From: Embleya scabrispora | Lineage (GTDB): Bacteria; Actinomycetota; Actinomycetes; Streptomycetales; Streptomycetaceae | Assembly (NCBI RefSeq): GCF_002024165.1 | Contig: NZ_MWQN01000001.1 | Coordinates: 2,294,001 to 2,358,000, forward strand | DNA: 64,000 nucleotides | Direction: 5' to 3' | Part shown: positions 1-64,000 of the stretch, piece after piece | Position numbering within the stretch: the first letter of the stretch is position 1 | How the letters are laid out: each line of letters starts with the position of its first letter | Program-made: the position numbers and the translations under genes | Notes under the pieces: model-generated | Database searches by the model: none | Told to the model about the DNA's origin: nothing | Seen by the model: the letters and a program-made list of their open reading frames with translations, nothing else

Positions 1-63
1 GGCGCAGGCCAGGGCCAGGAGCAGCAGCCCGGAGACGACCAGGGTGGCGGTGCGGCGCGACAT
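1..63 (-). CDS. N-terminus of a probable YlbL-type PDZ/Lon-like protease (partial)
   Basis: Only the first 21 codons lie in the window; the rest runs off the left edge. The visible start reads MSRRTATLVVSGLLLLAL, a basic N-terminus followed by a hydrophobic stretch, so a signal anchor is clear. The start resembles that of actinobacterial YlbL-family proteins (membrane anchor, PDZ domain, Lon-like S16 peptidase), and such a gene commonly sits beside the zinc-dependent metalloprotease found here. The family name is therefore inference from the start and from synteny; no PDZ or protease residues can be seen. Confidence 0.45.
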   Translation of the reverse strand, partial: MSRRTATLVVSGLLLLALACA

Positions 64-110
64 GCGCCCGACCCTACGGCACCCGGATTCTCGCGGTGCG
101 GGCCGGGCCG

Positions 111-347
111 TCACGGGTTGTCGTGGGCCGTTCGCGGGAGGGTCGTGTCGGGCGTGTCGTCGGCGGGGTCGGGTACGACCGGGGTGGCCGTGCGCAACCG
201 GTCCAGCGCCGCGCTCCACTCCTCGAAGGCGGTCATCGAGTCGCGCATGCTCGGCGTACGCAGCGCCCGACCCGTCCACGTGGCCCAGCTCACGGCGATC
301 ACGAGCGCGACGCCCGGAATGGCCCACCACCATACGACAGCCGCCAT
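111..347 (-). CDS. small single-pass membrane protein, hypothetical
   Basis: About 78 residues. The N-terminus (MAAVVWWWAIPGVALVIAVS) is one membrane segment with a Trp triplet, followed by a polar tail rich in Thr, Asp and Pro. I place the start at the ATG at 347 because GGAG lies 6 nt upstream; an in-frame GTG at 365 and an ATG at 359 would add four to six residues but lack a good ribosome binding site. It is codirectional with the YlbL-like gene downstream. I recognise no function. Short membrane proteins of this type occur next to moaE in streptomycetes. Confidence 0.6.
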   Translation of the reverse strand: MAAVVWWWAIPGVALVIAVSWATWTGRALRTPSMRDSMTAFEEWSAALDRLRTATPVVPDPADDTPDTTLPRTAHDNP

Positions 348-492
348 GACGTACTCCATCCACACGAGGGGGAGGGTAACGGCTTAAATCATATGTATGT
401 GGTGATGATGGTGCATTTCCGCTATTTCGAGACGCTCGGGACACCAGAGTCCAATGGGGCACACGGGGTGCCGGGGCGAGTGCGTGCGGGGG

Positions 493-915
493 TCAGCAGG
501 CGCCGACCCAGTCCGCGTCCCCGTCGGTGAAGTGCTGGAGCTTCCAGATCGGCACCTCGTGCTTGAGGTCGTCGATCAGTCGGCGGCAGGCGGCGAACGC
601 CTCCGCGCGGTGCGGGCACGCGACCGCGACCACGACCGCCAGGTCGCCGATCTCCAGCCGGCCGACCCGGTGTACCGCCGCCATCGCCAGCACCGGCCGG
701 TCGGCGGCGATCTTCTCCATCACCCGACGCAGCTCGGTCGCGGCCGACGGGTGGGCGGAGTATTCGAGCGCGGTGACCGGGCGCCCGCCGTCGGCGTCAC
801 GGACCGTACCGACGAACAGGTCGATACCACCGGCGGCGGGGTCGCCGACCGCGGCGAAAACCTCGTCGACGGACAACGGTGTGTCGCGGATCTCGGCGAT
901 GCGGATGACGTCCAT
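493..915 (-). CDS. moaE: molybdopterin synthase catalytic subunit MoaE
   Basis: MoaE transfers sulfur from the thiocarboxylate of MoaD to cyclic pyranopterin monophosphate, making the dithiolene of molybdopterin in the cytosol. The protein is 140 residues, normal for the family. The signature near the C-terminus, KHEVPIWKLQ (residues 118-127), supplies the two conserved lysines (K118, K125) expected in the active site; an upstream FVGTVRD motif (34-40) and a central PHRAEAF motif are also typical. No moaD is adjacent. MoeZ at 31.5-32.7 kb is the sulfurtransferase that would charge MoaD. The start is ATG at 915; longer upstream frames have no supporting signal. Confidence 0.93.
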   Translation of the reverse strand: MDVIRIAEIRDTPLSVDEVFAAVGDPAAGGIDLFVGTVRDADGGRPVTALEYSAHPSAATELRRVMEKIAADRPVLAMAAVHRVGRLEIGDLAVVVAVACPHRAEAFAACRRLIDDLKHEVPIWKLQHFTDGDADWVGAC

Positions 916-1027
916 ACCGGGCAGTATCGCGCGCCGCGCCACGGACCCGGAGACCCCGGTCCCCCGACGGCGCGGCCGACCCCGCGTCGGACCGCGCCCA
1001 AACCCGGTCGCCACAGGGCCGCGCGGC

Positions 1028-2242
1028 TCAGAACCCCCGGCGCCGGCGGCGCACCTTGCGCACGATCGCGGCGGTGCCCACCAGGGCCACGGTGGCACCG
1101 GCCGCGCCGAGCGTGGTGGCGTCCTTGCGGCCGAGCCGGCGGGCGACCAGCGCGTGCCGCCCGGCGACGTCCTCCAAAAGCGCGGCGAACGCCGCCTCGT
1201 TGGTCCACGCCGGCCGCCAGCCCGCCGCACGCAGCCGTTCCGCGGGGACCACCCAGCCGTGCATCGTGTAGGCGAGATCGCCCGCGGGGGCGGGCGTGAT
1301 GCCGAGGCGGTGCAGCCGTTCGGCGGTGCCCAGGGCGAGCGAGGCGGGCAGCTCCATCCGGCGCATGCCGGACAACTCCTCGATCTCCTCCTGCTCCAGC
1401 CAGCCCTCCGAGCCGACCGTGACCACGCCCTCGACCCGGCCGAGCGCGGCGAATTCCAGCGCGGAGGCCAGGTCGTCCAGGTGGCAGAACTGCCAGCGGG
1501 GCTGTCCGCCGGAGACCACGAGCAGACGCGGCGCCTCGAAGTGCCGGGTCATCACGCTGTCCGCCTCGGGACCGCCGACCAGCGTCGCCGGCCGCACCAC
1601 GGTGACCTTGACGTGCGGATGCGCGCGCGGGGTGCGCTCGGCCAGTTCCTCGATCTCCAGCAGGTCCCCGACCAGCGAGGCATCGGCCGTGGCGCGCAGC
1701 GGCGCGTCCTCGGCCAGCGGTACGTCGTTGTCCGGCAGCGCGCCGTAGACCATCGCCGAGGTGCACAACACCACGCGCGGCACCCGGGCCGCGGCGGCGG
1801 CGGTCAGCACGGTCTGGGTGCCGCGCACATTGCGCGCGCCCCGGGACCTGGGCTCGGAGTCGAGCGACATGTCGAGCGCGAGGTGCACCACCACGTCCAC
1901 GCCCTCCAGCCGGCCGGCGAGCGCGGGGTCGCGGACGTCCATGATCCGCCACTGGGCGCCGGGGATCTCGCCGCGCCGCTCGTCGATCGCGATCAGACGT
2001 TTGACCTGGTCGTTCGCGGCCAGAAGCGAGGCGACGCGATGACCGAGCCCGGCGGCGGCGCCGGTGACCGCGACGACCGGGCGCACCCGGGGCACACTGG
2101 TGGCCGAGGGCTGGTCCTCGGGCCGGCCCGAGGACTGGGGATCGCTCTCCGGAGCGGTCTGCGCGGCATCGGTTCCGGTGCCTTCGCTCGTGCTCTCCCG
2201 CCCGCTCCGCCCAGAGCGAACGCGTGGGGGCTGGGAACTCAC
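1028..2242 (-). CDS. atypical extended SDR / NAD-dependent epimerase-like protein
   Basis: A 404-residue protein with a disordered Ser/Gly/Pro N-terminus (1-50), then a Rossmann fold starting with VVAVTGAAAGLG (56-67), the TGxxGxxG dinucleotide-binding pattern of extended SDRs. An acidic residue after the second strand (IAIDE) suggests NAD preference. The usual active-site YxxxK is not visible: the segment after the catalytic Ser reads SAMVYGALPDN, so Tyr is present but the Lys at +4 is not. The C-terminus carries a hydrophobic segment followed by RKVRRRRRGF, suggesting a membrane tether. The start GTG at 2242 has GGGAG 7 nt upstream. Substrate unknown. Confidence 0.75.
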   Translation of the reverse strand: MSSQPPRVRSGRSGRESTSEGTGTDAAQTAPESDPQSSGRPEDQPSATSVPRVRPVVAVTGAAAGLGHRVASLLAANDQVKRLIAIDERRGEIPGAQWRIMDVRDPALAGRLEGVDVVVHLALDMSLDSEPRSRGARNVRGTQTVLTAAAAARVPRVVLCTSAMVYGALPDNDVPLAEDAPLRATADASLVGDLLEIEELAERTPRAHPHVKVTVVRPATLVGGPEADSVMTRHFEAPRLLVVSGGQPRWQFCHLDDLASALEFAALGRVEGVVTVGSEGWLEQEEIEELSGMRRMELPASLALGTAERLHRLGITPAPAGDLAYTMHGWVVPAERLRAAGWRPAWTNEAAFAALLEDVAGRHALVARRLGRKDATTLGAAGATVALVGTAAIVRKVRRRRRGF

Positions 2243-2505
2243 TGGCGGTCTCCCGTGGTTAGTTTGGTACGAGCGGTTCGTCAAGAAAGGTACGCGCGAC
2301 TGCTTGCCTTTCCTGTCAGTGTCCGCGATCCATCCTGCCGGAGGTGTTGTTGTGGTCTTCACGCCAGGCGCGTTTCGGCGCTTGTGCGGTGTCGCCTCCG
2401 GCCGGGTCGGCGGGCGGCTCGAGCGAGACGAGGTAGCCGTGAGTCGGCATCGAATGGTCGGGCCCGAGGGCGCCGCGCACATGGAAAACGTAGAGGGGCC
2501 CCACC

Positions 2506-3951
2506 ATGGCTGACTTCCCGTTCGGCTTCGGCAAGCCCTCGGGCGACGACGATCCCGACCGCCCCGGCGGCGGGTCCGGCGGTTCGAATCCGAACGACCC
2601 CTTCGGGTTCGGTGCCGCCGGGGGTGACCCGAACAACCCGTTCGGCGCGCTTTTCGGACAGATGAACCAGGCCGATCTGGGCGCGGCCTTCCAGCAGCTG
2701 GGCAAGCTGCTCTCCTACGAGGGCGGACCGGTCAACTGGGACCTGGCCCGCGACATCGCCCGGCAGACCGTGGCGCAGCAGGGCGACGCGTCGATCGGCG
2801 CGGTGGAGCGCTCGGGCGTCGAGGAGGCGGTGCGGCTCGCCGAGCTGTGGCTGGACGAGGCCACCTCGCTGCCGTCCGGCGTGAGCACCACCGCGGCCTG
2901 GAGTCGTTCCGAGTGGATCGAGGCGACGCTGCCCCAGTGGCGCGCGCTGGTCGAACCGCTGGCGACCCGGGTGGTCGCGGCCATGGGCGAGATGATGCCC
3001 GACGAGATGCAGAGCATGGCCGGGCCGCTGCTCGGCATGATGCGCGGCATGGGCGGCGCGATGTTCGGCGCCCAGGTGGGCCAGGCGCTCGGCGCGCTGG
3101 CCGGCGAGGTGGTCGGCTCGACCGACGTCGGGCTGCCGATCGGTCCGGCGGGCAAGGCGGCGCTGCTGCCGGCCAACCTGACCGCGTTCGGCGAGGGCCT
3201 GTCCCTGCCCCAGGAGGAGGTGCGGCTCTACCTGGCCCTGCGCGAGGCCGCGCACCAGCGCCTGTTCGTGCACGTGCCGTGGTTGCGGCAACACCTCTTC
3301 GGCGCCGTCGAGGCGTACGCGCGGGGCATCAAGGTGGACATGAGCCGCCTGGAGGAGGCCGCGGGTCGGATCGACCCGAGCAACCCCGAGGCGCTGCAGG
3401 AGGCCTTCTCGCAGGGGCTGTTCGAGCCGGAGGAGACGCCGGAGCAAAAGACCGCGCTGTCCCGGCTGGAGACGGCCCTCGCGCTGGTGGAGGGCTGGGT
3501 CGACGCGGTCGTGCACAGCGCGGCGGCGCCGCGGCTGCCCTCGGCGGGCGCGCTGCGCGAGACGCTGCGTCGGCGTCGGGCCACGGGCGGCCCGGCCGAG
3601 CAGACCTTCGCCACGCTGGTGGGCCTGGAGTTGCGCCCGCGCCGACTGCGCGACGCGGCCCGGCTGTGGGCCTCCCTGGCCGACGCGCGCGGCGTGGACG
3701 GGCGCGACGCGGTGTGGCAGCACCCCGATCTGCTGCCGACCGCCGCCGACCTGGACGACCCCGACGGCTTCGTGCACCACGCCGAGTTGGACCTGTCCGG
3801 TCTCGACGCCGAGTTGGACGCGGATCTGGACTCGCTGGAGGCGAAGAACGAGGCGAAGGACGAGCCGAAGGCCGACGACGGCGAGCGTGGGGCGAACGGC
3901 GACGACGACAAGCCGAAGGGCGGCGACGGCGACAAGGGGCCCGCCGCGTGA
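2506..3951 (+). CDS. zinc-dependent metalloprotease family protein (DUF2342/zincin-like)
   Basis: A 481-residue protein matching the actinobacterial DUF2342 family annotated as zincin-like metallopeptidases. It begins with a Gly/Pro/Asn-rich tail (FGFGKPSG to about 50), has a helical core with the Met/Gly-rich GPLLGMMRGMGGAMFGAQ segment (165-190), and at about 246-250 reads REAAH rather than a canonical HExxH, so proteolysis is a family-level prediction only. The C-terminal 60 residues are highly charged (Lys/Asp/Glu/Gly). The next gene overlaps its stop by 4 nt, so the two are translationally coupled. No signal peptide; probably cytosolic. Confidence 0.8.
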   Translation: MADFPFGFGKPSGDDDPDRPGGGSGGSNPNDPFGFGAAGGDPNNPFGALFGQMNQADLGAAFQQLGKLLSYEGGPVNWDLARDIARQTVAQQGDASIGAVERSGVEEAVRLAELWLDEATSLPSGVSTTAAWSRSEWIEATLPQWRALVEPLATRVVAAMGEMMPDEMQSMAGPLLGMMRGMGGAMFGAQVGQALGALAGEVVGSTDVGLPIGPAGKAALLPANLTAFGEGLSLPQEEVRLYLALREAAHQRLFVHVPWLRQHLFGAVEAYARGIKVDMSRLEEAAGRIDPSNPEALQEAFSQGLFEPEETPEQKTALSRLETALALVEGWVDAVVHSAAAPRLPSAGALRETLRRRRATGGPAEQTFATLVGLELRPRRLRDAARLWASLADARGVDGRDAVWQHPDLLPTAADLDDPDGFVHHAELDLSGLDAELDADLDSLEAKNEAKDEPKADDGERGANGDDDKPKGGDGDKGPAA

Positions 3952-4478
3952 GCCTTCGGGTCGCGACGGTCGACGCGCTGTCCGCGTGGCGGGCGCCCGA
4001 CGATCGTGCGGACGGGCTGCGCCGGGCCTATCTGGAGCATCTGGCCACGTACGAGGACGGCATGCTCAAGGCGTGCCGCGCCGGGCATGTGACGGCGAGC
4101 GCGGTGATCGTGGATCCGGTCGGCGGCCGGGTGCTGCTGACCCTGCACGCGAAGGTCCTGCGCTGGTTGCAGACCGGCGGGCACTGCGAGCCGGGCGACC
4201 GCACACCGGCCGAGGCGGCGCTGCGCGAGGCCCGCGAGGAGTCCGGGATCGCCGGCCTGACCCTGCTCGCCGACGGCGCGCCGGTCTACCTCGACCGGCA
4301 CGACACACCGTGTGCGGTGCACTTGGACGTGCAGTACGCGGCGCTGGCTCCGCCCGGCGCGACCGAGGTGATCAGCGAGGAGTCGCTGGACCTGCGCTGG
4401 TTCGCGTTCGACGCGCTGCCGGCCGACACGGACGACTCGGTCCGCGCGCTGGTGAGCCGCGCCCGCGCGCTGGTCTGA
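3948..4478 (+). CDS. NUDIX hydrolase
   Basis: A 176-residue NUDIX protein. The Nudix box runs from GGHCEPGD to LREAREESGI (about residues 78-102) and keeps the metal-binding REAREES core, although the usual first Glu of the box is replaced (R/D). Members hydrolyse nucleoside diphosphates linked to another moiety; the substrate cannot be read from sequence. The GTG start overlaps the stop of the metalloprotease gene (GTGA), indicating one operon. A strong hairpin follows at 4513-4553. Confidence 0.85.
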   Translation: MSLRVATVDALSAWRAPDDRADGLRRAYLEHLATYEDGMLKACRAGHVTASAVIVDPVGGRVLLTLHAKVLRWLQTGGHCEPGDRTPAEAALREAREESGIAGLTLLADGAPVYLDRHDTPCAVHLDVQYAALAPPGATEVISEESLDLRWFAFDALPADTDDSVRALVSRARALV

Positions 4479-4512
4479 GGTCCGCGCGCCGAGCGGCGGC
4501 CACGAGCACCAA

Positions 4513-4553
4513 CCGAGGGGCGCCCGACCGGTCACCGGTCGGGCGCCCCTCGG
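4513..4553. terminator. bidirectional hairpin terminator between NUDIX and AIM24 genes
   Basis: A perfect inverted repeat with 20-nt arms (CCGAGGGGCGCCCGACCGGT and its complement) around one central base. It lies between convergent genes, 35 nt after one stop and 36 nt before the other. No T-tract is present, as is common for hairpins in high-GC actinobacteria. Confidence 0.75.
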
Positions 4554-4588
4554 CGTCGCTGTTCCCCGGTTTCCCGGGCCCGGGGGTG

Positions 4589-5344
4589 CTACTGGCCCCA
4601 GGTGTTGCCGCGGACCCCGCCGTCCTGACCGAGGCCGCGGTTGGCGAGGTAGCCGCCGGGCTGGATGAACTCGACGGGCGGCAGCAGTTCGCTGGGCTGG
4701 ACCACCACGTAGCCCTCGCCCATGAAGGCCATGTTCCAGCCCTCGCCGGTGCCCCGGCGGCGGCGGTAGATCCGGGCCGAGTTGGTCTGCGCCTGCATGC
4801 TGATCTGCAACCGCGTGCTCCACGCGATCACCGCGTCGGCGTCCGCGAACACCTCGGCCCCGTGGGTGACCCGCAGGATCAGCGGCTTGCCCGAGGTCAT
4901 CAGCGCGATCTTGCCGTTGCCGCTGATGTCGAGGTTGTACGACCCGGCGCCGGCGACCGACTGGGCGCTCTCGATCGCGACCACGTTCCAGCTCAGCGAG
5001 CTGTCCAGGGCCAGGACGTACTGCCCGTCCACGCTCAGTCCCTCGAAGTCGAGGTCGAGCACGTGGATCGACTGGGACATGTTGGCCAGCCACATGGTGC
5101 CGGTGCCCTGCGCGCGCATCAGTTGGAGCTGTTCGCCGGTGGCCGCCGCGGCCTGCTGTTCGGCGCCGCTGCGCAGGTTTCCGTCGAAGTCGATCGCACC
5201 CTGGTAGGCCACCATCGAGCCGACCCGGGCCAGGCAGTGGTCCGGGTGCCCGTTGCCGAGCTGGACCTTGAGCATGTGCTCGTTCTGCAAGCTGTACCGC
5301 TCGGGGTTGTGTACCGGCGCGTGGCCGAAAAGCGAGCTCTGCAC
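4589..5344 (-). CDS. AIM24 family protein (third of three)
   Basis: A 251-residue beta-rich protein of the AIM24/TIGR00266 family, named after a yeast mitochondrial protein; the bacterial function is unknown. Family-like segments are MLKVQLGNG near 25, GSMVAYQGAIDF near 43, the central SGNGKIALMTSG, and DADAVIAWSTRLQ. There is no signal peptide or membrane segment. The start GTG at 5344 has AAGGAGG 7 nt upstream. It lies 22 nt after the second AIM24 gene and is the last gene of the terD-AIM24 operon. The C-terminal NRGLGQDGGVRGNTWGQ is Gly-rich. Confidence 0.85.
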   Translation of the reverse strand: MQSSLFGHAPVHNPERYSLQNEHMLKVQLGNGHPDHCLARVGSMVAYQGAIDFDGNLRSGAEQQAAAATGEQLQLMRAQGTGTMWLANMSQSIHVLDLDFEGLSVDGQYVLALDSSLSWNVVAIESAQSVAGAGSYNLDISGNGKIALMTSGKPLILRVTHGAEVFADADAVIAWSTRLQISMQAQTNSARIYRRRRGTGEGWNMAFMGEGYVVVQPSELLPPVEFIQPGGYLANRGLGQDGGVRGNTWGQ

Positions 5345-5366
5345 GGTGTTCCTCCTTGGCTCGCGG

Positions 5367-6053
5367 TCAGCCGCGCACGTGGAAACGGTCGGTGGCGTCC
5401 TCGGCCGGTTGCACGACGACGAAGCCGTTGCCCTTGAAGGACACCTGCATCGCCTCGCCGGAACCGCGCCCGACGATGCCGCCGAGCCGCATCGAGCGTT
5501 TGGTGCCGACCTTGAGGCTGGTGCTCCACGCGACCAGCGCGTCGGGGTCGACGTAGGTCTCGCGCTCGGCCGGGTTGAGCACCACCGGGGTGCCGCGCGT
5601 GGTGATCGCCACCCAGCCCTGACCGGACAGCTCCATGTTGAACAGGCCGTTGCCGCTGAACTTCGCGGTGACCCCGCTCACCATCTTGATCCGGTGCTCC
5701 AGGTTCTCGTCGAACGCGAGGATGTTGCTCGCGTTGACCGACAGGCCCTCGCCCGGGTTGAGCTGCATGATGGCCACGTCGGCGCCGTAGTCGGCGAAGT
5801 AGATGTCGCCCTGGCCGGTGCACCGCATCAACTGCATACGTTCGCCGGTGATCCCGCCGGTCACCCGGCGCTGCATGCCCTGGCCGTGGCCCGCGAAGGT
5901 GATGTAGCCCTCGTAGGCGATCATCGAGCCCTGCTTGGCCAGCACCCCGGGTGCGCCGGGCTGGATGTTGGCCCGGCAGATCTTGTTGCCATGCGCGCTC
6001 ATCCGCGCCTGGGGGGCGGTCTGCCCGTACGCGGCGATCAGTTGCTGATCCAT
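5367..6053 (-). CDS. AIM24 family protein (second of three)
   Basis: A 228-residue AIM24 paralogue. It shares the layout of its neighbours: an N-terminal GSMIAYEGYITFAG segment, a GERMQLMRCTGQG turn, NPGEGLSVNASNILAFDENL in the centre, a SGNGLFNMELSGQG strand pair, and DPDALVAWSTSLK towards the end. The ATG start lies 7 nt past the stop of the TerD-AIM24 gene, so the three genes form one operon. All three copies end with a hydrophobic FVVVQP/YVVVQP strand. The biochemical role is unknown; membership of a TerD operon suggests a stress or envelope link by inference. Confidence 0.85.
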   Translation of the reverse strand: MDQQLIAAYGQTAPQARMSAHGNKICRANIQPGAPGVLAKQGSMIAYEGYITFAGHGQGMQRRVTGGITGERMQLMRCTGQGDIYFADYGADVAIMQLNPGEGLSVNASNILAFDENLEHRIKMVSGVTAKFSGNGLFNMELSGQGWVAITTRGTPVVLNPAERETYVDPDALVAWSTSLKVGTKRSMRLGGIVGRGSGEAMQVSFKGNGFVVVQPAEDATDRFHVRG

Positions 6054-6060
6054 GTTCCCC

Positions 6061-7932
6061 TCACACCTCGTAGGGCTGGACGACGATGAAGTTGTTGGCC
6101 TGCGGCGGGCAGCGGAACTGCAGGTTGACCGTCTCGCCGCTGTGCCCGGGGAACGCGGTACGGCGCAGTCGCATCTGGGTCGTGGTGGAGACCTGCATGT
6201 CGGTGGCGGTCCAGGCCACGATGGCGTTGCTGTCCGCGAAGGTCGGCCCCTGGACCGGCAGCACCAGCGGGATGCCCCTGGTCTTGACCACCACGGTGCC
6301 CTGACCGCTGAAGGTCTGCGCGAACAGCGCGCCGCCGGGGATGCCCACACCCTCGACGCGCGCCGGCTCCAGGGTCAGCCCCTCGTCGAACGCGAGCACG
6401 TTGGCCACGTTGACGAACAGCTTGTTGCCCTGGAGTTCGACCAGGTGCAGGTGCGCGGCGTCCTCGGCGAGGAACACCTCGCCGCTGCCCTCGCAGCGCA
6501 TCAGTTCGAGCGACTGGCCGGTCTGCCGGTTGTCGAACCGGCTGCGCAGGCTCTGCCCCTGGAACTTGAACTTCACGTCGCCCTGGTAGGCCACCATGAC
6601 GCCCTGGCGCGCGATCACCTTGCCGCCGGAGACGTCGACGCGGACCATCTTGGGGTTCTGCTGGCTCCAGCGACCGCCGGCGGGCACCTCGCGGTACTGC
6701 TCGATGCCGTACTGGAAGGCGGGTTCGGGCGTCGCGAGACCGACGCCCTGCATGCCCGGACCGGGGGGCATGCCCGGACCGGGCGGCGGTCCGGGCGGGC
6801 CGCCGGGGACCGGCATCTGGAGCGTGGGCTGCATCTGGCCGGGCTGCCCCTGGCCGGGCTGCCCCTGGCCGGGGTAGCCACCGGGTCCGGGCGGGCCGGG
6901 CGGCGGGTAGCCCCCGGGGCCGGGCGGCGGCGGGTAGCCGCCGGGCTGACCCGTGCCGGGCGGCGCGGGCGGCGCCATGTGCCCCTGGTGCGGCGTCTGG
7001 TTCGGGTGCGGGTAGCCGCCGGGGCCGGGCGGGGGCGGGTAGCCTCCCGGCGCGCCGTGCGGCGGCGTGCCCGGGCCCTGCTGGTACTGCGGCGGGCCGG
7101 GGGGCGGCGGGTAGCCGCCGGGGGCGCCGTGCGGCGGGGTGCCGCCGTATTGGGGCGGACCGTCGTGCCCGGGCGGACCGGGCGGCGGACCGCCGTGCGG
7201 CATCGCGCCGACCGGCTGGGGCGCGCCGGGCGGCGGCCCGAAGTTCGGCGTGGGCGCGGGCGGGGGCGGCGGCGGACTCCCACCGGGCGGACCGAAGGAC
7301 GGCGGCGACTGGTGCTGCTGCGGCGGCACGCCGGCACCGGGCGGGGCGAATCCGGGCGCCCCGCCGGGCGGCACCTGCGCGGGCGCGGACGCCTGCTCCG
7401 GCTCGTCCTCGGCGACCTCGCCGCCGAAGTTCTCCAGGAGCGCGCGCAATCCGCCGTCGAAGCCCTGGCCGACGGCGGAGAACCGCCAGACGTCCTTCTT
7501 GTAGATGTCGGCGATCATCACCGCGCGCTCGGTGCTGAACTCGCGCCCGGTGAACGAGTAGCGCGCGACCTCCTGGCCGCCCGCCACGATCCGCAGATAG
7601 CCGGACCCGACCTGGGACATCACCCCGTCGCCGTCGATCGTCGCGGTGAACGCGAGCTTGTTGACGTGCGGCGGGACCCGATCGAGGGTCACCCGGAAGG
7701 ACTCGGTGTCGCCGGCCTGCGCGCCGAGGAGTTGGATCGACTCCTCGGGCGACTTGGGCTGGTTGAAGAAGACGAAGTACCGATCGTCGGACAGCCGCTC
7801 GCCCGCGTCCAACCCGAAGCACGCGATGTCGAACGTCAGCCCGGGGCCGTCCAACTGCACCCCGACATACAGATCGGTCCCCGCGGTCAGGTCGGACAGC
7901 TTCGACTTCTGTCCCTTCCTGAACTCGACCAC
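6061..7932 (-). CDS. TerD-AIM24 fusion protein
   Basis: A 623-residue, three-part protein. Residues 1 to about 170 form a TerD domain (tellurium-resistance/stress, Ca-binding fold) with QLDGPGLTFDIACFGLD, DDRYFVFFNQPKSP and FSAVGQGFDGGLRALLENFG. Residues about 175-400 form a Pro/Gly-rich low-complexity linker with repeated GGYPPPPGP units. The last 200 or so residues are an AIM24 domain (QGVMVAYQGDVKF, ANVLAFDEGL, SNAIVAWTATD). The GTG start has GGGAG 7 nt upstream. It leads the operon with two stand-alone AIM24 genes. TerD proteins bind calcium in related systems; the fusion suggests AIM24 acts with TerD, perhaps at the membrane. No terBCEF genes are nearby. Confidence 0.85.
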   Translation of the reverse strand: MVEFRKGQKSKLSDLTAGTDLYVGVQLDGPGLTFDIACFGLDAGERLSDDRYFVFFNQPKSPEESIQLLGAQAGDTESFRVTLDRVPPHVNKLAFTATIDGDGVMSQVGSGYLRIVAGGQEVARYSFTGREFSTERAVMIADIYKKDVWRFSAVGQGFDGGLRALLENFGGEVAEDEPEQASAPAQVPPGGAPGFAPPGAGVPPQQHQSPPSFGPPGGSPPPPPPAPTPNFGPPPGAPQPVGAMPHGGPPPGPPGHDGPPQYGGTPPHGAPGGYPPPPGPPQYQQGPGTPPHGAPGGYPPPPGPGGYPHPNQTPHQGHMAPPAPPGTGQPGGYPPPPGPGGYPPPGPPGPGGYPGQGQPGQGQPGQMQPTLQMPVPGGPPGPPPGPGMPPGPGMQGVGLATPEPAFQYGIEQYREVPAGGRWSQQNPKMVRVDVSGGKVIARQGVMVAYQGDVKFKFQGQSLRSRFDNRQTGQSLELMRCEGSGEVFLAEDAAHLHLVELQGNKLFVNVANVLAFDEGLTLEPARVEGVGIPGGALFAQTFSGQGTVVVKTRGIPLVLPVQGPTFADSNAIVAWTATDMQVSTTTQMRLRRTAFPGHSGETVNLQFRCPPQANNFIVVQPYEV

Positions 7933-8171
7933 TGTGTGGCTCCCTTCCCCGCTTTTCCGCCGCCGGCGGTGCGGGCGCCCACCACCTGGGTCCCCGCCGC
8001 GCTCGGCACGCTACAACATCGGCTGCGCCCCGGTCGGGGTACGGCTGCGCGCCGGGCGGGCCGCTCGGGCTCCCCGGCGGGCGTGTTTTCGCGACCGCTC
8101 CGTCCGCGTACGCGCCTCACGCTATACGCCCGAATCCGGCGCCGCGACGACTGTGCCGAGCCGGATCCCGG

Positions 8172-8906
8172 TCAGCCGCGAGGCTTGCGGGCCGCCCGAT
8201 CGCGCGTTGTCCCCGCCCGGGTACCGTCCGCAGCGGCGGTGCCCTTGCGGGCGCCGCGTGTATCGGCCGAGGGGGCGCGCCCCCGGGTCGGCGCCGGCGG
8301 TTCGGCCCCGGTGCGCGGCGGCTCGGCGCCGGCCGGATCGGTGTCGGCCTCGTCGCTCATCGCGAGCCCGCTCGCGGCCGCGACGCCCTCCAGATATCCC
8401 CGCGCGCGTTCGGTGCGCGGATATGGGGCGAGCAGGGTCCAAAAACGCGGTCCGTGTCCGGGCACCAGCAAATGCGCCAACTCGTGCAGCAATACATAGT
8501 CGACGACATACGTCGGCATGCCGCGCAGGCGGGTGGAGAGGCGGATGGTGCCGTCGACCGGTGTGCACGAACCCCAGCGGGTGTTCTGGTTGGCCACCCA
8601 GCGCACGCTCGCGGGCTCGGCCCGGCCGTCGAGATAGCGGGCGGACAACTCCCGGGCGCGGACGGCCAGGTCCTCGTCGCTGGGCCGTCGGCGGCGCTCC
8701 TGGGCGGCCAGGCGCTCCAGCATCACGCCGACCCAGCGTTTCTCCTCGGTCTGCGTCATGCGGCCGGGGAGCAGGACCACCGTTCGGTCCCCGTCCCGGT
8801 ACGCCGATACGGTTCGTTTCCGTCGGGCGCTGCGACGCACCTCGACGGCACCCTGGTACGGGGCTCCGGACAGCATGTCGTGTCCGGCCCCGGGATCCGC
8901 GACCAC
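8172..8906 (-). CDS. YgjP/M48-type zinc metallopeptidase
   Basis: About 244 residues. The HELAH zinc motif follows the hydrophobic strand VVDYVLLHELAHLL, and the preceding NTRWGSC motif is typical of YgjP-like (DUF45/WLM-type) metallopeptidases. The final 70 residues are a disordered Ala/Arg/Thr/Pro tail. Start choice is uncertain: GTG 8906 gives a VVADPGAGHDML start, ATG 8876 is an alternative, and upstream in-frame starts reach beyond 8990. None has a strong ribosome binding site. The gene is divergent from the ThiF-like gene at 9198, across an AT-rich intergenic stretch (about 8990-9080). Confidence 0.8.
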   Translation of the reverse strand: MVADPGAGHDMLSGAPYQGAVEVRRSARRKRTVSAYRDGDRTVVLLPGRMTQTEEKRWVGVMLERLAAQERRRRPSDEDLAVRARELSARYLDGRAEPASVRWVANQNTRWGSCTPVDGTIRLSTRLRGMPTYVVDYVLLHELAHLLVPGHGPRFWTLLAPYPRTERARGYLEGVAAASGLAMSDEADTDPAGAEPPRTGAEPPAPTRGRAPSADTRGARKGTAAADGTRAGTTRDRAARKPRG

Positions 8907-9197
8907 AACCAGGACGTTAACCGACGGCACCGACAGGGCGCGCCCGCTTCGGGCCGGCCAAGGATATTGCGCATCTCTTTCCGCAGGCATATTCGCGGCT
9001 ATGAGCACTATTCGCGCGATAGCTCCCATTCCATTGTTCTGTGCCCAATATTTCCAAATAGCATATTCATACTCGGGCTGTGGACAACGAAATACCCGAC
9101 CCGGTCGCCGCCGGGCAGGCTGGGGCCGGTCGAGCCCGGTGGATCGGGCCTCGGTCGTCGCCGCCCGTCCGCGCGTACCGTCCCTCGGAGGCCGCCC

Positions 9198-10304
9198 ATG
9201 CGCCCGCTGCTCAAGCCCGCCCTGCGCCGGTTGTGGCGCGATCGACAGACCCTGCAACTGGGCCTGGACCCGGCTCGGGCGGTGCTGCTGGGCGGGCTCG
9301 ATCCGGTCACCACCCGCTTCGTGGAACACCTGGACGGCACCCGGGACCTGGCCCGGACCTACGAACTCGCCGACCGCGTCGGCCTGCCCCGCGCCCGGGC
9401 CGCGGCGGTGCTCGACCTGCTCGCCCGGGAGGACGTGCTCGAGGACGCGTCCGGGCGGCCCACCCCGGTGCCCGCGCTGCCGCACGAGCGGGCCCGGCTC
9501 GGCCCGGACCTGACCTCGCTGGCCCTGGTGCACGGCAGCGGCGGCGCGGGCCTGGCCGCGCTGGACCGGCGCTCGCGGGCGGTGGTGGCGGTGCACGGTG
9601 CCGGGCGGGTGGGCGCGGCGGTGGCCGGGCTGCTCGCCGCCGCCGGCGTCGGCCACGTGGTGCCCGCGGATCGCCGACCGGTGCGGGCGGGCGACGCGGG
9701 GCCGGTGGCCTACGGCTGGGACGCGGAGCGCCCGCGCCGGGAGACCACCGTGCGGGCCGCGCTGCGTCGGCTGGCCCCGGGGGTGCGCTGCGCGCTGCCC
9801 GCCGGTCGGGGCACCCCCGACGTCGCGGTGCTGGTCCCGGAGGGCCGTCCGGATCCGGCCCCCGGCGCCCGGCTGATCCGACAGCGCGTGCCGCACCTGT
9901 ACGCCGACATCCGCGAGACCACGGGGGTGATCGGGCCGTTCGTCCTGGTCGGCCGCTCGGCCTGTGGTCGGTGTCTGGACCTGGCCCGCAGCGACCGGGA
10001 CCCGGCCTGGCCGCGCCTGCTCGCCCAGCTCGCCGCCGCGCCCGGTCCGGGCGAGCCGCCGTGTGACGTGGTGCTGGCCACCGAGGTCGCCGCCCGGGCC
10101 GCCCTCCAGGTGCTCACCTTCGTCGACGGCGGGCTGCCCACCACCGTGGACGGGACGGTGGAGATCGAGCTGCCCGACGGGCTGACCCGGCGCCGGAGCT
10201 GGGCTCCGCACGCGCGGTGCGACTGCGGCGCCACCCGCCCGGCGCAAGTCGTGGACCCCATCACACGTGCCGCGCCGCCGAGTCGGTCACAATGGGTCGC
10301 GTGA
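9198..10304 (+). CDS. ThiF/E1-like protein (TOMM leader-binding-like), orphan
   Basis: A 368-residue protein. The N-terminal 75 residues resemble a winged-helix/RRE-like region; the central VVAVHGAGRVGAAVAGLLAAAGVGHV (about 128-153) is a Rossmann-like segment as in E1/ThiF proteins. Two Cys pairs, CGRC (about 257) and CDC (about 345), could bind zinc as in TOMM partner proteins. The E1 catalytic apparatus is not obvious. The start ATG has GGAGG 7 nt upstream. Its stop overlaps the ABC1-kinase start by 4 nt (GTGA). No YcaO, dehydrogenase or precursor peptide is near, so a RiPP role is doubtful. Confidence 0.65.
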   Translation: MRPLLKPALRRLWRDRQTLQLGLDPARAVLLGGLDPVTTRFVEHLDGTRDLARTYELADRVGLPRARAAAVLDLLAREDVLEDASGRPTPVPALPHERARLGPDLTSLALVHGSGGAGLAALDRRSRAVVAVHGAGRVGAAVAGLLAAAGVGHVVPADRRPVRAGDAGPVAYGWDAERPRRETTVRAALRRLAPGVRCALPAGRGTPDVAVLVPEGRPDPAPGARLIRQRVPHLYADIRETTGVIGPFVLVGRSACGRCLDLARSDRDPAWPRLLAQLAAAPGPGEPPCDVVLATEVAARAALQVLTFVDGGLPTTVDGTVEIELPDGLTRRRSWAPHARCDCGATRPAQVVDPITRAAPPSRSQWVA

Positions 10305-11746
10305 GCGATCTTCCGCGCAGGGCCGTCACCCGCACCGCCAAGCTCGCGTCCCTCCCGCTGGGGGTGGCCGGTCGGGCGACACTGGGCCTGGGCAGGCGCA
10401 TCGGCGGCAGACCGGCCGAGATCGTCGCGGCGGAGCTGCAGGCGCGCACCGCGCAACAACTCTTCAAGGTGCTCGGGGAGTTGAAGGGCGGCGCGATGAA
10501 ACTCGGGCAGGCCCTGTCGGTGTTCGAGGCGGCGCTGCCCGAGGAGGTGGCCGGGCCCTACCGCTCGGCCCTGACCAAACTTCAGGACGCGGCGCCGCCG
10601 ATGCCCGCGCGCACCGTGCACAAGGCGCTCGCGGACAACCTCGGCGACGACTGGCGCACGTTGTTCGAGGAGTTCTCCGAGACGCCCGCGGCCGCCGCCT
10701 CGATCGGCCAGGTGCACCGGGCGGTCTGGCACGACGGCCGCACGGTCGCGGTCAAGATCCAATATCCCGGGGCCGGCGACGCGCTGATCTCCGACCTCAA
10801 CCAGCTCGGCCACGTGGCCCGCTTCGCCGGCGCGCTGATCCCCGGCATCGACGTCAAGCCGCTGATCGCCGAACTCAAGGCCCGGGTGGCCGAGGAGCTC
10901 GACTACCAGTTGGAGGCGGAGGCGCAGACCGCCCACGCCGTGGAGTTCGACGGCGACCCCGACATCTTCGTGCCGCACGTGGTGCACCAGACCGAACGGG
11001 TGCTGATCACCGAATGGATGGACGGCACACCGCTGTCCAAGGTGATCGACAAGGGCACCCGGGAGGAGCGCGACCGGGCGGGGCACATGCTCACCCGATT
11101 CCTGTTCTCCGGTCCGGCCCGCACCGGCATGCTGCACGCCGACTCGCACCCGGGCAACTTCCGGCTGCTGGCCGACGGGCGCTTGGGCGTGCTGGACTTC
11201 GGCACGGTCAACCGGCTGCCCGAGGGGCTGCCCGAGCCGATCGGCCGGGCGTTCCGCCTCGCGCTCGACGGCGACGCGGACGGCGTCATGCAGGTGTTGC
11301 GCACCGAGGGCTTCGTCAAGCCGTCGATCAAGCTGGACGCCGGCGAGGTGCTGGACTACCTGCTGCCGTTCCTGGAACCGGCCGAGGTCGAGGAGTTCAC
11401 CTTCACCCGGGCGTGGATGCGCGAACAGGGCGCGCGGATCGGCGACCCCCGCAATCCCGCCTCCGCGCTGGCCCGCCAGCTCAACCTGCCGCCGAGCTAT
11501 CTGCTGATCCACCGGGTCACGCTGAGCACCATCGGCGTGCTGTGTCAGCTGGGCGCCACCGCCCCCTTCCGCGAGGAACTGGCCACCTGGCTGCCGGGCT
11601 TCGAAGACGACTACGAGGCCGAGGAGTTCGACTTCTCCCTCGAGGCGATCGAGGAGCTGGAGGACATCGAAGAGATCGAGGACGACCCGGCCGACGCACC
11701 GGCCCCGAAGAACACGACGGGCGACGCGGACACCGCCGGACACTAG
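10301..11746 (+). CDS. ABC1/UbiB family atypical kinase
   Basis: A 481-residue ABC1/UbiB protein. Visible motifs in order are the KxGQ helix (MKLGQ, 66-70), the Ala-rich AAAAS loop that replaces the Gly-rich loop (130-134), VAVK with the ATP-binding lysine (K152), HADSHPGNF (279-287) carrying catalytic-loop residues, and LDFG (298-301). UbiB proteins are ATPases supporting isoprenoid lipid or quinone metabolism; in a menaquinone-using actinomycete the target is unknown. The C-terminal 50 residues are strongly acidic (EAIEELEDIEEIEDD). GTG start at 10301; an ATG at 10292 is an alternative. It ends at a 25-bp hairpin. Confidence 0.9.
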   Translation: MSDLPRRAVTRTAKLASLPLGVAGRATLGLGRRIGGRPAEIVAAELQARTAQQLFKVLGELKGGAMKLGQALSVFEAALPEEVAGPYRSALTKLQDAAPPMPARTVHKALADNLGDDWRTLFEEFSETPAAAASIGQVHRAVWHDGRTVAVKIQYPGAGDALISDLNQLGHVARFAGALIPGIDVKPLIAELKARVAEELDYQLEAEAQTAHAVEFDGDPDIFVPHVVHQTERVLITEWMDGTPLSKVIDKGTREERDRAGHMLTRFLFSGPARTGMLHADSHPGNFRLLADGRLGVLDFGTVNRLPEGLPEPIGRAFRLALDGDADGVMQVLRTEGFVKPSIKLDAGEVLDYLLPFLEPAEVEEFTFTRAWMREQGARIGDPRNPASALARQLNLPPSYLLIHRVTLSTIGVLCQLGATAPFREELATWLPGFEDDYEAEEFDFSLEAIEELEDIEEIEDDPADAPAPKNTTGDADTAGH

Positions 11747-11782
11747 GCACCGTCCGCCCGGTCGGCCCCGGCGCCGATCCGC

Positions 11783-11837
11783 GCGAACGCCGAAGGGCGG
11801 GCACCCCGGCAAGGGGTGCCCGCCCTTCGGCGTTCGC
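11783..11837. terminator. bidirectional hairpin terminator
   Basis: A perfect 25-bp inverted repeat (arms 11783-11807 and 11813-11837) with the 5-nt loop GGCAA. It separates the convergent ABC1-kinase gene and the small gene that ends at 11850. It is one of the longest perfect stems in the window. Confidence 0.85.
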
Positions 11838-11849
11838 GAACCGGCTCGA

Positions 11850-12071
11850 CTACATGACCGCGATGGCCAGCGCCCGGCGCGCCCGCATGGAGGCGACCTC
11901 GGCCCGACGACGCATCCTGCGCGCCATCCGGACGTGGTACGCCCTGCGTTGGAGCTCCGCCTCGCGGAGCTCCTGATCCATCCGAGCCCTCGCCAGGGCT
12001 TCGTTGATCAGATGCAACTCCCGGCTCCTGTCCATGGGAAGAACTGCGTTCGTGTCGTGAATGTGCTTCAT
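11850..12071 (-). CDS. small basic helical protein downstream of wblC, hypothetical
   Basis: 73 residues, starting MKHIHDTNAVLPMDRS, then a long amphipathic helix rich in Arg, Ala, Glu and Met, with a run of RRMRRR and a hydrophobic end LAIAVM. ATG at 12071 with AGGA 4 nt upstream. It lies 59 nt after wblC in the same direction and ends just before the 25-bp terminator, so it is probably cotranscribed with wblC. No known domain; the high Arg content would allow nucleic-acid binding, but that is speculation. GC-rich codon thirds support coding. Confidence 0.65.
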   Translation of the reverse strand: MKHIHDTNAVLPMDRSRELHLINEALARARMDQELREAELQRRAYHVRMARRMRRRAEVASMRARRALAIAVM

Positions 12072-12130
12072 GGGTTCCTGCGCGTACGCGCGATCTCTGG
12101 TCCTGGTGCGTCGGGGTCCCGCCGGCGGGG

Positions 12131-12469
12131 TCACGCGGCGACCTCCGTCTTGCGCGGACGGCCACGGGGACGCTTGCGGGCGACGACGACGCCCTGCACG
12201 AAGAGCTCGCCGCCCCACACGCCCCAGGGCTCGCGGCGCTCGAGCGCGCCCTGCAGGCACATCTCGCGCACCGGGCACTCGCGGCACAGGGCCTTCGCGT
12301 ACTCGACGTCCTCCGGGGACTCCGCGAAGAAGACCTCGGGGTCGTAGGAACGGCAGGGGATCGTGGACTCGAGCTGCTCGACGTCCTCGAAACCGGTGAG
12401 GGTCATCAGGTCTACCTCCGATGTCGCTGTGGCTGTACTGCCGGGTGCGGGGGGTTTGCCGTGGGGCAC
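12131..12469 (-). CDS. wblC: WhiB7/WblC transcription factor
   Basis: A 112-residue WhiB-family [4Fe-4S] protein. The four cluster cysteines are C39, C62, C65 and C71 (CRECPVREMC), followed by the GVWGG turn (83-87) that contacts sigma factor and a C-terminal AT-hook RGRPRK (102-107), diagnostic of the WhiB7 subfamily. In relatives it binds the vegetative sigma factor and activates genes for resistance to ribosome-targeting antibiotics, including its own. GTG 12469 has AGGAG 6 nt upstream; an internal ATG at about 12406 with GGAGG is an alternative. It lies downstream of an intrinsic terminator (12547-12582), so expression probably depends on antitermination. Confidence 0.95.
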   Translation of the reverse strand: MPHGKPPAPGSTATATSEVDLMTLTGFEDVEQLESTIPCRSYDPEVFFAESPEDVEYAKALCRECPVREMCLQGALERREPWGVWGGELFVQGVVVARKRPRGRPRKTEVAA

Positions 12470-12546
12470 GTGGTGCTCCTGTGATTCGTGGGACTCGCGT
12501 CCCCGGTGGTCGCTACTCGGTTTTGCTGACAGCCGACAAAAGACAA

Positions 12547-12582
12547 GGGCCGCGGATCCCGGTGTTCGGGATTCCGCGGCCC
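12547..12582 (-). terminator. intrinsic terminator in the wblC leader (attenuator)
   Basis: On the wblC-sense strand, a 15-bp stem with one bulged base and loop AACAC, followed at once by TTGTCTTTTGTCGG. This is the only hairpin noted in the window with a genuine T-rich tail. It lies 77 nt before the wblC start and after the leader ORF stop, where an attenuator would be expected. Confidence 0.8.
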
Positions 12583-12627
12583 TGGAGGGTGCCGACCTGA
12601 CGTCTCGTCAGGTCCTGTTCCTCCAGG
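12581..12627 (-). promoter_or_regulatory. nested hairpin overlapping the leader-ORF stop; candidate antiterminator
   Basis: On the sense strand, an inner 8-bp hairpin (GACCTGAC, loop GAGAC) at 12594-12614 contains the leader ORF stop codon in its 5' arm. An outer 8-bp pair joins CCTGGAGG (12620-12627) to CCTCCAGG (12581-12588). The outer 3' arm shares two bases with the base of the terminator stem, so the two structures compete there. A ribosome at the end of the leader ORF would cover the 5' arms. Confidence 0.55.
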
Positions 12628-13030
12628 ACGGATACCCGTTGTTCCCGGCAAAGCCGGCCATGGTCATGCCATTGGCCCGCTGCGATTCCTGCTTCTGCGC
12701 CTGCTCGCAAGCCGCCGCGCTCGACGGTCGCTCGTCGCGACGCGCCTTCGCCGCCTGCTCGCCTTGCCACGGACCCTCGGCGCTGTCCGCCAGACCGACG
12801 AGCCCTGCGGCGCCCGCTGCTGCGGACACACCACTGCCGTTGCCGCGCAGTCGCGCGGAGGCGGTGATCAGGGCGTCGGTCCCGGCATAGGACGTCACCA
12901 AGGGGAGCCCGGCCAGGCCGGACGTGGACACGGAGAGATCGGCATGCGACAGCTTGGCGGAGCCCACCGACACCACGACCGGAGTGACGGCGAACGTCCG
13001 ACGCTGGGCTTTCGAGTTCCTGGTAATCAC
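12608..13030 (-). CDS. leader ORF upstream of wblC, hypothetical
   Basis: A 140-codon frame starting GTG at 13030 behind a near-ideal GGAAGGAGG (8 nt spacing) and ending inside the hairpin before the wblC terminator. Codon thirds are mostly G/C, which supports translation. The product begins VITRNSKAQRRTFAVTPVVV, is Ala/Ser/Gly-rich and ends NGYPSWRNRT; no domain is recognised. In mycobacteria and streptomycetes whiB7/wblC is preceded by a short upstream ORF that senses ribosome inhibition; here either the whole frame or only its last 19 codons (from MTMAGF) may serve. A stand-alone function is possible but unsupported. Confidence 0.55.
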   Translation of the reverse strand: MITRNSKAQRRTFAVTPVVVSVGSAKLSHADLSVSTSGLAGLPLVTSYAGTDALITASARLRGNGSGVSAAAGAAGLVGLADSAEGPWQGEQAAKARRDERPSSAAACEQAQKQESQRANGMTMAGFAGNNGYPSWRNRT

Positions 13031-13095
13031 GACGTTCACCTCCTTCCGAGAGGGTTTCGGGGCAACACCGCAGGGGTGCTTCCGGGTTTCATGGA

Positions 13096-13126
13096 CGAGC
13101 ACGGTCGAACGTTCCGACCGTGCTCG
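13096..13126. repeat. perfect 12-bp inverted repeat at the wblC promoter/leader start
   Basis: Arms CGAGCACGGTCG (13096-13107) and its complement (13115-13126) with a 7-nt loop AACGTTC. It begins 3 nt downstream of the proposed -10 of wblC. It would be a 5' hairpin in the transcript if transcription starts at its edge, or a DNA operator. Confidence 0.45.
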
Positions 13127-13128
13127 TG

Positions 13129-13169
13129 AGCGTAGATGCGGTTTGGAGCGGGGCGCAAACGATTTATTG
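13129..13169 (-). promoter_or_regulatory. candidate wblC promoter with AT-rich WhiB7-type element
   Basis: Reading the minus strand: an AT-rich CAATAAATCG block, then TTGCGC (13158-13153) as -35, an 18-nt spacer, and TACGCT (13134-13129) as -10. An AT-rich tract immediately upstream of the -35 is the arrangement described for WhiB7-dependent promoters, so autoactivation is plausible. The transcription start would be near 13122, about 90 nt before the leader ORF. Confidence 0.5.
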
Positions 13170-13205
13170 CATGGCCCTCGTCACTCGAGGGAAACCCCTC
13201 GCGTC

Positions 13206-15422
13206 TCACCCTCCGTCGAGGGCATCCTCGATGGCCGGTTCGAGGTCCTGTTCGACCTCCGGAATGTGCCCGTAGTCGTCCGGATCCGGCTCGATCGCCA
13301 GGTCGTGACCGGCGCACAGCGCGAGTACGTCGTCACCGAATCGCTCCAGCTTGGTCCGGCTCACTCCCGGAATCGCGGCGAGTTGGCGCTCGTTGAGCGG
13401 ACGGGTCTCGGCGATCGCGGTGAGCGTCGCGTCGGTGAAGACCACGAAGGCCGGCTGGCTGTGCTCGTCGGCCCGGCGCAGTCGCCACTCGCGCAGTTGC
13501 CCCAGCAGGAACTCGTCCACGTCCGACGGGCAGTCCAGGCAGCGGCCGATCTTGCGCTCGGCGGCGTCCTGGAGGGCTCGCGCGCACACCCGGCAGCGCA
13601 CCGGGCCGACCTTGCGCCGGGGCCGGGGCAGGCCGCCCGGGCTCGCGCCGGGGCCGGGCGAGCGGTACGCGTCGGGCTGCGCCGAGCCGACGCCGCGCCC
13701 ACCACCGGGGCCGCGCAGCCCGTCCAGGAACCGCGACGCCGTCCGCCCGCGCCCGCCCGGGGTGCGGGCCAGCGACCAGGACAGGGTCAACCGCTCGCGC
13801 GCCCGGGTCACCCCGACGTAGAGCAGCCGGCGCTCCTCCTCGATCTTGTCCGGGGTGTCGGCGTAGGAGATCGGCATCATGCCCTCGTTGAGGCCGACCA
13901 GGAACACCACGTCCCACTCCAGCCCCTTGGCCGCGTGCAGCGACGCGAGGGTGACGCCCTCCACCGTCGGCGCGTGCTGGGCGGCCGCCCGCTCGGCCAG
14001 CTCGACGGTGAAGTCGCGCAGCGTCGCCTCCGGCCGCTTGACCGCGAACTCGTCGGCCAGCCGCGCCAGCGCGGCCACGGACTCCCACGTCTCCCGGGCC
14101 TGACCGGATCCCGCGGGCGGCTCCGCGCTCCACCCGGTGCCGCCGAGCACCGCGCGCACCTCCGCGGCCAACGGCCCGGCCTCGGCGTCGGTGCCGCCGG
14201 AGATCGCGTGCGCGCGCAGGAAGCCCATCGCCTGCCGGATCTCGGCCCGTTCGAAGAACCGCTCGGCGCCCTTGAGCAGGTAGGCCACCGACTGGTCGGC
14301 GAGCGCCTGCTCGTAGGACTCGGACTGCGCGTTGGTGCGGAACAACACGGCGATCTCCGCGGGCCGCACTCCGTCGTCGATCAGCGCGCGGATGCGCTTC
14401 GCGGTGCTCTCCGCCTCGGCCTGCTCGTCGGCGTGCTCGACGAAGTCGGGCTCCGGGCCGGTGCCGCGCTGCGAGATCAGCTGCAGCCGGTGCTTGGCCG
14501 CCTCGCCGCCGGCGCGCGCGAGCAGCCGGTTGGCCAGGCCCACCACCTGCGGGGTCGAGCGGTAGTCGCGGACCAGTTCGACCAGCTTCGCGTCGGGATG
14601 GCGGCGACGGAAACCGAGCAGGTAGGCGGGTGTGGCGCCGGTGAACGAGTAGATGGTCTGACTCGCGTCGCCGACCACGCACAGGCTGCGGGCCCCGGTC
14701 GACCACAGGTCGAGCAGGCGCTGCTGGAGCGGGTTGACGTCCTGGTACTCGTCCACGGTGAAGTGCCGGTATTGCGCCTGCACCGCCTCGCGCACCTCGG
14801 GCCGCTCGTCGAGCAGCCCGATGGTGAGCAACAGCACATCCTCGAAGTCCATCCGGCCCTTGCCGGACTTGATCTTCTCGTAGGCCGCGTAGACGTGCGC
14901 GATCTCGGCGGCGGCGCGCGGCGGCTTGCGGCCCGCCGCGAGCACCGCGCCCGGGTAGTCGTCGGGCGCGGTCTGGGTGGCCTTGGCCCACTCGATCTCG
15001 CCGGTGATGTCGCGCAGCTCGGCCCGATCGGCGCGCAGGCGGCAGTGCGCCACCGCGTCGCGGACCAGCATGATCTTGGTCTCGACCAGCTGCGGCGGCG
15101 GCCCGGCGAACACTTTCGGCCAGAAGTAGGACAGCTGGCGCAGCGCCGCCGAGTGGAACGTACGCGCCTGTACGCCCGGGACGCCCAAATCGCGCAGCCG
15201 GCCGCGCAACTCCCCCGCGGCCCGCGCGGTGAAGGTGACCGCCAGGGTCTGTCCGGGCTGCATCGCGCCGGCGAGCACACCGTAGGCGATCCGGTGGGTG
15301 ATCGCCCGCGTCTTGCCGGTGCCCGCGCCCGCGAGCACGCACACCGCGCCGTCGACGGCCTCGGCCACCCGCCGCTGCTCGGGATCGAGCGCGTCGAGGA
15401 CGTCGTCGGGGGAAGCGATCAT
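13206..15422 (-). CDS. uvrD2: UvrD2-type superfamily I DNA helicase with HRDC domain
   Basis: A 738-residue 3'-5' helicase. The Walker A is AGAGTGKT (31-38), Walker B is VDEYQDVNPLQQ, and later motifs include the YVGVTRAR segment. After the motor comes a tetracysteine pair (CRVC and CLDC, about 595-620) and a C-terminal HRDC domain ending near DLAIEPDPDD, the architecture of mycobacterial UvrD2. It unwinds DNA in repair. The ATG at 15422 has AGGA 7 nt upstream. The gene is codirectional with wblC but separated by the wblC promoter, and divergent from mrx1. Confidence 0.93.
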   Translation of the reverse strand: MIASPDDVLDALDPEQRRVAEAVDGAVCVLAGAGTGKTRAITHRIAYGVLAGAMQPGQTLAVTFTARAAGELRGRLRDLGVPGVQARTFHSAALRQLSYFWPKVFAGPPPQLVETKIMLVRDAVAHCRLRADRAELRDITGEIEWAKATQTAPDDYPGAVLAAGRKPPRAAAEIAHVYAAYEKIKSGKGRMDFEDVLLLTIGLLDERPEVREAVQAQYRHFTVDEYQDVNPLQQRLLDLWSTGARSLCVVGDASQTIYSFTGATPAYLLGFRRRHPDAKLVELVRDYRSTPQVVGLANRLLARAGGEAAKHRLQLISQRGTGPEPDFVEHADEQAEAESTAKRIRALIDDGVRPAEIAVLFRTNAQSESYEQALADQSVAYLLKGAERFFERAEIRQAMGFLRAHAISGGTDAEAGPLAAEVRAVLGGTGWSAEPPAGSGQARETWESVAALARLADEFAVKRPEATLRDFTVELAERAAAQHAPTVEGVTLASLHAAKGLEWDVVFLVGLNEGMMPISYADTPDKIEEERRLLYVGVTRARERLTLSWSLARTPGGRGRTASRFLDGLRGPGGGRGVGSAQPDAYRSPGPGASPGGLPRPRRKVGPVRCRVCARALQDAAERKIGRCLDCPSDVDEFLLGQLREWRLRRADEHSQPAFVVFTDATLTAIAETRPLNERQLAAIPGVSRTKLERFGDDVLALCAGHDLAIEPDPDDYGHIPEVEQDLEPAIEDALDGG

Positions 15423-15583
15423 CGGCACATCCTCTCAGGCATCGCGCCGCACCGAGGCCGGTTGTGCACAGCGGCCCCGATGTGCACAGGCCGGGGAACC
15501 CGGTGGAATCAAACCGAGGGGGTGCACGTTTGGCTTGGGGACAGCCGTTCCCGGACCGGGCGAACACAAAGGAGCGCATGACG

Positions 15584-15853
15584 ATGTCGGCCCCCGTGAC
15601 GATGTACAGCACGACCTGGTGCGGCTACTGCCGCCGGCTGAAGAGCCAGATGGAGCGCGAGGGCATCGCCTACACCGAGGTGAACATCGAGCAGGACCCC
15701 GCGGCCGCCGACTTCGTGATGAGCGTCAACGGCGGCAACCAAACCGTCCCGACGCTGGTCATCCTGCCCGCCGACGGCGGCGCGCCGCTGTGGACCGCGA
15801 CCAACCCGAGCCTGGCCCAGGTCAAGGCCGCCGTGTCCGAACTGGCCGCCTGA
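15584..15853 (+). CDS. mrx1: mycoredoxin 1
   Basis: An 89-residue glutaredoxin-fold protein with a CGYC active site (residues 13-16) and the TVPT cis-proline motif. In actinobacteria these proteins reduce mycothiol mixed disulfides, passing electrons from mycothiol. The VNIEQDPAAADFV and NGGNQTVPT segments are typical of Mrx1. ATG 15584 has AAAGGAG 9 nt upstream; ATG 15578 is 3 nt from it. The gene is divergent from uvrD2 and convergent with nudC, the same order as in mycobacteria. Confidence 0.9.
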   Translation: MSAPVTMYSTTWCGYCRRLKSQMEREGIAYTEVNIEQDPAAADFVMSVNGGNQTVPTLVILPADGGAPLWTATNPSLAQVKAAVSELAA

Positions 15854-15885
15854 ACGCACCCCCGAGTACGGTGTTCGGCCCGCGC

Positions 15886-16806
15886 TCACCAGTGGTTGCC
15901 CTCGTCCAGCGGCCCGCCGTACCACTGCTCGATCAGGTATCGGGCGATGGACAACGACCCGGGCGTCAACACCTCGCCCGTGTCCATCGCCTCCTTGAAC
16001 TCGGCGCGGGTGAACCAGCGGGCCTCGGCGATCTCCTCGCCGTCCACGTGCACCCTGTCGTCCACCGCATAGGCGAGGAAGCCCAGCATCAGGCTGGAGG
16101 GGAACGGCCACGGCTGGCTCGCCACGTAGGTGGTGGCCGACGTCACCACGCCGACCTCCTCGTGCAGCTCGCGCGCCACCGCCTGCTCCAGCGACTCGCC
16201 GGGCTCGACGAAGCCCGCGAAGGTGGACCAGCGCCGTTCGGGCCACTGCGGCTGGCGGCCGAGCAGGCAGCGGTCGTCCCGGTCGAGCACGAGCATGATC
16301 ACCGCCGGGTCGGTGCGCGGATAGTGCTCGGTGCCACAGGCCGGGCAGCGCCGCACGTGCCCGGCCGCGGCCGACTCGGTCGGCTGTCCGCAGCGGGCGC
16401 AGAATCGGTGCGTGCGATGCCAGTGGTGCAGCCCGGTGGCGTGCACGAGCAGCCCCGCGTCCCGGTCGTCGAGCAGCGTGCCCAACTCGCGCAGGCCGCC
16501 CTCGTGCCCGTCCTCGGCGGGCTCCGGCAACTTCTCGACGTCCACCGCGAAGTACGCCACCCCGGCCGCGTCGAGACCGAGCAACCGCCGCTCGCCCACC
16601 GGCGCGCTCGCCGCGTCGACCAGGACCAGGCGGGGTTCGCCCGCCTCGCCCGACCAGCGCGCCCGACCCTGCGCCAGGACCAGTACGCGCGTGTCGGGCC
16701 GCGCCCACGCCGCGTCCAGCCACGCCTGGTCCAGGCGGTGTTCGGACGCCCGGTCGAGCGCGGATCGGGCCAGTGCCTGCCCGGCGACGGGCTTGGGGCG
16801 GATCAA
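15886..16806 (-). CDS. nudC: NAD(+)/NADH pyrophosphatase NudC
   Basis: A 306-residue NudC. A zinc ribbon (CARCGQ and CPACG) precedes the Nudix box GFVEPGESLEQAVARELHEEVGV, quoted here as G-F-V-E-P-G-E through REL-EE-G, and the SQPWPFPSSLMLGF block is the NADH-specific SQPWPFPxS signature. It hydrolyses NADH to NMNH and AMP and can remove NAD caps from RNA in relatives. It starts with TTG at 16806, overlapping the stop of the M20 peptidase gene (TTGA) with GGAAGGA upstream, so the two are coupled. Confidence 0.92.
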   Translation of the reverse strand: MIRPKPVAGQALARSALDRASEHRLDQAWLDAAWARPDTRVLVLAQGRARWSGEAGEPRLVLVDAASAPVGERRLLGLDAAGVAYFAVDVEKLPEPAEDGHEGGLRELGTLLDDRDAGLLVHATGLHHWHRTHRFCARCGQPTESAAAGHVRRCPACGTEHYPRTDPAVIMLVLDRDDRCLLGRQPQWPERRWSTFAGFVEPGESLEQAVARELHEEVGVVTSATTYVASQPWPFPSSLMLGFLAYAVDDRVHVDGEEIAEARWFTRAEFKEAMDTGEVLTPGSLSIARYLIEQWYGGPLDEGNHW

Positions 16807-18233
16807 CGGTCGTCCTTCCCCGGCGCGGCGCCGCGCCGGCTCGCGGCAAGCTCTTCCCAGAGGTAGGCGGCGGCCTCCGCGCCCTTGAGCAGCAGCGGCT
16901 TCTCCACCTTCTCGTCGATCGAGTGCCAGCCGTCGTCGGGCAGCGAGACGCCCAGGAAGACCACCGGCGCGCGCAGCACGTCCTGGAGGTCCGCCTCCGG
17001 GCCGGAGCCGCCCTCGCGGGTGTACAGGATCTCGGTGTCGAACGCGCGACCCATCGCCCGCACCACCGCTTGCAGCGCGGGATGGTCGAGCGGGGTCAGG
17101 CAGGGCCGGACCCCGGTGCCGAAGTCCAGTTCGCAGCGGATCCCGGCGGGCACCCGCTCGCTCACCCACGCGCGCACGACACGCTCGATCTCCTCCGGGT
17201 CCTGCCGGTCCACCAGCCGGAACGACACCTTCGCGTGCGCCGAGGTGGGCACGATGGTCTTGCGGCCGGGGCCGATGTAGCCGCCCCAGATGCCGTTGAC
17301 CTCCGCCGTCGGGCGCGCCCACACCCGCTCCAGGGTGGTGTAGCCGGCCTCGCCGGCCGCCGCGCCGGACTTGGCGTTGCCCAACCACACGCTCTCGTCG
17401 AACGGCAGCTTGGCGAACGACTCCCGCTCGTACTCGGTGAGTTCGCCGACACCGGAGTGGAAGCCGGGAATGGCGACGTGTCCGCCCTCGTCGTGCAGCG
17501 CGGCGATCAGCCGGGCCAGCGCGGTCGCCGGGTTGGGCACCGCGCCGCCGAAGGAGCCGGAGTGGATGTCCGCGCTCGGACCGTGGAAGTCGATCTGCAC
17601 CTCGGCGAGACCGCGCATCCCGGTGCAGGTGCTGGGGGTGTCCGCCGCCCACATCCCGGTGTCGGAGACCACCACGACATCGCACGCGAGCCGGTCGCGG
17701 CGCTCGCGCAGCAGCGCCGCCAGGTGCGGCGAGCCGGACTCCTCCTCGCCCTCGACGATCAGCTTGAGATTCACCGCGGGGGTGGTACGCCCGGTCGCCG
17801 CCAGGTGCGCCCGCACCCCGAGCAGGTGGAACAGGACCTGCCCCTTGTCGTCCGCGGCACCGCGCGCGTACAGCCGGTCGCCGATGTCGGTCGGCTCGAA
17901 CGGCGGCGTGCTCCATCCGTCGGCGAGCGCCGCGGGCTGCACGTCGTGGTGCCCGTACACGAGCACCGTCGGCGCGTCGGGATCGGCGGAGGGCCACTCG
18001 GCGAACACGGCCGGCAGCCCGGGCGTCTCCCACACCTCGACGGTGGGGAAGCCGGCGTCGCGCAGCGCGCCGCCCAGCCACCACGCGCTGCGGGCGACGT
18101 CGGCCGCCGCCGCGGGGTCGCCGGAGATCGAGGGGATGGCCAGCCAGGCGCGCAGATCGGCGAGGAAGTCGTCGGCGTGGGCGCCTATGTATTCGACGAC
18201 GCCGCGGTCGGTGATGCTCATGGATTCGACCAT
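16803..18233 (-). CDS. M20 family dipeptidase
   Basis: A 476-residue M20 metallopeptidase. VYGHHDVQP carries the first metal ligand, GAADDKGQ the bridging Asp, and VEGEEESGS the catalytic Glu pair; a later lid domain contains HSGSFGG, and IPTREGGSGP-like YTREGGSGPEADL precedes the C-terminal HSIDEKV metal His. This order matches cytosolic dipeptidases of the ArgE/DapE/CNDP group. The substrate is not defined. ATG 18233 is used; an internal ATG at 18221 is possible. nudC overlaps its end. Confidence 0.88.
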   Translation of the reverse strand: MVESMSITDRGVVEYIGAHADDFLADLRAWLAIPSISGDPAAAADVARSAWWLGGALRDAGFPTVEVWETPGLPAVFAEWPSADPDAPTVLVYGHHDVQPAALADGWSTPPFEPTDIGDRLYARGAADDKGQVLFHLLGVRAHLAATGRTTPAVNLKLIVEGEEESGSPHLAALLRERRDRLACDVVVVSDTGMWAADTPSTCTGMRGLAEVQIDFHGPSADIHSGSFGGAVPNPATALARLIAALHDEGGHVAIPGFHSGVGELTEYERESFAKLPFDESVWLGNAKSGAAAGEAGYTTLERVWARPTAEVNGIWGGYIGPGRKTIVPTSAHAKVSFRLVDRQDPEEIERVVRAWVSERVPAGIRCELDFGTGVRPCLTPLDHPALQAVVRAMGRAFDTEILYTREGGSGPEADLQDVLRAPVVFLGVSLPDDGWHSIDEKVEKPLLLKGAEAAAYLWEELAASRRGAAPGKDDR

Positions 18234-18318
18234 ATGCCCGGCACCCGCGCGGGCGGCACGGGGTCGTCGCCGGACGGGAAAGCCCACGGCAGGGCGGCGG
18301 GCGGGTTACCGTCGGCCG

Positions 18319-19167
18319 ATGACCACGTTGCGTGTCGCGACCTTCAATCTCCTGCACGGCATGGATCTCGCCGACGGCGAGTCGGACCCGGATCGGCTGC
18401 GCGCCGCGCTGGCCGATCTGGACGCCGACATCGTGGCCCTGCAGGAGGTGGACCGGCACCAGGAGCGCTCCGGCGGCGCCGATCAGGCGGCGATCGCGGC
18501 CGAGGCGCTCGGGATGTCCCAGTGGCGCTTTCTGGCCTCGGTGCACGGCGTCCCGGCGCCGGTGTCCGGATGGACCGAGGAGCCCTCGGTACCGGGCGAG
18601 CGCCGGGTCTACGCGGCGGACGAGCGGGGCGAGGGCGGGCCCGGATACGGCATCGCGCTGCTGTCCCGGCTGCCGGTCTCGCGCTGGCGGGTCCGGCGCT
18701 TCCCCGCCGCGCCGCTGAGCCTGCCGCTGCGGGTGCAGGGCCGGCCCGGCCTGACCCGGGTGCCGGACGAGCCCCGGGGCGTGCTCGCGGCGGTGGTCGA
18801 GGGCCCGCACGGGCCGTTCACGGTGCTCGCGGCGCATCTGTCCTTCGTCCCCGGCTGGAACATCTCCCAGCTCGCCCGGATCCGCCGCTCCACCGCCGAC
18901 CTGCCCGGTCCACAACTGCTGCTCGGCGACTTCAACCTGCCCGGCCGGATCCCGCAGGCGGTGGTCGGCCGGCGCGGACGCGGCGCCGGCGCGGTGCGCT
19001 GGCGCTCGCTGGCCCGGGTGCCCACCTACCCCTCGTACCACCCGCGGGTCCAGTTCGACCACGTGCTCGGACACGGCATCGGCCCCGAGGCGGTGCGCCG
19101 CACCGAGGCGGTCCGCCTCGGCGTCTCCGACCACTGCGCCCTGGTGGTCGAGGTGAAGGTGGGCTGA
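18319..19167 (+). CDS. endonuclease/exonuclease/phosphatase family protein
   Basis: A 282-residue EEP-fold hydrolase. Motifs in order: ATFNLLHG (about 6-13), IVALQEVD with the metal-binding Glu (about 40-47), LAAHLS, LLGDFNLPG with catalytic Asp/Asn (about 200), and GVSDHCALVVEV with the terminal His. Members cleave phosphodiesters in DNA, RNA or phospholipids. There is no signal peptide, so a cytosolic phosphodiesterase is likely. The gene is divergent from the M20 peptidase gene and nearly abuts the convergent SpoIIE-type phosphatase gene (11 nt). Confidence 0.87.
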   Translation: MTTLRVATFNLLHGMDLADGESDPDRLRAALADLDADIVALQEVDRHQERSGGADQAAIAAEALGMSQWRFLASVHGVPAPVSGWTEEPSVPGERRVYAADERGEGGPGYGIALLSRLPVSRWRVRRFPAAPLSLPLRVQGRPGLTRVPDEPRGVLAAVVEGPHGPFTVLAAHLSFVPGWNISQLARIRRSTADLPGPQLLLGDFNLPGRIPQAVVGRRGRGAGAVRWRSLARVPTYPSYHPRVQFDHVLGHGIGPEAVRRTEAVRLGVSDHCALVVEVKVG

Positions 19168-19178
19168 GCGCGGCGGGG

Positions 19179-20420
19179 TCAGGCGCTGAGCCGGGCGCCG
19201 CGCAACTCGTCGTGGCGGGCCACCACCGGGGTGTACTCCAGGAGCACCATCGCCGCGTCGTCCTGGAGCGGTCGGCCCACGTGTCGCTGCACGTCGGCCT
19301 CCAGCCGGTCGAGGGTGTCCTCCACCCCGGGCAGCGAGTCCGGCGCCCGATCGGGCAGCGGATAGAACTCGCCGGCCGGGTTGCGCGCCTCGATGATGCC
19401 GTCGGTGTACAGCAGCAGCCGGTCCCGCGGCAGCAGCGGCACCCGCAACACCGGCAGGTCGAGCCGGCGCAGGTCCATGATGCCCAGCGGCGGGGTCGGG
19501 GTCGGCGGGTCCAGCGGCTCCGCGTGCGCCGCGCGCAGCAGCAGCGGCGCGGGGTGGCCGCAGTTGAGGATGTCCACGCACGCGGGCTCCGGCGGGAAAC
19601 CGAGCAGGATCAGCGTGACGAACTCCTCGTCGTTCTCGCCGAGTCGCCGCTCCAGGCTGGCCGAGAGTCGGCGGGCCACGCCGGGCAGGTCCGGCTCCTC
19701 GTAGGCCGCCTCGCGGAACGCGCTGAGCACGGCGGCGGCGGTGCGCACCGCGCCGAGGCCCTTGCCCCGCACGTCGCCGATCGCCACGCGGATGCCGAAC
19801 GGCGTGGGCACCACTTCGTACAGGTCACCGCCGATCCGCGCCTCGGCCGCCGCCGCGCGGTAGCGCACGCCGACGGTGAGCGGGCCCACCGTGCCGGGCA
19901 CCTGGGGCAGCAGCACCTCCTGGGCCGCCTCGGCCACGCTGCGCACCTCCTCGATGGTGCGCTCCTGGCGCATGCGCACGTGGACGCCCAGCCACGCGGT
20001 GGTGGTCACCAGCGCGACCGAGAGCAGCGTGACGTACGGTTCGCCGCCGCCCCGGCCCTGGCCGAGCGCGGCCAGCGCCACCGAGACCACGGCCGCGACG
20101 CCGCCGGTGATCAGCGGGCCGCGCGGCGCCGTCTGGGTGAGCCCGGACAGCGCCGGCGCCACCGCGAGCAGCGGACCCACGTGCACGTTCTCCGGGGTCG
20201 CGGCGGCCAGCACGACCACCGCGAGGATCACCAGGAAGGGCAGCAGGCGCAGAATCAGGCCGATCACCGGCAGCAGTGGACGATCACCCGCAACGCCGAC
20301 GAGCCGCAGCGCCCGTCTCGTCTGTGCTGTTCCGCGCACCGGTGCCGTTTCCCGTCCCGTTCGAAGTCCGCCGTCGTGTCGATCCTCATAAACCATACGA
20401 GTGTCGGAATCCGGCCGCAT
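19179..20420 (-). CDS. membrane-anchored PP2C/SpoIIE-type serine phosphatase
   Basis: A 413-residue protein. The N-terminal region has three to four membrane segments (about 55-150), then a linker helix (RTIEEVRSVAEAAQEVLLP) and a PPM/SpoIIE phosphatase domain with metal-binding GGDLYEV (about 215), GDVRGKG, LNCGHPAPLL, LYTDGIIEARN and a final QDDAAMVLLEY. Such RsbU-like proteins dephosphorylate anti-anti-sigma factors in streptomycetes. ATG 20420 has GAGG 8 nt upstream. No anti-sigma or STAS gene is adjacent, so the partner is unknown. Confidence 0.88.
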   Translation of the reverse strand: MRPDSDTRMVYEDRHDGGLRTGRETAPVRGTAQTRRALRLVGVAGDRPLLPVIGLILRLLPFLVILAVVVLAAATPENVHVGPLLAVAPALSGLTQTAPRGPLITGGVAAVVSVALAALGQGRGGGEPYVTLLSVALVTTTAWLGVHVRMRQERTIEEVRSVAEAAQEVLLPQVPGTVGPLTVGVRYRAAAAEARIGGDLYEVVPTPFGIRVAIGDVRGKGLGAVRTAAAVLSAFREAAYEEPDLPGVARRLSASLERRLGENDEEFVTLILLGFPPEPACVDILNCGHPAPLLLRAAHAEPLDPPTPTPPLGIMDLRRLDLPVLRVPLLPRDRLLLYTDGIIEARNPAGEFYPLPDRAPDSLPGVEDTLDRLEADVQRHVGRPLQDDAAMVLLEYTPVVARHDELRGARLSA

Positions 20421-20455
20421 CGGCCCATCCTCACCGTTGCCGGGTTTCCTCCGGA

Positions 20456-23400
20456 TCAACGGGCCGGATCGTCGCCCGGTTCATCGGCTTCCAGGAACAA
20501 CTGTTCCAATTCGTCCCGGCCGGGCAGGCCCCTGGGCCGGACGAGTTCCCCGGAGCGCACGTAGAGGAAGGCGGCCGATACCCGCTCCAGTGGCACGTCG
20601 GCGTATTCGGCCCAGGCCAGCCGGTAGACGGCGAGCTGGAGCGGGTCCGCGTCGTGGACCCGGTTGGTCTTCCAGTCGACCACCTCGAACCCGTCGCCCT
20701 CGCGGTAGACCGCGTCGATCCGGCCGCGCACGATCCGACCGCCCAGGAACAGCTGGAAGGGCGCCTCGACCCGGTGCGGGGCACGCCGACCGTAGGGCGT
20801 GCGCAGGAACGCCTCCTGGAGGGCGAGCAGATCGGCCTCGTCGGTGATCTCCTCGTCGGCCGCGCCCGGCAGGTCGTCGGGTTCGAGCAGCGGGCGCTCG
20901 CCGAACAGCGACTCGACCCAGGCGTGGAAGCGGGTGCCGCGCCGGGCCGCCGGGGCGGGCGGGCGCGGCATCGGCCGGGCCAGCTCGCGCGCGAGCCCGT
21001 CGGGGTCGTTGGACAGGCGCAACATCTGGGACGCGGTCAGCGTCGCGGGCAGCGGCACCTCGCGCACCCCGGACCGGCCGCGGCGCAGTTCCTCGGCCAG
21101 CCGGATCAGGTCCCGGTCCCACGACTCGATCAGGGCCAGCTCGTCCGGGGTCGGCCCCGGGTGCGACCCCGGCGCCGGGCCCTCCACCGCGGGGTGCCCG
21201 GCCCGCACCTCGTCCGTGTGCTCGGCGGCGTCGTCGTGATCGGGCGAGGGCACCGGCGGCACCGAGGCACCGGGGTCGGGCTCGGGGCCCGGGTCGACCG
21301 GCGGCGGGGGCTCCTCCTCCGGCGGCGGCGCGTCCTGCTCCGGGTCGACCGGGACATACGCCTCGTAGGCCTCGACGGGCATCTGCTCGCCGTCCCCCCG
21401 GACCGGCCCGAATTCCGGCTCCACCGACGGGTGCTCGGCCGCGTGGTCGACCCGGCGCGACGCCTCGCGCCGGGCCAGTTCCGCGAGTACGGCGTCGGCC
21501 GCCCGGCGGCGCTCGATCAGCGCGGTCGTATCCAGCGGCAGCGGCCAGGCGTGCTCGACGACGTCGGCCAGGTGCGGATTGGCCGACTCGGCGGGCTCGG
21601 GCGTCCACACCTCGACCGTGCCGTTGCCCGCCAGGCAGTGGTCGCGCAGTCGGGTGAGGAAGTCGGACGGGCCGCGCGGCTTCTTCTGGGTCGGGCCCCA
21701 CCAGTGTCCGGACCCGATCAGGAGTTGTTTGGGCCGGGTGAAGGTGACGTAGCCCAGGCGCAGTTCCTCGGTCTCCTGGTGCGCGCGCATCGCCGCGTCG
21801 AACGCCTTGAAGCCCTTGGGGGTCAGGTCGGGCAACACCGCGAGCGCGGCGGCGTCGCCGCGCAGCGGGTGCGGCAGGGCCCGGCCGTTGGTGATCCACT
21901 TGGTCTGCGTGCGCACGCTCGGGAAGACGCCGTCGATCAGTCCGGGGACGGCGACCACCTCCCACTCCAGGCCCTTGGACTTGTGCGCGGTCAGCACCTT
22001 CACCGAGTCGCCGGCCGTGGGCAGGCTGCCGTCCAGGCCCTTGTCATGCTCGGCGGCGGTGCGCAGGAAGGCCAGGAACGCGGTGAGCGAGGGGTCGCCG
22101 TCCAGGTCGGCGAAACCCGCCGCGACGTCCAGGAACGTGTGCAGCGTCTCCCGGCGGCGCGCGGCCAGCGCACCCGGCGAGGCGGACAGCTCGACCTCCA
22201 GGCCGGTGCCCGCGAGCACCCGGTGCAGCAGGTCCATCAGCGGCTCGCCCAGGTGCCGGCGCAGATCGCGGATCTCGGTGGCCATCCGGGCGAACCGGCG
22301 GCGGGCCTCGGCGGAGAACGGGTACTGCTCGCCCGGGTCGGCGAGCGCGTCGGAGAGCGAGACCACCTCGGTCGGGTCGATCCCGGCCACCGCCTCCTCC
22401 AGACGAGCGTCGGCGTCGTCTGCGCCCGCCCGCTCGACCCGGACCAGTTCGGCCGCCCGGCGGCCGAGCAGGGCCAGGTCGCGCGGCCCGATCCGCCAGC
22501 GGGGCCCGGCGAGCAGGCGCACCAGCGCGGAGTTGGCCGTCGGGTCGTCCAGCACCTCGCAGGTCGCCACCAGGTCGGCCACCTCGGGCAGGTGCAGCAG
22601 CCCGGACAGCCCGACCACCTCGACGGGGATGTCGCGCCGCACCAGGGCGGCGTGGATGTCCGCGAAGTCGGCGGCGGTGCGGGCGAGCACCGCGACGTCA
22701 CCGGCGGTGATCGGGGCGCCGTTCTTGTCCAGGACGGTGCCGATCGCGGTGCCGATCCGCTCCGCGAGCCAGTCGATCTCCTCGGCGTGGGTGGGCAGCA
22801 GCGCGGCGACCGTCCGGCCCTCGTGCTCGGCGCCGGGCCCCGCGCGCAGCGCCTCCACGCCGCTTTCGGGGGTGCGCAGCGGCGCCGACAGGTCGTTGGC
22901 GAAGCTCAGGATCCGGCCGCCGCTGCGCCGGTTCTCGGAGAGCGAGTAGCGGGCGGCGGGGCTGCCGTCGCGGTGCGGGAAGTGCACCGGGAACTCGTGG
23001 ATGTTGGCCACCGACGCACCGCGCCAGCCGTAGATGGCCTGGCACGGGTCGCCGACCGCGGTGACCGGGTGGCCGAGCCCGAACAGGCCCTGGAGCAGCA
23101 CGCGTTGCGCGACCGAGGTGTCCTGGTACTCGTCCAGGAGCACCACCCGGTAGGTGTCGCGCAGGATCTCGCCGACCTCGGGCCGCTCGCCGGCGATCCG
23201 GGCGGCGTAGGCGATCTGGTCGCCGAAGTCGAGCAGGTCGCGGCCGCTCTTGGCGCGCGCGTACGCGTCGACCAATCGGGCCAGGTCGAGCCGGTTGCGC
23301 GCCGCGTCGGCGGCCTTGCGGGCGGCGGCGGAGGGTTTGGCGGCGGCCTCCACCTCGGCCACGAAGGCCCGGTCCCACTCCCGGAGCTCCTCGATCGACA

Positions 23401-23935
23401 CCAGGTGCTCGGCCAACTCGCCGCCCAGGTGCAGTACGGCGGCGACCACGTCGGGCAGTCGGCCGGTGAGCGTGGGGAAGGGGCCGCGGGCGGTGCGCGC
23501 GGCCCGGGCGGCGAGCTGGAAGCGGGTCGCGTCGGCGAGCAGCCGGGCCGAGGGCTCCAGGCCGATCCGCAGGCCGTGCTCCTGGAGGAGGCGGCCGGCG
23601 AACGCGTGATACGTGGACACGGTCGGCTCGCCGGCGTCCTCGTCGGCGGGGATCTCGCCGCCGCGCAGTTGCCCGATCGCCTTGCGCACCCGCTGGGCCA
23701 GTTCGCCGGCGGCCTTGTTGGTGAAGGTGAGCCCGAGCACCTGGTCGGGCCGGACCTGTCCGGTGCCCACCAGCCACACCACGCGGGCGGTCATCACCGT
23801 GGTCTTGCCCGACCCGGCCCCGGCCACGATCACGCCCGGCGCGAGCGGCGCGAGCACCGCGTCCAGCTGCTCCGGGGTGAAGGGGATCCCGAGCAGCCGA
23901 CACAGGTCGTCCGGGTCGGTCAGTACGGCGTGCAC
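20456..23935 (-). CDS. adnB: AdnB-type helicase-nuclease subunit
   Basis: A 1159-residue UvrD-like motor fused to a C-terminal RecB-type nuclease. The Walker A is AGAGSGKT (about 38-45), Walker B VLLDEYQDTS, and the nuclease motif EVVDWKTNRVHDADPLQLAVYR (Asp-X-Lys and QxxxY) lies near the end. A Pro/Glu/Asp-rich insertion (about 860-915) separates the domains. Together with AdnA it forms the actinobacterial end-resection complex that replaces RecBCD/AddAB. The start is GTG 23935. It is not directly adjacent to adnA: a lipoprotein gene and a hairpin intervene, so it may have its own promoter. Confidence 0.85.
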   Translation of the reverse strand: MHAVLTDPDDLCRLLGIPFTPEQLDAVLAPLAPGVIVAGAGSGKTTVMTARVVWLVGTGQVRPDQVLGLTFTNKAAGELAQRVRKAIGQLRGGEIPADEDAGEPTVSTYHAFAGRLLQEHGLRIGLEPSARLLADATRFQLAARAARTARGPFPTLTGRLPDVVAAVLHLGGELAEHLVSIEELREWDRAFVAEVEAAAKPSAAARKAADAARNRLDLARLVDAYARAKSGRDLLDFGDQIAYAARIAGERPEVGEILRDTYRVVLLDEYQDTSVAQRVLLQGLFGLGHPVTAVGDPCQAIYGWRGASVANIHEFPVHFPHRDGSPAARYSLSENRRSGGRILSFANDLSAPLRTPESGVEALRAGPGAEHEGRTVAALLPTHAEEIDWLAERIGTAIGTVLDKNGAPITAGDVAVLARTAADFADIHAALVRRDIPVEVVGLSGLLHLPEVADLVATCEVLDDPTANSALVRLLAGPRWRIGPRDLALLGRRAAELVRVERAGADDADARLEEAVAGIDPTEVVSLSDALADPGEQYPFSAEARRRFARMATEIRDLRRHLGEPLMDLLHRVLAGTGLEVELSASPGALAARRRETLHTFLDVAAGFADLDGDPSLTAFLAFLRTAAEHDKGLDGSLPTAGDSVKVLTAHKSKGLEWEVVAVPGLIDGVFPSVRTQTKWITNGRALPHPLRGDAAALAVLPDLTPKGFKAFDAAMRAHQETEELRLGYVTFTRPKQLLIGSGHWWGPTQKKPRGPSDFLTRLRDHCLAGNGTVEVWTPEPAESANPHLADVVEHAWPLPLDTTALIERRRAADAVLAELARREASRRVDHAAEHPSVEPEFGPVRGDGEQMPVEAYEAYVPVDPEQDAPPPEEEPPPPVDPGPEPDPGASVPPVPSPDHDDAAEHTDEVRAGHPAVEGPAPGSHPGPTPDELALIESWDRDLIRLAEELRRGRSGVREVPLPATLTASQMLRLSNDPDGLARELARPMPRPPAPAARRGTRFHAWVESLFGERPLLEPDDLPGAADEEITDEADLLALQEAFLRTPYGRRAPHRVEAPFQLFLGGRIVRGRIDAVYREGDGFEVVDWKTNRVHDADPLQLAVYRLAWAEYADVPLERVSAAFLYVRSGELVRPRGLPGRDELEQLFLEADEPGDDPAR

Positions 23936-23948
23936 CGAGGAAGACTAG

Positions 23949-23983
23949 CCCCGCACGGCGACAGGGACGGTCGCGGTGCGGGG
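23949..23983 (-). terminator. hairpin between lipoprotein gene and adnB
   Basis: Outer arms CCCCGCAC (23949-23956) and GTGCGGGG (23976-23983) with an inner GCGAC/GTCGC pairing. It follows the lipoprotein stop by about 25 nt and precedes adnB by 14 nt; it could end the lipoprotein transcript or only weakly attenuate read-through into adnB. Confidence 0.5.
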
Positions 23984-24008
23984 CCGGTGCCTCGGTGGGG
24001 TGCGCCGG

Positions 24009-24722
24009 TCAGGCGTCCTTGAACTGACCCTTCAGGTCTTCCTTGGTGAACGACTCGGCGGGAGCGGTGGGCTCGCACTTCTGCTTGCCCTTGGTGAACT
24101 TCGCCGTGGCGTTGTTGCTGCCCTCCGACTTGACCATGAAGGGGTAGGGCTTGCCCTTCTCCTGCACGTAGAGGGTGGTGGTGTCGCCGTCCTCGTCCTT
24201 CTTGCTGAGCGGGATCACCTTCACGCCGTCGATCTTGACCGGCTCACCCTTGGTCACCCCGTCGGTGGAGCCGTCGAAGAAGTCGGTCATGGACGAGACG
24301 CCGTCGTCCTCCTCGTCCACGGGGGACTTCAGGTACTTGCCGGCCATCTTCGCCACGACCTCGTCGAGCACGCCCTCCGGCACGAACTCGCTCATGACCA
24401 TCTTCCAGAAGGGCGCCTCGGCCTTCATGTACTGGTCCTTGCCGATGAAGATCACCTCGACGCGGTTGCCGTCGATCGTCATCGTGCCCTGCATGTCCGC
24501 ACCGCTGCGGATGCACAGGTCCATCTCCATCTTCGTTTCCTCGTCCTGCCCGCTGCCGACCATCTTGAAGTCGGGGACCGACTTGAGCAGTCGCTGCGCC
24601 TCGTCGGCCAACGCCTTGGCGTCGGTGCCCGCGTTCGACTTCTGCTCCGAACCGCCACAGGCGGTCAGGCCGAGGGCGAGGGCGACGACGGGGACGATCG
24701 CGGCCATGCGTGAAGTGCGCAC
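24009..24722 (-). CDS. lipoprotein (LppX/LprG-like size), function unknown
   Basis: A 237-residue secreted lipoprotein. The N-terminus VRTSRMAAIVPVVALALGLTACGG is a signal peptide with the lipobox LTAC (lipidated Cys about residue 23). The mature part is rich in Lys, Asp and Glu with alternating strand patterns (GTMTIDGNRVEVIFIGKDQY, DGDTTTLYVQEKGKPYPF), resembling actinobacterial LppX/LprAFG-like beta-sheet lipoproteins. GTG 24722 has AAGGAG 4 nt upstream. It lies between adnA (119 nt upstream) and adnB. A link to DNA repair is unlikely; the position is probably incidental. Confidence 0.8.
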   Translation of the reverse strand: MRTSRMAAIVPVVALALGLTACGGSEQKSNAGTDAKALADEAQRLLKSVPDFKMVGSGQDEETKMEMDLCIRSGADMQGTMTIDGNRVEVIFIGKDQYMKAEAPFWKMVMSEFVPEGVLDEVVAKMAGKYLKSPVDEEDDGVSSMTDFFDGSTDGVTKGEPVKIDGVKVIPLSKKDEDGDTTTLYVQEKGKPYPFMVKSEGSNNATAKFTKGKQKCEPTAPAESFTKEDLKGQFKDA

Positions 24723-24841
24723 GAAACTCCTTGATGCGGGACCGGAACCCGGGAGCGGGGTTCCTGCGCACGAGTATGGCGATGGCAAAATCCGCACGTC
24801 CCACCACCCCCGCCCGGTATCGCCGGGCAGCGGCGATCCGG

Positions 24842-27800
24842 CTACTCGACCGTCATCCGACCTTCCGGACGGGCACTGCAACAGCGGCGGAAATCGCACC
24901 GGTCGCAGTGCGATCCCGCGGTCGGGGTGAACCGTTCGCCGATGATCCGACCGGCCACGTCGGCGAGCAGGCCGCCCACCCACGTGCCCCCGTCCGGGTC
25001 GGGCAGGGGCGGGTCCTGGGCAAGCACCACGGGCTGCCCGGTCTCGCCCTTGTCCGCCGAGCGCAACTGGATCAACTCGGCGCCGCCGGAGGCGGGCCGG
25101 CCGTCCGCGAAGTCGGGCAGGTCGTCGAGCGCCCCGTTGGCGACCGCCACCTGGTACACCGCGAGCTGCGGATGCCCCTCGACCTCGGTCCGGGTCGGCG
25201 GCCTGCGGCCGGTCTTGAAGTCCACCACATACGCGAGCCCGTCCTCGCCGCGCTCGACGCGGTCCATCGAGCCCCGGACGACCACCCGGTACTCCCCCGC
25301 GGTCAGCTCGACCTCGAAGCCGTGCTCGGTGGCCGCGACGGTGCGGTGCCGCTCGTTGGTGTGCCAGGACAGGAACCGCTCCAGCGCGGTGCGGGCCTCG
25401 TCCTTCTGCTGCTCGGACTGCCACGGCGCGTCGAACGCCAACGCGTCCCACACCCGGTCGAGCCGGTCCATCAGCACCGGCAGTTCCGCCGCGGTGGCCC
25501 CCGTGCCCACCTCGTCGGCGAGCGCGTGCACCACGTTGCCGAAGCCGAGCGCCGCCGAGCGCGGCGAGTCCGCGTGCACCTCGCTGCCCAGGAACCAGCT
25601 CAGCGCGCAGTCGCGCACCTTGGCCACCGAACTGCCGGACAGCCGCACCGCGTCCGCCGGGTCCCGGATCGGCACCCCCGGGTCGGTCGGCGCCACCAGG
25701 CCCCACCACCGGTCCGGGTGCGCGGCCGGCACCAGCGCGTGCCCCTCGTCGTCACGCAGGTCCGCGAGCGCGGCCAGCCGGCGCGCGGCGGCCCGGCGCA
25801 GCACCGCCGGCGCCAGCGGATCCACCGCCGCCGAGCGCAACTCGGCCACCAGCGCGGAGGTCGACAGCGGCCGCCGGGGCCGCTCCTTGACCTCCACCGG
25901 CGTCACGCCCAGCTCCTCCAGGAACCGCGAGGGCTGATCACCGTCGTCGTAGCTGGAGTCGACCGCGGTCACCACCAGCCGCTCCTGCGCCCGGGTGACC
26001 GCGACGTAGAACAACCGCCGCTCCTCCGCGAGCAGCGCGCCGGGCGAGAGCGGCTCGGCCAGCCCGTCGGAGCCGATCCGGTCGGCTTCGAGCAGCGAGC
26101 CCCGCCGGCGCAGGTCCGGCCACAGGCCCTCCTGCACCCCGTGCACCACCACCAGGCGCCACTGCAGGCCCTTGGCCCGGTGCGCGGTCAGCAGCCGTAC
26201 CGCCTCGCCGCGCAGCGCGCTGTCGTCGAGGCGGTCACCGGCGATCTCCTGGGCCTTCAACTCGGCCAGGAAGTTCAGCGCCCCCCGGTGTCCGGCGCGC
26301 TCCTCGGCCTTGGCCGCCACCTCGAACAGGGCCACCACGGCGTCCAGATCGCGATCCGCGTTGCGCCCGGCGGTACCGCCGCGCAACACCGCGCGCTCCA
26401 GCCGGCCCGGCCACGGGGTGCCCTGCCACAACTCCCACAGCGCGTCCTCGGTGGTCCCGCCGCCCGCCAGCACCTCGCGCGCCTTGCGGATCAGCAGGCC
26501 CAGGCGCAGTGCCCCGCCGCCGACCCGCTGCTCTATCCCGACGAGTTGCTCGGGCGTGGCCAGCGCGTCCCGGATCAGCTCGGCCGACGGCCGGGTGCCG
26601 GTGACCGTCGCCGCCGACGCGGCCCGCTCCTCGGCCCGCAACGCCCGCCCGAGCAACCGCAGATCGCCCGCGTCGAGCCCGCCCAGCGGCGACTGCAACA
26701 ACCCGCGCGCGGTCTCCGCGTCCAGCACGGCCGGGTCCGCCGCCACGTGCAGCGCGGTCAGCAGCGGCGCCACCGCCTGCTCGGCCGCGATCGGCAACTC
26801 GTCGCCGGCGATCTCGAGCGGCACCCCGGCGGCCGACAGCGCCCGGCGCAGGCCCGGTATCGAGCGGGCGCCGGAGCGCACGAGCACGGCCATCCGCCCC
26901 CACGGCACGCCGTCCTCCAGGTGCGCGCGGCGCAGGATGTCGGCGGTGTTGTCCAACTCGGCGCCGGGCGTGGGATACGTGTACACCTCGACCCGACTCG
27001 GGTCCTCGGCCCCCGACACCGACGGGATCAGCTCGCGGTGCGCGCGTACCCGATCGCCCGGCAGCCGGCTCAGCGCCATGCGCTGCGTGACCACGCGCGA
27101 GGCGGCGAGCAGGCCGGCCGGTGCCCGGCGCGAGGTGCGCAGCACCACGATGTCGGCGGGCTCGCCGTCGGCGCGCGGGAAGCGGTGCGGGAAGTCGAGG
27201 ATGCCGTTCACGTCGGCGCCGCGGAACGCGTAGATGGACTGGTCCGGATCGCCCACCGCGATCAGGTCGCGTCCGTCCCCGGCGAGCGCGGCCAACAGGC
27301 GCACCTGCGCCGGGTCGGTGTCCTGGTATTCGTCGACGAACACCGCCTTGTAGCGCCCGCGCAGGATCGCGGCGGTCTCCGGCTGCTCGGCCAGCAGCAC
27401 CGCGCGGTGCACGAGTTCGGCGTAGTCCACCACGCCCTGCGCGTCGATCACGTCCAGGTATTCGGCCAGGAAGTCGGCCGCGGCCCGCCAGTCCCGCCGC
27501 CCGGTGTCCTCGGCGAACCGGGCCAGCGCGTCCGGGTCGAGCCCGATCTCGCGGCTGCGCGCGATCACCGCACGCACCTCGTCGGCGAAGCCGCGGGTGC
27601 CCACCGCCGCGCGCAGTTCGGTGGGCCAGGTCAGGCTGCCCTCCTCGACCCCGCCCGCGAGCAGTTCGCGCACGAACACGTCCTGCTCGGGGCCGGTGAG
27701 CAGGCGCAGCGGATAGCTGAACAACTCGGCCGGCTGGTGCTCGCGCACCAGGGCGTAGCAGAACGAGTGGAAGGTGGTCGCGGTCGGCACCGTCGCGGTG

Positions 27801-28087
27801 CGCGCGCCGGCCGCGCGCAGCCGCGCGGTCAACCGGTCGCGCAACTCCCCCGCCGCCTTGCGGCCGAAGGTCAGGACCAGGATCTCCTCGGGCCGGATCC
27901 CGCGCGCGACCCGCTCGGCGACCGCCTCCACGAGCACGGTGGTCTTGCCGGTGCCGGGACCGGCGAGCACGAGCAGCGGGCCGCCCCGGTGCTCGATCAC
28001 CGCCCGCTGGTAGGCGTCGGGAATCACGGGCGCGGGCGGGGCCACGGGAGTACGCCGCAGGCGGTACGCCGGGGTCGGGGTGGTCAT
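24842..28087 (-). CDS. adnA: AdnA-type helicase-nuclease subunit with Fe-S cluster motif
   Basis: A 1081-residue UvrD-like protein with Walker A AGPGTGKT (about 41-48), Walker B FVDEYQDTDPAQ, and a RecB-type nuclease domain (YVVDFKTGRRPP with Asp-X-Lys, then GHPQLAVYQ). One Cys (KVRDCALSWFLGSE) lies before the nuclease core and three more in the last 25 residues (CDRCDFRRCC), the layout of an AddB-like [4Fe-4S] staple; the AdnB-like protein lacks this. It partners AdnB in resecting double-strand breaks. The start is placed at ATG 28087 (MTTPTPAYRL), without a strong ribosome binding site. A or B assignment rests on gene order. Confidence 0.82.
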   Translation of the reverse strand: MTTPTPAYRLRRTPVAPPAPVIPDAYQRAVIEHRGGPLLVLAGPGTGKTTVLVEAVAERVARGIRPEEILVLTFGRKAAGELRDRLTARLRAAGARTATVPTATTFHSFCYALVREHQPAELFSYPLRLLTGPEQDVFVRELLAGGVEEGSLTWPTELRAAVGTRGFADEVRAVIARSREIGLDPDALARFAEDTGRRDWRAAADFLAEYLDVIDAQGVVDYAELVHRAVLLAEQPETAAILRGRYKAVFVDEYQDTDPAQVRLLAALAGDGRDLIAVGDPDQSIYAFRGADVNGILDFPHRFPRADGEPADIVVLRTSRRAPAGLLAASRVVTQRMALSRLPGDRVRAHRELIPSVSGAEDPSRVEVYTYPTPGAELDNTADILRRAHLEDGVPWGRMAVLVRSGARSIPGLRRALSAAGVPLEIAGDELPIAAEQAVAPLLTALHVAADPAVLDAETARGLLQSPLGGLDAGDLRLLGRALRAEERAASAATVTGTRPSAELIRDALATPEQLVGIEQRVGGGALRLGLLIRKAREVLAGGGTTEDALWELWQGTPWPGRLERAVLRGGTAGRNADRDLDAVVALFEVAAKAEERAGHRGALNFLAELKAQEIAGDRLDDSALRGEAVRLLTAHRAKGLQWRLVVVHGVQEGLWPDLRRRGSLLEADRIGSDGLAEPLSPGALLAEERRLFYVAVTRAQERLVVTAVDSSYDDGDQPSRFLEELGVTPVEVKERPRRPLSTSALVAELRSAAVDPLAPAVLRRAAARRLAALADLRDDEGHALVPAAHPDRWWGLVAPTDPGVPIRDPADAVRLSGSSVAKVRDCALSWFLGSEVHADSPRSAALGFGNVVHALADEVGTGATAAELPVLMDRLDRVWDALAFDAPWQSEQQKDEARTALERFLSWHTNERHRTVAATEHGFEVELTAGEYRVVVRGSMDRVERGEDGLAYVVDFKTGRRPPTRTEVEGHPQLAVYQVAVANGALDDLPDFADGRPASGGAELIQLRSADKGETGQPVVLAQDPPLPDPDGGTWVGGLLADVAGRIIGERFTPTAGSHCDRCDFRRCCSARPEGRMTVE

Positions 28088-28227
28088 CTGGCCGGGGGTG
28101 CCTTCGGGTCGCCGTCGAATCCTGCTGCTGCTCGGGCCGGGCCGGCTCCGACGCACGGGCCGTGCCGGGCGTCGCGCCGGGGCGAACGTCGCCGGGCGCG
28201 GCACCGGGTCGCGGCCTCGGAGAGGGT

Positions 28228-28256
28228 GGCCGCGCCCCGGTCGGCAGGGCGCGGCC
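28228..28256 (-). terminator. hairpin downstream of the alkyltransferase-like gene
   Basis: Arms GGCCGCGCCC (28228-28237) and GGGCGCGGCC (28247-28256), a perfect 10-bp stem with a 9-nt loop. It lies 100 nt past the stop of the gene at 28356-28700 and upstream of adnA, in the same orientation, so it probably separates the two transcripts. Confidence 0.5.
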
Positions 28257-28355
28257 GTTGCCCATCAGATCACATCCGGCTCTCGCGCCCGGGGAACACA
28301 CCCGCATCGCGGGTGCCCCGAGCACCGGCACGGCGCCCCTGTTCGTCCCCGATCG

Positions 28356-28700
28356 TCAGGGAATCGGCGGAAGTTCCGGCTCCTGTGGCACGTCATCGGG
28401 GTCCGGCGTCCAGCGGGCCCGGGTCATGTCCACCCGCTCGCCGCCGGAGCGCAGCGGGGTGCCCTCGGCCCGATAGTGCTTCGGCGCGCGCACCGCGTGA
28501 CTCGACGGCAGCGAACCGTCCGCCCGCACCACGCGCCACCAGGGCACCCCGCCGCCGTACAGCGCCATCACCCGGCCGACCTGCCGGGGGCCGCCGTCCT
28601 GAAGGGCCTCGGCGATGTCCCCGTACGCCATCACCCGCCCGGCGGGAATGCGCTCGACCAGGTCGAGCACCCGCTCGGCGAAGGGGTTAGGGTCACTCAT
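28356..28700 (-). CDS. alkyltransferase-like protein (MGMT family, Cys replaced)
   Basis: A 114-residue protein with the MGMT DNA-binding domain: FAERVLDLVERIPAGRVMAYGDIA, GGPRQVGRVMA with the Arg finger, then PWWRVVRADG where O6-alkylguanine transferases have PCHR. The alkyl-acceptor Cys is thus replaced by Trp, the hallmark of alkyltransferase-like (ATL) proteins, which bind O6-alkylguanine and hand the lesion to nucleotide excision repair. The extra C-terminal tail is Pro/Asp/Glu-rich. ATG 28700. It is divergent from the flippase-like gene and close to adnA and uvrD2. Confidence 0.88.
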   Translation of the reverse strand: MSDPNPFAERVLDLVERIPAGRVMAYGDIAEALQDGGPRQVGRVMALYGGGVPWWRVVRADGSLPSSHAVRAPKHYRAEGTPLRSGGERVDMTRARWTPDPDDVPQEPELPPIP

Positions 28701-28827
28701 CCGCACATGGTGACAGAGTCGTCGGACACCTCGTCCGGCGGTGGACGATCCCCTTTCGGCCGCACTTCGGCGCGGCCGGGCGCCAACCGGGGCACGGGTC
28801 GTGGCACCATCGACGCGGCGGTGACGG

Positions 28828-31257
28828 GTGATACGAGACCATGACGAGGCTTTCGCGAGGGGTGCCCCCGGAAACGGGCGCGCCCTCGTAGTCGAGCCCT
28901 CGCAACCCCTGCGGGTACACCGTTCGTCCGATTTGATCCGAGTCCTGCTCGGCGTGCTCGCCCTCGGCGTGGTCTTCTTCCTGGCCAGTATCGCCCGGCA
29001 GACCACCTCCGGCCTGGAATCGGACATCGTGCGCGGCGCGCAGAACAGCACGCCGCACCTGCTGCTCAACCTGTCCGGCGGGGTCTTCGCCGTCGCGGTG
29101 CTCGTGGTGCCGGTGGCCTACGGCATCGAACGCCTGGTCAGCCGGGACGGGTTGCGCGTCGCCGACGGGGTGATCGCCGCCGCGGCCACCTACCTGGCCT
29201 CGCTCGGCCTGGACTGGTGGATCACCGGCCCGGGCCCCGAGGCGCTGCGCGACGCGCTCACCCGCCCGCTGCCGCTGCCGCGGACCGGCTGGACCGATCC
29301 GGTGCACGGCTATCTCGCGCCGATCGTCGCGTACGTCACCGCGGTCGGCCTGGTGCGCCGACCGCGCTGGCAACTCGTGGTGTGGACGCTGCTCCTGCTG
29401 AATGCGGCGACGGTGCTGGTCGGCGGCTACACCACCCCCGTCGCGCTGCTCACCAGCGTGCTGTTCGGGCGCACCATCGCCTACGCCACGCTGTACGCGG
29501 TCGGCCTGCCCAACACCCGCCCGCCGGCCGAGTCGGTGGTCGCCGCGCTGCGCCGGTTCGGCCTGGTGGCGGTGTCGTGCGTGCGCACCGACGACGGCCC
29601 CGAGGAGACCCGCCGCTACGCGGTCCGGCTGGCCGACGACCGCCTGCTCGACGTGACCGTGCTCGACCGCGACCAGCAGGCGTCCGGGGCGATCTACCGG
29701 TTCTACCGGCGACTGGTGCTGCGCGGGGTCACCCAGCGCCGCACCGTGCTGTCCACCCGGCGTGCGCTCGAACAGGAGTCGCTGATGGCGTACGCGTGCG
29801 CCGACGCCGGCGTGCGCGCGCCGCGCCTGGTGGCCACCACCGAGGTGGGCCCGGACGCCGCGCTGCTGGCCTACGCACACGTGCCCGGGCGCACCCTGGA
29901 CACACTCGACGACGAGGAGATCACCGACGAACTCCTGGCCCGGGTGTGGCAGCTGCTCGGCCTGCTCCAGGCGCACCGGCTCACCCATCGCCGGCTGGTC
30001 GCGGAGAGCATCCTGGTGGACGGCTCCGGCGAGCCGTGGCTGGTGGACCTGCGGGCCGGCGAGATCGCGTCGAGCGACCTGGCTCTGCGCATCGACACCG
30101 CGCAACTGCTCACCACGGTGGCGCTGCGGGTGGGCGAGGAACGCGCGGTACACACCGCCGCCGAGGTACTGGGCGCGGACACCGTCGCCGCGTGCCTGCC
30201 GCTGCTGCAAAAGGTCGCGCTCAGCCGCAGCACCCGCTCGGTGCTGCGCAAGGACAAGAACCTGCTCTCCCGGATCCGCGAGCAGATCCTGGAACTGCGC
30301 CCCCAGGCCGAGGTCGAGCCGGTGCGTCTGGAGCGGGTCCGCGCGCGCACCCTGGTCTCCGTGGTGGCGAGCGCGTTCGCGGGCTACTTCCTGCTCTCCC
30401 AGCTCAGCCACGTCGACCTGGGCGAGATCTTCGCGAGCGCCAACTGGGGCTGGGCGGCGATCGGCCTGCTGGCCGCCTCGCTCAGCTACGTGTGCGCCGC
30501 GCTGATGCTGCTGGGCTACGTCCCGGAACGGTTGTCGCTGTATCGCACCACGATGGTGCAACTCGCCGGCTCGTTCGTGAAGCTCGTCGCCCCGCCGGCG
30601 GTCAGCGGCGTCGCGCTCAACACGCGATATCTGCAAAAGGCCGGGATTCCGCCCACCCTGGCCGCGGCCAGCGTCGGTGTCTCCCAACTCGGCGGACTGG
30701 TCTTCCACGTCGGCCTGTTGGCCTTCTTCGGATACATCGCCGGCACCGCCGAGACGCCGTCGTTCGCGCCGTCCGGCGCGGTGATCGCGGGCCTGCTGAT
30801 CCTGGCCCTGGTGACCCTGCTGGTGATGGCCGTACCGCCGCTGCGGCGCTGGATCGTCAAACAGTTGCGCCAGTTGTTCTCCGGCATCGTGCCGAGGCTG
30901 CTCGACGTGCTGCAGACGCCGACCAAGCTGGCGGCCGGCCTGGGCGGCACGGTTTTGCTGACGCTGACCTTCATCCTGTGTCTGGACGCCAGCGTGCGGG
31001 CCTTCGGCGGCTCGGCCAACTTCGCCGCGATCGCGGTGGTCTTCCTGGCCGGCAACGCGATCGGCTCGGCCGCGCCCACGCCGGGCGGCATCGGCGCGGT
31101 GGAGGCGGCCCTGATCGCGGGCCTGACCAGCACCGCACGCCTGCCGTTCGAAACCGCGACGGCCGCGGTCCTGCTCTACCGCTTCCTGACCTTCTGGCTC
31201 CCGGTCCTCCCCGGCTGGCTCGCCTTCACCCACCTACAACGCAAACAGGCGATCTGA
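28828..31257 (+). CDS. lysylphosphatidylglycerol-synthase-TM/flippase-like protein with pseudokinase domain
   Basis: An 809-residue integral membrane protein in three parts. Residues about 30-230 hold several membrane segments (VLLGVLALGVVFFLA; TLLLLNAATVLVGGYTTPVALL). Residues about 235-490 look like an ABC1/APH-type kinase fold but with LTHRRLVAESILVDGSGEPW and VDLRAGE where HxDxxxxN and DFG would be, so it is probably catalytically dead. Residues about 510-800 form the DUF2156-lacking YbhN/MprF flippase-type membrane domain (AAPTPGGIGAVEAAL motif). No lysyl-transfer domain follows. It probably moves a lipid or glycolipid. GTG start at 28828 with weak ribosome binding site. Confidence 0.8.
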   Translation: MIRDHDEAFARGAPGNGRALVVEPSQPLRVHRSSDLIRVLLGVLALGVVFFLASIARQTTSGLESDIVRGAQNSTPHLLLNLSGGVFAVAVLVVPVAYGIERLVSRDGLRVADGVIAAAATYLASLGLDWWITGPGPEALRDALTRPLPLPRTGWTDPVHGYLAPIVAYVTAVGLVRRPRWQLVVWTLLLLNAATVLVGGYTTPVALLTSVLFGRTIAYATLYAVGLPNTRPPAESVVAALRRFGLVAVSCVRTDDGPEETRRYAVRLADDRLLDVTVLDRDQQASGAIYRFYRRLVLRGVTQRRTVLSTRRALEQESLMAYACADAGVRAPRLVATTEVGPDAALLAYAHVPGRTLDTLDDEEITDELLARVWQLLGLLQAHRLTHRRLVAESILVDGSGEPWLVDLRAGEIASSDLALRIDTAQLLTTVALRVGEERAVHTAAEVLGADTVAACLPLLQKVALSRSTRSVLRKDKNLLSRIREQILELRPQAEVEPVRLERVRARTLVSVVASAFAGYFLLSQLSHVDLGEIFASANWGWAAIGLLAASLSYVCAALMLLGYVPERLSLYRTTMVQLAGSFVKLVAPPAVSGVALNTRYLQKAGIPPTLAAASVGVSQLGGLVFHVGLLAFFGYIAGTAETPSFAPSGAVIAGLLILALVTLLVMAVPPLRRWIVKQLRQLFSGIVPRLLDVLQTPTKLAAGLGGTVLLTLTFILCLDASVRAFGGSANFAAIAVVFLAGNAIGSAAPTPGGIGAVEAALIAGLTSTARLPFETATAAVLLYRFLTFWLPVLPGWLAFTHLQRKQAI

Positions 31258-31267
31258 CCGCAACCCA

Positions 31268-31305
31268 AAACGCCGAACGGGCCAAAACCAGCCCGTCCGG
31301 CGTTT
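31268..31305 (+). terminator. hairpin after the flippase-like gene
   Basis: Arms AAACGCCGAACGGGC (31268-31282) and GCCCGTCCGGCGTTT (31291-31305) pair over 15 bp with one A-C mismatch, 8-nt loop CAAAACCA. The right arm is the first copy of the tandem repeat that follows, so a repeat sequence may have been recruited as terminator. Confidence 0.65.
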
Positions 31306-31470
31306 GAGGACGAAACAGCAGCACATCCGAAACCGCAGCCGCGCCACCAGCCCGAGCCGACTCCAGCCCGTCCGGCGTTCGAGGACACCCGAAACAGCGG
31401 CACACCCGAAACCGCAGGCGCCCCACCAAGCCGAGCCATCTCCAGCCCGTCCGGCGTTCGAGGACAAACC
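31289..31470. repeat. tandem GC-rich intergenic repeats with core CAGCCCGTCCGGCGTTYGAG
   Basis: Three copies of the core (31290-31312, 31364-31386, 31443-31465). Between them the intervening DNA is also repeated (GAAACAGC-GCACA-CCGAAACCGCAG then CCACCA-GCCGAGCC), giving two tandem units of about 74 and 79 bp and a third partial one. Such core sequences recur in intergenic regions of Streptomyces genomes. The array sits between the convergent flippase-like gene and moeZ. There is no coding potential. Confidence 0.75.
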
Positions 31471-31520
31471 CCCGGGCCGAAGGCCGAGGCACACAGCCAC
31501 GGCCGTCCGGCCCCGAGGAC

Positions 31521-32702
31521 CTAGTAGACCGGCTTCTCCGGCTCGATCTGGTTGACCCAACCGATCACCCCGCCACCGAGGTGCACGGAGTCCTTGAAGC
31601 CCGCGGCATGCAGCACCGCCAACACCTCGGCCGACCGCACGCCCGTCTTGCAGTTGAGCACGATCCGCTTGTCCTGCGGCATGTCCTCCAGGGCCCGGCC
31701 CATCAGGAACTCGTTCTTCGGAATCAGCCGCGACCCCGGGATCTGCACGATCTCGTACTCGCCCGGCTCCCGCACGTCGATCAGGTCGATGTTCTCGCCG
31801 GCGTCGAGCCATTCCTTGAGCTGACGAGGCGTGATCGTGGACCCGAGCGCGGCCTCCTGGGCCTCCTCGGAGACCACGCCGCAGAACGCCTCGTAGTCGA
31901 TCAGCTCGGTGACGGTCGGGTTCTTGCCGCAGACCGCGCACTCGGGGTCCTTGCGGACCTTGACGGTGCGGTAGGTCATCTCCAGCGCGTCGTAGATCAT
32001 CAGCCGGCCGACCAGCGGCTCGCCGATGCCCTGGAGCAGCTTGATCGCCTCGTTGACCTGGATCGACCCGATCGACGCGCACAACACGCCGAGCACGCCG
32101 CCCTCGGCGCAGGAGGGGACCATCCCGGGCGGCGGCGGCTCCGGGTACAGGCAGCGGTAGCACGGCCCGTGCTCGGACCAGAACACGCTCGCCTGACCGT
32201 CGAACCGGTAGATCGAACCCCACACGTACGGCTTGTTCAACAGCACGCAGGCGTCGTTGACCAGGTAGCGGGTGGCGAAGTTGTCCGTGCCGTCGACGAT
32301 CAGGTCGTACTGCCCGAAGATCTCCATCACGTTGTCGGCCTCGAGCCGCTCCTCGTGCAGGACGACCTCGGTGTACGGGTTGATCTCCTTGACCGAGTCG
32401 CGCGCGGACTCGGCCTTCGAGCGGCCGATGTCGCTCTGCCCGTGGATGATCTGGCGCTGGAGGTTGGACTCGTCGACGGTGTCGAACTCGACGATGCCGA
32501 GCGTGCCGACGCCCGCCGCGGCGAGGTACATCAACGCCGGCGACCCCAGGCCACCGGCGCCCACACAGAGCACCTTGGCGTTCTTCAGCCGCTTCTGCCC
32601 GGCCATCCCGACGTCGGGGATGATCAGGTGGCGCGAGTAACGACGGACCTCGTCGACGGTCAGCTCGGCGGCCGGCTCGACCAGAGGTGGTAGCTGCGAC
32701 AC
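31521..32702 (-). CDS. moeZ: MoeZ: adenylyltransferase/sulfurtransferase
   Basis: A 393-residue two-domain protein. The N-terminal E1/ThiF-like domain has VGAGGLGS (47-54), a conserved Asp-rich IVDGTDNF, and two Cys pairs for zinc (CYRC, CAVC). The C-terminal rhodanese domain (about 280-393) has the active-site loop NCKTGVRSAEV with C351. It adenylates and sulfurates small carrier proteins such as MoaD, ThiS and CysO-like proteins, feeding molybdopterin, thiamine and, in streptomycetes, sulfur-containing natural products. GTG 32702 has GGAG 5 nt upstream. It pairs functionally with moaE at the left of the window. Confidence 0.93.
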   Translation of the reverse strand: MSQLPPLVEPAAELTVDEVRRYSRHLIIPDVGMAGQKRLKNAKVLCVGAGGLGSPALMYLAAAGVGTLGIVEFDTVDESNLQRQIIHGQSDIGRSKAESARDSVKEINPYTEVVLHEERLEADNVMEIFGQYDLIVDGTDNFATRYLVNDACVLLNKPYVWGSIYRFDGQASVFWSEHGPCYRCLYPEPPPPGMVPSCAEGGVLGVLCASIGSIQVNEAIKLLQGIGEPLVGRLMIYDALEMTYRTVKVRKDPECAVCGKNPTVTELIDYEAFCGVVSEEAQEAALGSTITPRQLKEWLDAGENIDLIDVREPGEYEIVQIPGSRLIPKNEFLMGRALEDMPQDKRIVLNCKTGVRSAEVLAVLHAAGFKDSVHLGGGVIGWVNQIEPEKPVY

Positions 32703-32818
32703 GGAAACTCCGATGGTCGGACTGTCTAATCTCGGCTCTTTTCCTACCGCAACAGTGTCACGCTCGTCCCGATTCCCGGGCACCGGGTCCGGTCCGTGAG
32801 ATGCGCGCACGGCAGGGT

Positions 32819-32846
32819 CGCCGGGCACCCGCGAGGGCGCCCGGCG
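32819..32846 (-). terminator. short hairpin after the DUF3152 gene
   Basis: Arms CGCCGGGC (32819-32826) and GCCCGGCG (32839-32846), 8 bp with a 12-nt loop, immediately downstream of the DUF3152 stop and 117 nt upstream of the moeZ start in the same orientation. No T-tract; weak evidence. Confidence 0.4.
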
Positions 32847-32862
32847 GACCGGGATGCGACCG

Positions 32863-34752
32863 CTACTTGGTGAGCTTGCCCGACGGGTACGGCCACGGGT
32901 TGGCCTCGCAGGTCTCACCCTTCATCGAGCCCTCGCTCGCGACCCGGGTCTTGGTCTGCTGCATCATCACCGGGGCCAGGCCGGCTCCGATGCCGCCCGC
33001 ACCGCACGACTTCTCGTGGTTGTGGCCGAGCCGGTGGCCGACCTCGTGGTTGATCAGCATCTGCCGGTAGCCGACGATGTCGTCGCCGTAGGCGGTCGAA
33101 CCCTGGGCCCAGCGCCAGGCGTTGATCATCACCCACCGGGTGCCGAACGCGTCGCAGGAGACGTTGTCCTCGCTGGTGTCGCCGACCAGGGGGCTGCACG
33201 TCTTGTGCACCGTCTCCGGACTCGCCAGCCGCACCACGAAGTCGGCCTTCGGCGAACTGTCGGTGCGCTCGAAGGTCAGCCCGCCGCTCGCCCAACTGCG
33301 CTTGTCGTTCAGCGTCTTCTGCACCGTGGTGGCGAACAGCTCGCCGTCGAGTTGCAGGCCCTGCTCGATCTCCACCGCGTAGGTGTACTTGCGGCCCGCG
33401 CCGGGGGCGGCCTCCTTGCCGGGCACGGTGTCGAACTTGCCGCTCAGCCCCAGCTTCGGATCCAGCGGGAAGCGCAGGGTGAGCTGGTCGGTGGTGGTCG
33501 GCGACTGGGGCGTGGGCAGCGGCAGCGCGGAGGCGCTGCCGGGGGCGACCGGGTCCCGCTCCGAACCCCGCGAGGCGGCCTGGTCGGTGGGCCGGTGGCC
33601 CGCGCCCGGCGCGGCCTGGTCGTCGCCGGCCGCCTGGCTCGACGTGCCCTCGTCGGGCATCTGCAGCACGACCGCGCCGGCGAGCACCGCGCCGGTCACC
33701 ACCACGCCGCCCGCCGCGACCAGCGTGCGCCGTCCCTTGCGCGGCGCGGGCCGGTTCGCCTTGCGGGTCTGCGCGCGACCTCGCGGCGGGGCGCTCCCGG
33801 TGTCCGGCTCGAAGCCGTGCTCCGGCTCGGGTTCGACGTGCAGCGGCTTCGGGTCGGCGAAGTCGTCGCCCGGCTCGGTCGCGAACGAGAGTTGTTCCAG
33901 GTCGAGTTCGGGTCCCGAGTCGACCCACGGCTCGGCCTCCATCGCGTACTGCCCCACTCCGGGCAGATCGATCTGCCCGGACTCCGCGGGCAGGTCGTGG
34001 AGCGCGTCGGCCGATGAATCCTCGACCGGCGCCACGACCGGGTACGCGCCCGAGGTGTCGTAGCCGTAGCCGACGAAGCTCTGCGGCTCGAACGTGGTCG
34101 TGTCGTAGGTCGGCGCGGCGGGCGCCTCGACCGCGGCGTGCATCCCGCTCTGGTAGGCGTCCGCGGCGTACAGGTCGTTGGCGTAGCCCACACTCGCGTA
34201 GCCGCCGGTGGCGTAGCCGTCGCCGCCGAAGGACCCGGTGTCGAACGTGCCCGTGTCGAACGCGGGGGCGCCGAACGCGTCGGCGGCGAAGGTGTCGGTG
34301 CCGTACGCGCCGGCGGCGAAGTTCTGCGCGGGATACCCGCCGGTCTGCGGCCGCGCGTCGTAGGGCTCCAGCGGGTCGTCCCAGTGCGCGGGCGCCCCGG
34401 GCATCGTCCCGACCGCCGCCCAGGTGCCGGAGTCGACCGCCGGCGCGGGGTGCTCCCAGCCGTGCTGCACGGCGTCGTAGCCGTAGGACCCGGTGTGCTG
34501 CCCGTCGGTGGGATATCCGCCGTAGCCCTGGTCCACGGGGTACCCGTGGTAGCCGGTGTCCTGCTCGACGTACCCGGAGGCATACGACGTGTCGGTCGGG
34601 CCGGCGGCCCAACCGCCGGCGTATCCGCCCTCGTGGACCTGTCCGTAGTCGGCCTGCTGCGGCACCGCCGCGTAGCCGCCGGAGAGTCCGTCGTCCGGCA
34701 GCTCCTCGCCGCCGTACTGCACGCTCGTCTGCACGCCCGAATGACGTCCCAT
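32863..34752 (-). CDS. DUF3152 protein with metzincin-type zinc motif
   Basis: A 629-residue protein. Residues 1 to about 335 are a low-complexity cytoplasmic region rich in Gly, Tyr, Ala and Asp with repeated GGY/GY elements. A basic patch and one membrane segment (VAAGGVVVTGAVLAGAVVLQ, about 341-362) follow, then a Pro-rich stalk and a DUF3152 domain. The domain holds HEVGHRLGHNH (569-579), an HExxHxxGxxH metzincin zinc motif, and APVMMQQT, a possible Met-turn. It is therefore a probable extracytoplasmic, membrane-anchored metalloprotease. Four Cys in the last 150 residues may form disulfides. ATG 34752; conserved beside moeZ in actinobacteria. Confidence 0.82.
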   Translation of the reverse strand: MGRHSGVQTSVQYGGEELPDDGLSGGYAAVPQQADYGQVHEGGYAGGWAAGPTDTSYASGYVEQDTGYHGYPVDQGYGGYPTDGQHTGSYGYDAVQHGWEHPAPAVDSGTWAAVGTMPGAPAHWDDPLEPYDARPQTGGYPAQNFAAGAYGTDTFAADAFGAPAFDTGTFDTGSFGGDGYATGGYASVGYANDLYAADAYQSGMHAAVEAPAAPTYDTTTFEPQSFVGYGYDTSGAYPVVAPVEDSSADALHDLPAESGQIDLPGVGQYAMEAEPWVDSGPELDLEQLSFATEPGDDFADPKPLHVEPEPEHGFEPDTGSAPPRGRAQTRKANRPAPRKGRRTLVAAGGVVVTGAVLAGAVVLQMPDEGTSSQAAGDDQAAPGAGHRPTDQAASRGSERDPVAPGSASALPLPTPQSPTTTDQLTLRFPLDPKLGLSGKFDTVPGKEAAPGAGRKYTYAVEIEQGLQLDGELFATTVQKTLNDKRSWASGGLTFERTDSSPKADFVVRLASPETVHKTCSPLVGDTSEDNVSCDAFGTRWVMINAWRWAQGSTAYGDDIVGYRQMLINHEVGHRLGHNHEKSCGAGGIGAGLAPVMMQQTKTRVASEGSMKGETCEANPWPYPSGKLTK

Positions 34753-34762
34753 GTGTCTGCGT

Positions 34763-35704
34763 TCACCCCACCACGTTCGACGGCGAGAGGGCCCCGTCGA
34801 GTAGTTCGCGGAAACCCCGGGCCACCACGCGGGGGTGTTCGAGCATGGCCACGTGCCCGGAATCGGGCACCACGAGCAATCGGGCGTCGGGGAAGGTCTC
34901 GGTCGCCCGCTTGGCCATCCGCGGGTCGACCAGGCGGTCCCGGCGACCGTAGACGAGCAGTGTGGACGCCCGCACCTCGGCCGCCTGCCGCCACAGCGCC
35001 CGACTGCCGCGCTCCAGGTAGGCCCCGATCACCGACCGGGTCGAGTGCGAGAACGCGTCCATCATGTACGGGAGTTCGAGCCGGCGCCGATACTCGGCCG
35101 CGGCGTCGGCGAAGGCTTTCTCGCCGACCGCGCCCGGGTTGCCGTACATCATCGCGATCGACATCCGGGTGCGTTCCTCGGGTGTCATGTTCCGACTGAT
35201 CCGCAACAGCGCGCGGCCCACGCCGGGTACTCCCAGCAGCGCCGTGGGCAGCACCGACGGGCGCACCCGCAGGTCCGGCAGCGCGGGCGAGATCAGGGTC
35301 AGCGTGCGGACCAGGTCCGGCCGCCGGGCGGCGAGCCGGGTGGCCACCGCCCCGCCCATCGAGTTGCCGAACAGGTGTACCGGCCCCTTGCGCAGCGACA
35401 GGATCGCGCCCTCCACCGCACGACAGTGCGCGGAGATCGAGTAGTCGCCGTTGCGCGGCGGCGCGGAGTATCCGAATCCGGGGAGGTCGATCAGCTCCAC
35501 GGAAAGATCCGACCGCAGTTCGGCGGCCAGTTCCGTCCAGTTCAACGACGAACCGCCGAGCCCGTGGATCATCATCGCGGGCGGCAGGTCGGCGTCGCCG
35601 AGCGCGTCGCGGCGCACCACGACCTCGCTACCGCTCCCGACCTCGACCGTTCGCGCAGGCCAGGGCGTCGGGTCGGCGTCGCTTGCGGGGCTCAGGGTCG
35701 TCAC
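34763..35704 (-). CDS. alpha/beta-fold hydrolase
   Basis: About 313 residues. PAMMIHGLGGSSLNW supplies the oxyanion-hole HG motif (about 45), LFGNSMGGAVATRLA the nucleophile elbow GxSxG (about 122), YGRRDRLVDPR the Asp loop, and VPDSGHVAMLEHP the catalytic His. The start is uncertain: GTG at 35704 is used and an in-frame TTG at 35713 would add three residues; neither has a ribosome binding site. The gene is 10 nt upstream of the DUF3152 gene and probably in one operon with it. Esterase or lipase activity cannot be assigned further. Confidence 0.85.
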   Translation of the reverse strand: MTTLSPASDADPTPWPARTVEVGSGSEVVVRRDALGDADLPPAMMIHGLGGSSLNWTELAAELRSDLSVELIDLPGFGYSAPPRNGDYSISAHCRAVEGAILSLRKGPVHLFGNSMGGAVATRLAARRPDLVRTLTLISPALPDLRVRPSVLPTALLGVPGVGRALLRISRNMTPEERTRMSIAMMYGNPGAVGEKAFADAAAEYRRRLELPYMMDAFSHSTRSVIGAYLERGSRALWRQAAEVRASTLLVYGRRDRLVDPRMAKRATETFPDARLLVVPDSGHVAMLEHPRVVARGFRELLDGALSPSNVVG

Positions 35705-35960
35705 GGTGGGCAATATTACGAGATGATCACTGGGACGGAAGGGCGGATGCCCCGACCATCTTCGCTCGGCGGGGTGGTCTCGGCGCGTTTGCCCGGTTTC
35801 ATGACGTCACTCTAAACGCTTCCCACATCACGTTTCGACATCGATCCCGAAAGTGCGGCAGCGTTTTCGAGGCGGATCATGGACATGCGGGGTCGGCGAG
35901 GACTCACGCGGACATGCGGGAACACCGAATACCGGCGGACCGCACGGGCAGGGAGGCCGT

Positions 35961-36206
35961 ATGTACGGAATCGACGATACCCCCGAGTACCAGGACGTCA
36001 CGCTCGGTGACGTCAACGTATCCGACGAAACGGTCGACGACCCCGAGATCCCGGTGCCCGACGCGGTGGAGCAGCAGACTTCCGTGGCGGCGGACGACGG
36101 GGACGAGGAGTCCGTGTGGGAGTCGGTGCCCGACGGCGTGGACCCCGCCGACGCCACCGAACAGCGCCGCGGGGTCGGGCACGCCGAGGACGAGGACTAT
36201 CGCTGA
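35961..36206 (+). CDS. small acidic protein, hypothetical
   Basis: 81 residues starting MYGIDDTPEYQD, extremely acidic (over one third Asp/Glu), no Cys, no membrane segment, ending GHAEDEDYR. The phrases PDAVEQQ and DPADATEQRR recur in small acidic proteins common in streptomycetes, whose function is unknown. ATG 35961 with GGGAGG 4 nt upstream. Between this gene and the hydrolase gene is a 256-nt divergent intergenic region with AT-rich stretches (35710-35740, 35810-35835) that probably hold the promoters. Confidence 0.65.
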   Translation: MYGIDDTPEYQDVTLGDVNVSDETVDDPEIPVPDAVEQQTSVAADDGDEESVWESVPDGVDPADATEQRRGVGHAEDEDYR

Positions 36207-36298
36207 GCGCCCCGATCGCCCCACCTGCCGGGGCTCGCGCGGGCGCTCCGCGCGCCTCACGCGCCCCCTTGCGAGGGGTGTCGAAGGCGCGGGATCCT

Positions 36299-36348
36299 GT
36301 TTCGTTGCGCCACGAAACTTACGCCCTGGGTTACCCGAAAGTAGGATG
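36299..36348 (+). promoter_or_regulatory. candidate TetR promoter and operator
   Basis: A perfect inverted repeat GTTTCGT-TGCGCC-ACGAAAC (36299-36318) is followed at once by TTACGC (36319-36324), a 17-nt gap and TAGGAT (36342-36347), a vegetative-type -35/-10 pair. The dyad abuts the -35, as expected for an autorepressing TetR operator. The start codon lies 77 nt downstream of the -10. Confidence 0.5.
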
Positions 36349-36424
36349 ACGTGGTGGAAAGACCCGCCGGATCACCGAACCATCCGGTGTCCGCGACACG
36401 TTGAGCGACACCTTGAGGAGCCCC

Positions 36425-37063
36425 GTGACAGCCATCCAGGATGCGGACCCCCGTCCTCGCGGCACCCGGCTGCCCCGGCTCGCGCGCAGAACGCAACTCC
36501 TCGGCGCCGCCCAGGAAGTCTTCGTCAAGCAGGGCTACCACGCCGCCGCGATGGACGACATCGCCGAATGCGCCGGCGTCAGCAAGCCCGTGTTGTACCA
36601 GCACTTCCCCGGCAAGCTGGAGCTGTATCTGGCGCTGCTCGACCAGCACTGCGAGGCGCTGTTCGCGGCGGTGCAGCGAGCGCTGGAGTCGACGCACGAC
36701 AACAAGCTCCGCGTGGCCGCCACGGTCGACGCCTACTTCGCCTTCGTCGACGACGACGGCGGCGCGTTCCGGCTGGTCTTCGAGTCGGACCTGACCAACG
36801 AGAGCGCGGTGCGCGAGCGGGTGGAGCGGGTCAGCGAGATGTGCGCCGACGCGGTGAGCAAGATCATCGCCGAGGACACCGGCCTCGGCCAGGAGGAGTC
36901 GATGCTCCTGGCGATCGGGCTGACCGGCATGGCGCAGGTCACCGCGCGCTACTGGATCGCGCGCGGCGCGACCATCCCGCGCGACGCCGCGTCGCAGCTG
37001 GTGTCGTCGCTGTCCTGGCGCGGCATCTCCCGCTTCCCGCGCAAGGACGACCCGCCGCACTGA
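36425..37063 (+). CDS. TetR family transcriptional regulator
   Basis: A 212-residue TetR protein. The HTH lies near residues 25-65: ARRTQLLGAAQEVFVKQGYH, MDDIAECAGVSKPVLYQHFPGKLELYLALL. The helical ligand domain follows. The start GTG at 36425 has GAGGAG 4 nt upstream; an upstream in-frame TTG at 36401 is less likely. It stands just before the DUF3107 gene, an arrangement conserved in actinobacteria. The regulated pathway is unknown. A 20-bp dyad upstream (36299-36318) is a plausible self-operator. The C-terminus RFPRKDDPPH is charged. Confidence 0.9.
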   Translation: MTAIQDADPRPRGTRLPRLARRTQLLGAAQEVFVKQGYHAAAMDDIAECAGVSKPVLYQHFPGKLELYLALLDQHCEALFAAVQRALESTHDNKLRVAATVDAYFAFVDDDGGAFRLVFESDLTNESAVRERVERVSEMCADAVSKIIAEDTGLGQEESMLLAIGLTGMAQVTARYWIARGATIPRDAASQLVSSLSWRGISRFPRKDDPPH

Positions 37064-37238
37064 GCGGGCGGACCTGCGGATACGGGCGCCGGGCGATCTT
37101 GTTCCCGTCCGGCGTTCGCGTTGGGCGTACCCGTCATGGCGTTCGGTGACCCCGGCTCTCGACTAGCCTGCTGGGGAAGGTACGGCCCGCGAGTCTCGCG
37201 GCGCCGATCTCCAGAATTTCAAGGCCGGAGGGACAGCC

Positions 37239-37469
37239 GTGGAGATCAAGATCGGCGTACAGCACGCCGCGCGGGAGCTGGTGCTGGAGAGCACGGACAA
37301 CCCGGAGGACGTCGAGCGGGCCATCGCCGACGCGCTGTCGGGCGAGTCCGCACTGCTGTCCCTGACGGACGAGAAGGGCCGCCGCGTGATCGTGCCGGCC
37401 AAGCACCTGGCCTACGTCGAGATCGGCGAATCCTCGGCCCGCAAGGTCGGCTTCGGCGCCAACGCCTGA
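37239..37469 (+). CDS. DUF3107 protein
   Basis: A 76-residue protein starting MEIKIGVQHAARELVLES, with the family pattern EVERAIADAL-like NPEDVERAIADALSG and the ending GRRVIVPAKHLAYVEIG. It is related to the ATP-binding DUF3107 family (TB9.4-like in mycobacteria) of unknown function. GTG 37239 has GGAGGG 6-7 nt upstream. A possible vegetative promoter TTCGGT-N16-TAGCCT lies at 37142-37169, so it may have its own transcript independent of the TetR gene. It ends at an 18-bp hairpin. Confidence 0.85.
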   Translation: MEIKIGVQHAARELVLESTDNPEDVERAIADALSGESALLSLTDEKGRRVIVPAKHLAYVEIGESSARKVGFGANA

Positions 37470-37500
37470 GCGAGGGTGTCGCACGCGGCACCGCACCGGC

Positions 37501-37540
37501 CCGAGGGTGGGCGATCCGAGCGCGGATCGCCCACCCTCGG
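37501..37540. terminator. bidirectional hairpin terminator
   Basis: Perfect 18-bp stem (37501-37518 with 37523-37540), 4-nt loop AGCG, followed by GCTTTGT on the plus strand. It separates the convergent DUF3107 and ferritin-like genes. Confidence 0.85.
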
Positions 37541-37580
37541 GCTTTGTCGTGGCCGGGCCCGAGTGTGGTCGGAGACCGAG

Positions 37581-38261
37581 TCAGGAGGCCAGCCCGAGCG
37601 CGGCCATGCGCTGCTGGTGCGCCTCGGTGATCCGGTTGAACATCCGGCCGATCTCGGCCAGGTCGAAGCCGGGGCCGGCCCCGCCGCCGATCAGCATCGT
37701 GGACAACACGTCCCGCTCGGCGGCGACCCGCTGGGCCTGGCTGAGCGCCTCGCCCATCAGCCGCCGCCCCCACAGCGCGAGCCGGCCCGCCACCTTGGGA
37801 TCGCGCTCGATCGCCGCGCGCACCGCCTCCACCACGAACGCCGAGTGCCCGGTGTCCCGCTGCACCTCGACGATCAGGTCCCGACTGACCTCGTCCAGAT
37901 GCGCGGCGACCTCGCGATAGAAGTCGGCCGCGATCCCGTCCCCCACGTATGCCTTGACCAGGCCCTCCAGCCAGTCGGCGGGGGCGGTGTGCACGTGGAA
38001 CTCGTCCAGCGGCGCGATGAAGGGGTCCATCGCCCGGGCCGGGTCCGCGCCGAGCGCGGCGATGCGATCACGCAGCAGGGTGAAGTGCTGGAACTCGGCG
38101 ACCGCCATCGCGGCCAGCGCCGCCTTGTCCTCGACGGTGGGGGCCATCTTGGCGTCCTCGGCCAGCCGCTCGAAGGCGGTGATCTCGCCGTACGCGAGCA
38201 CGCCGAGCAGTTCGATCACGGCCGCCCGCATCTCCCCCGTCGGCTCCGTACCCTCGCTCAT
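37581..38261 (-). CDS. ferritin-like fold protein (MiaE/ferritin-like domain)
   Basis: A 226-residue all-helical protein. Helices carry Glu/His patterns of a di-iron four-helix bundle: AYGEITAFERLAED, MAVAEFQHFTLL (ExxH), IVEVQRDTGHSAF and GRRLMGEALSQAQ. Actinobacterial relatives are annotated as ferritin-like or tRNA-hydroxylase-like; whether iron is bound is unproven. The ATG at 38261 lies near AAGGGG. It is divergent from the DEAD-box helicase gene, an arrangement also found in mycobacteria beside rhlE. Confidence 0.78.
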   Translation of the reverse strand: MSEGTEPTGEMRAAVIELLGVLAYGEITAFERLAEDAKMAPTVEDKAALAAMAVAEFQHFTLLRDRIAALGADPARAMDPFIAPLDEFHVHTAPADWLEGLVKAYVGDGIAADFYREVAAHLDEVSRDLIVEVQRDTGHSAFVVEAVRAAIERDPKVAGRLALWGRRLMGEALSQAQRVAAERDVLSTMLIGGGAGPGFDLAEIGRMFNRITEAHQQRMAALGLAS

Positions 38262-38512
38262 GCCCACCCCTTCGCTCGTGTTCCCCGGACCCGTGCGGCC
38301 CGGTGTGCACAAGTACGCAGCGTAGTGAGCGCACTGCGGTCACGCGGGTACCACGTCCGGGCGGAGTCGCCCATCTCCGGACAAGCAGTAATGAGCATCA
38401 CCCCACCGGCCGCACGCCGCCGGGTACAGTGGTAGTGAACGCGGATGCCCGGTCGGAGGACGACTGGCTCCGACCGACCCGCTCGGGTGGCCGCCCGAAG
38501 GCGAGAGGTCCC

Positions 38513-40291
38513 GTGCCGCGCCCCGCTTTTTCGAGGGCGCCTCGGTCTCGACCCGCTTTCGGTACTGACGGCCCCCACCACACAGAAGAGGCTGGACCCC
38601 TGACAACTTTTCGCGAACTCGGAGTACTTTCGGAGACGGCCGAGGCGCTGGAAGCGCTCGGCATCGTCGAGGCTTTCCCCGTCCAGGAGATGACCCTTCC
38701 CGTCGCGCTCTCGGGCAGTGACGTGATCGGCCAGGCCAAGACCGGGACCGGTAAGACCCTCGGCTTCGGCATCCCGCTGCTGCAGCGCATCGTGGTGGCG
38801 GCCGACGTCGAGGCCGGCCGCGCGCCCGCCGGCACAGTCGCCGGCCGCACCCCGCAGGCCCTGGTCGTGGTGCCCACGCGCGAGCTGTGCGTGCAGGTGA
38901 CCAACGACCTCCAGGCCGCGGGCAAGCTGCGCAACGTGCGGGTGCTCGCCGTCTACGGCGGCCGGGCGTACGAGCCGCAGATCGACACCCTCAAGAAGGG
39001 CGTCGACGTGGTCGTCGGCACCCCCGGTCGACTGCTCGACCTGGTCGGACAGGGGCACGTGAACCTGTCCGAGGTCAAGATGCTGGTCCTGGACGAGGCC
39101 GACGAGATGCTCGACCTGGGCTTTTTGCCCGACGTCGAGAAGATCGTCGAGCGGCTGCCCGCCCGCCGCCAGACGATGTTGTTCTCGGCCACCATGCCGG
39201 GCCAGATCATCACCCTGGCGCGCCGCTACATGAGCCGCCCCACGCACATCCGCGCCTCCGAGCCGGACGACCTGGGCGCCACCGTCAAGTCGGTCCAGCA
39301 GCGCGTCTACCGCGCGCACGGCCTGGACAAGCCCGAGCTGATGGCCCGGGTCCTGCAGGCCAACGGGCGCGGCCTGGTCATGGTGTTCTGCCGGACCAAG
39401 CGCACCGCGGCCGACCTGGCCCAGGGCCTGGCCGAGCGGGGCTTCGCCTCCGCCGCCGTGCACGGCGACCTCGGCCAGGGCGCGCGCGAGCAGGCGCTGC
39501 GGGCGTTCCGCAACGGCAAGGTGGACGTGCTCGTGGCCACCGACGTCGCGGCCCGCGGGATCGACGTCGAGGGTGTCACCCACGTGGTGAACTACCAGTG
39601 CCCCGATGACGAGAAGACCTACCTGCACCGCATCGGTCGCACCGGCCGCGCGGGCGCCTCCGGCACCGCGGTGACGCTGGTCGACTGGGAGGACATCCCG
39701 CGCTGGAGCCTGATCAACAAGGCGCTGGACCTGGGCTTCGCCGACCCGGTGGAGACCTACTCCACCTCTCCGCACCTGTTCACCGACCTGGACATCCCCA
39801 CCACCGTGGGCAGCGTGCTGCCGCGCGCCGACCGCACCCGTGCGGGCCTCGGCGCGGAGGACGTCGAGGACCTGGGCGAGACCGGCAAGAACAGCCGGGG
39901 CGCGTCGGGCCGCAAGGGCGGTGCGGGCGGGCGCAGCCGGAGCGGTCCGGCCGCGTCCGGGCCCTCCACGGCGGGTCCGGCCGCGGCCGACGCCGAGTCG
40001 GGCGAGCCGAGCCGCCGTCGGGCGCCCGGGTCGCGCCGGCGGCGTCGGGTCAACGGCGCGGAGGCCGGCGAGGCCGTGGCGACCGCCGTGGCGCCGAGCG
40101 TGGCCGCCGGGGCGGCCGGCGCCCCGGTCGCCGCCTTCGTCGAGCCGACCGCGGTGGTCGTCCCGGCCCCCGCCGACGGTGGGGCGGACGCGGACGGTGA
40201 CGGCGAGCGGGCGCCTCGGCGTCGCCGCCGGCGCACCCGGCGTCGTCCCGAGGGCGCCGAGGCGGGCGCGGTCGCGACCGACGAAGGCTGA
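38513..40291 (+). CDS. DEAD-box RNA helicase (RhlE-like)
   Basis: About 592 residues. All helicase motifs are visible: Q-motif (AFPVQEMTLPVAL), AKTGTGKT, PTRELC, TPGR, DEAD, SAT, the ARGIDV stretch and HRIGRTGR. A disordered C-terminal 190 residues rich in Gly, Ala, Arg and Pro contains clusters RRRAPGSRRRRRV and RRRRRRTRRRP for RNA binding. It probably remodels RNA or ribosome assembly intermediates. The start is uncertain: GTG 38513 with AGAGG 5 nt upstream is used; the conserved part begins at LTTFRELG (about 38600), and GTG 38429 is another option. Confidence 0.9.
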   Translation: MPRPAFSRAPRSRPAFGTDGPHHTEEAGPLTTFRELGVLSETAEALEALGIVEAFPVQEMTLPVALSGSDVIGQAKTGTGKTLGFGIPLLQRIVVAADVEAGRAPAGTVAGRTPQALVVVPTRELCVQVTNDLQAAGKLRNVRVLAVYGGRAYEPQIDTLKKGVDVVVGTPGRLLDLVGQGHVNLSEVKMLVLDEADEMLDLGFLPDVEKIVERLPARRQTMLFSATMPGQIITLARRYMSRPTHIRASEPDDLGATVKSVQQRVYRAHGLDKPELMARVLQANGRGLVMVFCRTKRTAADLAQGLAERGFASAAVHGDLGQGAREQALRAFRNGKVDVLVATDVAARGIDVEGVTHVVNYQCPDDEKTYLHRIGRTGRAGASGTAVTLVDWEDIPRWSLINKALDLGFADPVETYSTSPHLFTDLDIPTTVGSVLPRADRTRAGLGAEDVEDLGETGKNSRGASGRKGGAGGRSRSGPAASGPSTAGPAAADAESGEPSRRRAPGSRRRRRVNGAEAGEAVATAVAPSVAAGAAGAPVAAFVEPTAVVVPAPADGGADADGDGERAPRRRRRRTRRRPEGAEAGAVATDEG

Positions 40292-40415
40292 TTCGACGAG
40301 AGGTGGGCGGCCCCGGCCGCTCGTACGACGGCCTCCGGTGTGGAGTGTGGACGATCACGTCCGCGCTTCGCGGCGGGGGCCGTCGTCGTACCTGCGGGTA
40401 AGTAGGCTCGACGGC

Positions 40416-41309
40416 GTGAGTACGCCACGCTTTTTGACCTTGCCCGGGACCGTCCGCTCCCGTCGCCTGGCGACCGGGCGCGGACGATTCGCCGTCCTGG
40501 AGTCCACTCCGCCGGCCGCCGGGCCCAGGCCCGGCACCGCCGTGCTCGTGCCCGGGTTCACCGGCAGCAAGGAGGACTTCATCGCGCTCGGCGAGCCGCT
40601 GGCCGGGCGCGGCTTCCACACGGTGGCCGTGGACCAGCGCGGACAGTACGAGACCGAGGGCCCGGACGACCCGGCGGCGTACACCCGCGACGCGCTGGTG
40701 GAGGACGTGCTCGCGATCGCGGACGTGGTGGCCCCGGGCGAGCCGATTCACCTGGTGGGGCACTCCTACGGCGGCCTGGTGTGCCGGTCGGTGGCGCTGC
40801 GCGCGCCGGAGCGGCTGGCCTCGCTGACCCTGATGAGCACCGGCCCGGCGGCGATCTGCCCGCCCGAGATCGAGCGGCTGCTGCTGCTGGAGGACGTGCT
40901 GCCGGTGCTCACCCGCCAGGAGGTGTGGGAGGCGATGCAGGCGGTCGAACTGGAGGCCGGCCTGCTCCCGCCCGCCGATCCGGCGATCGCCGCGTTCCTG
41001 CGCACCCGCTGGCTGGGCACCGTCCCGACGGGCCTGCTGGCCATGGCCGAACAACTGCGCTCCGAGCCCGACCTGGTCGCCGATCTCGCCGCGGTCGTCG
41101 CCGCCGGCCTGCCCGCGCTGGTGGTCTCCGGCGTCGAGGACTACGCCTGGCCGATCCCGTGGCAGGCCGAGATGGCCGCGCGCCTGGGCGTCCCCCACGT
41201 GGTGATCCCGGACACCCACCACTCCCCGAACGTGGAGGCCCCGGACGCCACCGCGACGACCTTGGCGGACTTCTGGACGAACGCCGCGGTGTACCCGGAT
41301 CGGGTCTGA
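40416..41309 (+). CDS. alpha/beta-fold hydrolase
   Basis: A 297-residue alpha/beta hydrolase. VLVPGFTGSKEDF provides the oxyanion loop, AVDQRGQYET the second strand, LVGHSYGGLVCR the GxSxG nucleophile elbow, and IPDTHHSPNVEAP the His loop. GTG 40416 starts the conserved product; no strong ribosome binding site is seen. It lies 124 nt after the helicase gene in the same direction. It resembles epoxide-hydrolase or peroxidase-like members; the substrate is not predictable. It is convergent with the Usp gene. Confidence 0.85.
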   Translation: MSTPRFLTLPGTVRSRRLATGRGRFAVLESTPPAAGPRPGTAVLVPGFTGSKEDFIALGEPLAGRGFHTVAVDQRGQYETEGPDDPAAYTRDALVEDVLAIADVVAPGEPIHLVGHSYGGLVCRSVALRAPERLASLTLMSTGPAAICPPEIERLLLLEDVLPVLTRQEVWEAMQAVELEAGLLPPADPAIAAFLRTRWLGTVPTGLLAMAEQLRSEPDLVADLAAVVAAGLPALVVSGVEDYAWPIPWQAEMAARLGVPHVVIPDTHHSPNVEAPDATATTLADFWTNAAVYPDRV

Positions 41310-41351
41310 TTCGTCGCCCGGAAGGGTTGATCCCGATCCGGGAACGGTCGA

Positions 41352-41380
41352 GCCCGGACGCCGGCCTTCGGCATCCGGGC
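41352..41380. terminator. bidirectional hairpin
   Basis: Arms GCCCGGACGCCG (41352-41363) and CGGCATCCGGGC (41369-41380) pair over 12 bp with one mismatch or wobble, loop GCCTT. It lies between the convergent hydrolase and Usp genes. Confidence 0.65.
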
Positions 41381-41396
41381 CCTGTGGAGTGTGCGA

Positions 41397-41825
41397 TCAG
41401 GGGATCAGCAGCACCGGGCAGACGGAGCGGTGCGCGACCGTGTCGCTGACGCTGCCGAGGAAGAGACTGGCCACACCGCCGTGTCGGCGGGAGCCCAGGA
41501 TCAGCAGGTCGGCGTCGAAGGCGCGGGCCTGGTCGAGGACCGCGTTCGGCACGTCGCCGCGCACGGTTTCCTCGGTCCATCCCTCGACGTTGGTGACGCC
41601 GGCCGCCTTGAGCGTGTCGACGGCGCCGGTGACCACCTTGACCGCGGCGTCGGCGGTCTCGTCCTCGACCACGCCGCCGACACCTCCGCCGTCCACCAGG
41701 TCCAGGGTCTGCACGTGCAGGACGCGGACGGCCGCGCCGAGCGCGCCGGCCAGTCGGGCGGTGTGCGCCAGGACGTCGTCGGCCTCGGGGGTGGAGTCGA
41801 CGGCGACCAGAATGCGCTCGTACAT
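41397..41825 (-). CDS. universal stress protein (UspA family)
   Basis: A 142-residue Usp. The N-terminal strand YERILVAVDSTPEADD and the C-terminal ATP-binding signature GSRRHGGVASLFLGS (G-2X-G-9X-G-S) are intact, so it is probably an ATP-binding type. ATG 41825 is used; GTG 41834 is in frame but too close to the AAGGAA ribosome binding site. It is codirectional with and follows the MFS gene by 23 nt, so the two may be cotranscribed. Streptomycete Usps are often induced by stationary phase or stress; the promoter here was not resolved. Confidence 0.9.
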   Translation of the reverse strand: MYERILVAVDSTPEADDVLAHTARLAGALGAAVRVLHVQTLDLVDGGGVGGVVEDETADAAVKVVTGAVDTLKAAGVTNVEGWTEETVRGDVPNAVLDQARAFDADLLILGSRRHGGVASLFLGSVSDTVAHRSVCPVLLIP

Positions 41826-41848
41826 GTCGTGCACTTCCTTCTATCGGT

Positions 41849-43129
41849 TCAGGCGGTGGCCGGAACGGGCCGGGGGGTGTTCAGCGGTGCCGCGTCGGCG
41901 GCGGTGTCGGTGTCGCGGTGATCGACCCCGGCGAGCAGTCGGCGGGCGCCGAACAGCACGGCGGCGGCGACCACGCAGGCCGCGCCGGCGACCAGGAACG
42001 GCACGTGCACGTTGAAGTGCTCCTCCAACTTGGGCGCCAGGAACGGCGCCGCCGCGGCGGCGAACCAGCGGACGAAGTTGTACCCCGCGCTCGCCACGGG
42101 TCGCGGCGAGTCCGATACCTCGAGCGCCAATTCGGTGAACACCGTGTTGTTTATACCGATGAAGGCGCCTGAAACGATGACACCGGTCACAACGACCGAG
42201 GTGGAGCCGTACGCGAGCACTCCCAGGTCCGCGGCGAACAGCAGCAGACTCGCGGCGGCCACGTTCGCCGAGCCGAACCGGGCCTGGAGTCGCGGGGCGA
42301 CCAGGACCGAGCAGACGGCGAGCAGGACACCCCACGCGAAGAACACCGCGCCGCTGCGGTACGGGCTCATGTCGAGCACGAACGGGGTGAACGCGAGCAC
42401 CGTGAAGAAGCCGTAGTTGTAGAAGAAGGCACCGGCCGCGGTGGTCGCCAGACCCCTGTGCCCGAGCGCCTTGAGCGGATCGAGCAGACCGATCCTGTGG
42501 GCGGGCCTGGGTTGTTCCTTCAGCAGCCCGACGATCAGCGCGAAGCCGATCGCCATCAGCGCGGCGGTGCCGTAGAACGGGTAGCGCCAACTGGCGTCGC
42601 CGAGCACCGCGCCGAGCAGCGGGCCGCAGGCCATGCCTAGCCCGAGCGCGGATTCGTAGAGCAGGATCGCCGCAGCCGAACCACCGCTCGCCGCACCGAC
42701 GATGACGGCGAGGGACGTGGACACGAACAGCGCGTTGCCCAGCCCCCAGCCGGCCCGGAAGCCGACCAGTTCGCCGACCGAGTCCGAGGTGCCGGCGAGG
42801 CCGGCGAAGATCACCACGAGGGCGAGGCCGAGCAGCAGCGTGCGTCGCCCGCCGATCCGGCTGGAGACGAATCCGGTCACCAGCATGGCCACCGCGGTGA
42901 TCAGGAAGTAGCTGGTGAACAGCAGCGAGACCTGGCTCGGCGAGGCGTCCAGCCCCTTGGCGATCGAGGGCAGGATCGGATCGACCAGCCCGATCCCCAT
43001 GAACGCCACGACGGCGGCGAACGCGGTGGCCCACACGGACATGGGCTGTTTGAGGATTCCGGGCTTCCGGGCGGTGTGGTCGGCCTGGGCTTCGCCCCGG
43101 GTCGGCGCGCCTTCGGGATGGGACCGCAT
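41849..43129 (-). CDS. MFS transporter (drug-efflux type)
   Basis: A 426-residue major facilitator protein with about 12 membrane segments. The N-terminus AVVAFMGIGLVDPILPSIAKGL matches DHA1-type exporters, with SRIGGRRTLLLG as loop 2-3 motif A and a GxxxGPxxGG-like LGLGMACGPLLGAVLG (motif C of antiporters). It probably exports a drug or metabolite; the substrate is unknown. ATG 43129 has GGAGG 6 nt upstream. A 19-bp palindrome (43150-43168) lies just upstream. The usp gene follows directly. Confidence 0.9.
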   Translation of the reverse strand: MRSHPEGAPTRGEAQADHTARKPGILKQPMSVWATAFAAVVAFMGIGLVDPILPSIAKGLDASPSQVSLLFTSYFLITAVAMLVTGFVSSRIGGRRTLLLGLALVVIFAGLAGTSDSVGELVGFRAGWGLGNALFVSTSLAVIVGAASGGSAAAILLYESALGLGMACGPLLGAVLGDASWRYPFYGTAALMAIGFALIVGLLKEQPRPAHRIGLLDPLKALGHRGLATTAAGAFFYNYGFFTVLAFTPFVLDMSPYRSGAVFFAWGVLLAVCSVLVAPRLQARFGSANVAAASLLLFAADLGVLAYGSTSVVVTGVIVSGAFIGINNTVFTELALEVSDSPRPVASAGYNFVRWFAAAAAPFLAPKLEEHFNVHVPFLVAGAACVVAAAVLFGARRLLAGVDHRDTDTAADAAPLNTPRPVPATA

Positions 43130-43149
43130 CCGAGACCTCCGAACAATGT

Positions 43150-43168
43150 TTGTTAGCTCAGCTAATAA
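43150..43168. promoter_or_regulatory. palindromic operator candidate upstream of the MFS gene
   Basis: TTGTTAGCTCAGCTAATAA: 9-nt arms around one base with one mismatched pair, 20 nt upstream of the MFS start codon, in an AT-rich patch. Size and symmetry fit a MarR-type (or TetR-type) operator. No regulator gene is adjacent, so control would be in trans. Confidence 0.5.
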
Positions 43169-43232
43169 ATGTAGCTTACACCTATCTGGTCGACAAGAGG
43201 CACTCCGGAGAGCCGGCGAAGGCGAATCGGGT

Positions 43233-44303
43233 TCAGGACTCCGCGGATTCCGCGCCGGAGAGGCCGAATTCGTGGTTGAGGCGGTCCCAGAAACCGTTGC
43301 GCAGGGCGCGACGCAGGTCCTCGTGCGGGCGCAGCGAGTACTGGAGGACGCTCTCGGCGTCCACGAGCAGGCCGCGGTCGATGGCCTGGGGCAACATCGG
43401 ACCGGGCATCAGGTCGGCCAGGTTCTCCCGGCCGCGCACCACCAGCCAGCGCTCGGCGATCTCCTGGCCGATCCGCCACGCCTGTTCGGCGGTCGGCGGG
43501 CCGCCGGGCCGCATGATCGGCACGCCGGCGTGCGACGGCGGCAACATCACCGGCGTCACGCACGTCTCGCAGAACTCGCGGTGCAGCATTCGGGTGACGT
43601 CGGCCTCCCACACCAGCGGGTCGGCCTGGTTGGTGCCGTACGCGGGCTCGACGCCCCACAGGTGCACCCGCACGCCGTAGGACTGGGCCGCCTCGACCGC
43701 CGAGACCAGGTCCTCGTCGCCGCTGATCACCACCGCGTCGTCGATCGCGTGGTTGCGGGCCAGCGATTCGAGGTCGCTGCGGATCAGCGAGTCGACGCCC
43801 TTTTGCTGGTTGTGCGCGTTGAGGTTGCCCAGTCGTACCTTCACATCGGGGAGTTCGGCGATCTGGCGCTGCTCCACGGTGTGCACCCGTTCGCGCGCGC
43901 CGTCGTACCAGTACACCCGCAGCAGGCGACCCTCCGGGAACACCCGGCGGGCCTCGTCGATCAGGCCGGTGATCAACTGCTCCGCGTCCACCCGGAAGGC
44001 CCGGCGTTCGGCCGAGCCGGCGACGAGCAGGCCCATCGCCGCGTACACGTAGCCGACATCGACGAACAGCGCGTGGGTCCCGAAGTGCAGGGGCGGCGAA
44101 ACGGATCGCACCAGGACGGCCGGTCGGGTGAACGGTTCGGTCAACTCCGCCAGTGCTCCGGGGGCGCCCTCGAAGCCCGCGACCGGGTGGTCCTCCAGCG
44201 GACCGCCGTGCTCGGCGCCGAGGTCCTCGCCGGATTCGTGCACCACGGCGCCGAAGGCGGCCGTCGCGCCCGTCCGGACGTCGTCCTCTCCCGGATCGTG
44301 CAA
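43233..44303 (-). CDS. NYN-domain (PIN-like) protein, putative ribonuclease
   Basis: A 356-residue protein. The NYN core has ALFVDVGYVYAAMGLL with the first catalytic Asp (about residue 80), QQKGVDSLIRSDLESLA (second acidic Asp) and VVISGDEDLVSAVEAAQ (Asp cluster). NYN proteins are Mg-dependent nucleases for tRNA or mRNA; the acidic residues appear intact. The TTG start at 44303 is supported by GGGAGG 8 nt upstream. It is divergent from the small gene at 44642. A C-terminal helical region (about 275-356) is family-specific. Binding partner unknown. Confidence 0.82.
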   Translation of the reverse strand: MHDPGEDDVRTGATAAFGAVVHESGEDLGAEHGGPLEDHPVAGFEGAPGALAELTEPFTRPAVLVRSVSPPLHFGTHALFVDVGYVYAAMGLLVAGSAERRAFRVDAEQLITGLIDEARRVFPEGRLLRVYWYDGARERVHTVEQRQIAELPDVKVRLGNLNAHNQQKGVDSLIRSDLESLARNHAIDDAVVISGDEDLVSAVEAAQSYGVRVHLWGVEPAYGTNQADPLVWEADVTRMLHREFCETCVTPVMLPPSHAGVPIMRPGGPPTAEQAWRIGQEIAERWLVVRGRENLADLMPGPMLPQAIDRGLLVDAESVLQYSLRPHEDLRRALRNGFWDRLNHEFGLSGAESAES

Positions 44304-44641
44304 AATCTCGTCCTCCCGCGGCGGCCGGGTGCCCGGCGCCTGGATGCGTGTCGATGTGTTCAGACCGCATTGTCCTATGCCGGCCGCCGTCGCGTCCTCG
44401 CTTGCCTCACGTGCGATGTCGCGTCATGCGTCACGTGTAAGCCATCGGATGTCAGGAAAGGAACATTTCAGTCATGGGAATGCTATCGAGGTGACCGCTG
44501 TTGTTCAGTGCGGTGCCGGTTGTGACCTCTGCCGGGTCTTACCCGATCCTCACGGATCCCGGCACCCATCCTTGTGAGCGGGGCTGTCGGCATGACCGTG
44601 TCGCCCCGCGCAACTTCGGACCGGAGGGAAGGGAGACGCAC
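44304..44641. other. intergenic region between NYN gene and 56-aa gene
   Basis: A 338-nt divergent intergenic stretch, less GC-rich than average around 44400-44520. A 42-codon open frame (44449-44577, plus strand) encodes a Cys-containing sequence (CGAGCDLC) but lacks a good ribosome binding site; otherwise I see only possible promoter-like AT-rich patches. Confidence 0.4.
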
Positions 44642-44812
44642 ATGCGTTACCGAATCACCAACCTCAGCCGAGCCCAGGAATCGACCGGGTCCAACCCGGC
44701 CAACTGCGCCGTCGTCGACATCGACACCGTACAGGCGGCCCTGAAACGGGCCGAGGCCTACGGTGAGCGCCTGTACATCCGCCCCGTGAAGACGGCGGCG
44801 GACGCGGGCTGA
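44642..44812 (+). CDS. small conserved-looking protein, hypothetical
   Basis: 56 residues: MRYRITNLSRAQESTGSNP, then a compact ANCAVVDIDTVQAALKRAEA segment and GERLYIRPVKTAADAG. A single Cys, no membrane segment. Strong ribosome binding site (GGAGGGAAGGGAG) 6 nt upstream of ATG. It is followed 20 nt later by a perfect 14-bp terminator, so it is expressed as a short monocistronic message. I do not recognise a family. Confidence 0.7.
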   Translation: MRYRITNLSRAQESTGSNPANCAVVDIDTVQAALKRAEAYGERLYIRPVKTAADAG

Positions 44813-44831
44813 TTTTCGACTGAGGCTGAAT

Positions 44832-44864
44832 CGAGGGCGCTCCCCCGTTCGGGGAGCGCCCTCG
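44832..44864. terminator. bidirectional hairpin terminator
   Basis: Perfect 14-bp stem (44832-44845 with 44851-44864) with loop CGTTC, between the 56-aa gene and the convergent MBL-fold gene. Confidence 0.8.
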
Positions 44865-44904
44865 TCTCGTATCCGGATGCGATCGGATCGCGGTCCCGGC
44901 CGGC

Positions 44905-45534
44905 TCAGTGCCCCCGGGTCACCCACGCGTCGTAGTCCGTCGCCTCCGCGCCGATCGTCGTCTCGTCGCCGTGGCCGGTGAGCACGCGCGTGCCCTCGGG
45001 CAGGCCGAGCAGGCGACCCTTGATCGACTCCAGGATCACCGGGAACGACGAGAACGAGCGCCCCGTGGCGCCGGGACCGCCCTTGAACAGCGTGTCGCCG
45101 GAGAAGAGCACGCCCAGGTCCGGGGCGTACAGGCAGACCGCGCCCGGCGCGTGGCCCGGGGTGTGCAGCACCCGCAGGTCCAGGCCCGCGACGGGGATCA
45201 CCTCGCCGTCGGCCAGGTCGACGTCCGGCGCGCGGTCGGGATACACCGCGTCCCACAACATCCGGTCGCTCGGGTGCAGATGGATCGGCGCGCCGGTGCG
45301 TTCGGCCAACTCGGCGGCGGCGTTGATGTGATCGTTGTGGCCGTGGGTGAGCACGATGCCGGTCACCGTGCGGTCGCCCACGCGCGCGACGATGGCCGCC
45401 GCGTCGTGTGCGGCATCGACCACCACCACCTCGCGGTCGTCGCCGACGATCCACACGTTGTTGTCCACGTCGAAGTCCTGGCCGTCGAGCGAGAACACGC
45501 CCGAGGTGACCACGTGGTCGATGCCGCCGGCCAT
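44905..45534 (-). CDS. MBL-fold metallohydrolase
   Basis: A 209-residue metallo-beta-lactamase fold protein. THGHNDH (HxHxDH, about 75-80), HTPGHAPGA (third His), FSGDTLFKGG (bridging Asp) and LTGHGDET (last His) complete the binuclear metal site. Its ATG overlaps the stop of mscR by one base (TGATG). Such hydrolases next to mycothiol-dependent formaldehyde dehydrogenase probably hydrolyse the S-formylmycothiol product, or a related thioester; this role is inferred from position. Cytosolic. Confidence 0.88.
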   Translation of the reverse strand: MAGGIDHVVTSGVFSLDGQDFDVDNNVWIVGDDREVVVVDAAHDAAAIVARVGDRTVTGIVLTHGHNDHINAAAELAERTGAPIHLHPSDRMLWDAVYPDRAPDVDLADGEVIPVAGLDLRVLHTPGHAPGAVCLYAPDLGVLFSGDTLFKGGPGATGRSFSSFPVILESIKGRLLGLPEGTRVLTGHGDETTIGAEATDYDAWVTRGH

Positions 45535-46619
45535 CAGAGGATCACCACCGAGCGCAGCACGTCGCCGTGGTGCATCTTCTCGAACGCGGCCTCGACGTCG
45601 GCCAGGGTGATCCGCTCGCTGACGAACGCGTCCAGGTCGAAGCGACCCTGGCGGTACAGGTCGATCAGCATCGGGAAGTCGCGCGAGGGCAGGCAGTCGC
45701 CGTACCAGGACGACTTGAGCGCACCGCCGCGGCCGAACACGTCGAGCAGGGGCAGTTCGAGCGTCATGTCCGGGGTGGGCACGCCCACCAGGACCACGGT
45801 GCCGGCCAGGTCGCGGGCGTAGAACGCCTGCTTGTAGGTCTCCGGGCGGCCGACCGCGTCGATCACCACGTCGGCGCCGAAGCCGCCGGTGAGTTCGCGG
45901 ATCGCCTCCACCGGGTCGCCCGACCTCGAGTTCACCGTGTGCGTGGCGCCGGCCCGGCGGGCCCACTCCAGCTTGCGGTCGTCGAGGTCGACGGCGATGA
46001 TCCGCGCCGCGCCGGCGAGCCGGGCACCGGCGATGGCCGCGTCGCCGACGCCGCCGCAGCCGATCACCGCGACCGTGTCGCCGCGGCCGACGTTGCCGGT
46101 GTTCACCGCCGCGCCCAGGCCCGCCATCACACCGCAGCCGAGCAGGCCGGCCGCGGCCGGGTCCGCCTCGGGGTCGACCTTGGTGCACTGTCCGGCGGCG
46201 ACCAGGGTCAGTTCGGCGAACGCGCCGATCCCGAGCGCGGGGCTCAGCTCGGTACCGTCCTCCAGGGTCATCTTTTGCGTGGCGTTGTGCGTGGCGAAGC
46301 AGTACTGCGGACGGCCGCGCCGACACGCGCGGCAATCGCCGCACACCGCACGCCAGTTCAGGATGACGAAGTCGCCGACAGCCACCTCCGTGACGCCCTC
46401 GCCGACCGACTCGACGATGCCGGCGGCCTCGTGGCCGAGCAGGTACGGGTAGTCGTCACCGATGCCGCCCTCGCGATAGTGCAGGTCCGTGTGGCAGACG
46501 CCGCACGCCTGCACCTTCACCCGCGCCTCGCCCGGACCCGGGTCCGGCACCACGATGGTCTCGATCGAGACCGGTGCGCCCTTGGCGCGTGCGACGACGC
46601 CGCGTACCGACTTGCTCAT
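45534..46619 (-). CDS. mscR: S-(hydroxymethyl)mycothiol dehydrogenase (MSH-dependent formaldehyde/nitrosothiol reductase)
   Basis: A 361-residue class III-type zinc alcohol dehydrogenase. [12 protein letters not shown] holds the catalytic Zn ligand; [11 protein letters not shown] the second; the structural zinc loop reads [15 protein letters not shown]; the NAD Rossmann motif is GCGGVG (about 195). The conserved Cys in LGCGVMAG is also present. In actinobacteria it oxidises hydroxymethyl-mycothiol (formaldehyde detoxification) and can reduce S-nitrosomycothiol. The start ATG 46619 has GGAGG close upstream. It is coupled to the MBL gene. Confidence 0.9.
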
Positions 46620-46662
46620 GTCCTCCGCCTCTCCCCAACCACCGGCTGCTGCGCTTCGCACC

Positions 46663-47277
46663 CTATGGCTTCGCCTCGATGAAACCCCGGACCCCGTCCG
46701 CGCACAGCTGTACCGCGATCGCCGACAGCAGCAGGCCCGAGAGCCGGGTCACCAAAACCACACCGCTCTCCTTGATGATCTTGATGATGCCGAGCGAGAA
46801 GCGCATGGTCAGCCACAACACGACGTGGATCGCCACGATCGCGGTCCACACACCGAGGTACTGACCGGCGCCGTGCGCCTTTTGCACGCTGACGATCGCG
46901 GCCACGATCGCGCCGGGGCCGGCCAGGAGGGGTGTGCCGAGGGGCACCAGGGCGACGTTGACGTCCTTGTTCTCGGTCGGCTCCTCGGCCTTGCCGGTGA
47001 GCAACGACAGTGCCACCAGCAGCAGGAGCAGACCCCCGGACACCTTGAGCGCCGGGATCGACACGTGCAGGTAGTCGAGGATCTTTTGGCCGAACAACCC
47101 GAAGAGGGAGATCACGCAGAACGCGACGGTGGCCGCCTGCCAGGCCATGCGCTTGCGCACGGCCTGCGGTCGGCCACCGGTGAAGCTCAGGTACAGCGGG
47201 ATGATGCCCGGCGGGTCCATGATCACGAAGAGGGTGACGAAGGACGAGCCGAAGAGTGTGACGTCGAACCAGTTCAT
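46663..47277 (-). CDS. MarC family integral membrane protein
   Basis: A 204-residue MarC protein with about six membrane segments, starting [31 protein letters not shown], quoted here as two parts: [19 protein letters not shown] then [12 protein letters not shown]. The MDPPG and [11 protein letters not shown] motifs are typical. Function is unknown; the name comes from an E. coli gene once linked to multiple antibiotic resistance. Its ATG overlaps the stop of the PHP gene (ATGA), so the two form a coupled pair. Confidence 0.88.
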
Positions 47278-48122
47278 GGGGTGAGGGGTCTTGCTCCTGT
47301 CGCCAGTTCCGCGATCGCCCCGTACGACTCTGGATCTGTGGTGTTTTCTCCGAGATTGATCGTTTTGCGGGTGCCATGGTAGTCACTCGAACCGGTGGGG
47401 ATCAGCCGCAGCTCGCCGGCGAGACCGCGCAGGTGTGCCCGCATCGTGTCGTCGTGGTCCATGTGGTCCACCTCGATCCCGGCCAGACCCGCCTCGGCCA
47501 GCTCGGCGATCGTCGCGTCGGAGACGGTGCGCCCGCGCGTGACCGCGCCCGGATGGGCGAACACCGCGACCCCGCCCGCGCCGGTGATCAGCCGCACCGC
47601 GTCGGCGGCGCCGATCTCGTACTTGCCCACGAACGCCCGTCCGCCGTCCTTGAGCCACTCGGGGGTGAACGCGGCGGACACGTCCGCGACCACGCCCGCC
47701 TCGACCAGGGCGGTGGCCACGTGCGGCCGGCCCACCGCACCGCCGCCCGCGATCTCCCGCACCCGCTCCCAGGTGATCGGCGCGCCCAGTTCCCGGCAGC
47801 GCGCCACCATCGCCTCGGCCCGACGGACCCGGTCGGTGCGGACCAGCTCGCGCGCTCGGGCGAACTCCGGTTCGGCGGGGTCGAAAAGGTAGCCCAGCAT
47901 GTGCAGACTGATCCCGCCCTCGGCCACGCAGGAGATCTCCGCGCCGCGTACCAGGGTCAGCCCGTCGGGCAGCGCCTCGGCCGCGGCCGCCCAGCCCGCG
48001 GTGGTGTCGTGGTCGGTGAGCGCGACCACGTCCAAGCCGGCCGCCCGGGCCTTGCGGACCAGGTCGGCGGGCGCGTCGGTGCCGTCGGAAGCGGTGCTGT
48101 GGGTGTGCAGGTCGATACGCAC
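47274..48122 (-). CDS. PHP domain metal-dependent phosphoesterase
   Basis: A 282-residue PHP protein: IDLHTHSTASDGTDAP (metal His pair), ALTDHDTTAGW (DH pair), GAEISC, a central HMDHDD segment and GSSDYHG with the final His/Asp. Relatives hydrolyse phosphate from nucleotide 3',5'-bisphosphates or short RNA (RnaAM/YciV-like). Start GTG 48122 with GAGG 5 nt upstream. Coupled to the downstream MarC gene. Confidence 0.88.
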   Translation of the reverse strand: MRIDLHTHSTASDGTDAPADLVRKARAAGLDVVALTDHDTTAGWAAAAEALPDGLTLVRGAEISCVAEGGISLHMLGYLFDPAEPEFARARELVRTDRVRRAEAMVARCRELGAPITWERVREIAGGGAVGRPHVATALVEAGVVADVSAAFTPEWLKDGGRAFVGKYEIGAADAVRLITGAGGVAVFAHPGAVTRGRTVSDATIAELAEAGLAGIEVDHMDHDDTMRAHLRGLAGELRLIPTGSSDYHGTRKTINLGENTTDPESYGAIAELATGARPLTP

Positions 48123-48211
48123 GCGGACCTCGTCTGCGGGAGGGTCGATGGACGCTCCCGACCCTAGCCGGCCCGATCGACGGGCCCGAGCGGCCCCGGG
48201 TCCGCCGGTGG

Positions 48212-48847
48212 TCAGCAGTCCAGCAGTTGCGGGGACAGCGCCCCGCACGGCAGCAGCTGCAACTCGGCCCCGGCGTCGCGCAGATCGGTGAGGACGACGT
48301 CGTCGTAGACCAGATGCCCCGCCTTGCCCGGCCACAGGATCGCCCACAACCACAGGCCCATCGCCTCGCCCGCGTACACCGCGCGGTCGGCCGGCGCGTC
48401 GGTCACGCACCACAGCGGGGTCGGCCGACCGGCCGCCATCACCTTCGCGGGCGCGGACTTGACGAAGTCGCCGCCCGGATCGTGACCGGGCAATCCGGCG
48501 TAGCGGGCGCCGAGTCCGACCCCCAGCTCCTCGGCCACCAGCACCAGTTCGCCGCGTCCGCCCAGCGGCGCGGGCCCGGTACAGGCGACCGCGACCGCGC
48601 GGGAGCCGCCGCGATCGTCACCCGCGTGGGCGACCCCGGTGTACAGCCAGCCGACCGGCAGCGGCCAGGGCAACCAGACCGGCACGCGGGAGCGGCGCAC
48701 CACCGCGTCCAACGCCTCGACACTGGGCGGCACGACGGGTTGCAGCGGAGGCACCGCGCCATGGATCTCGCATTCCCACGTCTCCGAGAACAGACCCGGA
48801 GCGCGGACCCGGCCGCCGCAGCGGGGGCAGCTCGGCTCGCCCTTCAT
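48212..48847 (-). CDS. DUF6758 protein
   Basis: A 211-residue protein. An N-terminal zinc-ribbon-like CPRCGGRVRAPGLF with a later CEIHG gives three Cys and a His. The core motifs VPVWLPWPLPVGWLYTGVAHAG and ELVLVAEELGVGLGARYAG are typical of this streptomycete family of unknown function. The C-terminus ends AELQLLPCGALSPQLLDC. The ATG at 48847 has no clear Shine-Dalgarno. There is no membrane segment. It is 90 nt upstream of the PHP gene, in the same orientation. Confidence 0.8.
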   Translation of the reverse strand: MKGEPSCPRCGGRVRAPGLFSETWECEIHGAVPPLQPVVPPSVEALDAVVRRSRVPVWLPWPLPVGWLYTGVAHAGDDRGGSRAVAVACTGPAPLGGRGELVLVAEELGVGLGARYAGLPGHDPGGDFVKSAPAKVMAAGRPTPLWCVTDAPADRAVYAGEAMGLWLWAILWPGKAGHLVYDDVVLTDLRDAGAELQLLPCGALSPQLLDC

Positions 48848-49123
48848 AGGACAAGACGGTCCACTGCCCGAGGCTTCGCGTCAAGGACGATCACTCCTTC
48901 GGTGCGTCGGCGACGGGCCGACCGGCGTACGACCCGACCGCGGCGCGCCGGGCGCCCGCGTCCTCGCGCCGCCCGAGACCGCGCGGGCGGCTCGCAATGC
49001 CGCGCCGGCCGCGCCCCCGGCGCTCCGCCGCACGTCCGGCGGGTGGAACCGGGTGCGGTCGGGCGGATCCCGGTGGGCGCGGCCTCGCCTGGATCCGCCG
49101 CACTGGGACTAGGCTCGGGAGGC

Positions 49124-49525
49124 ATGCGGCTCATTCCCTGCGTCGGTGCGATCGTCCTGGACTCGGAGGGACGGGTGCTGCTGGTGCGACGCGCGAAAAT
49201 GCCGGGCGAGGGGCAGTGGTCGCTGCCCGGCGGGCGGGTCGAGGAGGGTGAGACCGACGCGGTCGCGCTGGCCCGGGAGATGATCGAGGAGACCGGGCTC
49301 GAGGTGACCGTGGGACCGCTGGTCGGCTCGGTGTTGCGACCGGCGCCCGACGGCGGCGTCTACGAGATTCGCGACTACGCCTGTACCCCACACGGCGGCA
49401 CCCTGCGCGCGGGGGACGACGCCGACGCGGTGCGCTGGATCGCCGCCGGCGACCTGGGCCGACTCGACCTCGTCGACGGCCTCCTCGACGCGCTGCGCGA
49501 GTGGAACGTCCCGGGGGTGGCATGA
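49124..49525 (+). CDS. NUDIX hydrolase (MutT-like)
   Basis: A 133-residue NUDIX domain protein; the Nudix box starts LPGGRVEEGE and ends AREMIEETGL. Standard for the family, with all REUxEE residues. The start ATG 49124 is preceded by GGAGG only one nt away, and by TAGGCT 9 nt upstream, so the message may be leaderless. Its stop overlaps the ribokinase start (ATGA), giving a coupled pair, and it may act on a nucleotide sugar or cofactor, though this is not certain. Confidence 0.88.
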   Translation: MRLIPCVGAIVLDSEGRVLLVRRAKMPGEGQWSLPGGRVEEGETDAVALAREMIEETGLEVTVGPLVGSVLRPAPDGGVYEIRDYACTPHGGTLRAGDDADAVRWIAAGDLGRLDLVDGLLDALREWNVPGVA

Positions 49526-50433
49526 GCGGCCCCGCGCGCTTGCTGGTGGTCGGCTCGATCAACGCCGACCTGGTGGTCCGGGTGCCGGCGCACCCCCGCC
49601 CGGGCGAGACGGTCCTCGGCGGCGACCTGGCGGTGCACCCGGGCGGCAAGGGCGCCAATCAGGCGGTGGCGGCGGCCCGGCTGGGCGCCGACGTGGCGCT
49701 GGCCGCGCGCGTGGGCGACGACGACCACGGCCGCGTGTTGCTCGCGACGCTGCGCCGGGAGGGCGTGCGTACCGAGGCGATGCGCACCTCGCCCGGCTCC
49801 TCGGGCGTGGCGCTGATCACGGTCGACGACGCGGGCGAGAACACGATCACCGTGGCTCCCGGAGCCAACGCCCGCTTCGGGCCGGAGGATGTGGCCGACC
49901 TGGTCCCGGCGATCGAGGCCGCCGCGGTGGTCTCGCTGCAATTGGAGATCCCCCTCGACACGGTCCGGACGGTGATCGAACGCTGCGCGGCGGCGCACAC
50001 CCGGGTGGTGCTGAACCCGTCGCCGGCCGTGTCGAGGCACGTACTGGTCTCCGGGGCACTGCTCGGGGCGTGCGACCCGCTGGTCCTCAACGAGCACGAG
50101 GCGACCACGATCGCGGGCGAGGGCGACGCCCGCGAGGCGCTGAAGGTGTTGCGGGCACTCGGCCCGAGCCCACGCTCGATCGTGCTCACCTTGGGCCCTG
50201 CCGGCGCGCTGATCACCGAGGCCGGCGCGGAACCGCTGCACATCGCCGCGCCGGCGGTGACCGCCGTCGACACCACGGGCGCGGGCGACGCCTTCACCGG
50301 CGCACTGGCCTGGCGCCTGGCCGCCGGCGACGACCTGCCCACCGCCACCCGGTACGCGGTCCGCACAGGCGCGGCCGCGGTCCGCCGCGCGGGCGCCCAG
50401 TCCTCCTACCCCACACCCGACGAACTGCCGTAG
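49522..50433 (+). CDS. rbsK: ribokinase (PfkB family)
   Basis: A 303-residue PfkB-family sugar kinase: SINADLVVRVP at the N-terminus, HPGGKGANQAVAAARLG (substrate loop), NEHEA for phosphate/Mg binding, and DTTGAGDAFTGAL near 250 with catalytic Asp256. It phosphorylates ribose at O5 using ATP. The assignment to ribose follows the close family match; other C5 or C6 sugars are possible. Ends at an 18-bp hairpin. Confidence 0.88.
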   Translation: MSGPARLLVVGSINADLVVRVPAHPRPGETVLGGDLAVHPGGKGANQAVAAARLGADVALAARVGDDDHGRVLLATLRREGVRTEAMRTSPGSSGVALITVDDAGENTITVAPGANARFGPEDVADLVPAIEAAAVVSLQLEIPLDTVRTVIERCAAAHTRVVLNPSPAVSRHVLVSGALLGACDPLVLNEHEATTIAGEGDAREALKVLRALGPSPRSIVLTLGPAGALITEAGAEPLHIAAPAVTAVDTTGAGDAFTGALAWRLAAGDDLPTATRYAVRTGAAAVRRAGAQSSYPTPDELP

Positions 50434-50460
50434 GGCGTTCGTCCGTCCATCCGCGTGGAA

Positions 50461-50501
50461 CGGGTGGGCCGCGCGTCGTGCTCCGACGCGCGGCCCACCC
50501 G
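50461..50501. terminator. bidirectional hairpin terminator
   Basis: Perfect 18-bp stem (50461-50478 with 50484-50501), loop TGCTC, between convergent ribokinase and MaoC genes. Confidence 0.85.
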
Positions 50502-50540
50502 TACTTGGTTCCGGAGCGGCAAAGCCCCCTCGGCCCCGCT

Positions 50541-51047
50541 TCAGCCCTCGATCAGCTCGGGCCGTCCGGGCTGCTCACCGCCGCGCTTGTCGCCGTAGCT
50601 CTCCTTGGGCACCATGACCTTGCGCTTGAACACACACACGAGCGTGCCGTCCTGCTTGTAGCCCTTGGTCTCCACGTAGACGACACCCCGGTCGTCCTTG
50701 GACTTCGACTCCCACTTGTCCAGCACGAGGGTCTGCCCGTAGAGGGTGTCCCCGTGGAACGTGGGCGCCACGTGTCGCAGGGACTCGATCTCCAGGTTGG
50801 CGATCGCCTTGCCCGAGACATCCGGCACCGACATACCGAGCAGCAGCGAGTAGATGTAATTGCCCACCACCACATTCCGCCCGAAATCGGTGGTCTTCTC
50901 GGCGTAGTTGGCATCCATGTGCAGCGGGTGGTGATTCATGGTGAGCAGACAGAACAGGTGATCGTCGTACTCGGTCACGGTCTTCCCGGGCCAGTGCTTG
51001 TAGATCGCACCGACCTCGAACTCCTCGTAGTAGCGGCCGAACTGCAT
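50541..51047 (-). CDS. MaoC-like dehydratase/hydratase
   Basis: A 168-residue hotdog-fold protein of the MaoC family. TMNHHPLHMDANYAEKTTDFG resembles the (R)-enoyl-CoA hydratase active-site stretch with Asp and His, and GRNVVVGNYIYSLLLGMSV follows. Related proteins hydrate 2-enoyl-CoA or mesaconyl-CoA-type thioesters. ATG 51047; GGGG lies 6 nt upstream. No partner gene (such as the acyl-CoA dehydrogenase at 56.4 kb) is adjacent, so the acyl substrate is open. Confidence 0.85.
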   Translation of the reverse strand: MQFGRYYEEFEVGAIYKHWPGKTVTEYDDHLFCLLTMNHHPLHMDANYAEKTTDFGRNVVVGNYIYSLLLGMSVPDVSGKAIANLEIESLRHVAPTFHGDTLYGQTLVLDKWESKSKDDRGVVYVETKGYKQDGTLVCVFKRKVMVPKESYGDKRGGEQPGRPELIEG

Positions 51048-52028
51048 CTCGGTCCCCTCTCGCCTGGCAACCCATCGAACAGGACACATCACGTCGAACG
51101 ATCGTCGACCCCGAGTCGGGTACCCGCCCCTGAGAGGTCGGGTGGCGACGGGACGACGAGCACATCGACGAACGGCTTCGAGAATAGGGAGCCCACCACC
51201 CCACGCAGTAGGGGCCGCCCGGTGACGTGGGTCATGGACGAACGGGACGAATGCGCGTAGGAGGAATCCGCCGCCGCGACCTCGCCGACAGCGCGGGTCC
51301 GGCCTGCTCGCGCCACATCGGCCGCCCGGCCGCCGGCAACGCCGCCCGGTGATCCTCCGTGGGTGAAGGGGCCTGCGGCAGCGGAGTACAAACCCGACCC
51401 CAGGCCGAGCACCTGAAGCTCCACGTTCGGCCGGTTGCTCTGCCCAATCAGGTGGAGAAGCCGGCCCTTGCGAACCGAAGGCGATGCGACACCGTGAAGC
51501 AACGCCGCCTCGCCGATGACCGCCCACAGCTGTGAGCGGAACCTCGTGCGGACGTCCCGGAAAGCGAAGCCGTTCGACGCGTGCCCCGACGGAGAGGAGA
51601 CGTGCGCACGATGACATACCGATTCGGGTGGACACGCAGCGCTCCGCGAACTCGCAAACCGCCGATCCTGCCCAGGACGAGTGGCTGAGCCGGTTGGTCC
51701 GGGAGTGGGTCGACGGTCCGATGCCCAACGCCGAATCACTCCCAGCGCCCTCGTCCATACGACCGCGCCGGTCGTGGCGGTTGCCGGCACGGCTTCGCGC
51801 GTTGCGGCCGGGCCGGTGGCTCGCGCCGTAAGCATCGGAAGCGCGAGACCGTGCCCATCGGAGGCGACCGTGCTCCGATCGACACCGCACGACGGAGCCG
51901 GTCGTGCGCCAGGCACCCCTTCGCCGGCGGCCCGACACATCGCCCGGCCGTCCCGGTCCCGCCCGGCGTGCGGTTCCAGCACGTCCGAGGGCGGGATCGG
52001 CGGCCGGACGGCCGACCCCCGCGCGCCC
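51048..52028. other. gene-poor region with a regulator relic
   Basis: About 980 nt without a convincing gene. It contains a decayed DUF5753-like coding fragment (51362-51538, minus) and a 99-codon plus-strand frame (51532-51831) with no recognisable family. The rest shows no clear promoter, repeat or RNA. The codon pattern looks degraded compared with neighbours. Confidence 0.5.
51362..51538 (-). pseudogene. fragment of a DUF5753 (Scr1-type HTH regulator) domain
   Basis: Translation of the minus strand gives about 59 residues: RSQLWAVIGEAALLHGVASP, then RKGRLLHLIGQSNRPNVELQ and VLGLGSGLYSAAAGPF. This matches the conserved layout of the DUF5753 domain (waVldEaaLrr, QLerL, pnvtlqVlP, G-h-a-l-G-sF). 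The N-terminal helix-turn-helix and the C-terminal remainder are missing in any frame I examined, so it looks like a decayed gene copy. Confidence 0.45.
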
Positions 52029-52637
52029 TCAACCCAGCGGGACCGCGCGGCGGTTGGGGTCGCGGAGGTCGGTGGCGTGGTGGAGCCATTTCTCCTGGAG
52101 GGCCTCCGCGCCCTGGGCGCGTTTCCAGGCGGCCTCGGCGGGGGTCATCGGGAGCAGGGGGAAGAAGCGGACCGGGTCGGCGGGGGGCGGCAGCGGCAGG
52201 TCGGCGACCAGGCCGCCGGGTTCGGCCACCAGGACCGCGTGGAACGCGCCGCCCTCCCACAGCGGGCCGCCCAGGTCGAGTGCCGCGCCGGGGGCGATCA
52301 CCAGGCCCTCCACCTGCGGGGTCGCGCCGAGCACGGCCAGCGGGCGCAGCACCGAGTCGCGGCCGCCGCGCACCGAGAGCACCAGTTCCGCGCGCGGGCC
52401 CGCGACCGGATCGGCGAGCGCCGCCGCCGGATCGGCCATCGGCGCCCGGGACATGCCCACCGTCGCGTACCGGACCACACCCTCGGCGTCGGGACCGAAG
52501 CGCAGCACCTCGATGCGATCGGCCCCCACGAACGTGACGCCGGCCCGGCCGGTCGGCGCGCCGAAGGTCGCCGTCAAATGCGCCTCGACCTGCGAAGTGG
52601 GGTCGACCGGCTCGGGTCCCGGCGTGAAGTCGAACAT
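52029..52637 (-). CDS. suppressor-of-fused (SUFU) domain protein
   Basis: A 202-residue protein with SUFU-like features: an N-terminal VEAHLTATFGAP, RYATVGMSRAPM, ELVLSVRGGRDS, and the C-terminal FFPLLPMTPAEAAWKRAQGA. The bacterial domain is found across streptomycetes, often in proteins linked to polymorphic toxin immunity, but here it stands alone with no toxin gene nearby. Function unknown. ATG 52637. The gene is divergent from corA across a 489-nt region. Confidence 0.75.
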   Translation of the reverse strand: MFDFTPGPEPVDPTSQVEAHLTATFGAPTGRAGVTFVGADRIEVLRFGPDAEGVVRYATVGMSRAPMADPAAALADPVAGPRAELVLSVRGGRDSVLRPLAVLGATPQVEGLVIAPGAALDLGGPLWEGGAFHAVLVAEPGGLVADLPLPPPADPVRFFPLLPMTPAEAAWKRAQGAEALQEKWLHHATDLRDPNRRAVPLG

Positions 52638-53126
52638 GCCCGCATGCTAATTCGCCGTCAGGAGCCGCACGAGCCAAGGCCGTCGCGGCCGTGGGCGGGG
52701 GCGCTCTGGTGTACTCTGCATAGTCGGCCCGCAGGACGTACGACGTCCGCGCGCCATCGGATGACGGATGCGTCCTCGCCCGACCCGCCCGGTCGGCGCC
52801 CGAGGACTTCCCCCAGCGGGGACCGGCCGTGGGAGGTGATCGTGGTGCATACCAGCACACCGTGCAGTACCGGCGGCTCACCCGATCTTCCCCGATCCAG
52901 TCGCACGCCCCGCCCTTTCTGAGGGTTTCCGAGACCTTCCCCGGATTCCGACCGTCCGCTCGTGGCGGCCCGGTTCCCGTTCTCCGAATGTCCTCCGTGA
53001 CGGGGCGTCAGGATCTTTTGCCGTTCTTTCGGTGATTCGTTCCGCTTGCACGTGTCGACGCTCCCCTCGGCCTGCCCGCCGCGGTGGTTCCGCGTCGGCG
53101 TGTGCCGGTCATCCCAGGAGCCCGTC
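52638..53126 (+). promoter_or_regulatory. long intergenic/leader region upstream of corA
   Basis: 489 nt with no supported ORF. It contains the nested hairpin GTCCTCG/CGAGGAC (52772-52778 with 52801-52807) enclosing CGACC/GGTCG (52781-52785 with 52791-52795), and AT-rich patches near 52710-52730 and 53015-53045 that may hold promoters. A structured metal-sensing leader is a possibility only. Confidence 0.35.
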
Positions 53127-54203
53127 ATGTCGATGATCCGCGACCTCCGCGCCGCAGTCCGCCCGTACCGCCGCACCCCGCTGCCGTCGAGCACGCCCGT
53201 GGCGACCGGGAACTGTGTGGTGGACTGTGCCGTGTATCGCGACGGCCATCGCCTGGACGGCTACGCGAACCCCGACTCGGCGATCCACGAGGTGCGCCGG
53301 GGCGGCGGCTTCGTCTGGATCGGCCTGCACGAGCCCAGCGCGCTCGAACTGTCCGGTATCGCCGAACGGTTCGGCCTGCACCCGCTCGCCGTGGAGGACG
53401 CCGTACACGCGCATCAGCGGCCCAAGCTGGAGCGCTACGACGACACCCTGTTCGCCGTGTTCAAGACGGTCACCTACGTCGAGCACGAACAGCTCTCCGC
53501 GACCAGCGAGATCGTCGAGACCGGCGAGATCATGGTCTTCCTCGGCAACGACTTCGTGGTCACCGTGCGGCACGGCCGGCACGGCGCGCTCGGCGATCTG
53601 CGCTGTCGCCTGGAGGACGGCGGCGAACTGCTCGCCGCGGGTCCCTCGGCGGTGCTGCACGCGGTCGCCGACCGGGTGGTGGACACCTACCTCGACGTCG
53701 CCCAGCTCATCCAGGACGACATCGACCAGGTCGAGAACGACGTGTTCGGCGGCGGTGGCGCGGGCGACGCGGGGCGGATCTACCAGCTCAAGCGCGAACT
53801 GCTCGAACTCAAGCGCGCGGTCGCCCCGCTCGCCCGCCCGCTGCACGCGCTCGCCGAGCGGCCGATGCGCCAGGTGCACCCCGACATCCGCGAGTACTTC
53901 CGCGACGTCGAGGACCACCTGTCCCGGGTCGGCGAACAGGTGGCGTCGTTCGACGAGTTGCTGACCTCGATCCTCCAGGCCAACCTCGCGCAGGTGACCG
54001 TCGCGCAGAACGAGGACATGCGCAAGATCTCGGCCTGGGTGGCGATCTTCGCCGTGCCCACGATGCTCGCCGGGGTGTACGGGATGAACTTCGAGCACAT
54101 GCCCGAGCTGAAGTGGCGGTACGGCTACCCGATGACGCTGTCGGTGATCGCGGTCGTGTGCACGCTCATGCACCGGGGCTTCCGCCGCAACGGCTGGTTG
54201 TAG
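53127..54203 (+). CDS. corA: CorA-type magnesium/cobalt transporter
   Basis: A 358-residue CorA family protein. A large cytoplasmic domain (1 to about 300) includes coiled-coil helices (VAQLIQDDIDQVENDVFG, YQLKRELLELKRAVAPLARPL), then two membrane segments with the signature YGMNFEHMPEL (GMN at 319-321). It forms a pentameric Mg2+/Co2+ channel in the inner membrane. ATG 53127 with AGGAG 6 nt upstream. It is convergent with the general stress gene and separated from it by a 10-bp hairpin. Confidence 0.93.
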   Translation: MSMIRDLRAAVRPYRRTPLPSSTPVATGNCVVDCAVYRDGHRLDGYANPDSAIHEVRRGGGFVWIGLHEPSALELSGIAERFGLHPLAVEDAVHAHQRPKLERYDDTLFAVFKTVTYVEHEQLSATSEIVETGEIMVFLGNDFVVTVRHGRHGALGDLRCRLEDGGELLAAGPSAVLHAVADRVVDTYLDVAQLIQDDIDQVENDVFGGGGAGDAGRIYQLKRELLELKRAVAPLARPLHALAERPMRQVHPDIREYFRDVEDHLSRVGEQVASFDELLTSILQANLAQVTVAQNEDMRKISAWVAIFAVPTMLAGVYGMNFEHMPELKWRYGYPMTLSVIAVVCTLMHRGFRRNGWL

Positions 54204-54210
54204 CGGGCGC

Positions 54211-54233
54211 GGTCGGCGGCCCGGCCGCCGACC
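54211..54233. terminator. bidirectional hairpin terminator after corA
   Basis: Arms GGTCGGCGGC (54211-54220) and GCCGCCGACC (54224-54233), perfect 10-bp stem, 3-nt loop. The right arm touches the stop codon of the convergent general stress gene. Confidence 0.65.
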
Positions 54234-54730
54234 TAGAGCTCCAGTCGACCCACGAGGTTGCGTGCCCGCTCGGCCAGGTCGGGGCGGACCACCACGTCGT
54301 AGCGCGAGGCGACGATCTGGCTGGTGGAGACGAAGTCCCGCCGTCCGCCCAGCGCCTTGTACCCCAACCAGCCGAACAGGGCACCCGCGGCGATCCCCCA
54401 GACCAGCCCCATCAGCACCAGCCAGAGCCACCCGTGCGCGCGCACCGCGAAGATGCCCAGGAACAGCCCGATCATCAACCCGAACCACGCACCGCTCGCC
54501 GCACCGGACGCCGCCGCCTTGCCGGCGGTGAGCCGGCCCAGCACGTTCTCGACCATGCGCAGGTCGGCACCGACGATCGCGGTGTTCTCCACCGGGAACT
54601 CGTGGTCCGACAGATAGTCGACCGCCCGCTGGGCACCGGCGTAGTTCGTGTAGGACGCGATGACCTGGCCGGTGTTCGCCAGGTCGGGCCCGGGCGCACC
54701 CGCGCCGGGAGGAAGATTCTGACCGAACAT
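54233..54730 (-). CDS. general stress protein (YflT-like), membrane-associated
   Basis: A 165-residue protein starting MFGQNLPPGAGAPG. After a segment IASYTNYAGAQRAVDYLSDHEFPVENTAIVGADL (residues 24-57, quoted as IASYTNYAGAQRAVDYLSD and FPVENTAIVGADL), typical of the general-stress YflT-like domain, come two membrane helices (about 80-125) and a short C-terminal cytosolic part. ATG 54730 with GAGG 7 nt upstream. A GTTG-N14-GGGTAC element about 60 nt upstream fits a SigB-like promoter, matching the stress annotation. Confidence 0.85.
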   Translation of the reverse strand: MFGQNLPPGAGAPGPDLANTGQVIASYTNYAGAQRAVDYLSDHEFPVENTAIVGADLRMVENVLGRLTAGKAAASGAASGAWFGLMIGLFLGIFAVRAHGWLWLVLMGLVWGIAAGALFGWLGYKALGGRRDFVSTSQIVASRYDVVVRPDLAERARNLVGRLEL

Positions 54731-54789
54731 GCTGCCGCCTCGCCTGAATGCCGCCGGAAACCGGCCCGTGGTCGTTCGACCGGGAGCCT

Positions 54790-54813
54790 GTACCCGGCGG
54801 AATCCGTAACAAC
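54790..54813 (-). promoter_or_regulatory. candidate SigB-type promoter
   Basis: On the minus strand, GTTG (54813-54810), 14 nt, then GGGTAC (54795-54790). This fits the Streptomyces SigB-family consensus GNNTN14-16GGGTAC. Transcription would start near 54783, about 50 nt before the general stress gene. Confidence 0.5.
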
Positions 54814-54962
54814 ACGTGACCAAGGGGCCGAATGCGCCGTGTCCCGGTCGACCCGAAGGACAACTCCGGCGCGACGTCGGCACGGTTACGATCAAGCCGC
54901 CGTCGGATCGGCGTCCGTTGCCCGCGGGGTAGCGCGTGGGCTCCTGCGAGACCGGAGATGTC

Positions 54963-55082
54963 ATGGCAGCGGAGCGGCGCCACGAGCGCCCCTGGGAGGC
55001 GGTCTTCGAGCTGCGCAAGGGCTGGAATCCGAAGCCGATGGATCGGCGTCATCCCCCGGCCCGGCGTGTCGTTGCCGGGTGA
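54963..55082 (+). CDS. 39-aa ORF, hypothetical
   Basis: A short frame MAAERRHERPWEAVFELRK continuing GWNPKPMDRRHPP and ending RVVAG, with GGAG 5 nt upstream of its ATG. Third positions are mostly G/C. It is followed in the same frame by TGATGA (two stops). No similarity is recognised. It could be a small protein or the 5' part of a broken gene whose remainder lies at 55140. Confidence 0.3.
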   Translation: MAAERRHERPWEAVFELRKGWNPKPMDRRHPPARRVVAG

Positions 55083-55139
55083 TGACGCCCCTGCCTTGCT
55101 GCGTGGCACGGCGCGCATGGGGCGGGGGACGCGGCCCGG

Positions 55140-55289
55140 ATGTGCACACCAGCGCACGGAGTCCGCATCGATCTTCCCCGATTGGCCGAATTGCTCGGCG
55201 AGTTCGCCCCGCATGTCGCCCTCGTCGACCAGAGCGGTCGGCGGACGGTGGTGCATCGCCAGGGCTTCGACCAAGACCCGCTCGGGTAG
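55140..55289 (+). CDS. 49-aa ORF, hypothetical
   Basis: A frame starting MCTPAHGVRIDLPRLAELLG and ending RTVVHRQGFDQDPLG. The amphipathic helix LPRLAELLGEF and a strand-like HVALVDQSGRRTVVHR give it a protein-like look. The Shine-Dalgarno is weak (GGGGGA 10 nt away). It is in the same frame as the 39-aa ORF upstream, separated by two stops and 58 nt, so the two may be remnants of one reading frame. Confidence 0.3.
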   Translation: MCTPAHGVRIDLPRLAELLGEFAPHVALVDQSGRRTVVHRQGFDQDPLG

Positions 55290-55330
55290 GCGAACCGATC
55301 CGGGCCCGGGCGGCGGTGACCGGCCGGCGT

Positions 55331-56212
55331 CTAGCCCGCCAAGACCTCGCGCACCGCGTCCCCCACCGCGTCCGGGCGGTCCAGCATGACGAAGTGGGCG
55401 GAGTCGTCCAGCACCTCGCAGCGGCCCTGTGGGGACAGGTTCGCCAGGGTGCGCAGCGCCCGCACCCAGCGGGCTCGGGCGGCCAGGCTCTCGTAGCCGC
55501 CGGCGGCGGCCAGCACCCGCAGCGGGACGTCCGGCAGCGGCGCGACCCGACGCAGATCGGCGAGTTCGGCGGCCACGTCGAAGTACGTGGCGTTCTCGGT
55601 GAGCGCCGCCGCGAAGAACCGCCCCGAGCCGTACGACCCGCGCACCCAGCGCGCGTCCGCCACATCCCGGTGCCGGCGCGACTGGGTGAACAGGATCGAG
55701 CGCCGCGCCGCCGGCCCGATCGCCCGACTCACGCCGGTGGCCCGCATCGCCCCGCCCAGCGCCCTGGCGGCCCGGATCCGGGCCTGCCGGGCCGGTCGCG
55801 GCCGCGGCTTCTCCTCGTTGCTCGGGTCGACCAGGACCAGGCCCGCCGTGCGCTCGGGGTACATCCGGGCGAAGCCCTCGACGTGGAACGCGCCGAGCGA
55901 GTGGGCGAGCAGGACGTACGGGCCGGGCAGCGCGAGCGCGTCGGCCAACGCGGCGATGCGATCCGCCTCGTGGGCCAGCGTGGGCGGCCGCGGGTCGGGC
56001 TGCGAGTAGCCCAGGCCCGGGCGGTCGAAGCGCACCACCGTGCAGTCGGCGGTGAGCGGCGGCACCACGGGATCCCAGTCGAACCACGCGCCGCCGAGCC
56101 CGCTGGTGGCGATCACCACGGGACCGGCGCCCTCGCGGACCACGTGCAGCGCGGTCCCGCCGATCCGGACGAACTCCCCGGGCGGTACCGGTACCGGATG
56201 TCTCGCGACCAT
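55331..56212 (-). CDS. alpha/beta-fold hydrolase
   Basis: A 293-residue alpha/beta hydrolase. VVIATSGLGGAWFDW forms the oxyanion strand, RFDRPGLGYS follows, LLAHSLGAFHVEGFARM holds the GxSxG-like HSLGA elbow, and VLDDSAHFVMLDRPDAV the His loop. The Asp loop is near LRVLAAAGGYES. ATG 56212 with GGAG 6 nt upstream. It lies 188 nt from the acyl-CoA dehydrogenase gene, same strand, with no clear operon link. Confidence 0.83.
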   Translation of the reverse strand: MVARHPVPVPPGEFVRIGGTALHVVREGAGPVVIATSGLGGAWFDWDPVVPPLTADCTVVRFDRPGLGYSQPDPRPPTLAHEADRIAALADALALPGPYVLLAHSLGAFHVEGFARMYPERTAGLVLVDPSNEEKPRPRPARQARIRAARALGGAMRATGVSRAIGPAARRSILFTQSRRHRDVADARWVRGSYGSGRFFAAALTENATYFDVAAELADLRRVAPLPDVPLRVLAAAGGYESLAARARWVRALRTLANLSPQGRCEVLDDSAHFVMLDRPDAVGDAVREVLAG

Positions 56213-56399
56213 GGTGGGCTCCCCGTCTCTCGAGGTTGCGCGTGTCGCCATCATCGGTCGCGATCTCGGCCCCGACGCGCAGCGACGCGGCCGGCGACGG
56301 CAACCGGACGCATACCGGACCCGCTTGGACGCGTCACGGGACGACCCCCCGGCAGGGGGTGCACGGCCGGTTCCGCCGCACACCCCACCGGGCGCCGGA

Positions 56400-57596
56400 T
56401 CACCCGCGCAGCTTGTAGTCCTCCAGCAGCCGCCGCCCGATGATCATCTTCTGGATCTCGGCCGTGCCCTCGCCGATCAGCAACATCGGCGCCTCGCGGT
56501 AGAGGCGTTCGATCTCGAACTCCTTCGAGAACCCGTAGCCGCCGTGGATGCGGAACGCGTCCTCGACGACCTCCTTGCAGTATTCGGAGGCCAAGTACTT
56601 GGCCATCCCCGCTTCGAGGTCGTTGCGCTCGCCCGCGTCCTTCTTGCGCGCCGCGTTGACCATCATCGCGTGCGCGGCCTCCACCTTGGTGGCCATCTCC
56701 GCGAGCTTGAACTGGATCGCCTGGTGCCCGGTCAGCGGCTTGCCGAAGGTCTCCCGCTGCTGCGCGTAGCGGATGCCCAGCTCGAACGCGCGCTGCGCCA
56801 CCCCGCAGCCGCGCGCGGCCACGTTCACCCGGCCCACCTCGACGCCGTCCATCATCTGGTAGAAGCCCTTGCCGGGCACCCCGCCCAGGATGCGATCGGC
56901 CGGCACCCGGCAGTTGTCGAGCACCATCTCGGTGGTGTCGACGCCCTTGTAGCCCATCTTGTCGATCTTGCCGGGGATGGTCAGGCCCGGGCGCGTCTCG
57001 CCGAAGCCGGACTCCTTGTCGATCAGGAACGTGGTCATGTTCCGATAGACCGAGTCCTCGCCCAGCTCGGTCTTGGTCAGCACCGCGACGAGGTTGGCGC
57101 TGCCGCCGTTGGTGAGCCACATCTTCTGGCCGTTCAGCACGTGGAACTCGCCGTCCGGCACCGCCTTGGTGCGGATCGCCGACACGTCCGACCCGCAGTG
57201 CGGCTCCGACATCGAGAACGCGCCGCGGATCTCGCCCTCGGCCATCTTCGGCAGGTAGTACGCCTTCTGCTCGTCGGTGCCGTGCTGCTTGATCATGTAC
57301 GCGACGATGAAGTGCGTGTTGATGATGCCGGACACGCTCATCCAGCCGCGCGCGATCTCCTCGACCACCAGCGCGTAGGTCAGCAGCGACTCGCCGAGGC
57401 CGCCGTACTCCTCCGGGATCATCAGGCCGAACAGGCCCATGGCCTTCATGCCCTCGACGATCTCCGCCGGGTACTCGTCCCGGTGCTCCAGCTCGGTCGC
57501 GACCGGGATGATCTCCTTGTCCACGAAGGTGCGGACGGTGGCGAGGATCTCCCGCTGGACTTCGGTGAGTCCGTCGGTCTGTGCGAGGCGGCCCAT
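56400..57596 (-). CDS. acyl-CoA dehydrogenase
   Basis: A 398-residue FAD-dependent acyl-CoA dehydrogenase. FSMSEPHCGSDVSAIRTKA is the FAD-binding signature, the HGGYGF motif and RLYREAPMLLIGEGTAEIQ carry the C-terminal family pattern. It oxidises acyl-CoA to 2-enoyl-CoA, passing electrons to ETF; chain specificity cannot be read. It begins at ATG 57596; AAGGAG is 9 nt upstream. It is transcribed toward the hydrolase gene and follows hutI by 174 nt. Confidence 0.92.
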   Translation of the reverse strand: MGRLAQTDGLTEVQREILATVRTFVDKEIIPVATELEHRDEYPAEIVEGMKAMGLFGLMIPEEYGGLGESLLTYALVVEEIARGWMSVSGIINTHFIVAYMIKQHGTDEQKAYYLPKMAEGEIRGAFSMSEPHCGSDVSAIRTKAVPDGEFHVLNGQKMWLTNGGSANLVAVLTKTELGEDSVYRNMTTFLIDKESGFGETRPGLTIPGKIDKMGYKGVDTTEMVLDNCRVPADRILGGVPGKGFYQMMDGVEVGRVNVAARGCGVAQRAFELGIRYAQQRETFGKPLTGHQAIQFKLAEMATKVEAAHAMMVNAARKKDAGERNDLEAGMAKYLASEYCKEVVEDAFRIHGGYGFSKEFEIERLYREAPMLLIGEGTAEIQKMIIGRRLLEDYKLRG

Positions 57597-57770
57597 GGGC
57601 GGCGCTCCTTCCGTCTGCGCATGTCCGGGCCCCACACCCTCGGGGTCCCGGCCACGCTTCTGGCTTAGAGAGTTACCGGGGAGTATCCACGAGCACGGCG
57701 GGTCGCGACAGAGGGGGTCCGTAACGCGGGCACCCCGATTTCGAACGATCTGTCGGCTGCTCGACCCCGC

Positions 57771-58937
57771 TCAGACCGCCACACCCGCCCGCCACACCGC
57801 GCGCACCAGCGGTACGCCGGGCCGGTAGGCGAGGTGTACGTGTGAGGGCGCGTCCAGCTCGACCACGTCGGCGCGGGCCCCCGGCCGCAGCACGCCCACG
57901 TCCGAGCGGCGCAGCGCGCGCGCCCCGCCGGCGGTCGCCGCGTACAGCGCCTCGTCGGGCGTCATGCCCATGTCGCGCACCGCGAGCGCGATGCAGAACG
58001 GCATCGACGTGGTGAAGCTGGAGCCGGGATTGCAGTCGGTGGACAGCGCCACCCGGGCGCCGGCGGCGAGCAGCCGGCGGGCGTCGGGGTAGACCGCGCG
58101 GGTGGAGAACTCCGCGCCGGGCAGCAGCGTGGCCACCGTGTCGCCGGCCGCGAGCGCGTCCACGTCGGCATCGGTCAGGTGGGTGCAGTGGTCGGCCGAG
58201 GCCGCGCCGAGCTCGACGGCCAGTTGTACGCCGGGACCGTGCCCGAGCTGGTTTGCGTGGACGCGCGGGATCAGGCCCTTGGCCTTGCCGGCGGTCAGGA
58301 TCGCCCGGGCCTGGTCGCCGTCGAACGCGCCGCGCTCGCAGAAGACGTCCACCCAGCGCGCGTGCGGCGCGCAGGCGTCCAGCATCGGGCCGGTGACCAG
58401 GTCGACGTAGCCGGCCGGATCCTCGGCGTATTCCGGCGCGACGATGTGCGCGCCGAGGTAGGTGGTCTCGGCGGTGAACGCCGACGCGATCCGCAGCGCG
58501 CGTTCCTCGTCGGCGACGGTGAGGCCGTAGCCGGACTTGATCTCGATCGTGGTGGTGCCCTGCCGCGCCGCCTCGCCGACCAGCCGGCCGGCGTTCGCGG
58601 CCAGCTGCTGCTCGCTCGCGGCCCGGGTCGCTGCCACCGTGGTGCGGATCCCGCCGGCCTGGTACGCCTGGCCGGACATCCGCGCGTCGAACTCGGCGGT
58701 ACGGTCCCCGGCGAAGACCAGGTGCGAGTGCGAGTCGACGAATCCGGGCTGGACCGCGCGGCCCTCGGCGTCGTGCCGGTTGTCCGCGTCCGGGGCGCTC
58801 GCGGCGGCCCCCACCCACACGATGCGGTCGCCGTCGAGCACGAGGGCCGCGTCCCGGAGCAGGCCGAGGGGACCGGCGCCGAGTTCGGGGTCGTTGGTGA
58901 CCAGCGAGCCGATGTTGGTGATCAGGGTGGTGGCCAC
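57771..58937 (-). CDS. hutI: imidazolonepropionase
   Basis: A 388-residue amidohydrolase. [13 protein letters not shown] supplies the HxH metal pair and the following substrate Arg/Asp, EIKSGYG the conserved substrate loop, [12 protein letters not shown] and SADHCTHL further metal residues, and STDCNPGSS the catalytic Asp. It opens 4-imidazolone-5-propionate to N-formimino-L-glutamate, the third step of histidine degradation. GTG 58937. It is the last gene of hutU-M20-hutF-hutI, with 58 nt after hutF. Confidence 0.93.
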
Positions 58938-58995
58938 GCGCGAGTGGTCCCTTCGGTCCGGGGTGGCGGCCGCTCCGACGGGGAGCGGCCATGGT

Positions 58996-60333
58996 TCAGC
59001 GGAACAGATCGTGAATGGCCGTGGTCAGCGCCTGCGGGACCGCGTCCACGAGTTGGTGCACGCCGTCGCGGACGACGACCCGGCCGTCGACCAGCACGTG
59101 CGTGACATCGCCCGCGGCGGCCGCGAACACGGCCGCCTCGCCGGCCAGCCGGGGCATGGTGCCGGCCAGCCGCACCGAGTCCAGACCGATCGTGGTGAGG
59201 TCGGCCAGGGCACCCGCCTCGATCCGACCCGCGTCCGGCCAACCGAGGGCCCGGTGGCCGACGGTCGTGGCGTAGGCGAGCAGCGCGGCCGAGGTGAAGT
59301 GGCCGCGTCGCCCGGTGCGCAGGCGTTCGTCGAGTTCGACCGCGCGGGCCTCCTCAAACAGGTCGATCACCGCCTGGCTGTCGCTGCCCAGGGACAGCGG
59401 CACCCCGGACCGGACCAGGTCGCCGGCCGGGCCGATGCCGTCGGCGAGGTCGCGCTCGGTGGTCGGGCAGAAGCAGACCCCCGCCCCGGACCGGGCCAGT
59501 GCGGCGATGTCGGCGTCGGTGAGGTGGGTGGCGTGTACCGCCGTCGCGTTCGGGCTCCAGAACCCGTGCGCGTCGAGCAGTCCGGTGGGGGTCAGCCCGT
59601 AGTGCGCGACGCACGCGGCGTTCTCGGCGGGCTGCTCGGACAGATGTACGTGGACCGGGACGCCCTCGGTGCGCGCCGCCCAGCCGGCGTAGTCGTCCGC
59701 CTTGGCGAACGCCCGCACCGAGTGGATGGCCGCCCCGATCCGGGTGTTGGCGTCGCCGCGCAGCGCGCTCCAGCGCTCGTACCAGCCGTCGGAGGTGCCG
59801 TCGCCGAAGCGGCGCTGCACGCCTTGGAGCGGCTGGTGGCCGTCGGCGGTGAGGCCGCCGTGCAGGTAGCAGGTGTCGAGCAGGGTGAGCCGGACCCCGG
59901 CCTGCCGAGCCGCCTCGATCAGCGCGTGGCCCATGGCGTTGGGGTCGTCGTACGGCGTGCCGTCGGGGCCGTGGTGCAGGTAGTGGAACTCGCCCACGGA
60001 GGTGATCCCGGCCAGCGCCATCTCGGCGTACACCGCCCGCGCGAGCGCGAGGTAGGTGTCCGGGTCGAGCCGGCCGGCCGCCTTGTACATCTGGTCGCGC
60101 CAGGTCCAGAAGGTGCCGGTGCCGGACTGGGTGCGCCCGCGCAGCGCCCGGTGGAAGGCGTGCGAGTGGGCGTTGGCCAGGCCCGGCAGGGTCAGTCCAG
60201 GCAACACCGAGGCGCCGGCCGGCACCGGGCGGTCGGGGGTGACCGAGGCGATGCGGCCGTCCAGGATCGAGAGCACCACGTCGCGCTCGATCCCGGTGCG
60301 GGTCCACACCAGTTCACACCAGTATTCGCTCAC
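58996..60333 (-). CDS. hutF: formimidoylglutamate deiminase
   Basis: A 445-residue amidohydrolase with [16 protein letters not shown] (HxH pair), [22 protein letters not shown] and [17 protein letters not shown], the HutF pattern. It hydrolyses N-formimino-L-glutamate to N-formyl-L-glutamate plus ammonia. This indicates the HutF/HutG route of histidine catabolism. GTG 60333 overlaps the stop of the upstream M20 gene by 4 nt (GTGA), indicating translational coupling. Confidence 0.92.
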
Positions 60334-61534
60334 ACCGCGTCCTCGCTCGTCAGGTCCGTCACCACGTCGGCCAGCGCCGCCACGCCCGCGAGGCAGTCCA
60401 CCATCTCCGCGCTCTCCGCCGGCGAGTGCGACACGCCGGTGGGGTTGCGGACGAACACCATCGCGGTGGGCACGTGCGCGGACAGGATGCCCGCGTCGTG
60501 GCCGGCGCCGGTGGGCAGGATCGGCGCGCCGCCGAGCCGCTTGGCGATGCGGTCGCGCAGCGGGGCGGCGAACTCGACGATCGGCGTGTACGACTCGCGG
60601 GCGACCTGGACGCAGACCGCGTCGCGCTCGCCGCGCTCGGTGGCGGTGCGGATGATCTCGCCGACCACCTCGTCCAGGGTCTGTTCGTCGGCGGCGCGCG
60701 CGTCGAGCCAGCCGTGCACCTCGGACGCGATCGCGTTGGCCGCGCCGGGACGCGCGTCGACCTTGCCGAAGGTGGCCAGGGCACCGGCGAGATGGGCCTT
60801 CTTGCGGGCGGCGAGCACGGTGTTGGCGTAGGTGAGCATCGGGTCGCGGCGGTCCTCCAGGCGGGTGGTGCCCGCGTGGTTGGCCTCGCCCCGGAAGTCG
60901 AAGCGCCAGCGCCCGTGCGGCCAGATCGCCGAGGCGACGCCCACCGCGCGGTCCCGGTGCACCAGGTCGCGGCCCTGCTCCACGTGCAGTTCGACGAACG
61001 CGGCGATGCGGCCGAGCCGTTCGGGGTCGGGCCCGATCGCGGCGGGGTCGAATCCGGCGCGCTCCATCGCGTCGCCCAGGAACACCCCGTCGGCGTCCTT
61101 CAGCGCGCGCGCCTGATCCGGCGTCAACACCCCGGCGGTGAGCCGGGATCCGACGCAGGCCACGTTGAACCGGGCGCCCTCCTCGTCGCCGAAGTTGACG
61201 ATGCCCAGCGGACGGGTCGGCTCCTCGCCGCGCTCGCGCAGCATGTCGAGCGCGGCGAAGGAGGAGACCACGCCCAAGGGTCCGTCGTAGGCGCCGCCGT
61301 CGGGCACCGAGTCGAGGTGGCTGCCGATCACGACCGCGTCGGGGCCGGTCGCGGTCCACGCCCACTGGTTGCCGTTGCGGTCCTCCTCGTACAGCAGTCC
61401 GCGGCTCTGTGCCTGCTCGCGAAACCACGCGCGGCACTCGGCGTCGGCCCCGGTCCACGCGAAGCGGCGATAACCGCCGGACGCGGCGCGACCCACCGGG
61501 AGCAGGTCGCGCCACATCGCCTCGAAGCCGGTAC

Positions 61535-61538
<4 letters not shown>
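60330..61538 (-). CDS. M20 amidohydrolase (allantoate amidohydrolase-like)
   Basis: A 402-residue M20/AllC-like enzyme. [20 protein letters not shown] carries metal His and Asp ligands, [11 protein letters not shown] the catalytic Glu, [11 protein letters not shown] another metal Glu/His, and GHDAGIL plus [11 protein letters not shown] the C-terminal ligands. Family relatives act on allantoate, ureidoglycolate or N-carbamoyl amino acids. Inside a hut operon between hutU and hutF, it is best placed to deformylate N-formylglutamate, the job of HutG, which is missing here; that is inference. GTG 61538 overlaps the hutU stop (GTGA). Confidence 0.88.
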
Positions 61539-63208
<1,670 letters not shown>

Positions 63209-63240
63209 GGCGGCGCCCCTTCTGCTTCGACGTACGAATC

Positions 63241-63256
63241 TGTATGAAAACATTCA
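63241..63256. promoter_or_regulatory. candidate operator upstream of hutU
   Basis: TGTATGAAAACATTCA: two 6-nt half-sites with one mismatch around AAAA, about 33 nt upstream of the hutU start in an AT-rich patch. It could be a repressor site (IclR- or GntR/HutC-type) for the hut operon; no regulator gene is present here. Confidence 0.4.
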
Positions 63257-63414
63257 GTCGCTTCCGAAGTGAATCTATCTGTTCCGTGAGGTGGCGCCAA
63301 GGGAGCCGGCCGAGTGGACGGCGCGAGGACCGCGACAGCGCGGCATTTGACCCATCCGGTGCCATTTCCGCCGCCCGGCGATCGGCCGGGACCGGCACCG
63401 GGTAGCCGGACCGC

Positions 63415-63735
63415 ATGGATCTGCAGGAGGTGCTGTGGGCGATCACCGCCCTGGGCGCGTTCGTGGCGTTCGCGGGCCTGGTGATGCTGCTGCGCGGGCG
63501 CGGGCGGGAGCCGGGCGTGGTGGCCCTGGTGGTGATGACGGGCGCGCTGCTGTGCACCGGGGGGTTCCTGCTGAGCATTCCGCGCTATCGGGACACCGCG
63601 CTGATCGCGGGCGGCTCGGCAGTGGTGGGCGTGTCGGCCATGCTGGCGGCGATCACGCTGATGCCGGCGCACCGGGGGTCGGACGACGGGCCGCGCGGGG
63701 TGACGTTGGAGAAGGACCCGGGCCGGCGCGGTTGA
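63415..63735 (+). CDS. small membrane protein with three segments
   Basis: 106 residues: MDLQEVLWAITALGAFVAFAGLVMLL, quoted as MDLQEVLWAITALGAF and VAFAGLVMLL, is the first membrane helix, followed by a basic loop, VVALVVMTGALLCTGGFLL and GGSAVVGVSAMLAAITLM as two further helices, then a charged tail. No family recognised. The ATG at 63415 is preceded by a weak Shine-Dalgarno. GC-rich codon thirds and the regular membrane pattern support coding. It converges with the ABC-2 permease gene. Confidence 0.6.
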   Translation: MDLQEVLWAITALGAFVAFAGLVMLLRGRGREPGVVALVVMTGALLCTGGFLLSIPRYRDTALIAGGSAVVGVSAMLAAITLMPAHRGSDDGPRGVTLEKDPGRRG

Positions 63736-63763
63736 GGCCGGTGCTGTTTGCTCTCGGTCCCGC

Positions 63764-64000
63764 TCAGCCCTGCCTGCCGTACAGGCGGAGCGTGATCGGG
63801 GCGCACACGAGGGCGATGCCGGCGGTCATGGCGAGGGACCAGGCGACCGCGCCGGCGGCGGCGCCGGTGTCGTTCATCAGGTCCCGAGACGCGGTGGCGA
63901 GCAGGCTGAGCGGGTTGATGTCGACGAAGGCCCGGAGCCAGTCGGGCATGGTGTCGGGCCGGACGAAGATGTTGCCGGCGAACGAGAGCGGGATCAGTAC
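63764..64000 (-). CDS. ABC-2 type transporter permease, C-terminal part (partial)
   Basis: The gene runs off the right edge; only the last 78 codons are visible. LIPLSFAGNIFVRPDTMPDW then LRAFVDINPLSLLATASRD match the conserved C-terminal segment of DrrB-like ABC-2 permeases, followed by a last membrane helix (VAWSLAMTAGIALVCAPITL) and RLYGRQG. It would export a drug or lipid together with an ATPase gene outside the window. Confidence 0.8.
   Translation of the reverse strand, partial: VLIPLSFAGNIFVRPDTMPDWLRAFVDINPLSLLATASRDLMNDTGAAAGAVAWSLAMTAGIALVCAPITLRLYGRQG

Follow-up and report, generated by a model that had tools for sequence, protein, structure and literature searches.

How does the leader of wblC (whiB7) in Embleya scabrispora control the gene that follows it, and does it resemble the leaders of its relatives in doing so? 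The window analyzed here is a stretch of 64,000 nucleotides from a genome of about 11 Mb. In it, wblC occupies 12131-12469 on the minus strand, with a GTG start and 112 amino acids, and is assigned as the whiB7/wblC orthologue by its match to Pfam Whib (64.5 bits) and by the adjoining gene for a UvrD-type helicase (13206-15428). The leader lies between these two genes on the minus strand and measures approximately 650 nt up to GTG 12469, while the plus-strand gene past wblC has an ABC1 kinase domain (Pfam). A wblC match at E <= 1e-25 is present in 199 of 200 genomes of the family. The preliminary description had taken this region for a whiB7/wblC leader and had named attenuation by upstream open reading frames (uORFs) as an established mechanism, and on both counts we agree, with all parts of the published attenuator found here. 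We conclude that the leader is very probably the whiB7/wblC attenuator, a known RNA switch of actinobacteria, in its usual layout. As far as sequence can carry this conclusion, it points to a promoter, a uORF, two RNA structures, their conservation and some covariation. Lee, Lee and Roe (2022; Mol Microbiol 117:179) reportedly described uORF-mediated transcription attenuation of whiB7/wblC. The mechanism is also treated as published in the available text of PMC11550727, PMC12421871, PMC13236596, PMC13393426 and PMC4128351.

Transcription of the leader is predicted to begin at a promoter of the kind that WblC itself recognizes. According to the available text of PMC7157823, such promoters carry a box 3 nt ahead of the -35 element, a spacer of 16-19 and a TANNNT -10 element, with transcription starting 7-8 nt further on. 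The window holds ATAAAT-CGT-TTGCGC-18 nt-TACGCT (13167-13129, minus), in which the AT-rich box ATAAAT (13162-13167) precedes the -35 TTGCGC (13153-13158) by 3 nt and the -10 is TACGCT (13129-13134), so that box, spacer and -10 all agree with the published rule as sequence. The same spacing rule predicts a start 7-8 nt past the -10, at about 13121-13122, which is the foot of a stable hairpin (13097-13125, minus; -18.5 kcal/mol for 13123-13093). Box, -35 and -10 of the WblC type with an 18-bp spacer were found in 104/104 family loci that have a Shine-Dalgarno-assigned uORF; a shorter search stretch had given 80/104, and the later, longer stretch gave them all. As for the 5′-end hairpin, an inverted repeat of different sequence occupies the corresponding position in the sister genus (L012-L014), and Streptomyces leaders have other sequences there. 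A simple pattern scan of 12380-13230 returned no sigma-70-like promoters and no terminator-like sites; it covers one promoter type, and a second promoter before wblC is thus compatible with its outcome.

The uORF (12608-13030, minus) runs from GTG 13030 over 140 codons to TGA 12610-12608, with the Shine-Dalgarno sequence AGGAGGT (13038-13044) 7 nt upstream, which bears out the earlier claim of a well-initiated ORF; its translation is predicted from these signals. The preliminary description had further suggested that so long an ORF, and the layout as a whole, may be a variant, and here the comparison with relatives decides otherwise. Among 110 Streptomycetaceae loci (107 distinct), a uORF with a GGAGG-containing Shine-Dalgarno sequence and a GTG or ATG start was assigned in 104 (101 of the distinct ones), with a length of 88-163 codons and a median of 108, and the other six still have a GGAGG-led open frame. 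In 40 leaders sampled class-wide from other families, 33 have a properly placed uORF, and these span 59-202 codons when the longest candidate is taken for each. By this comparison, a long uORF is the common state of wblC leaders, and the leader layout of the window is shared by the 107 distinct Streptomycetaceae leaders and by 33/40 of the class-wide sample.

Between the uORF and wblC sits a predicted intrinsic terminator. Its hairpin (12546-12583, minus; -33.3 kcal/mol, z = -7.2 against 300 dinucleotide shuffles) is followed by the T-rich tail TTGTCTTTT (12538-12546, minus) and ends approximately 77 nt ahead of GTG 12469; the T-tailed terminator described earlier is therefore there at the distance given, with a stem of 16 bp and a single bulged base in place of the 15 bp claimed. 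The hairpin that was said to contain the uORF stop codon is likewise present, as the 9-bp GACCTGACG-AGA-CGTCAGGTC (12594-12614, minus), and is nested in a larger antiterminator. In our folds the 5′ strand of this antiterminator is CGGG-TA-TCCGT-CCTGGAGG (12620-12638, minus), made of the last uORF codons, and its 3′ strand is CCTCCAGG together with most of the 5′ arm of the terminator (12567-12588, minus). The pairing proposed at first, between CCTGGAGG (12627-12620) and CCTCCAGG (12588-12581), is one of exact complements, but its overlap with the terminator stem is merely 2-3 nt, and the helix continues beyond these 8 bp with TCCGT on GCGGA and CGGG on CCCG, thereby occupying much of the terminator 5′ arm. 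When only the RNA up to that arm is folded, as in a nascent transcript, a single long helix results, joining the last uORF codons first to CCTCCAGG and then to the arm (12640-12563: -46.1 kcal/mol, z = -6.1). For 12640-12530 as a whole, minimum energy is reached by the terminator together with a short stop hairpin (-63.3 kcal/mol), so the antiterminator would be a co-transcriptional alternative only and the switch would rest on kinetics.

Conservation of the terminator is nearly complete. Terminators that match or closely resemble GGCCGCGG...CCGCGGCC are found in 110/110 family loci (106 by pattern, four by eye), which excludes chance. The class-wide leaders have a terminator by the energy rule in 36/40, and three of the four that fail the rule (L121, L140 and L156) have one by eye; the terminator core GGCCRCG is present in 39/40. 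L157, the sole class-wide leader lacking this core, apparently has a different GC hairpin in place.

The antiterminator is conserved in a looser manner. Streptomyces-type leaders use another register, in which TTCCGYGG and CCCTGGAG pair with CTCCAGGGCCGCGGAA, and a pairing of TGYGGG with CCCRCA extends into the terminator loop. Of 44 folded leaders, 41 have 7 or more of the 11 terminator-arm bases paired, a count that makes a weak test, with on average 14% of control windows doing equally well over the 44 leaders. The window's own genus, at 6/11, is not special, and 57/82 control windows of the same uORF equal it. In an alignment of 42 non-redundant leaders, 86.3% of the antiterminator cells are paired, compared to at most 51.1% in slid controls, where sliding by a single column already brings the value to about 50%; the different register of the window's genus, the sister genus and L036 means that these rows count against the structure. 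The covariation check suggested in the preliminary description came out in favor of the antiterminator, stop hairpin included, with a score of 0.118 versus 0.079 in shuffles (0/500 reach it). It has little to say on the terminator, which is 99.5% paired in the family alignment and almost invariant, and hence leaves little covariation to be seen. There are 48 cells changed on both sides: the stop hairpin accounts for 34 of them, the outer and middle helices for the other 14, and the CCTGGAG helix has none. Pairing fails at the outermost positions in 17 to 24 of the 42 rows, and there is no excess of further pair types in the antiterminator (271/500 shuffles match). For the outer helix, between uORF codons and the upper arm and loop of the terminator, the mean run is 4.95 with matched and 4.61 with shuffled partners, a difference that 0/2000 partner shuffles reach; for this statistic and for that of the antiterminator alike, the shuffles leave the relatedness of the leaders in place. 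Folds and family comparison together thus support the larger antiterminator, formed by the last uORF codons and exclusive with the terminator, in the relatives and less clearly in the window's own genus.

These structures also bear on the view that wblC is controlled chiefly by its promoter or by Rho, with the RNA switch in a minor role. The conserved autoregulatory promoter is in keeping with that view, and a stalled ribosome would leave a long leader untranslated and open to Rho. We nevertheless consider it very unlikely, given how strongly terminator and antiterminator are conserved and that induction by read-through is described for relatives in the available literature.

An attenuator of this kind would operate as follows, with ribosome position, timing, inducers and feedback modeled on published work on relatives. 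RNA polymerase would start at the autoregulated WblC promoter and transcribe the uORF with a ribosome following. Under free translation, the ribosome would have reached the stop codon by the time RNA polymerase transcribes the terminator, and with CCTGGAGG and the stop hairpin covered by the ribosome no antiterminator would form; the GC hairpin and T tail would then take shape and end transcription before wblC. If elongation were slowed, be it by an antibiotic or by lack of amino acids, or if the uORF stayed untranslated, its last codons would be free to pair with CCTCCAGG and next with the emerging terminator 5′ arm, so that the terminator would be pre-empted and wblC transcribed. The WblC product would in turn feed back on its own promoter. 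The earlier proposal of an attenuator is supported by the findings above, and its further proposal, that the leader senses ribosome stalling by antibiotics, is plausible by analogy with the published relatives.

What the ribosome would be sensing can be approached through the evolution of the uORF peptide. In 27 hand-picked close pairs with the last 20 codons excluded, the median dN/dS of the uORF is 0.82 (range 0.42-2.12), versus 0.0 in a wblC core of 65 codons (26 pairs). A specific arrest peptide like those of erm-type leaders, stalling in response to one given drug, is highly improbable as the product of the uORF. Conservation in the family does extend to the C-terminal codons and to an Arg-Pro motif, but those codons belong to the antiterminator and the motif is fixed at its wobble bases as well, which a peptide would not need; the rest of the peptide is unconserved, whereas drug-specific arrest-peptide leaders are marked by a conserved nascent peptide. 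Drift of the peptide within a maintained start, frame and stop itself makes a specific arrest peptide unlikely. It is scarcely credible that the 140 codons simply encode an ordinary small protein, with hairpins that only end the ORF's own transcript and with wblC reached by leaky termination: although long, well initiated and biased by codon position (GC3 0.83), the ORF has no Pfam family, its peptide evolves nearly neutrally, a WblC-type promoter lies upstream and antiterminator and terminator are mutually exclusive in relatives. The uORF is better read as a gauge of general elongation, serving a main intrinsic-resistance regulator of actinobacteria, than as an arrest peptide. Family-wide, selection appears to preserve the reading frame and two RNA folds, and the peptide hardly at all.

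One part of the leader is not predicted by the known attenuator model. This is an in-frame CGA-CCG codon pair, located in the window at 12725-12730 (minus), 40 codons before the uORF stop. It recurs in 103/107 distinct family leaders with both wobble bases fixed, namely in 100/101 leaders with an assigned uORF and in L028, L044 and L088 of the remaining six, and lies 38-71 codons from the uORF stop. The exceptions are L023 (CGA-GGA), L084 (CGA-ACG), L101 (CGG-CCG) and L036, which has no counterpart. CGA is otherwise a rare choice for Arg: its share is 5% among the remaining Arg codons of family uORFs and 4.4% in 29 long ORFs from the window. Its exact 18-base form occurs in 16/61 family genomes with one match each, and a comparison by eye places it 336-438 bases ahead of the wblC match in 15 of these 16 genomes (G009 was left out). 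Beyond the family the pair was seen in 1/35 tabulated uORFs (L149), the table deriving from 40 class-wide leaders of which five gave no uORF. On these counts CGA-CCG is a feature of the family and not of the class.

Codon usage after the pair is also skewed. At codons +2 to +12 past CGA-CCG in the 103 uORFs, Ala is encoded by GCA in 61% of cases versus 6% elsewhere in the uORFs, Val by GTA in 62% versus 1%, Lys always by AAG and Gln always by CAG. A stop in the +1 frame follows within 12 codons in 75% of leaders, compared to 16% at control positions. In the window, the uORF has the CGA-CCG pair but lacks the A-ending patch, with the nearest downstream +1-frame stop, counted by eye, some 20 codons away. 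One possible, still tentative hypothesis joins the pair, the approximately 11 purine-ending codons after it in most relatives and the often nearby +1-frame stop into a programmed slow or slippery site, which would set the elongation-stress threshold for wblC induction. A ribosome that pauses or slips at CGA-CCG would never cover the antiterminator, and wblC would be switched on. If true, this would be a natural inhibitory codon pair acting in bacteria. CGA-CCG is known to stall ribosomes in yeast (PMC7829197 and PMC6379720, in their available text), and the available part of PMC7829197 states that experimental data linking combinations of codons to elongation rate are lacking for bacteria. Against a codon reading of the site, the rare AAA and CAA go unused in the downstream patch. 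Nor is the pair avoided in the window, where the 29 long ORFs, selected by a GC rule, contain 7 occurrences versus 2.1 expected, and this argues against the pair being costly in general in this genome. It is possible that CGA-CCG acts as an RNA or DNA element instead; a search of the 103 leaders for an RNA partner of CGACCG (YGGYYG) gave no conserved position, with 22/103 at the commonest place. Literature searches on whiB7 uORF codons and on inhibitory codon pairs with Streptomyces listed no titles or abstracts that deal with the CGA-CCG site; Lee et al. 2022 may have it. The conserved codon pair and the extended antiterminator are what may still interest specialists in this leader.

The closest known system is the whiB7/wblC attenuator of Lee, Lee and Roe 2022, as reported in citing papers. 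It concerns the same gene, with the same order of promoter, uORF, terminator and gene and with an antiterminator switch, and a response to translation stress is expected here too; as far as those sources reach, we found no difference in layout. Much like the window, the mycobacterial whiB7 leader has a Shine-Dalgarno-led uORF and a stem-loop with a T-rich tail in the available text of PMC4128351, PMC13393426 and PMC13236596, but its transcript starts approximately 350 nt before the gene (PMC4128351), compared to the leader of some 650 nt here. In the ilvB1 leader of Mycobacterium tuberculosis, ribosome position in a uORF likewise selects between terminator and antiterminator, but the sensor is a set of four branched-chain amino acid codons, as described in the accessible part of PMC13236596, and no such run is known as a sensor in the wblC leader. 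The ARE-ABCF leaders tiaA and are5sc also combine a uORF, a terminator, an antiterminator and an antibiotic response; according to the available text of PMC12421871 their uORFs are 3-9 codons long and stalling takes place at the start codon, unlike the 140-codon uORF of wblC.

Searches against Rfam returned no family at the gathering threshold over the whole window, and relaxing the thresholds for 12380-13220 and for five relatives likewise yielded none. A weak likeness to Scr3202 (RF02833, a Streptomyces sRNA) was seen at 12539-12618 (minus), at 27.3 bits against a threshold of 52. It is absent from the matches listed for the five relatives and perhaps stems from the common shape of a hairpin and terminator. 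For wblC itself there is an alternative start, ATG 12406 after GGAGGT (12404-12419, minus), 63 nt inside the 112-aa frame; this GGAGGT and ATG option is also found in L011, L013 and L014, so that wblC may begin at either codon. Just past wblC lies an Arg-rich open frame of 73 amino acids (11853-12071, minus) that has no Pfam family.
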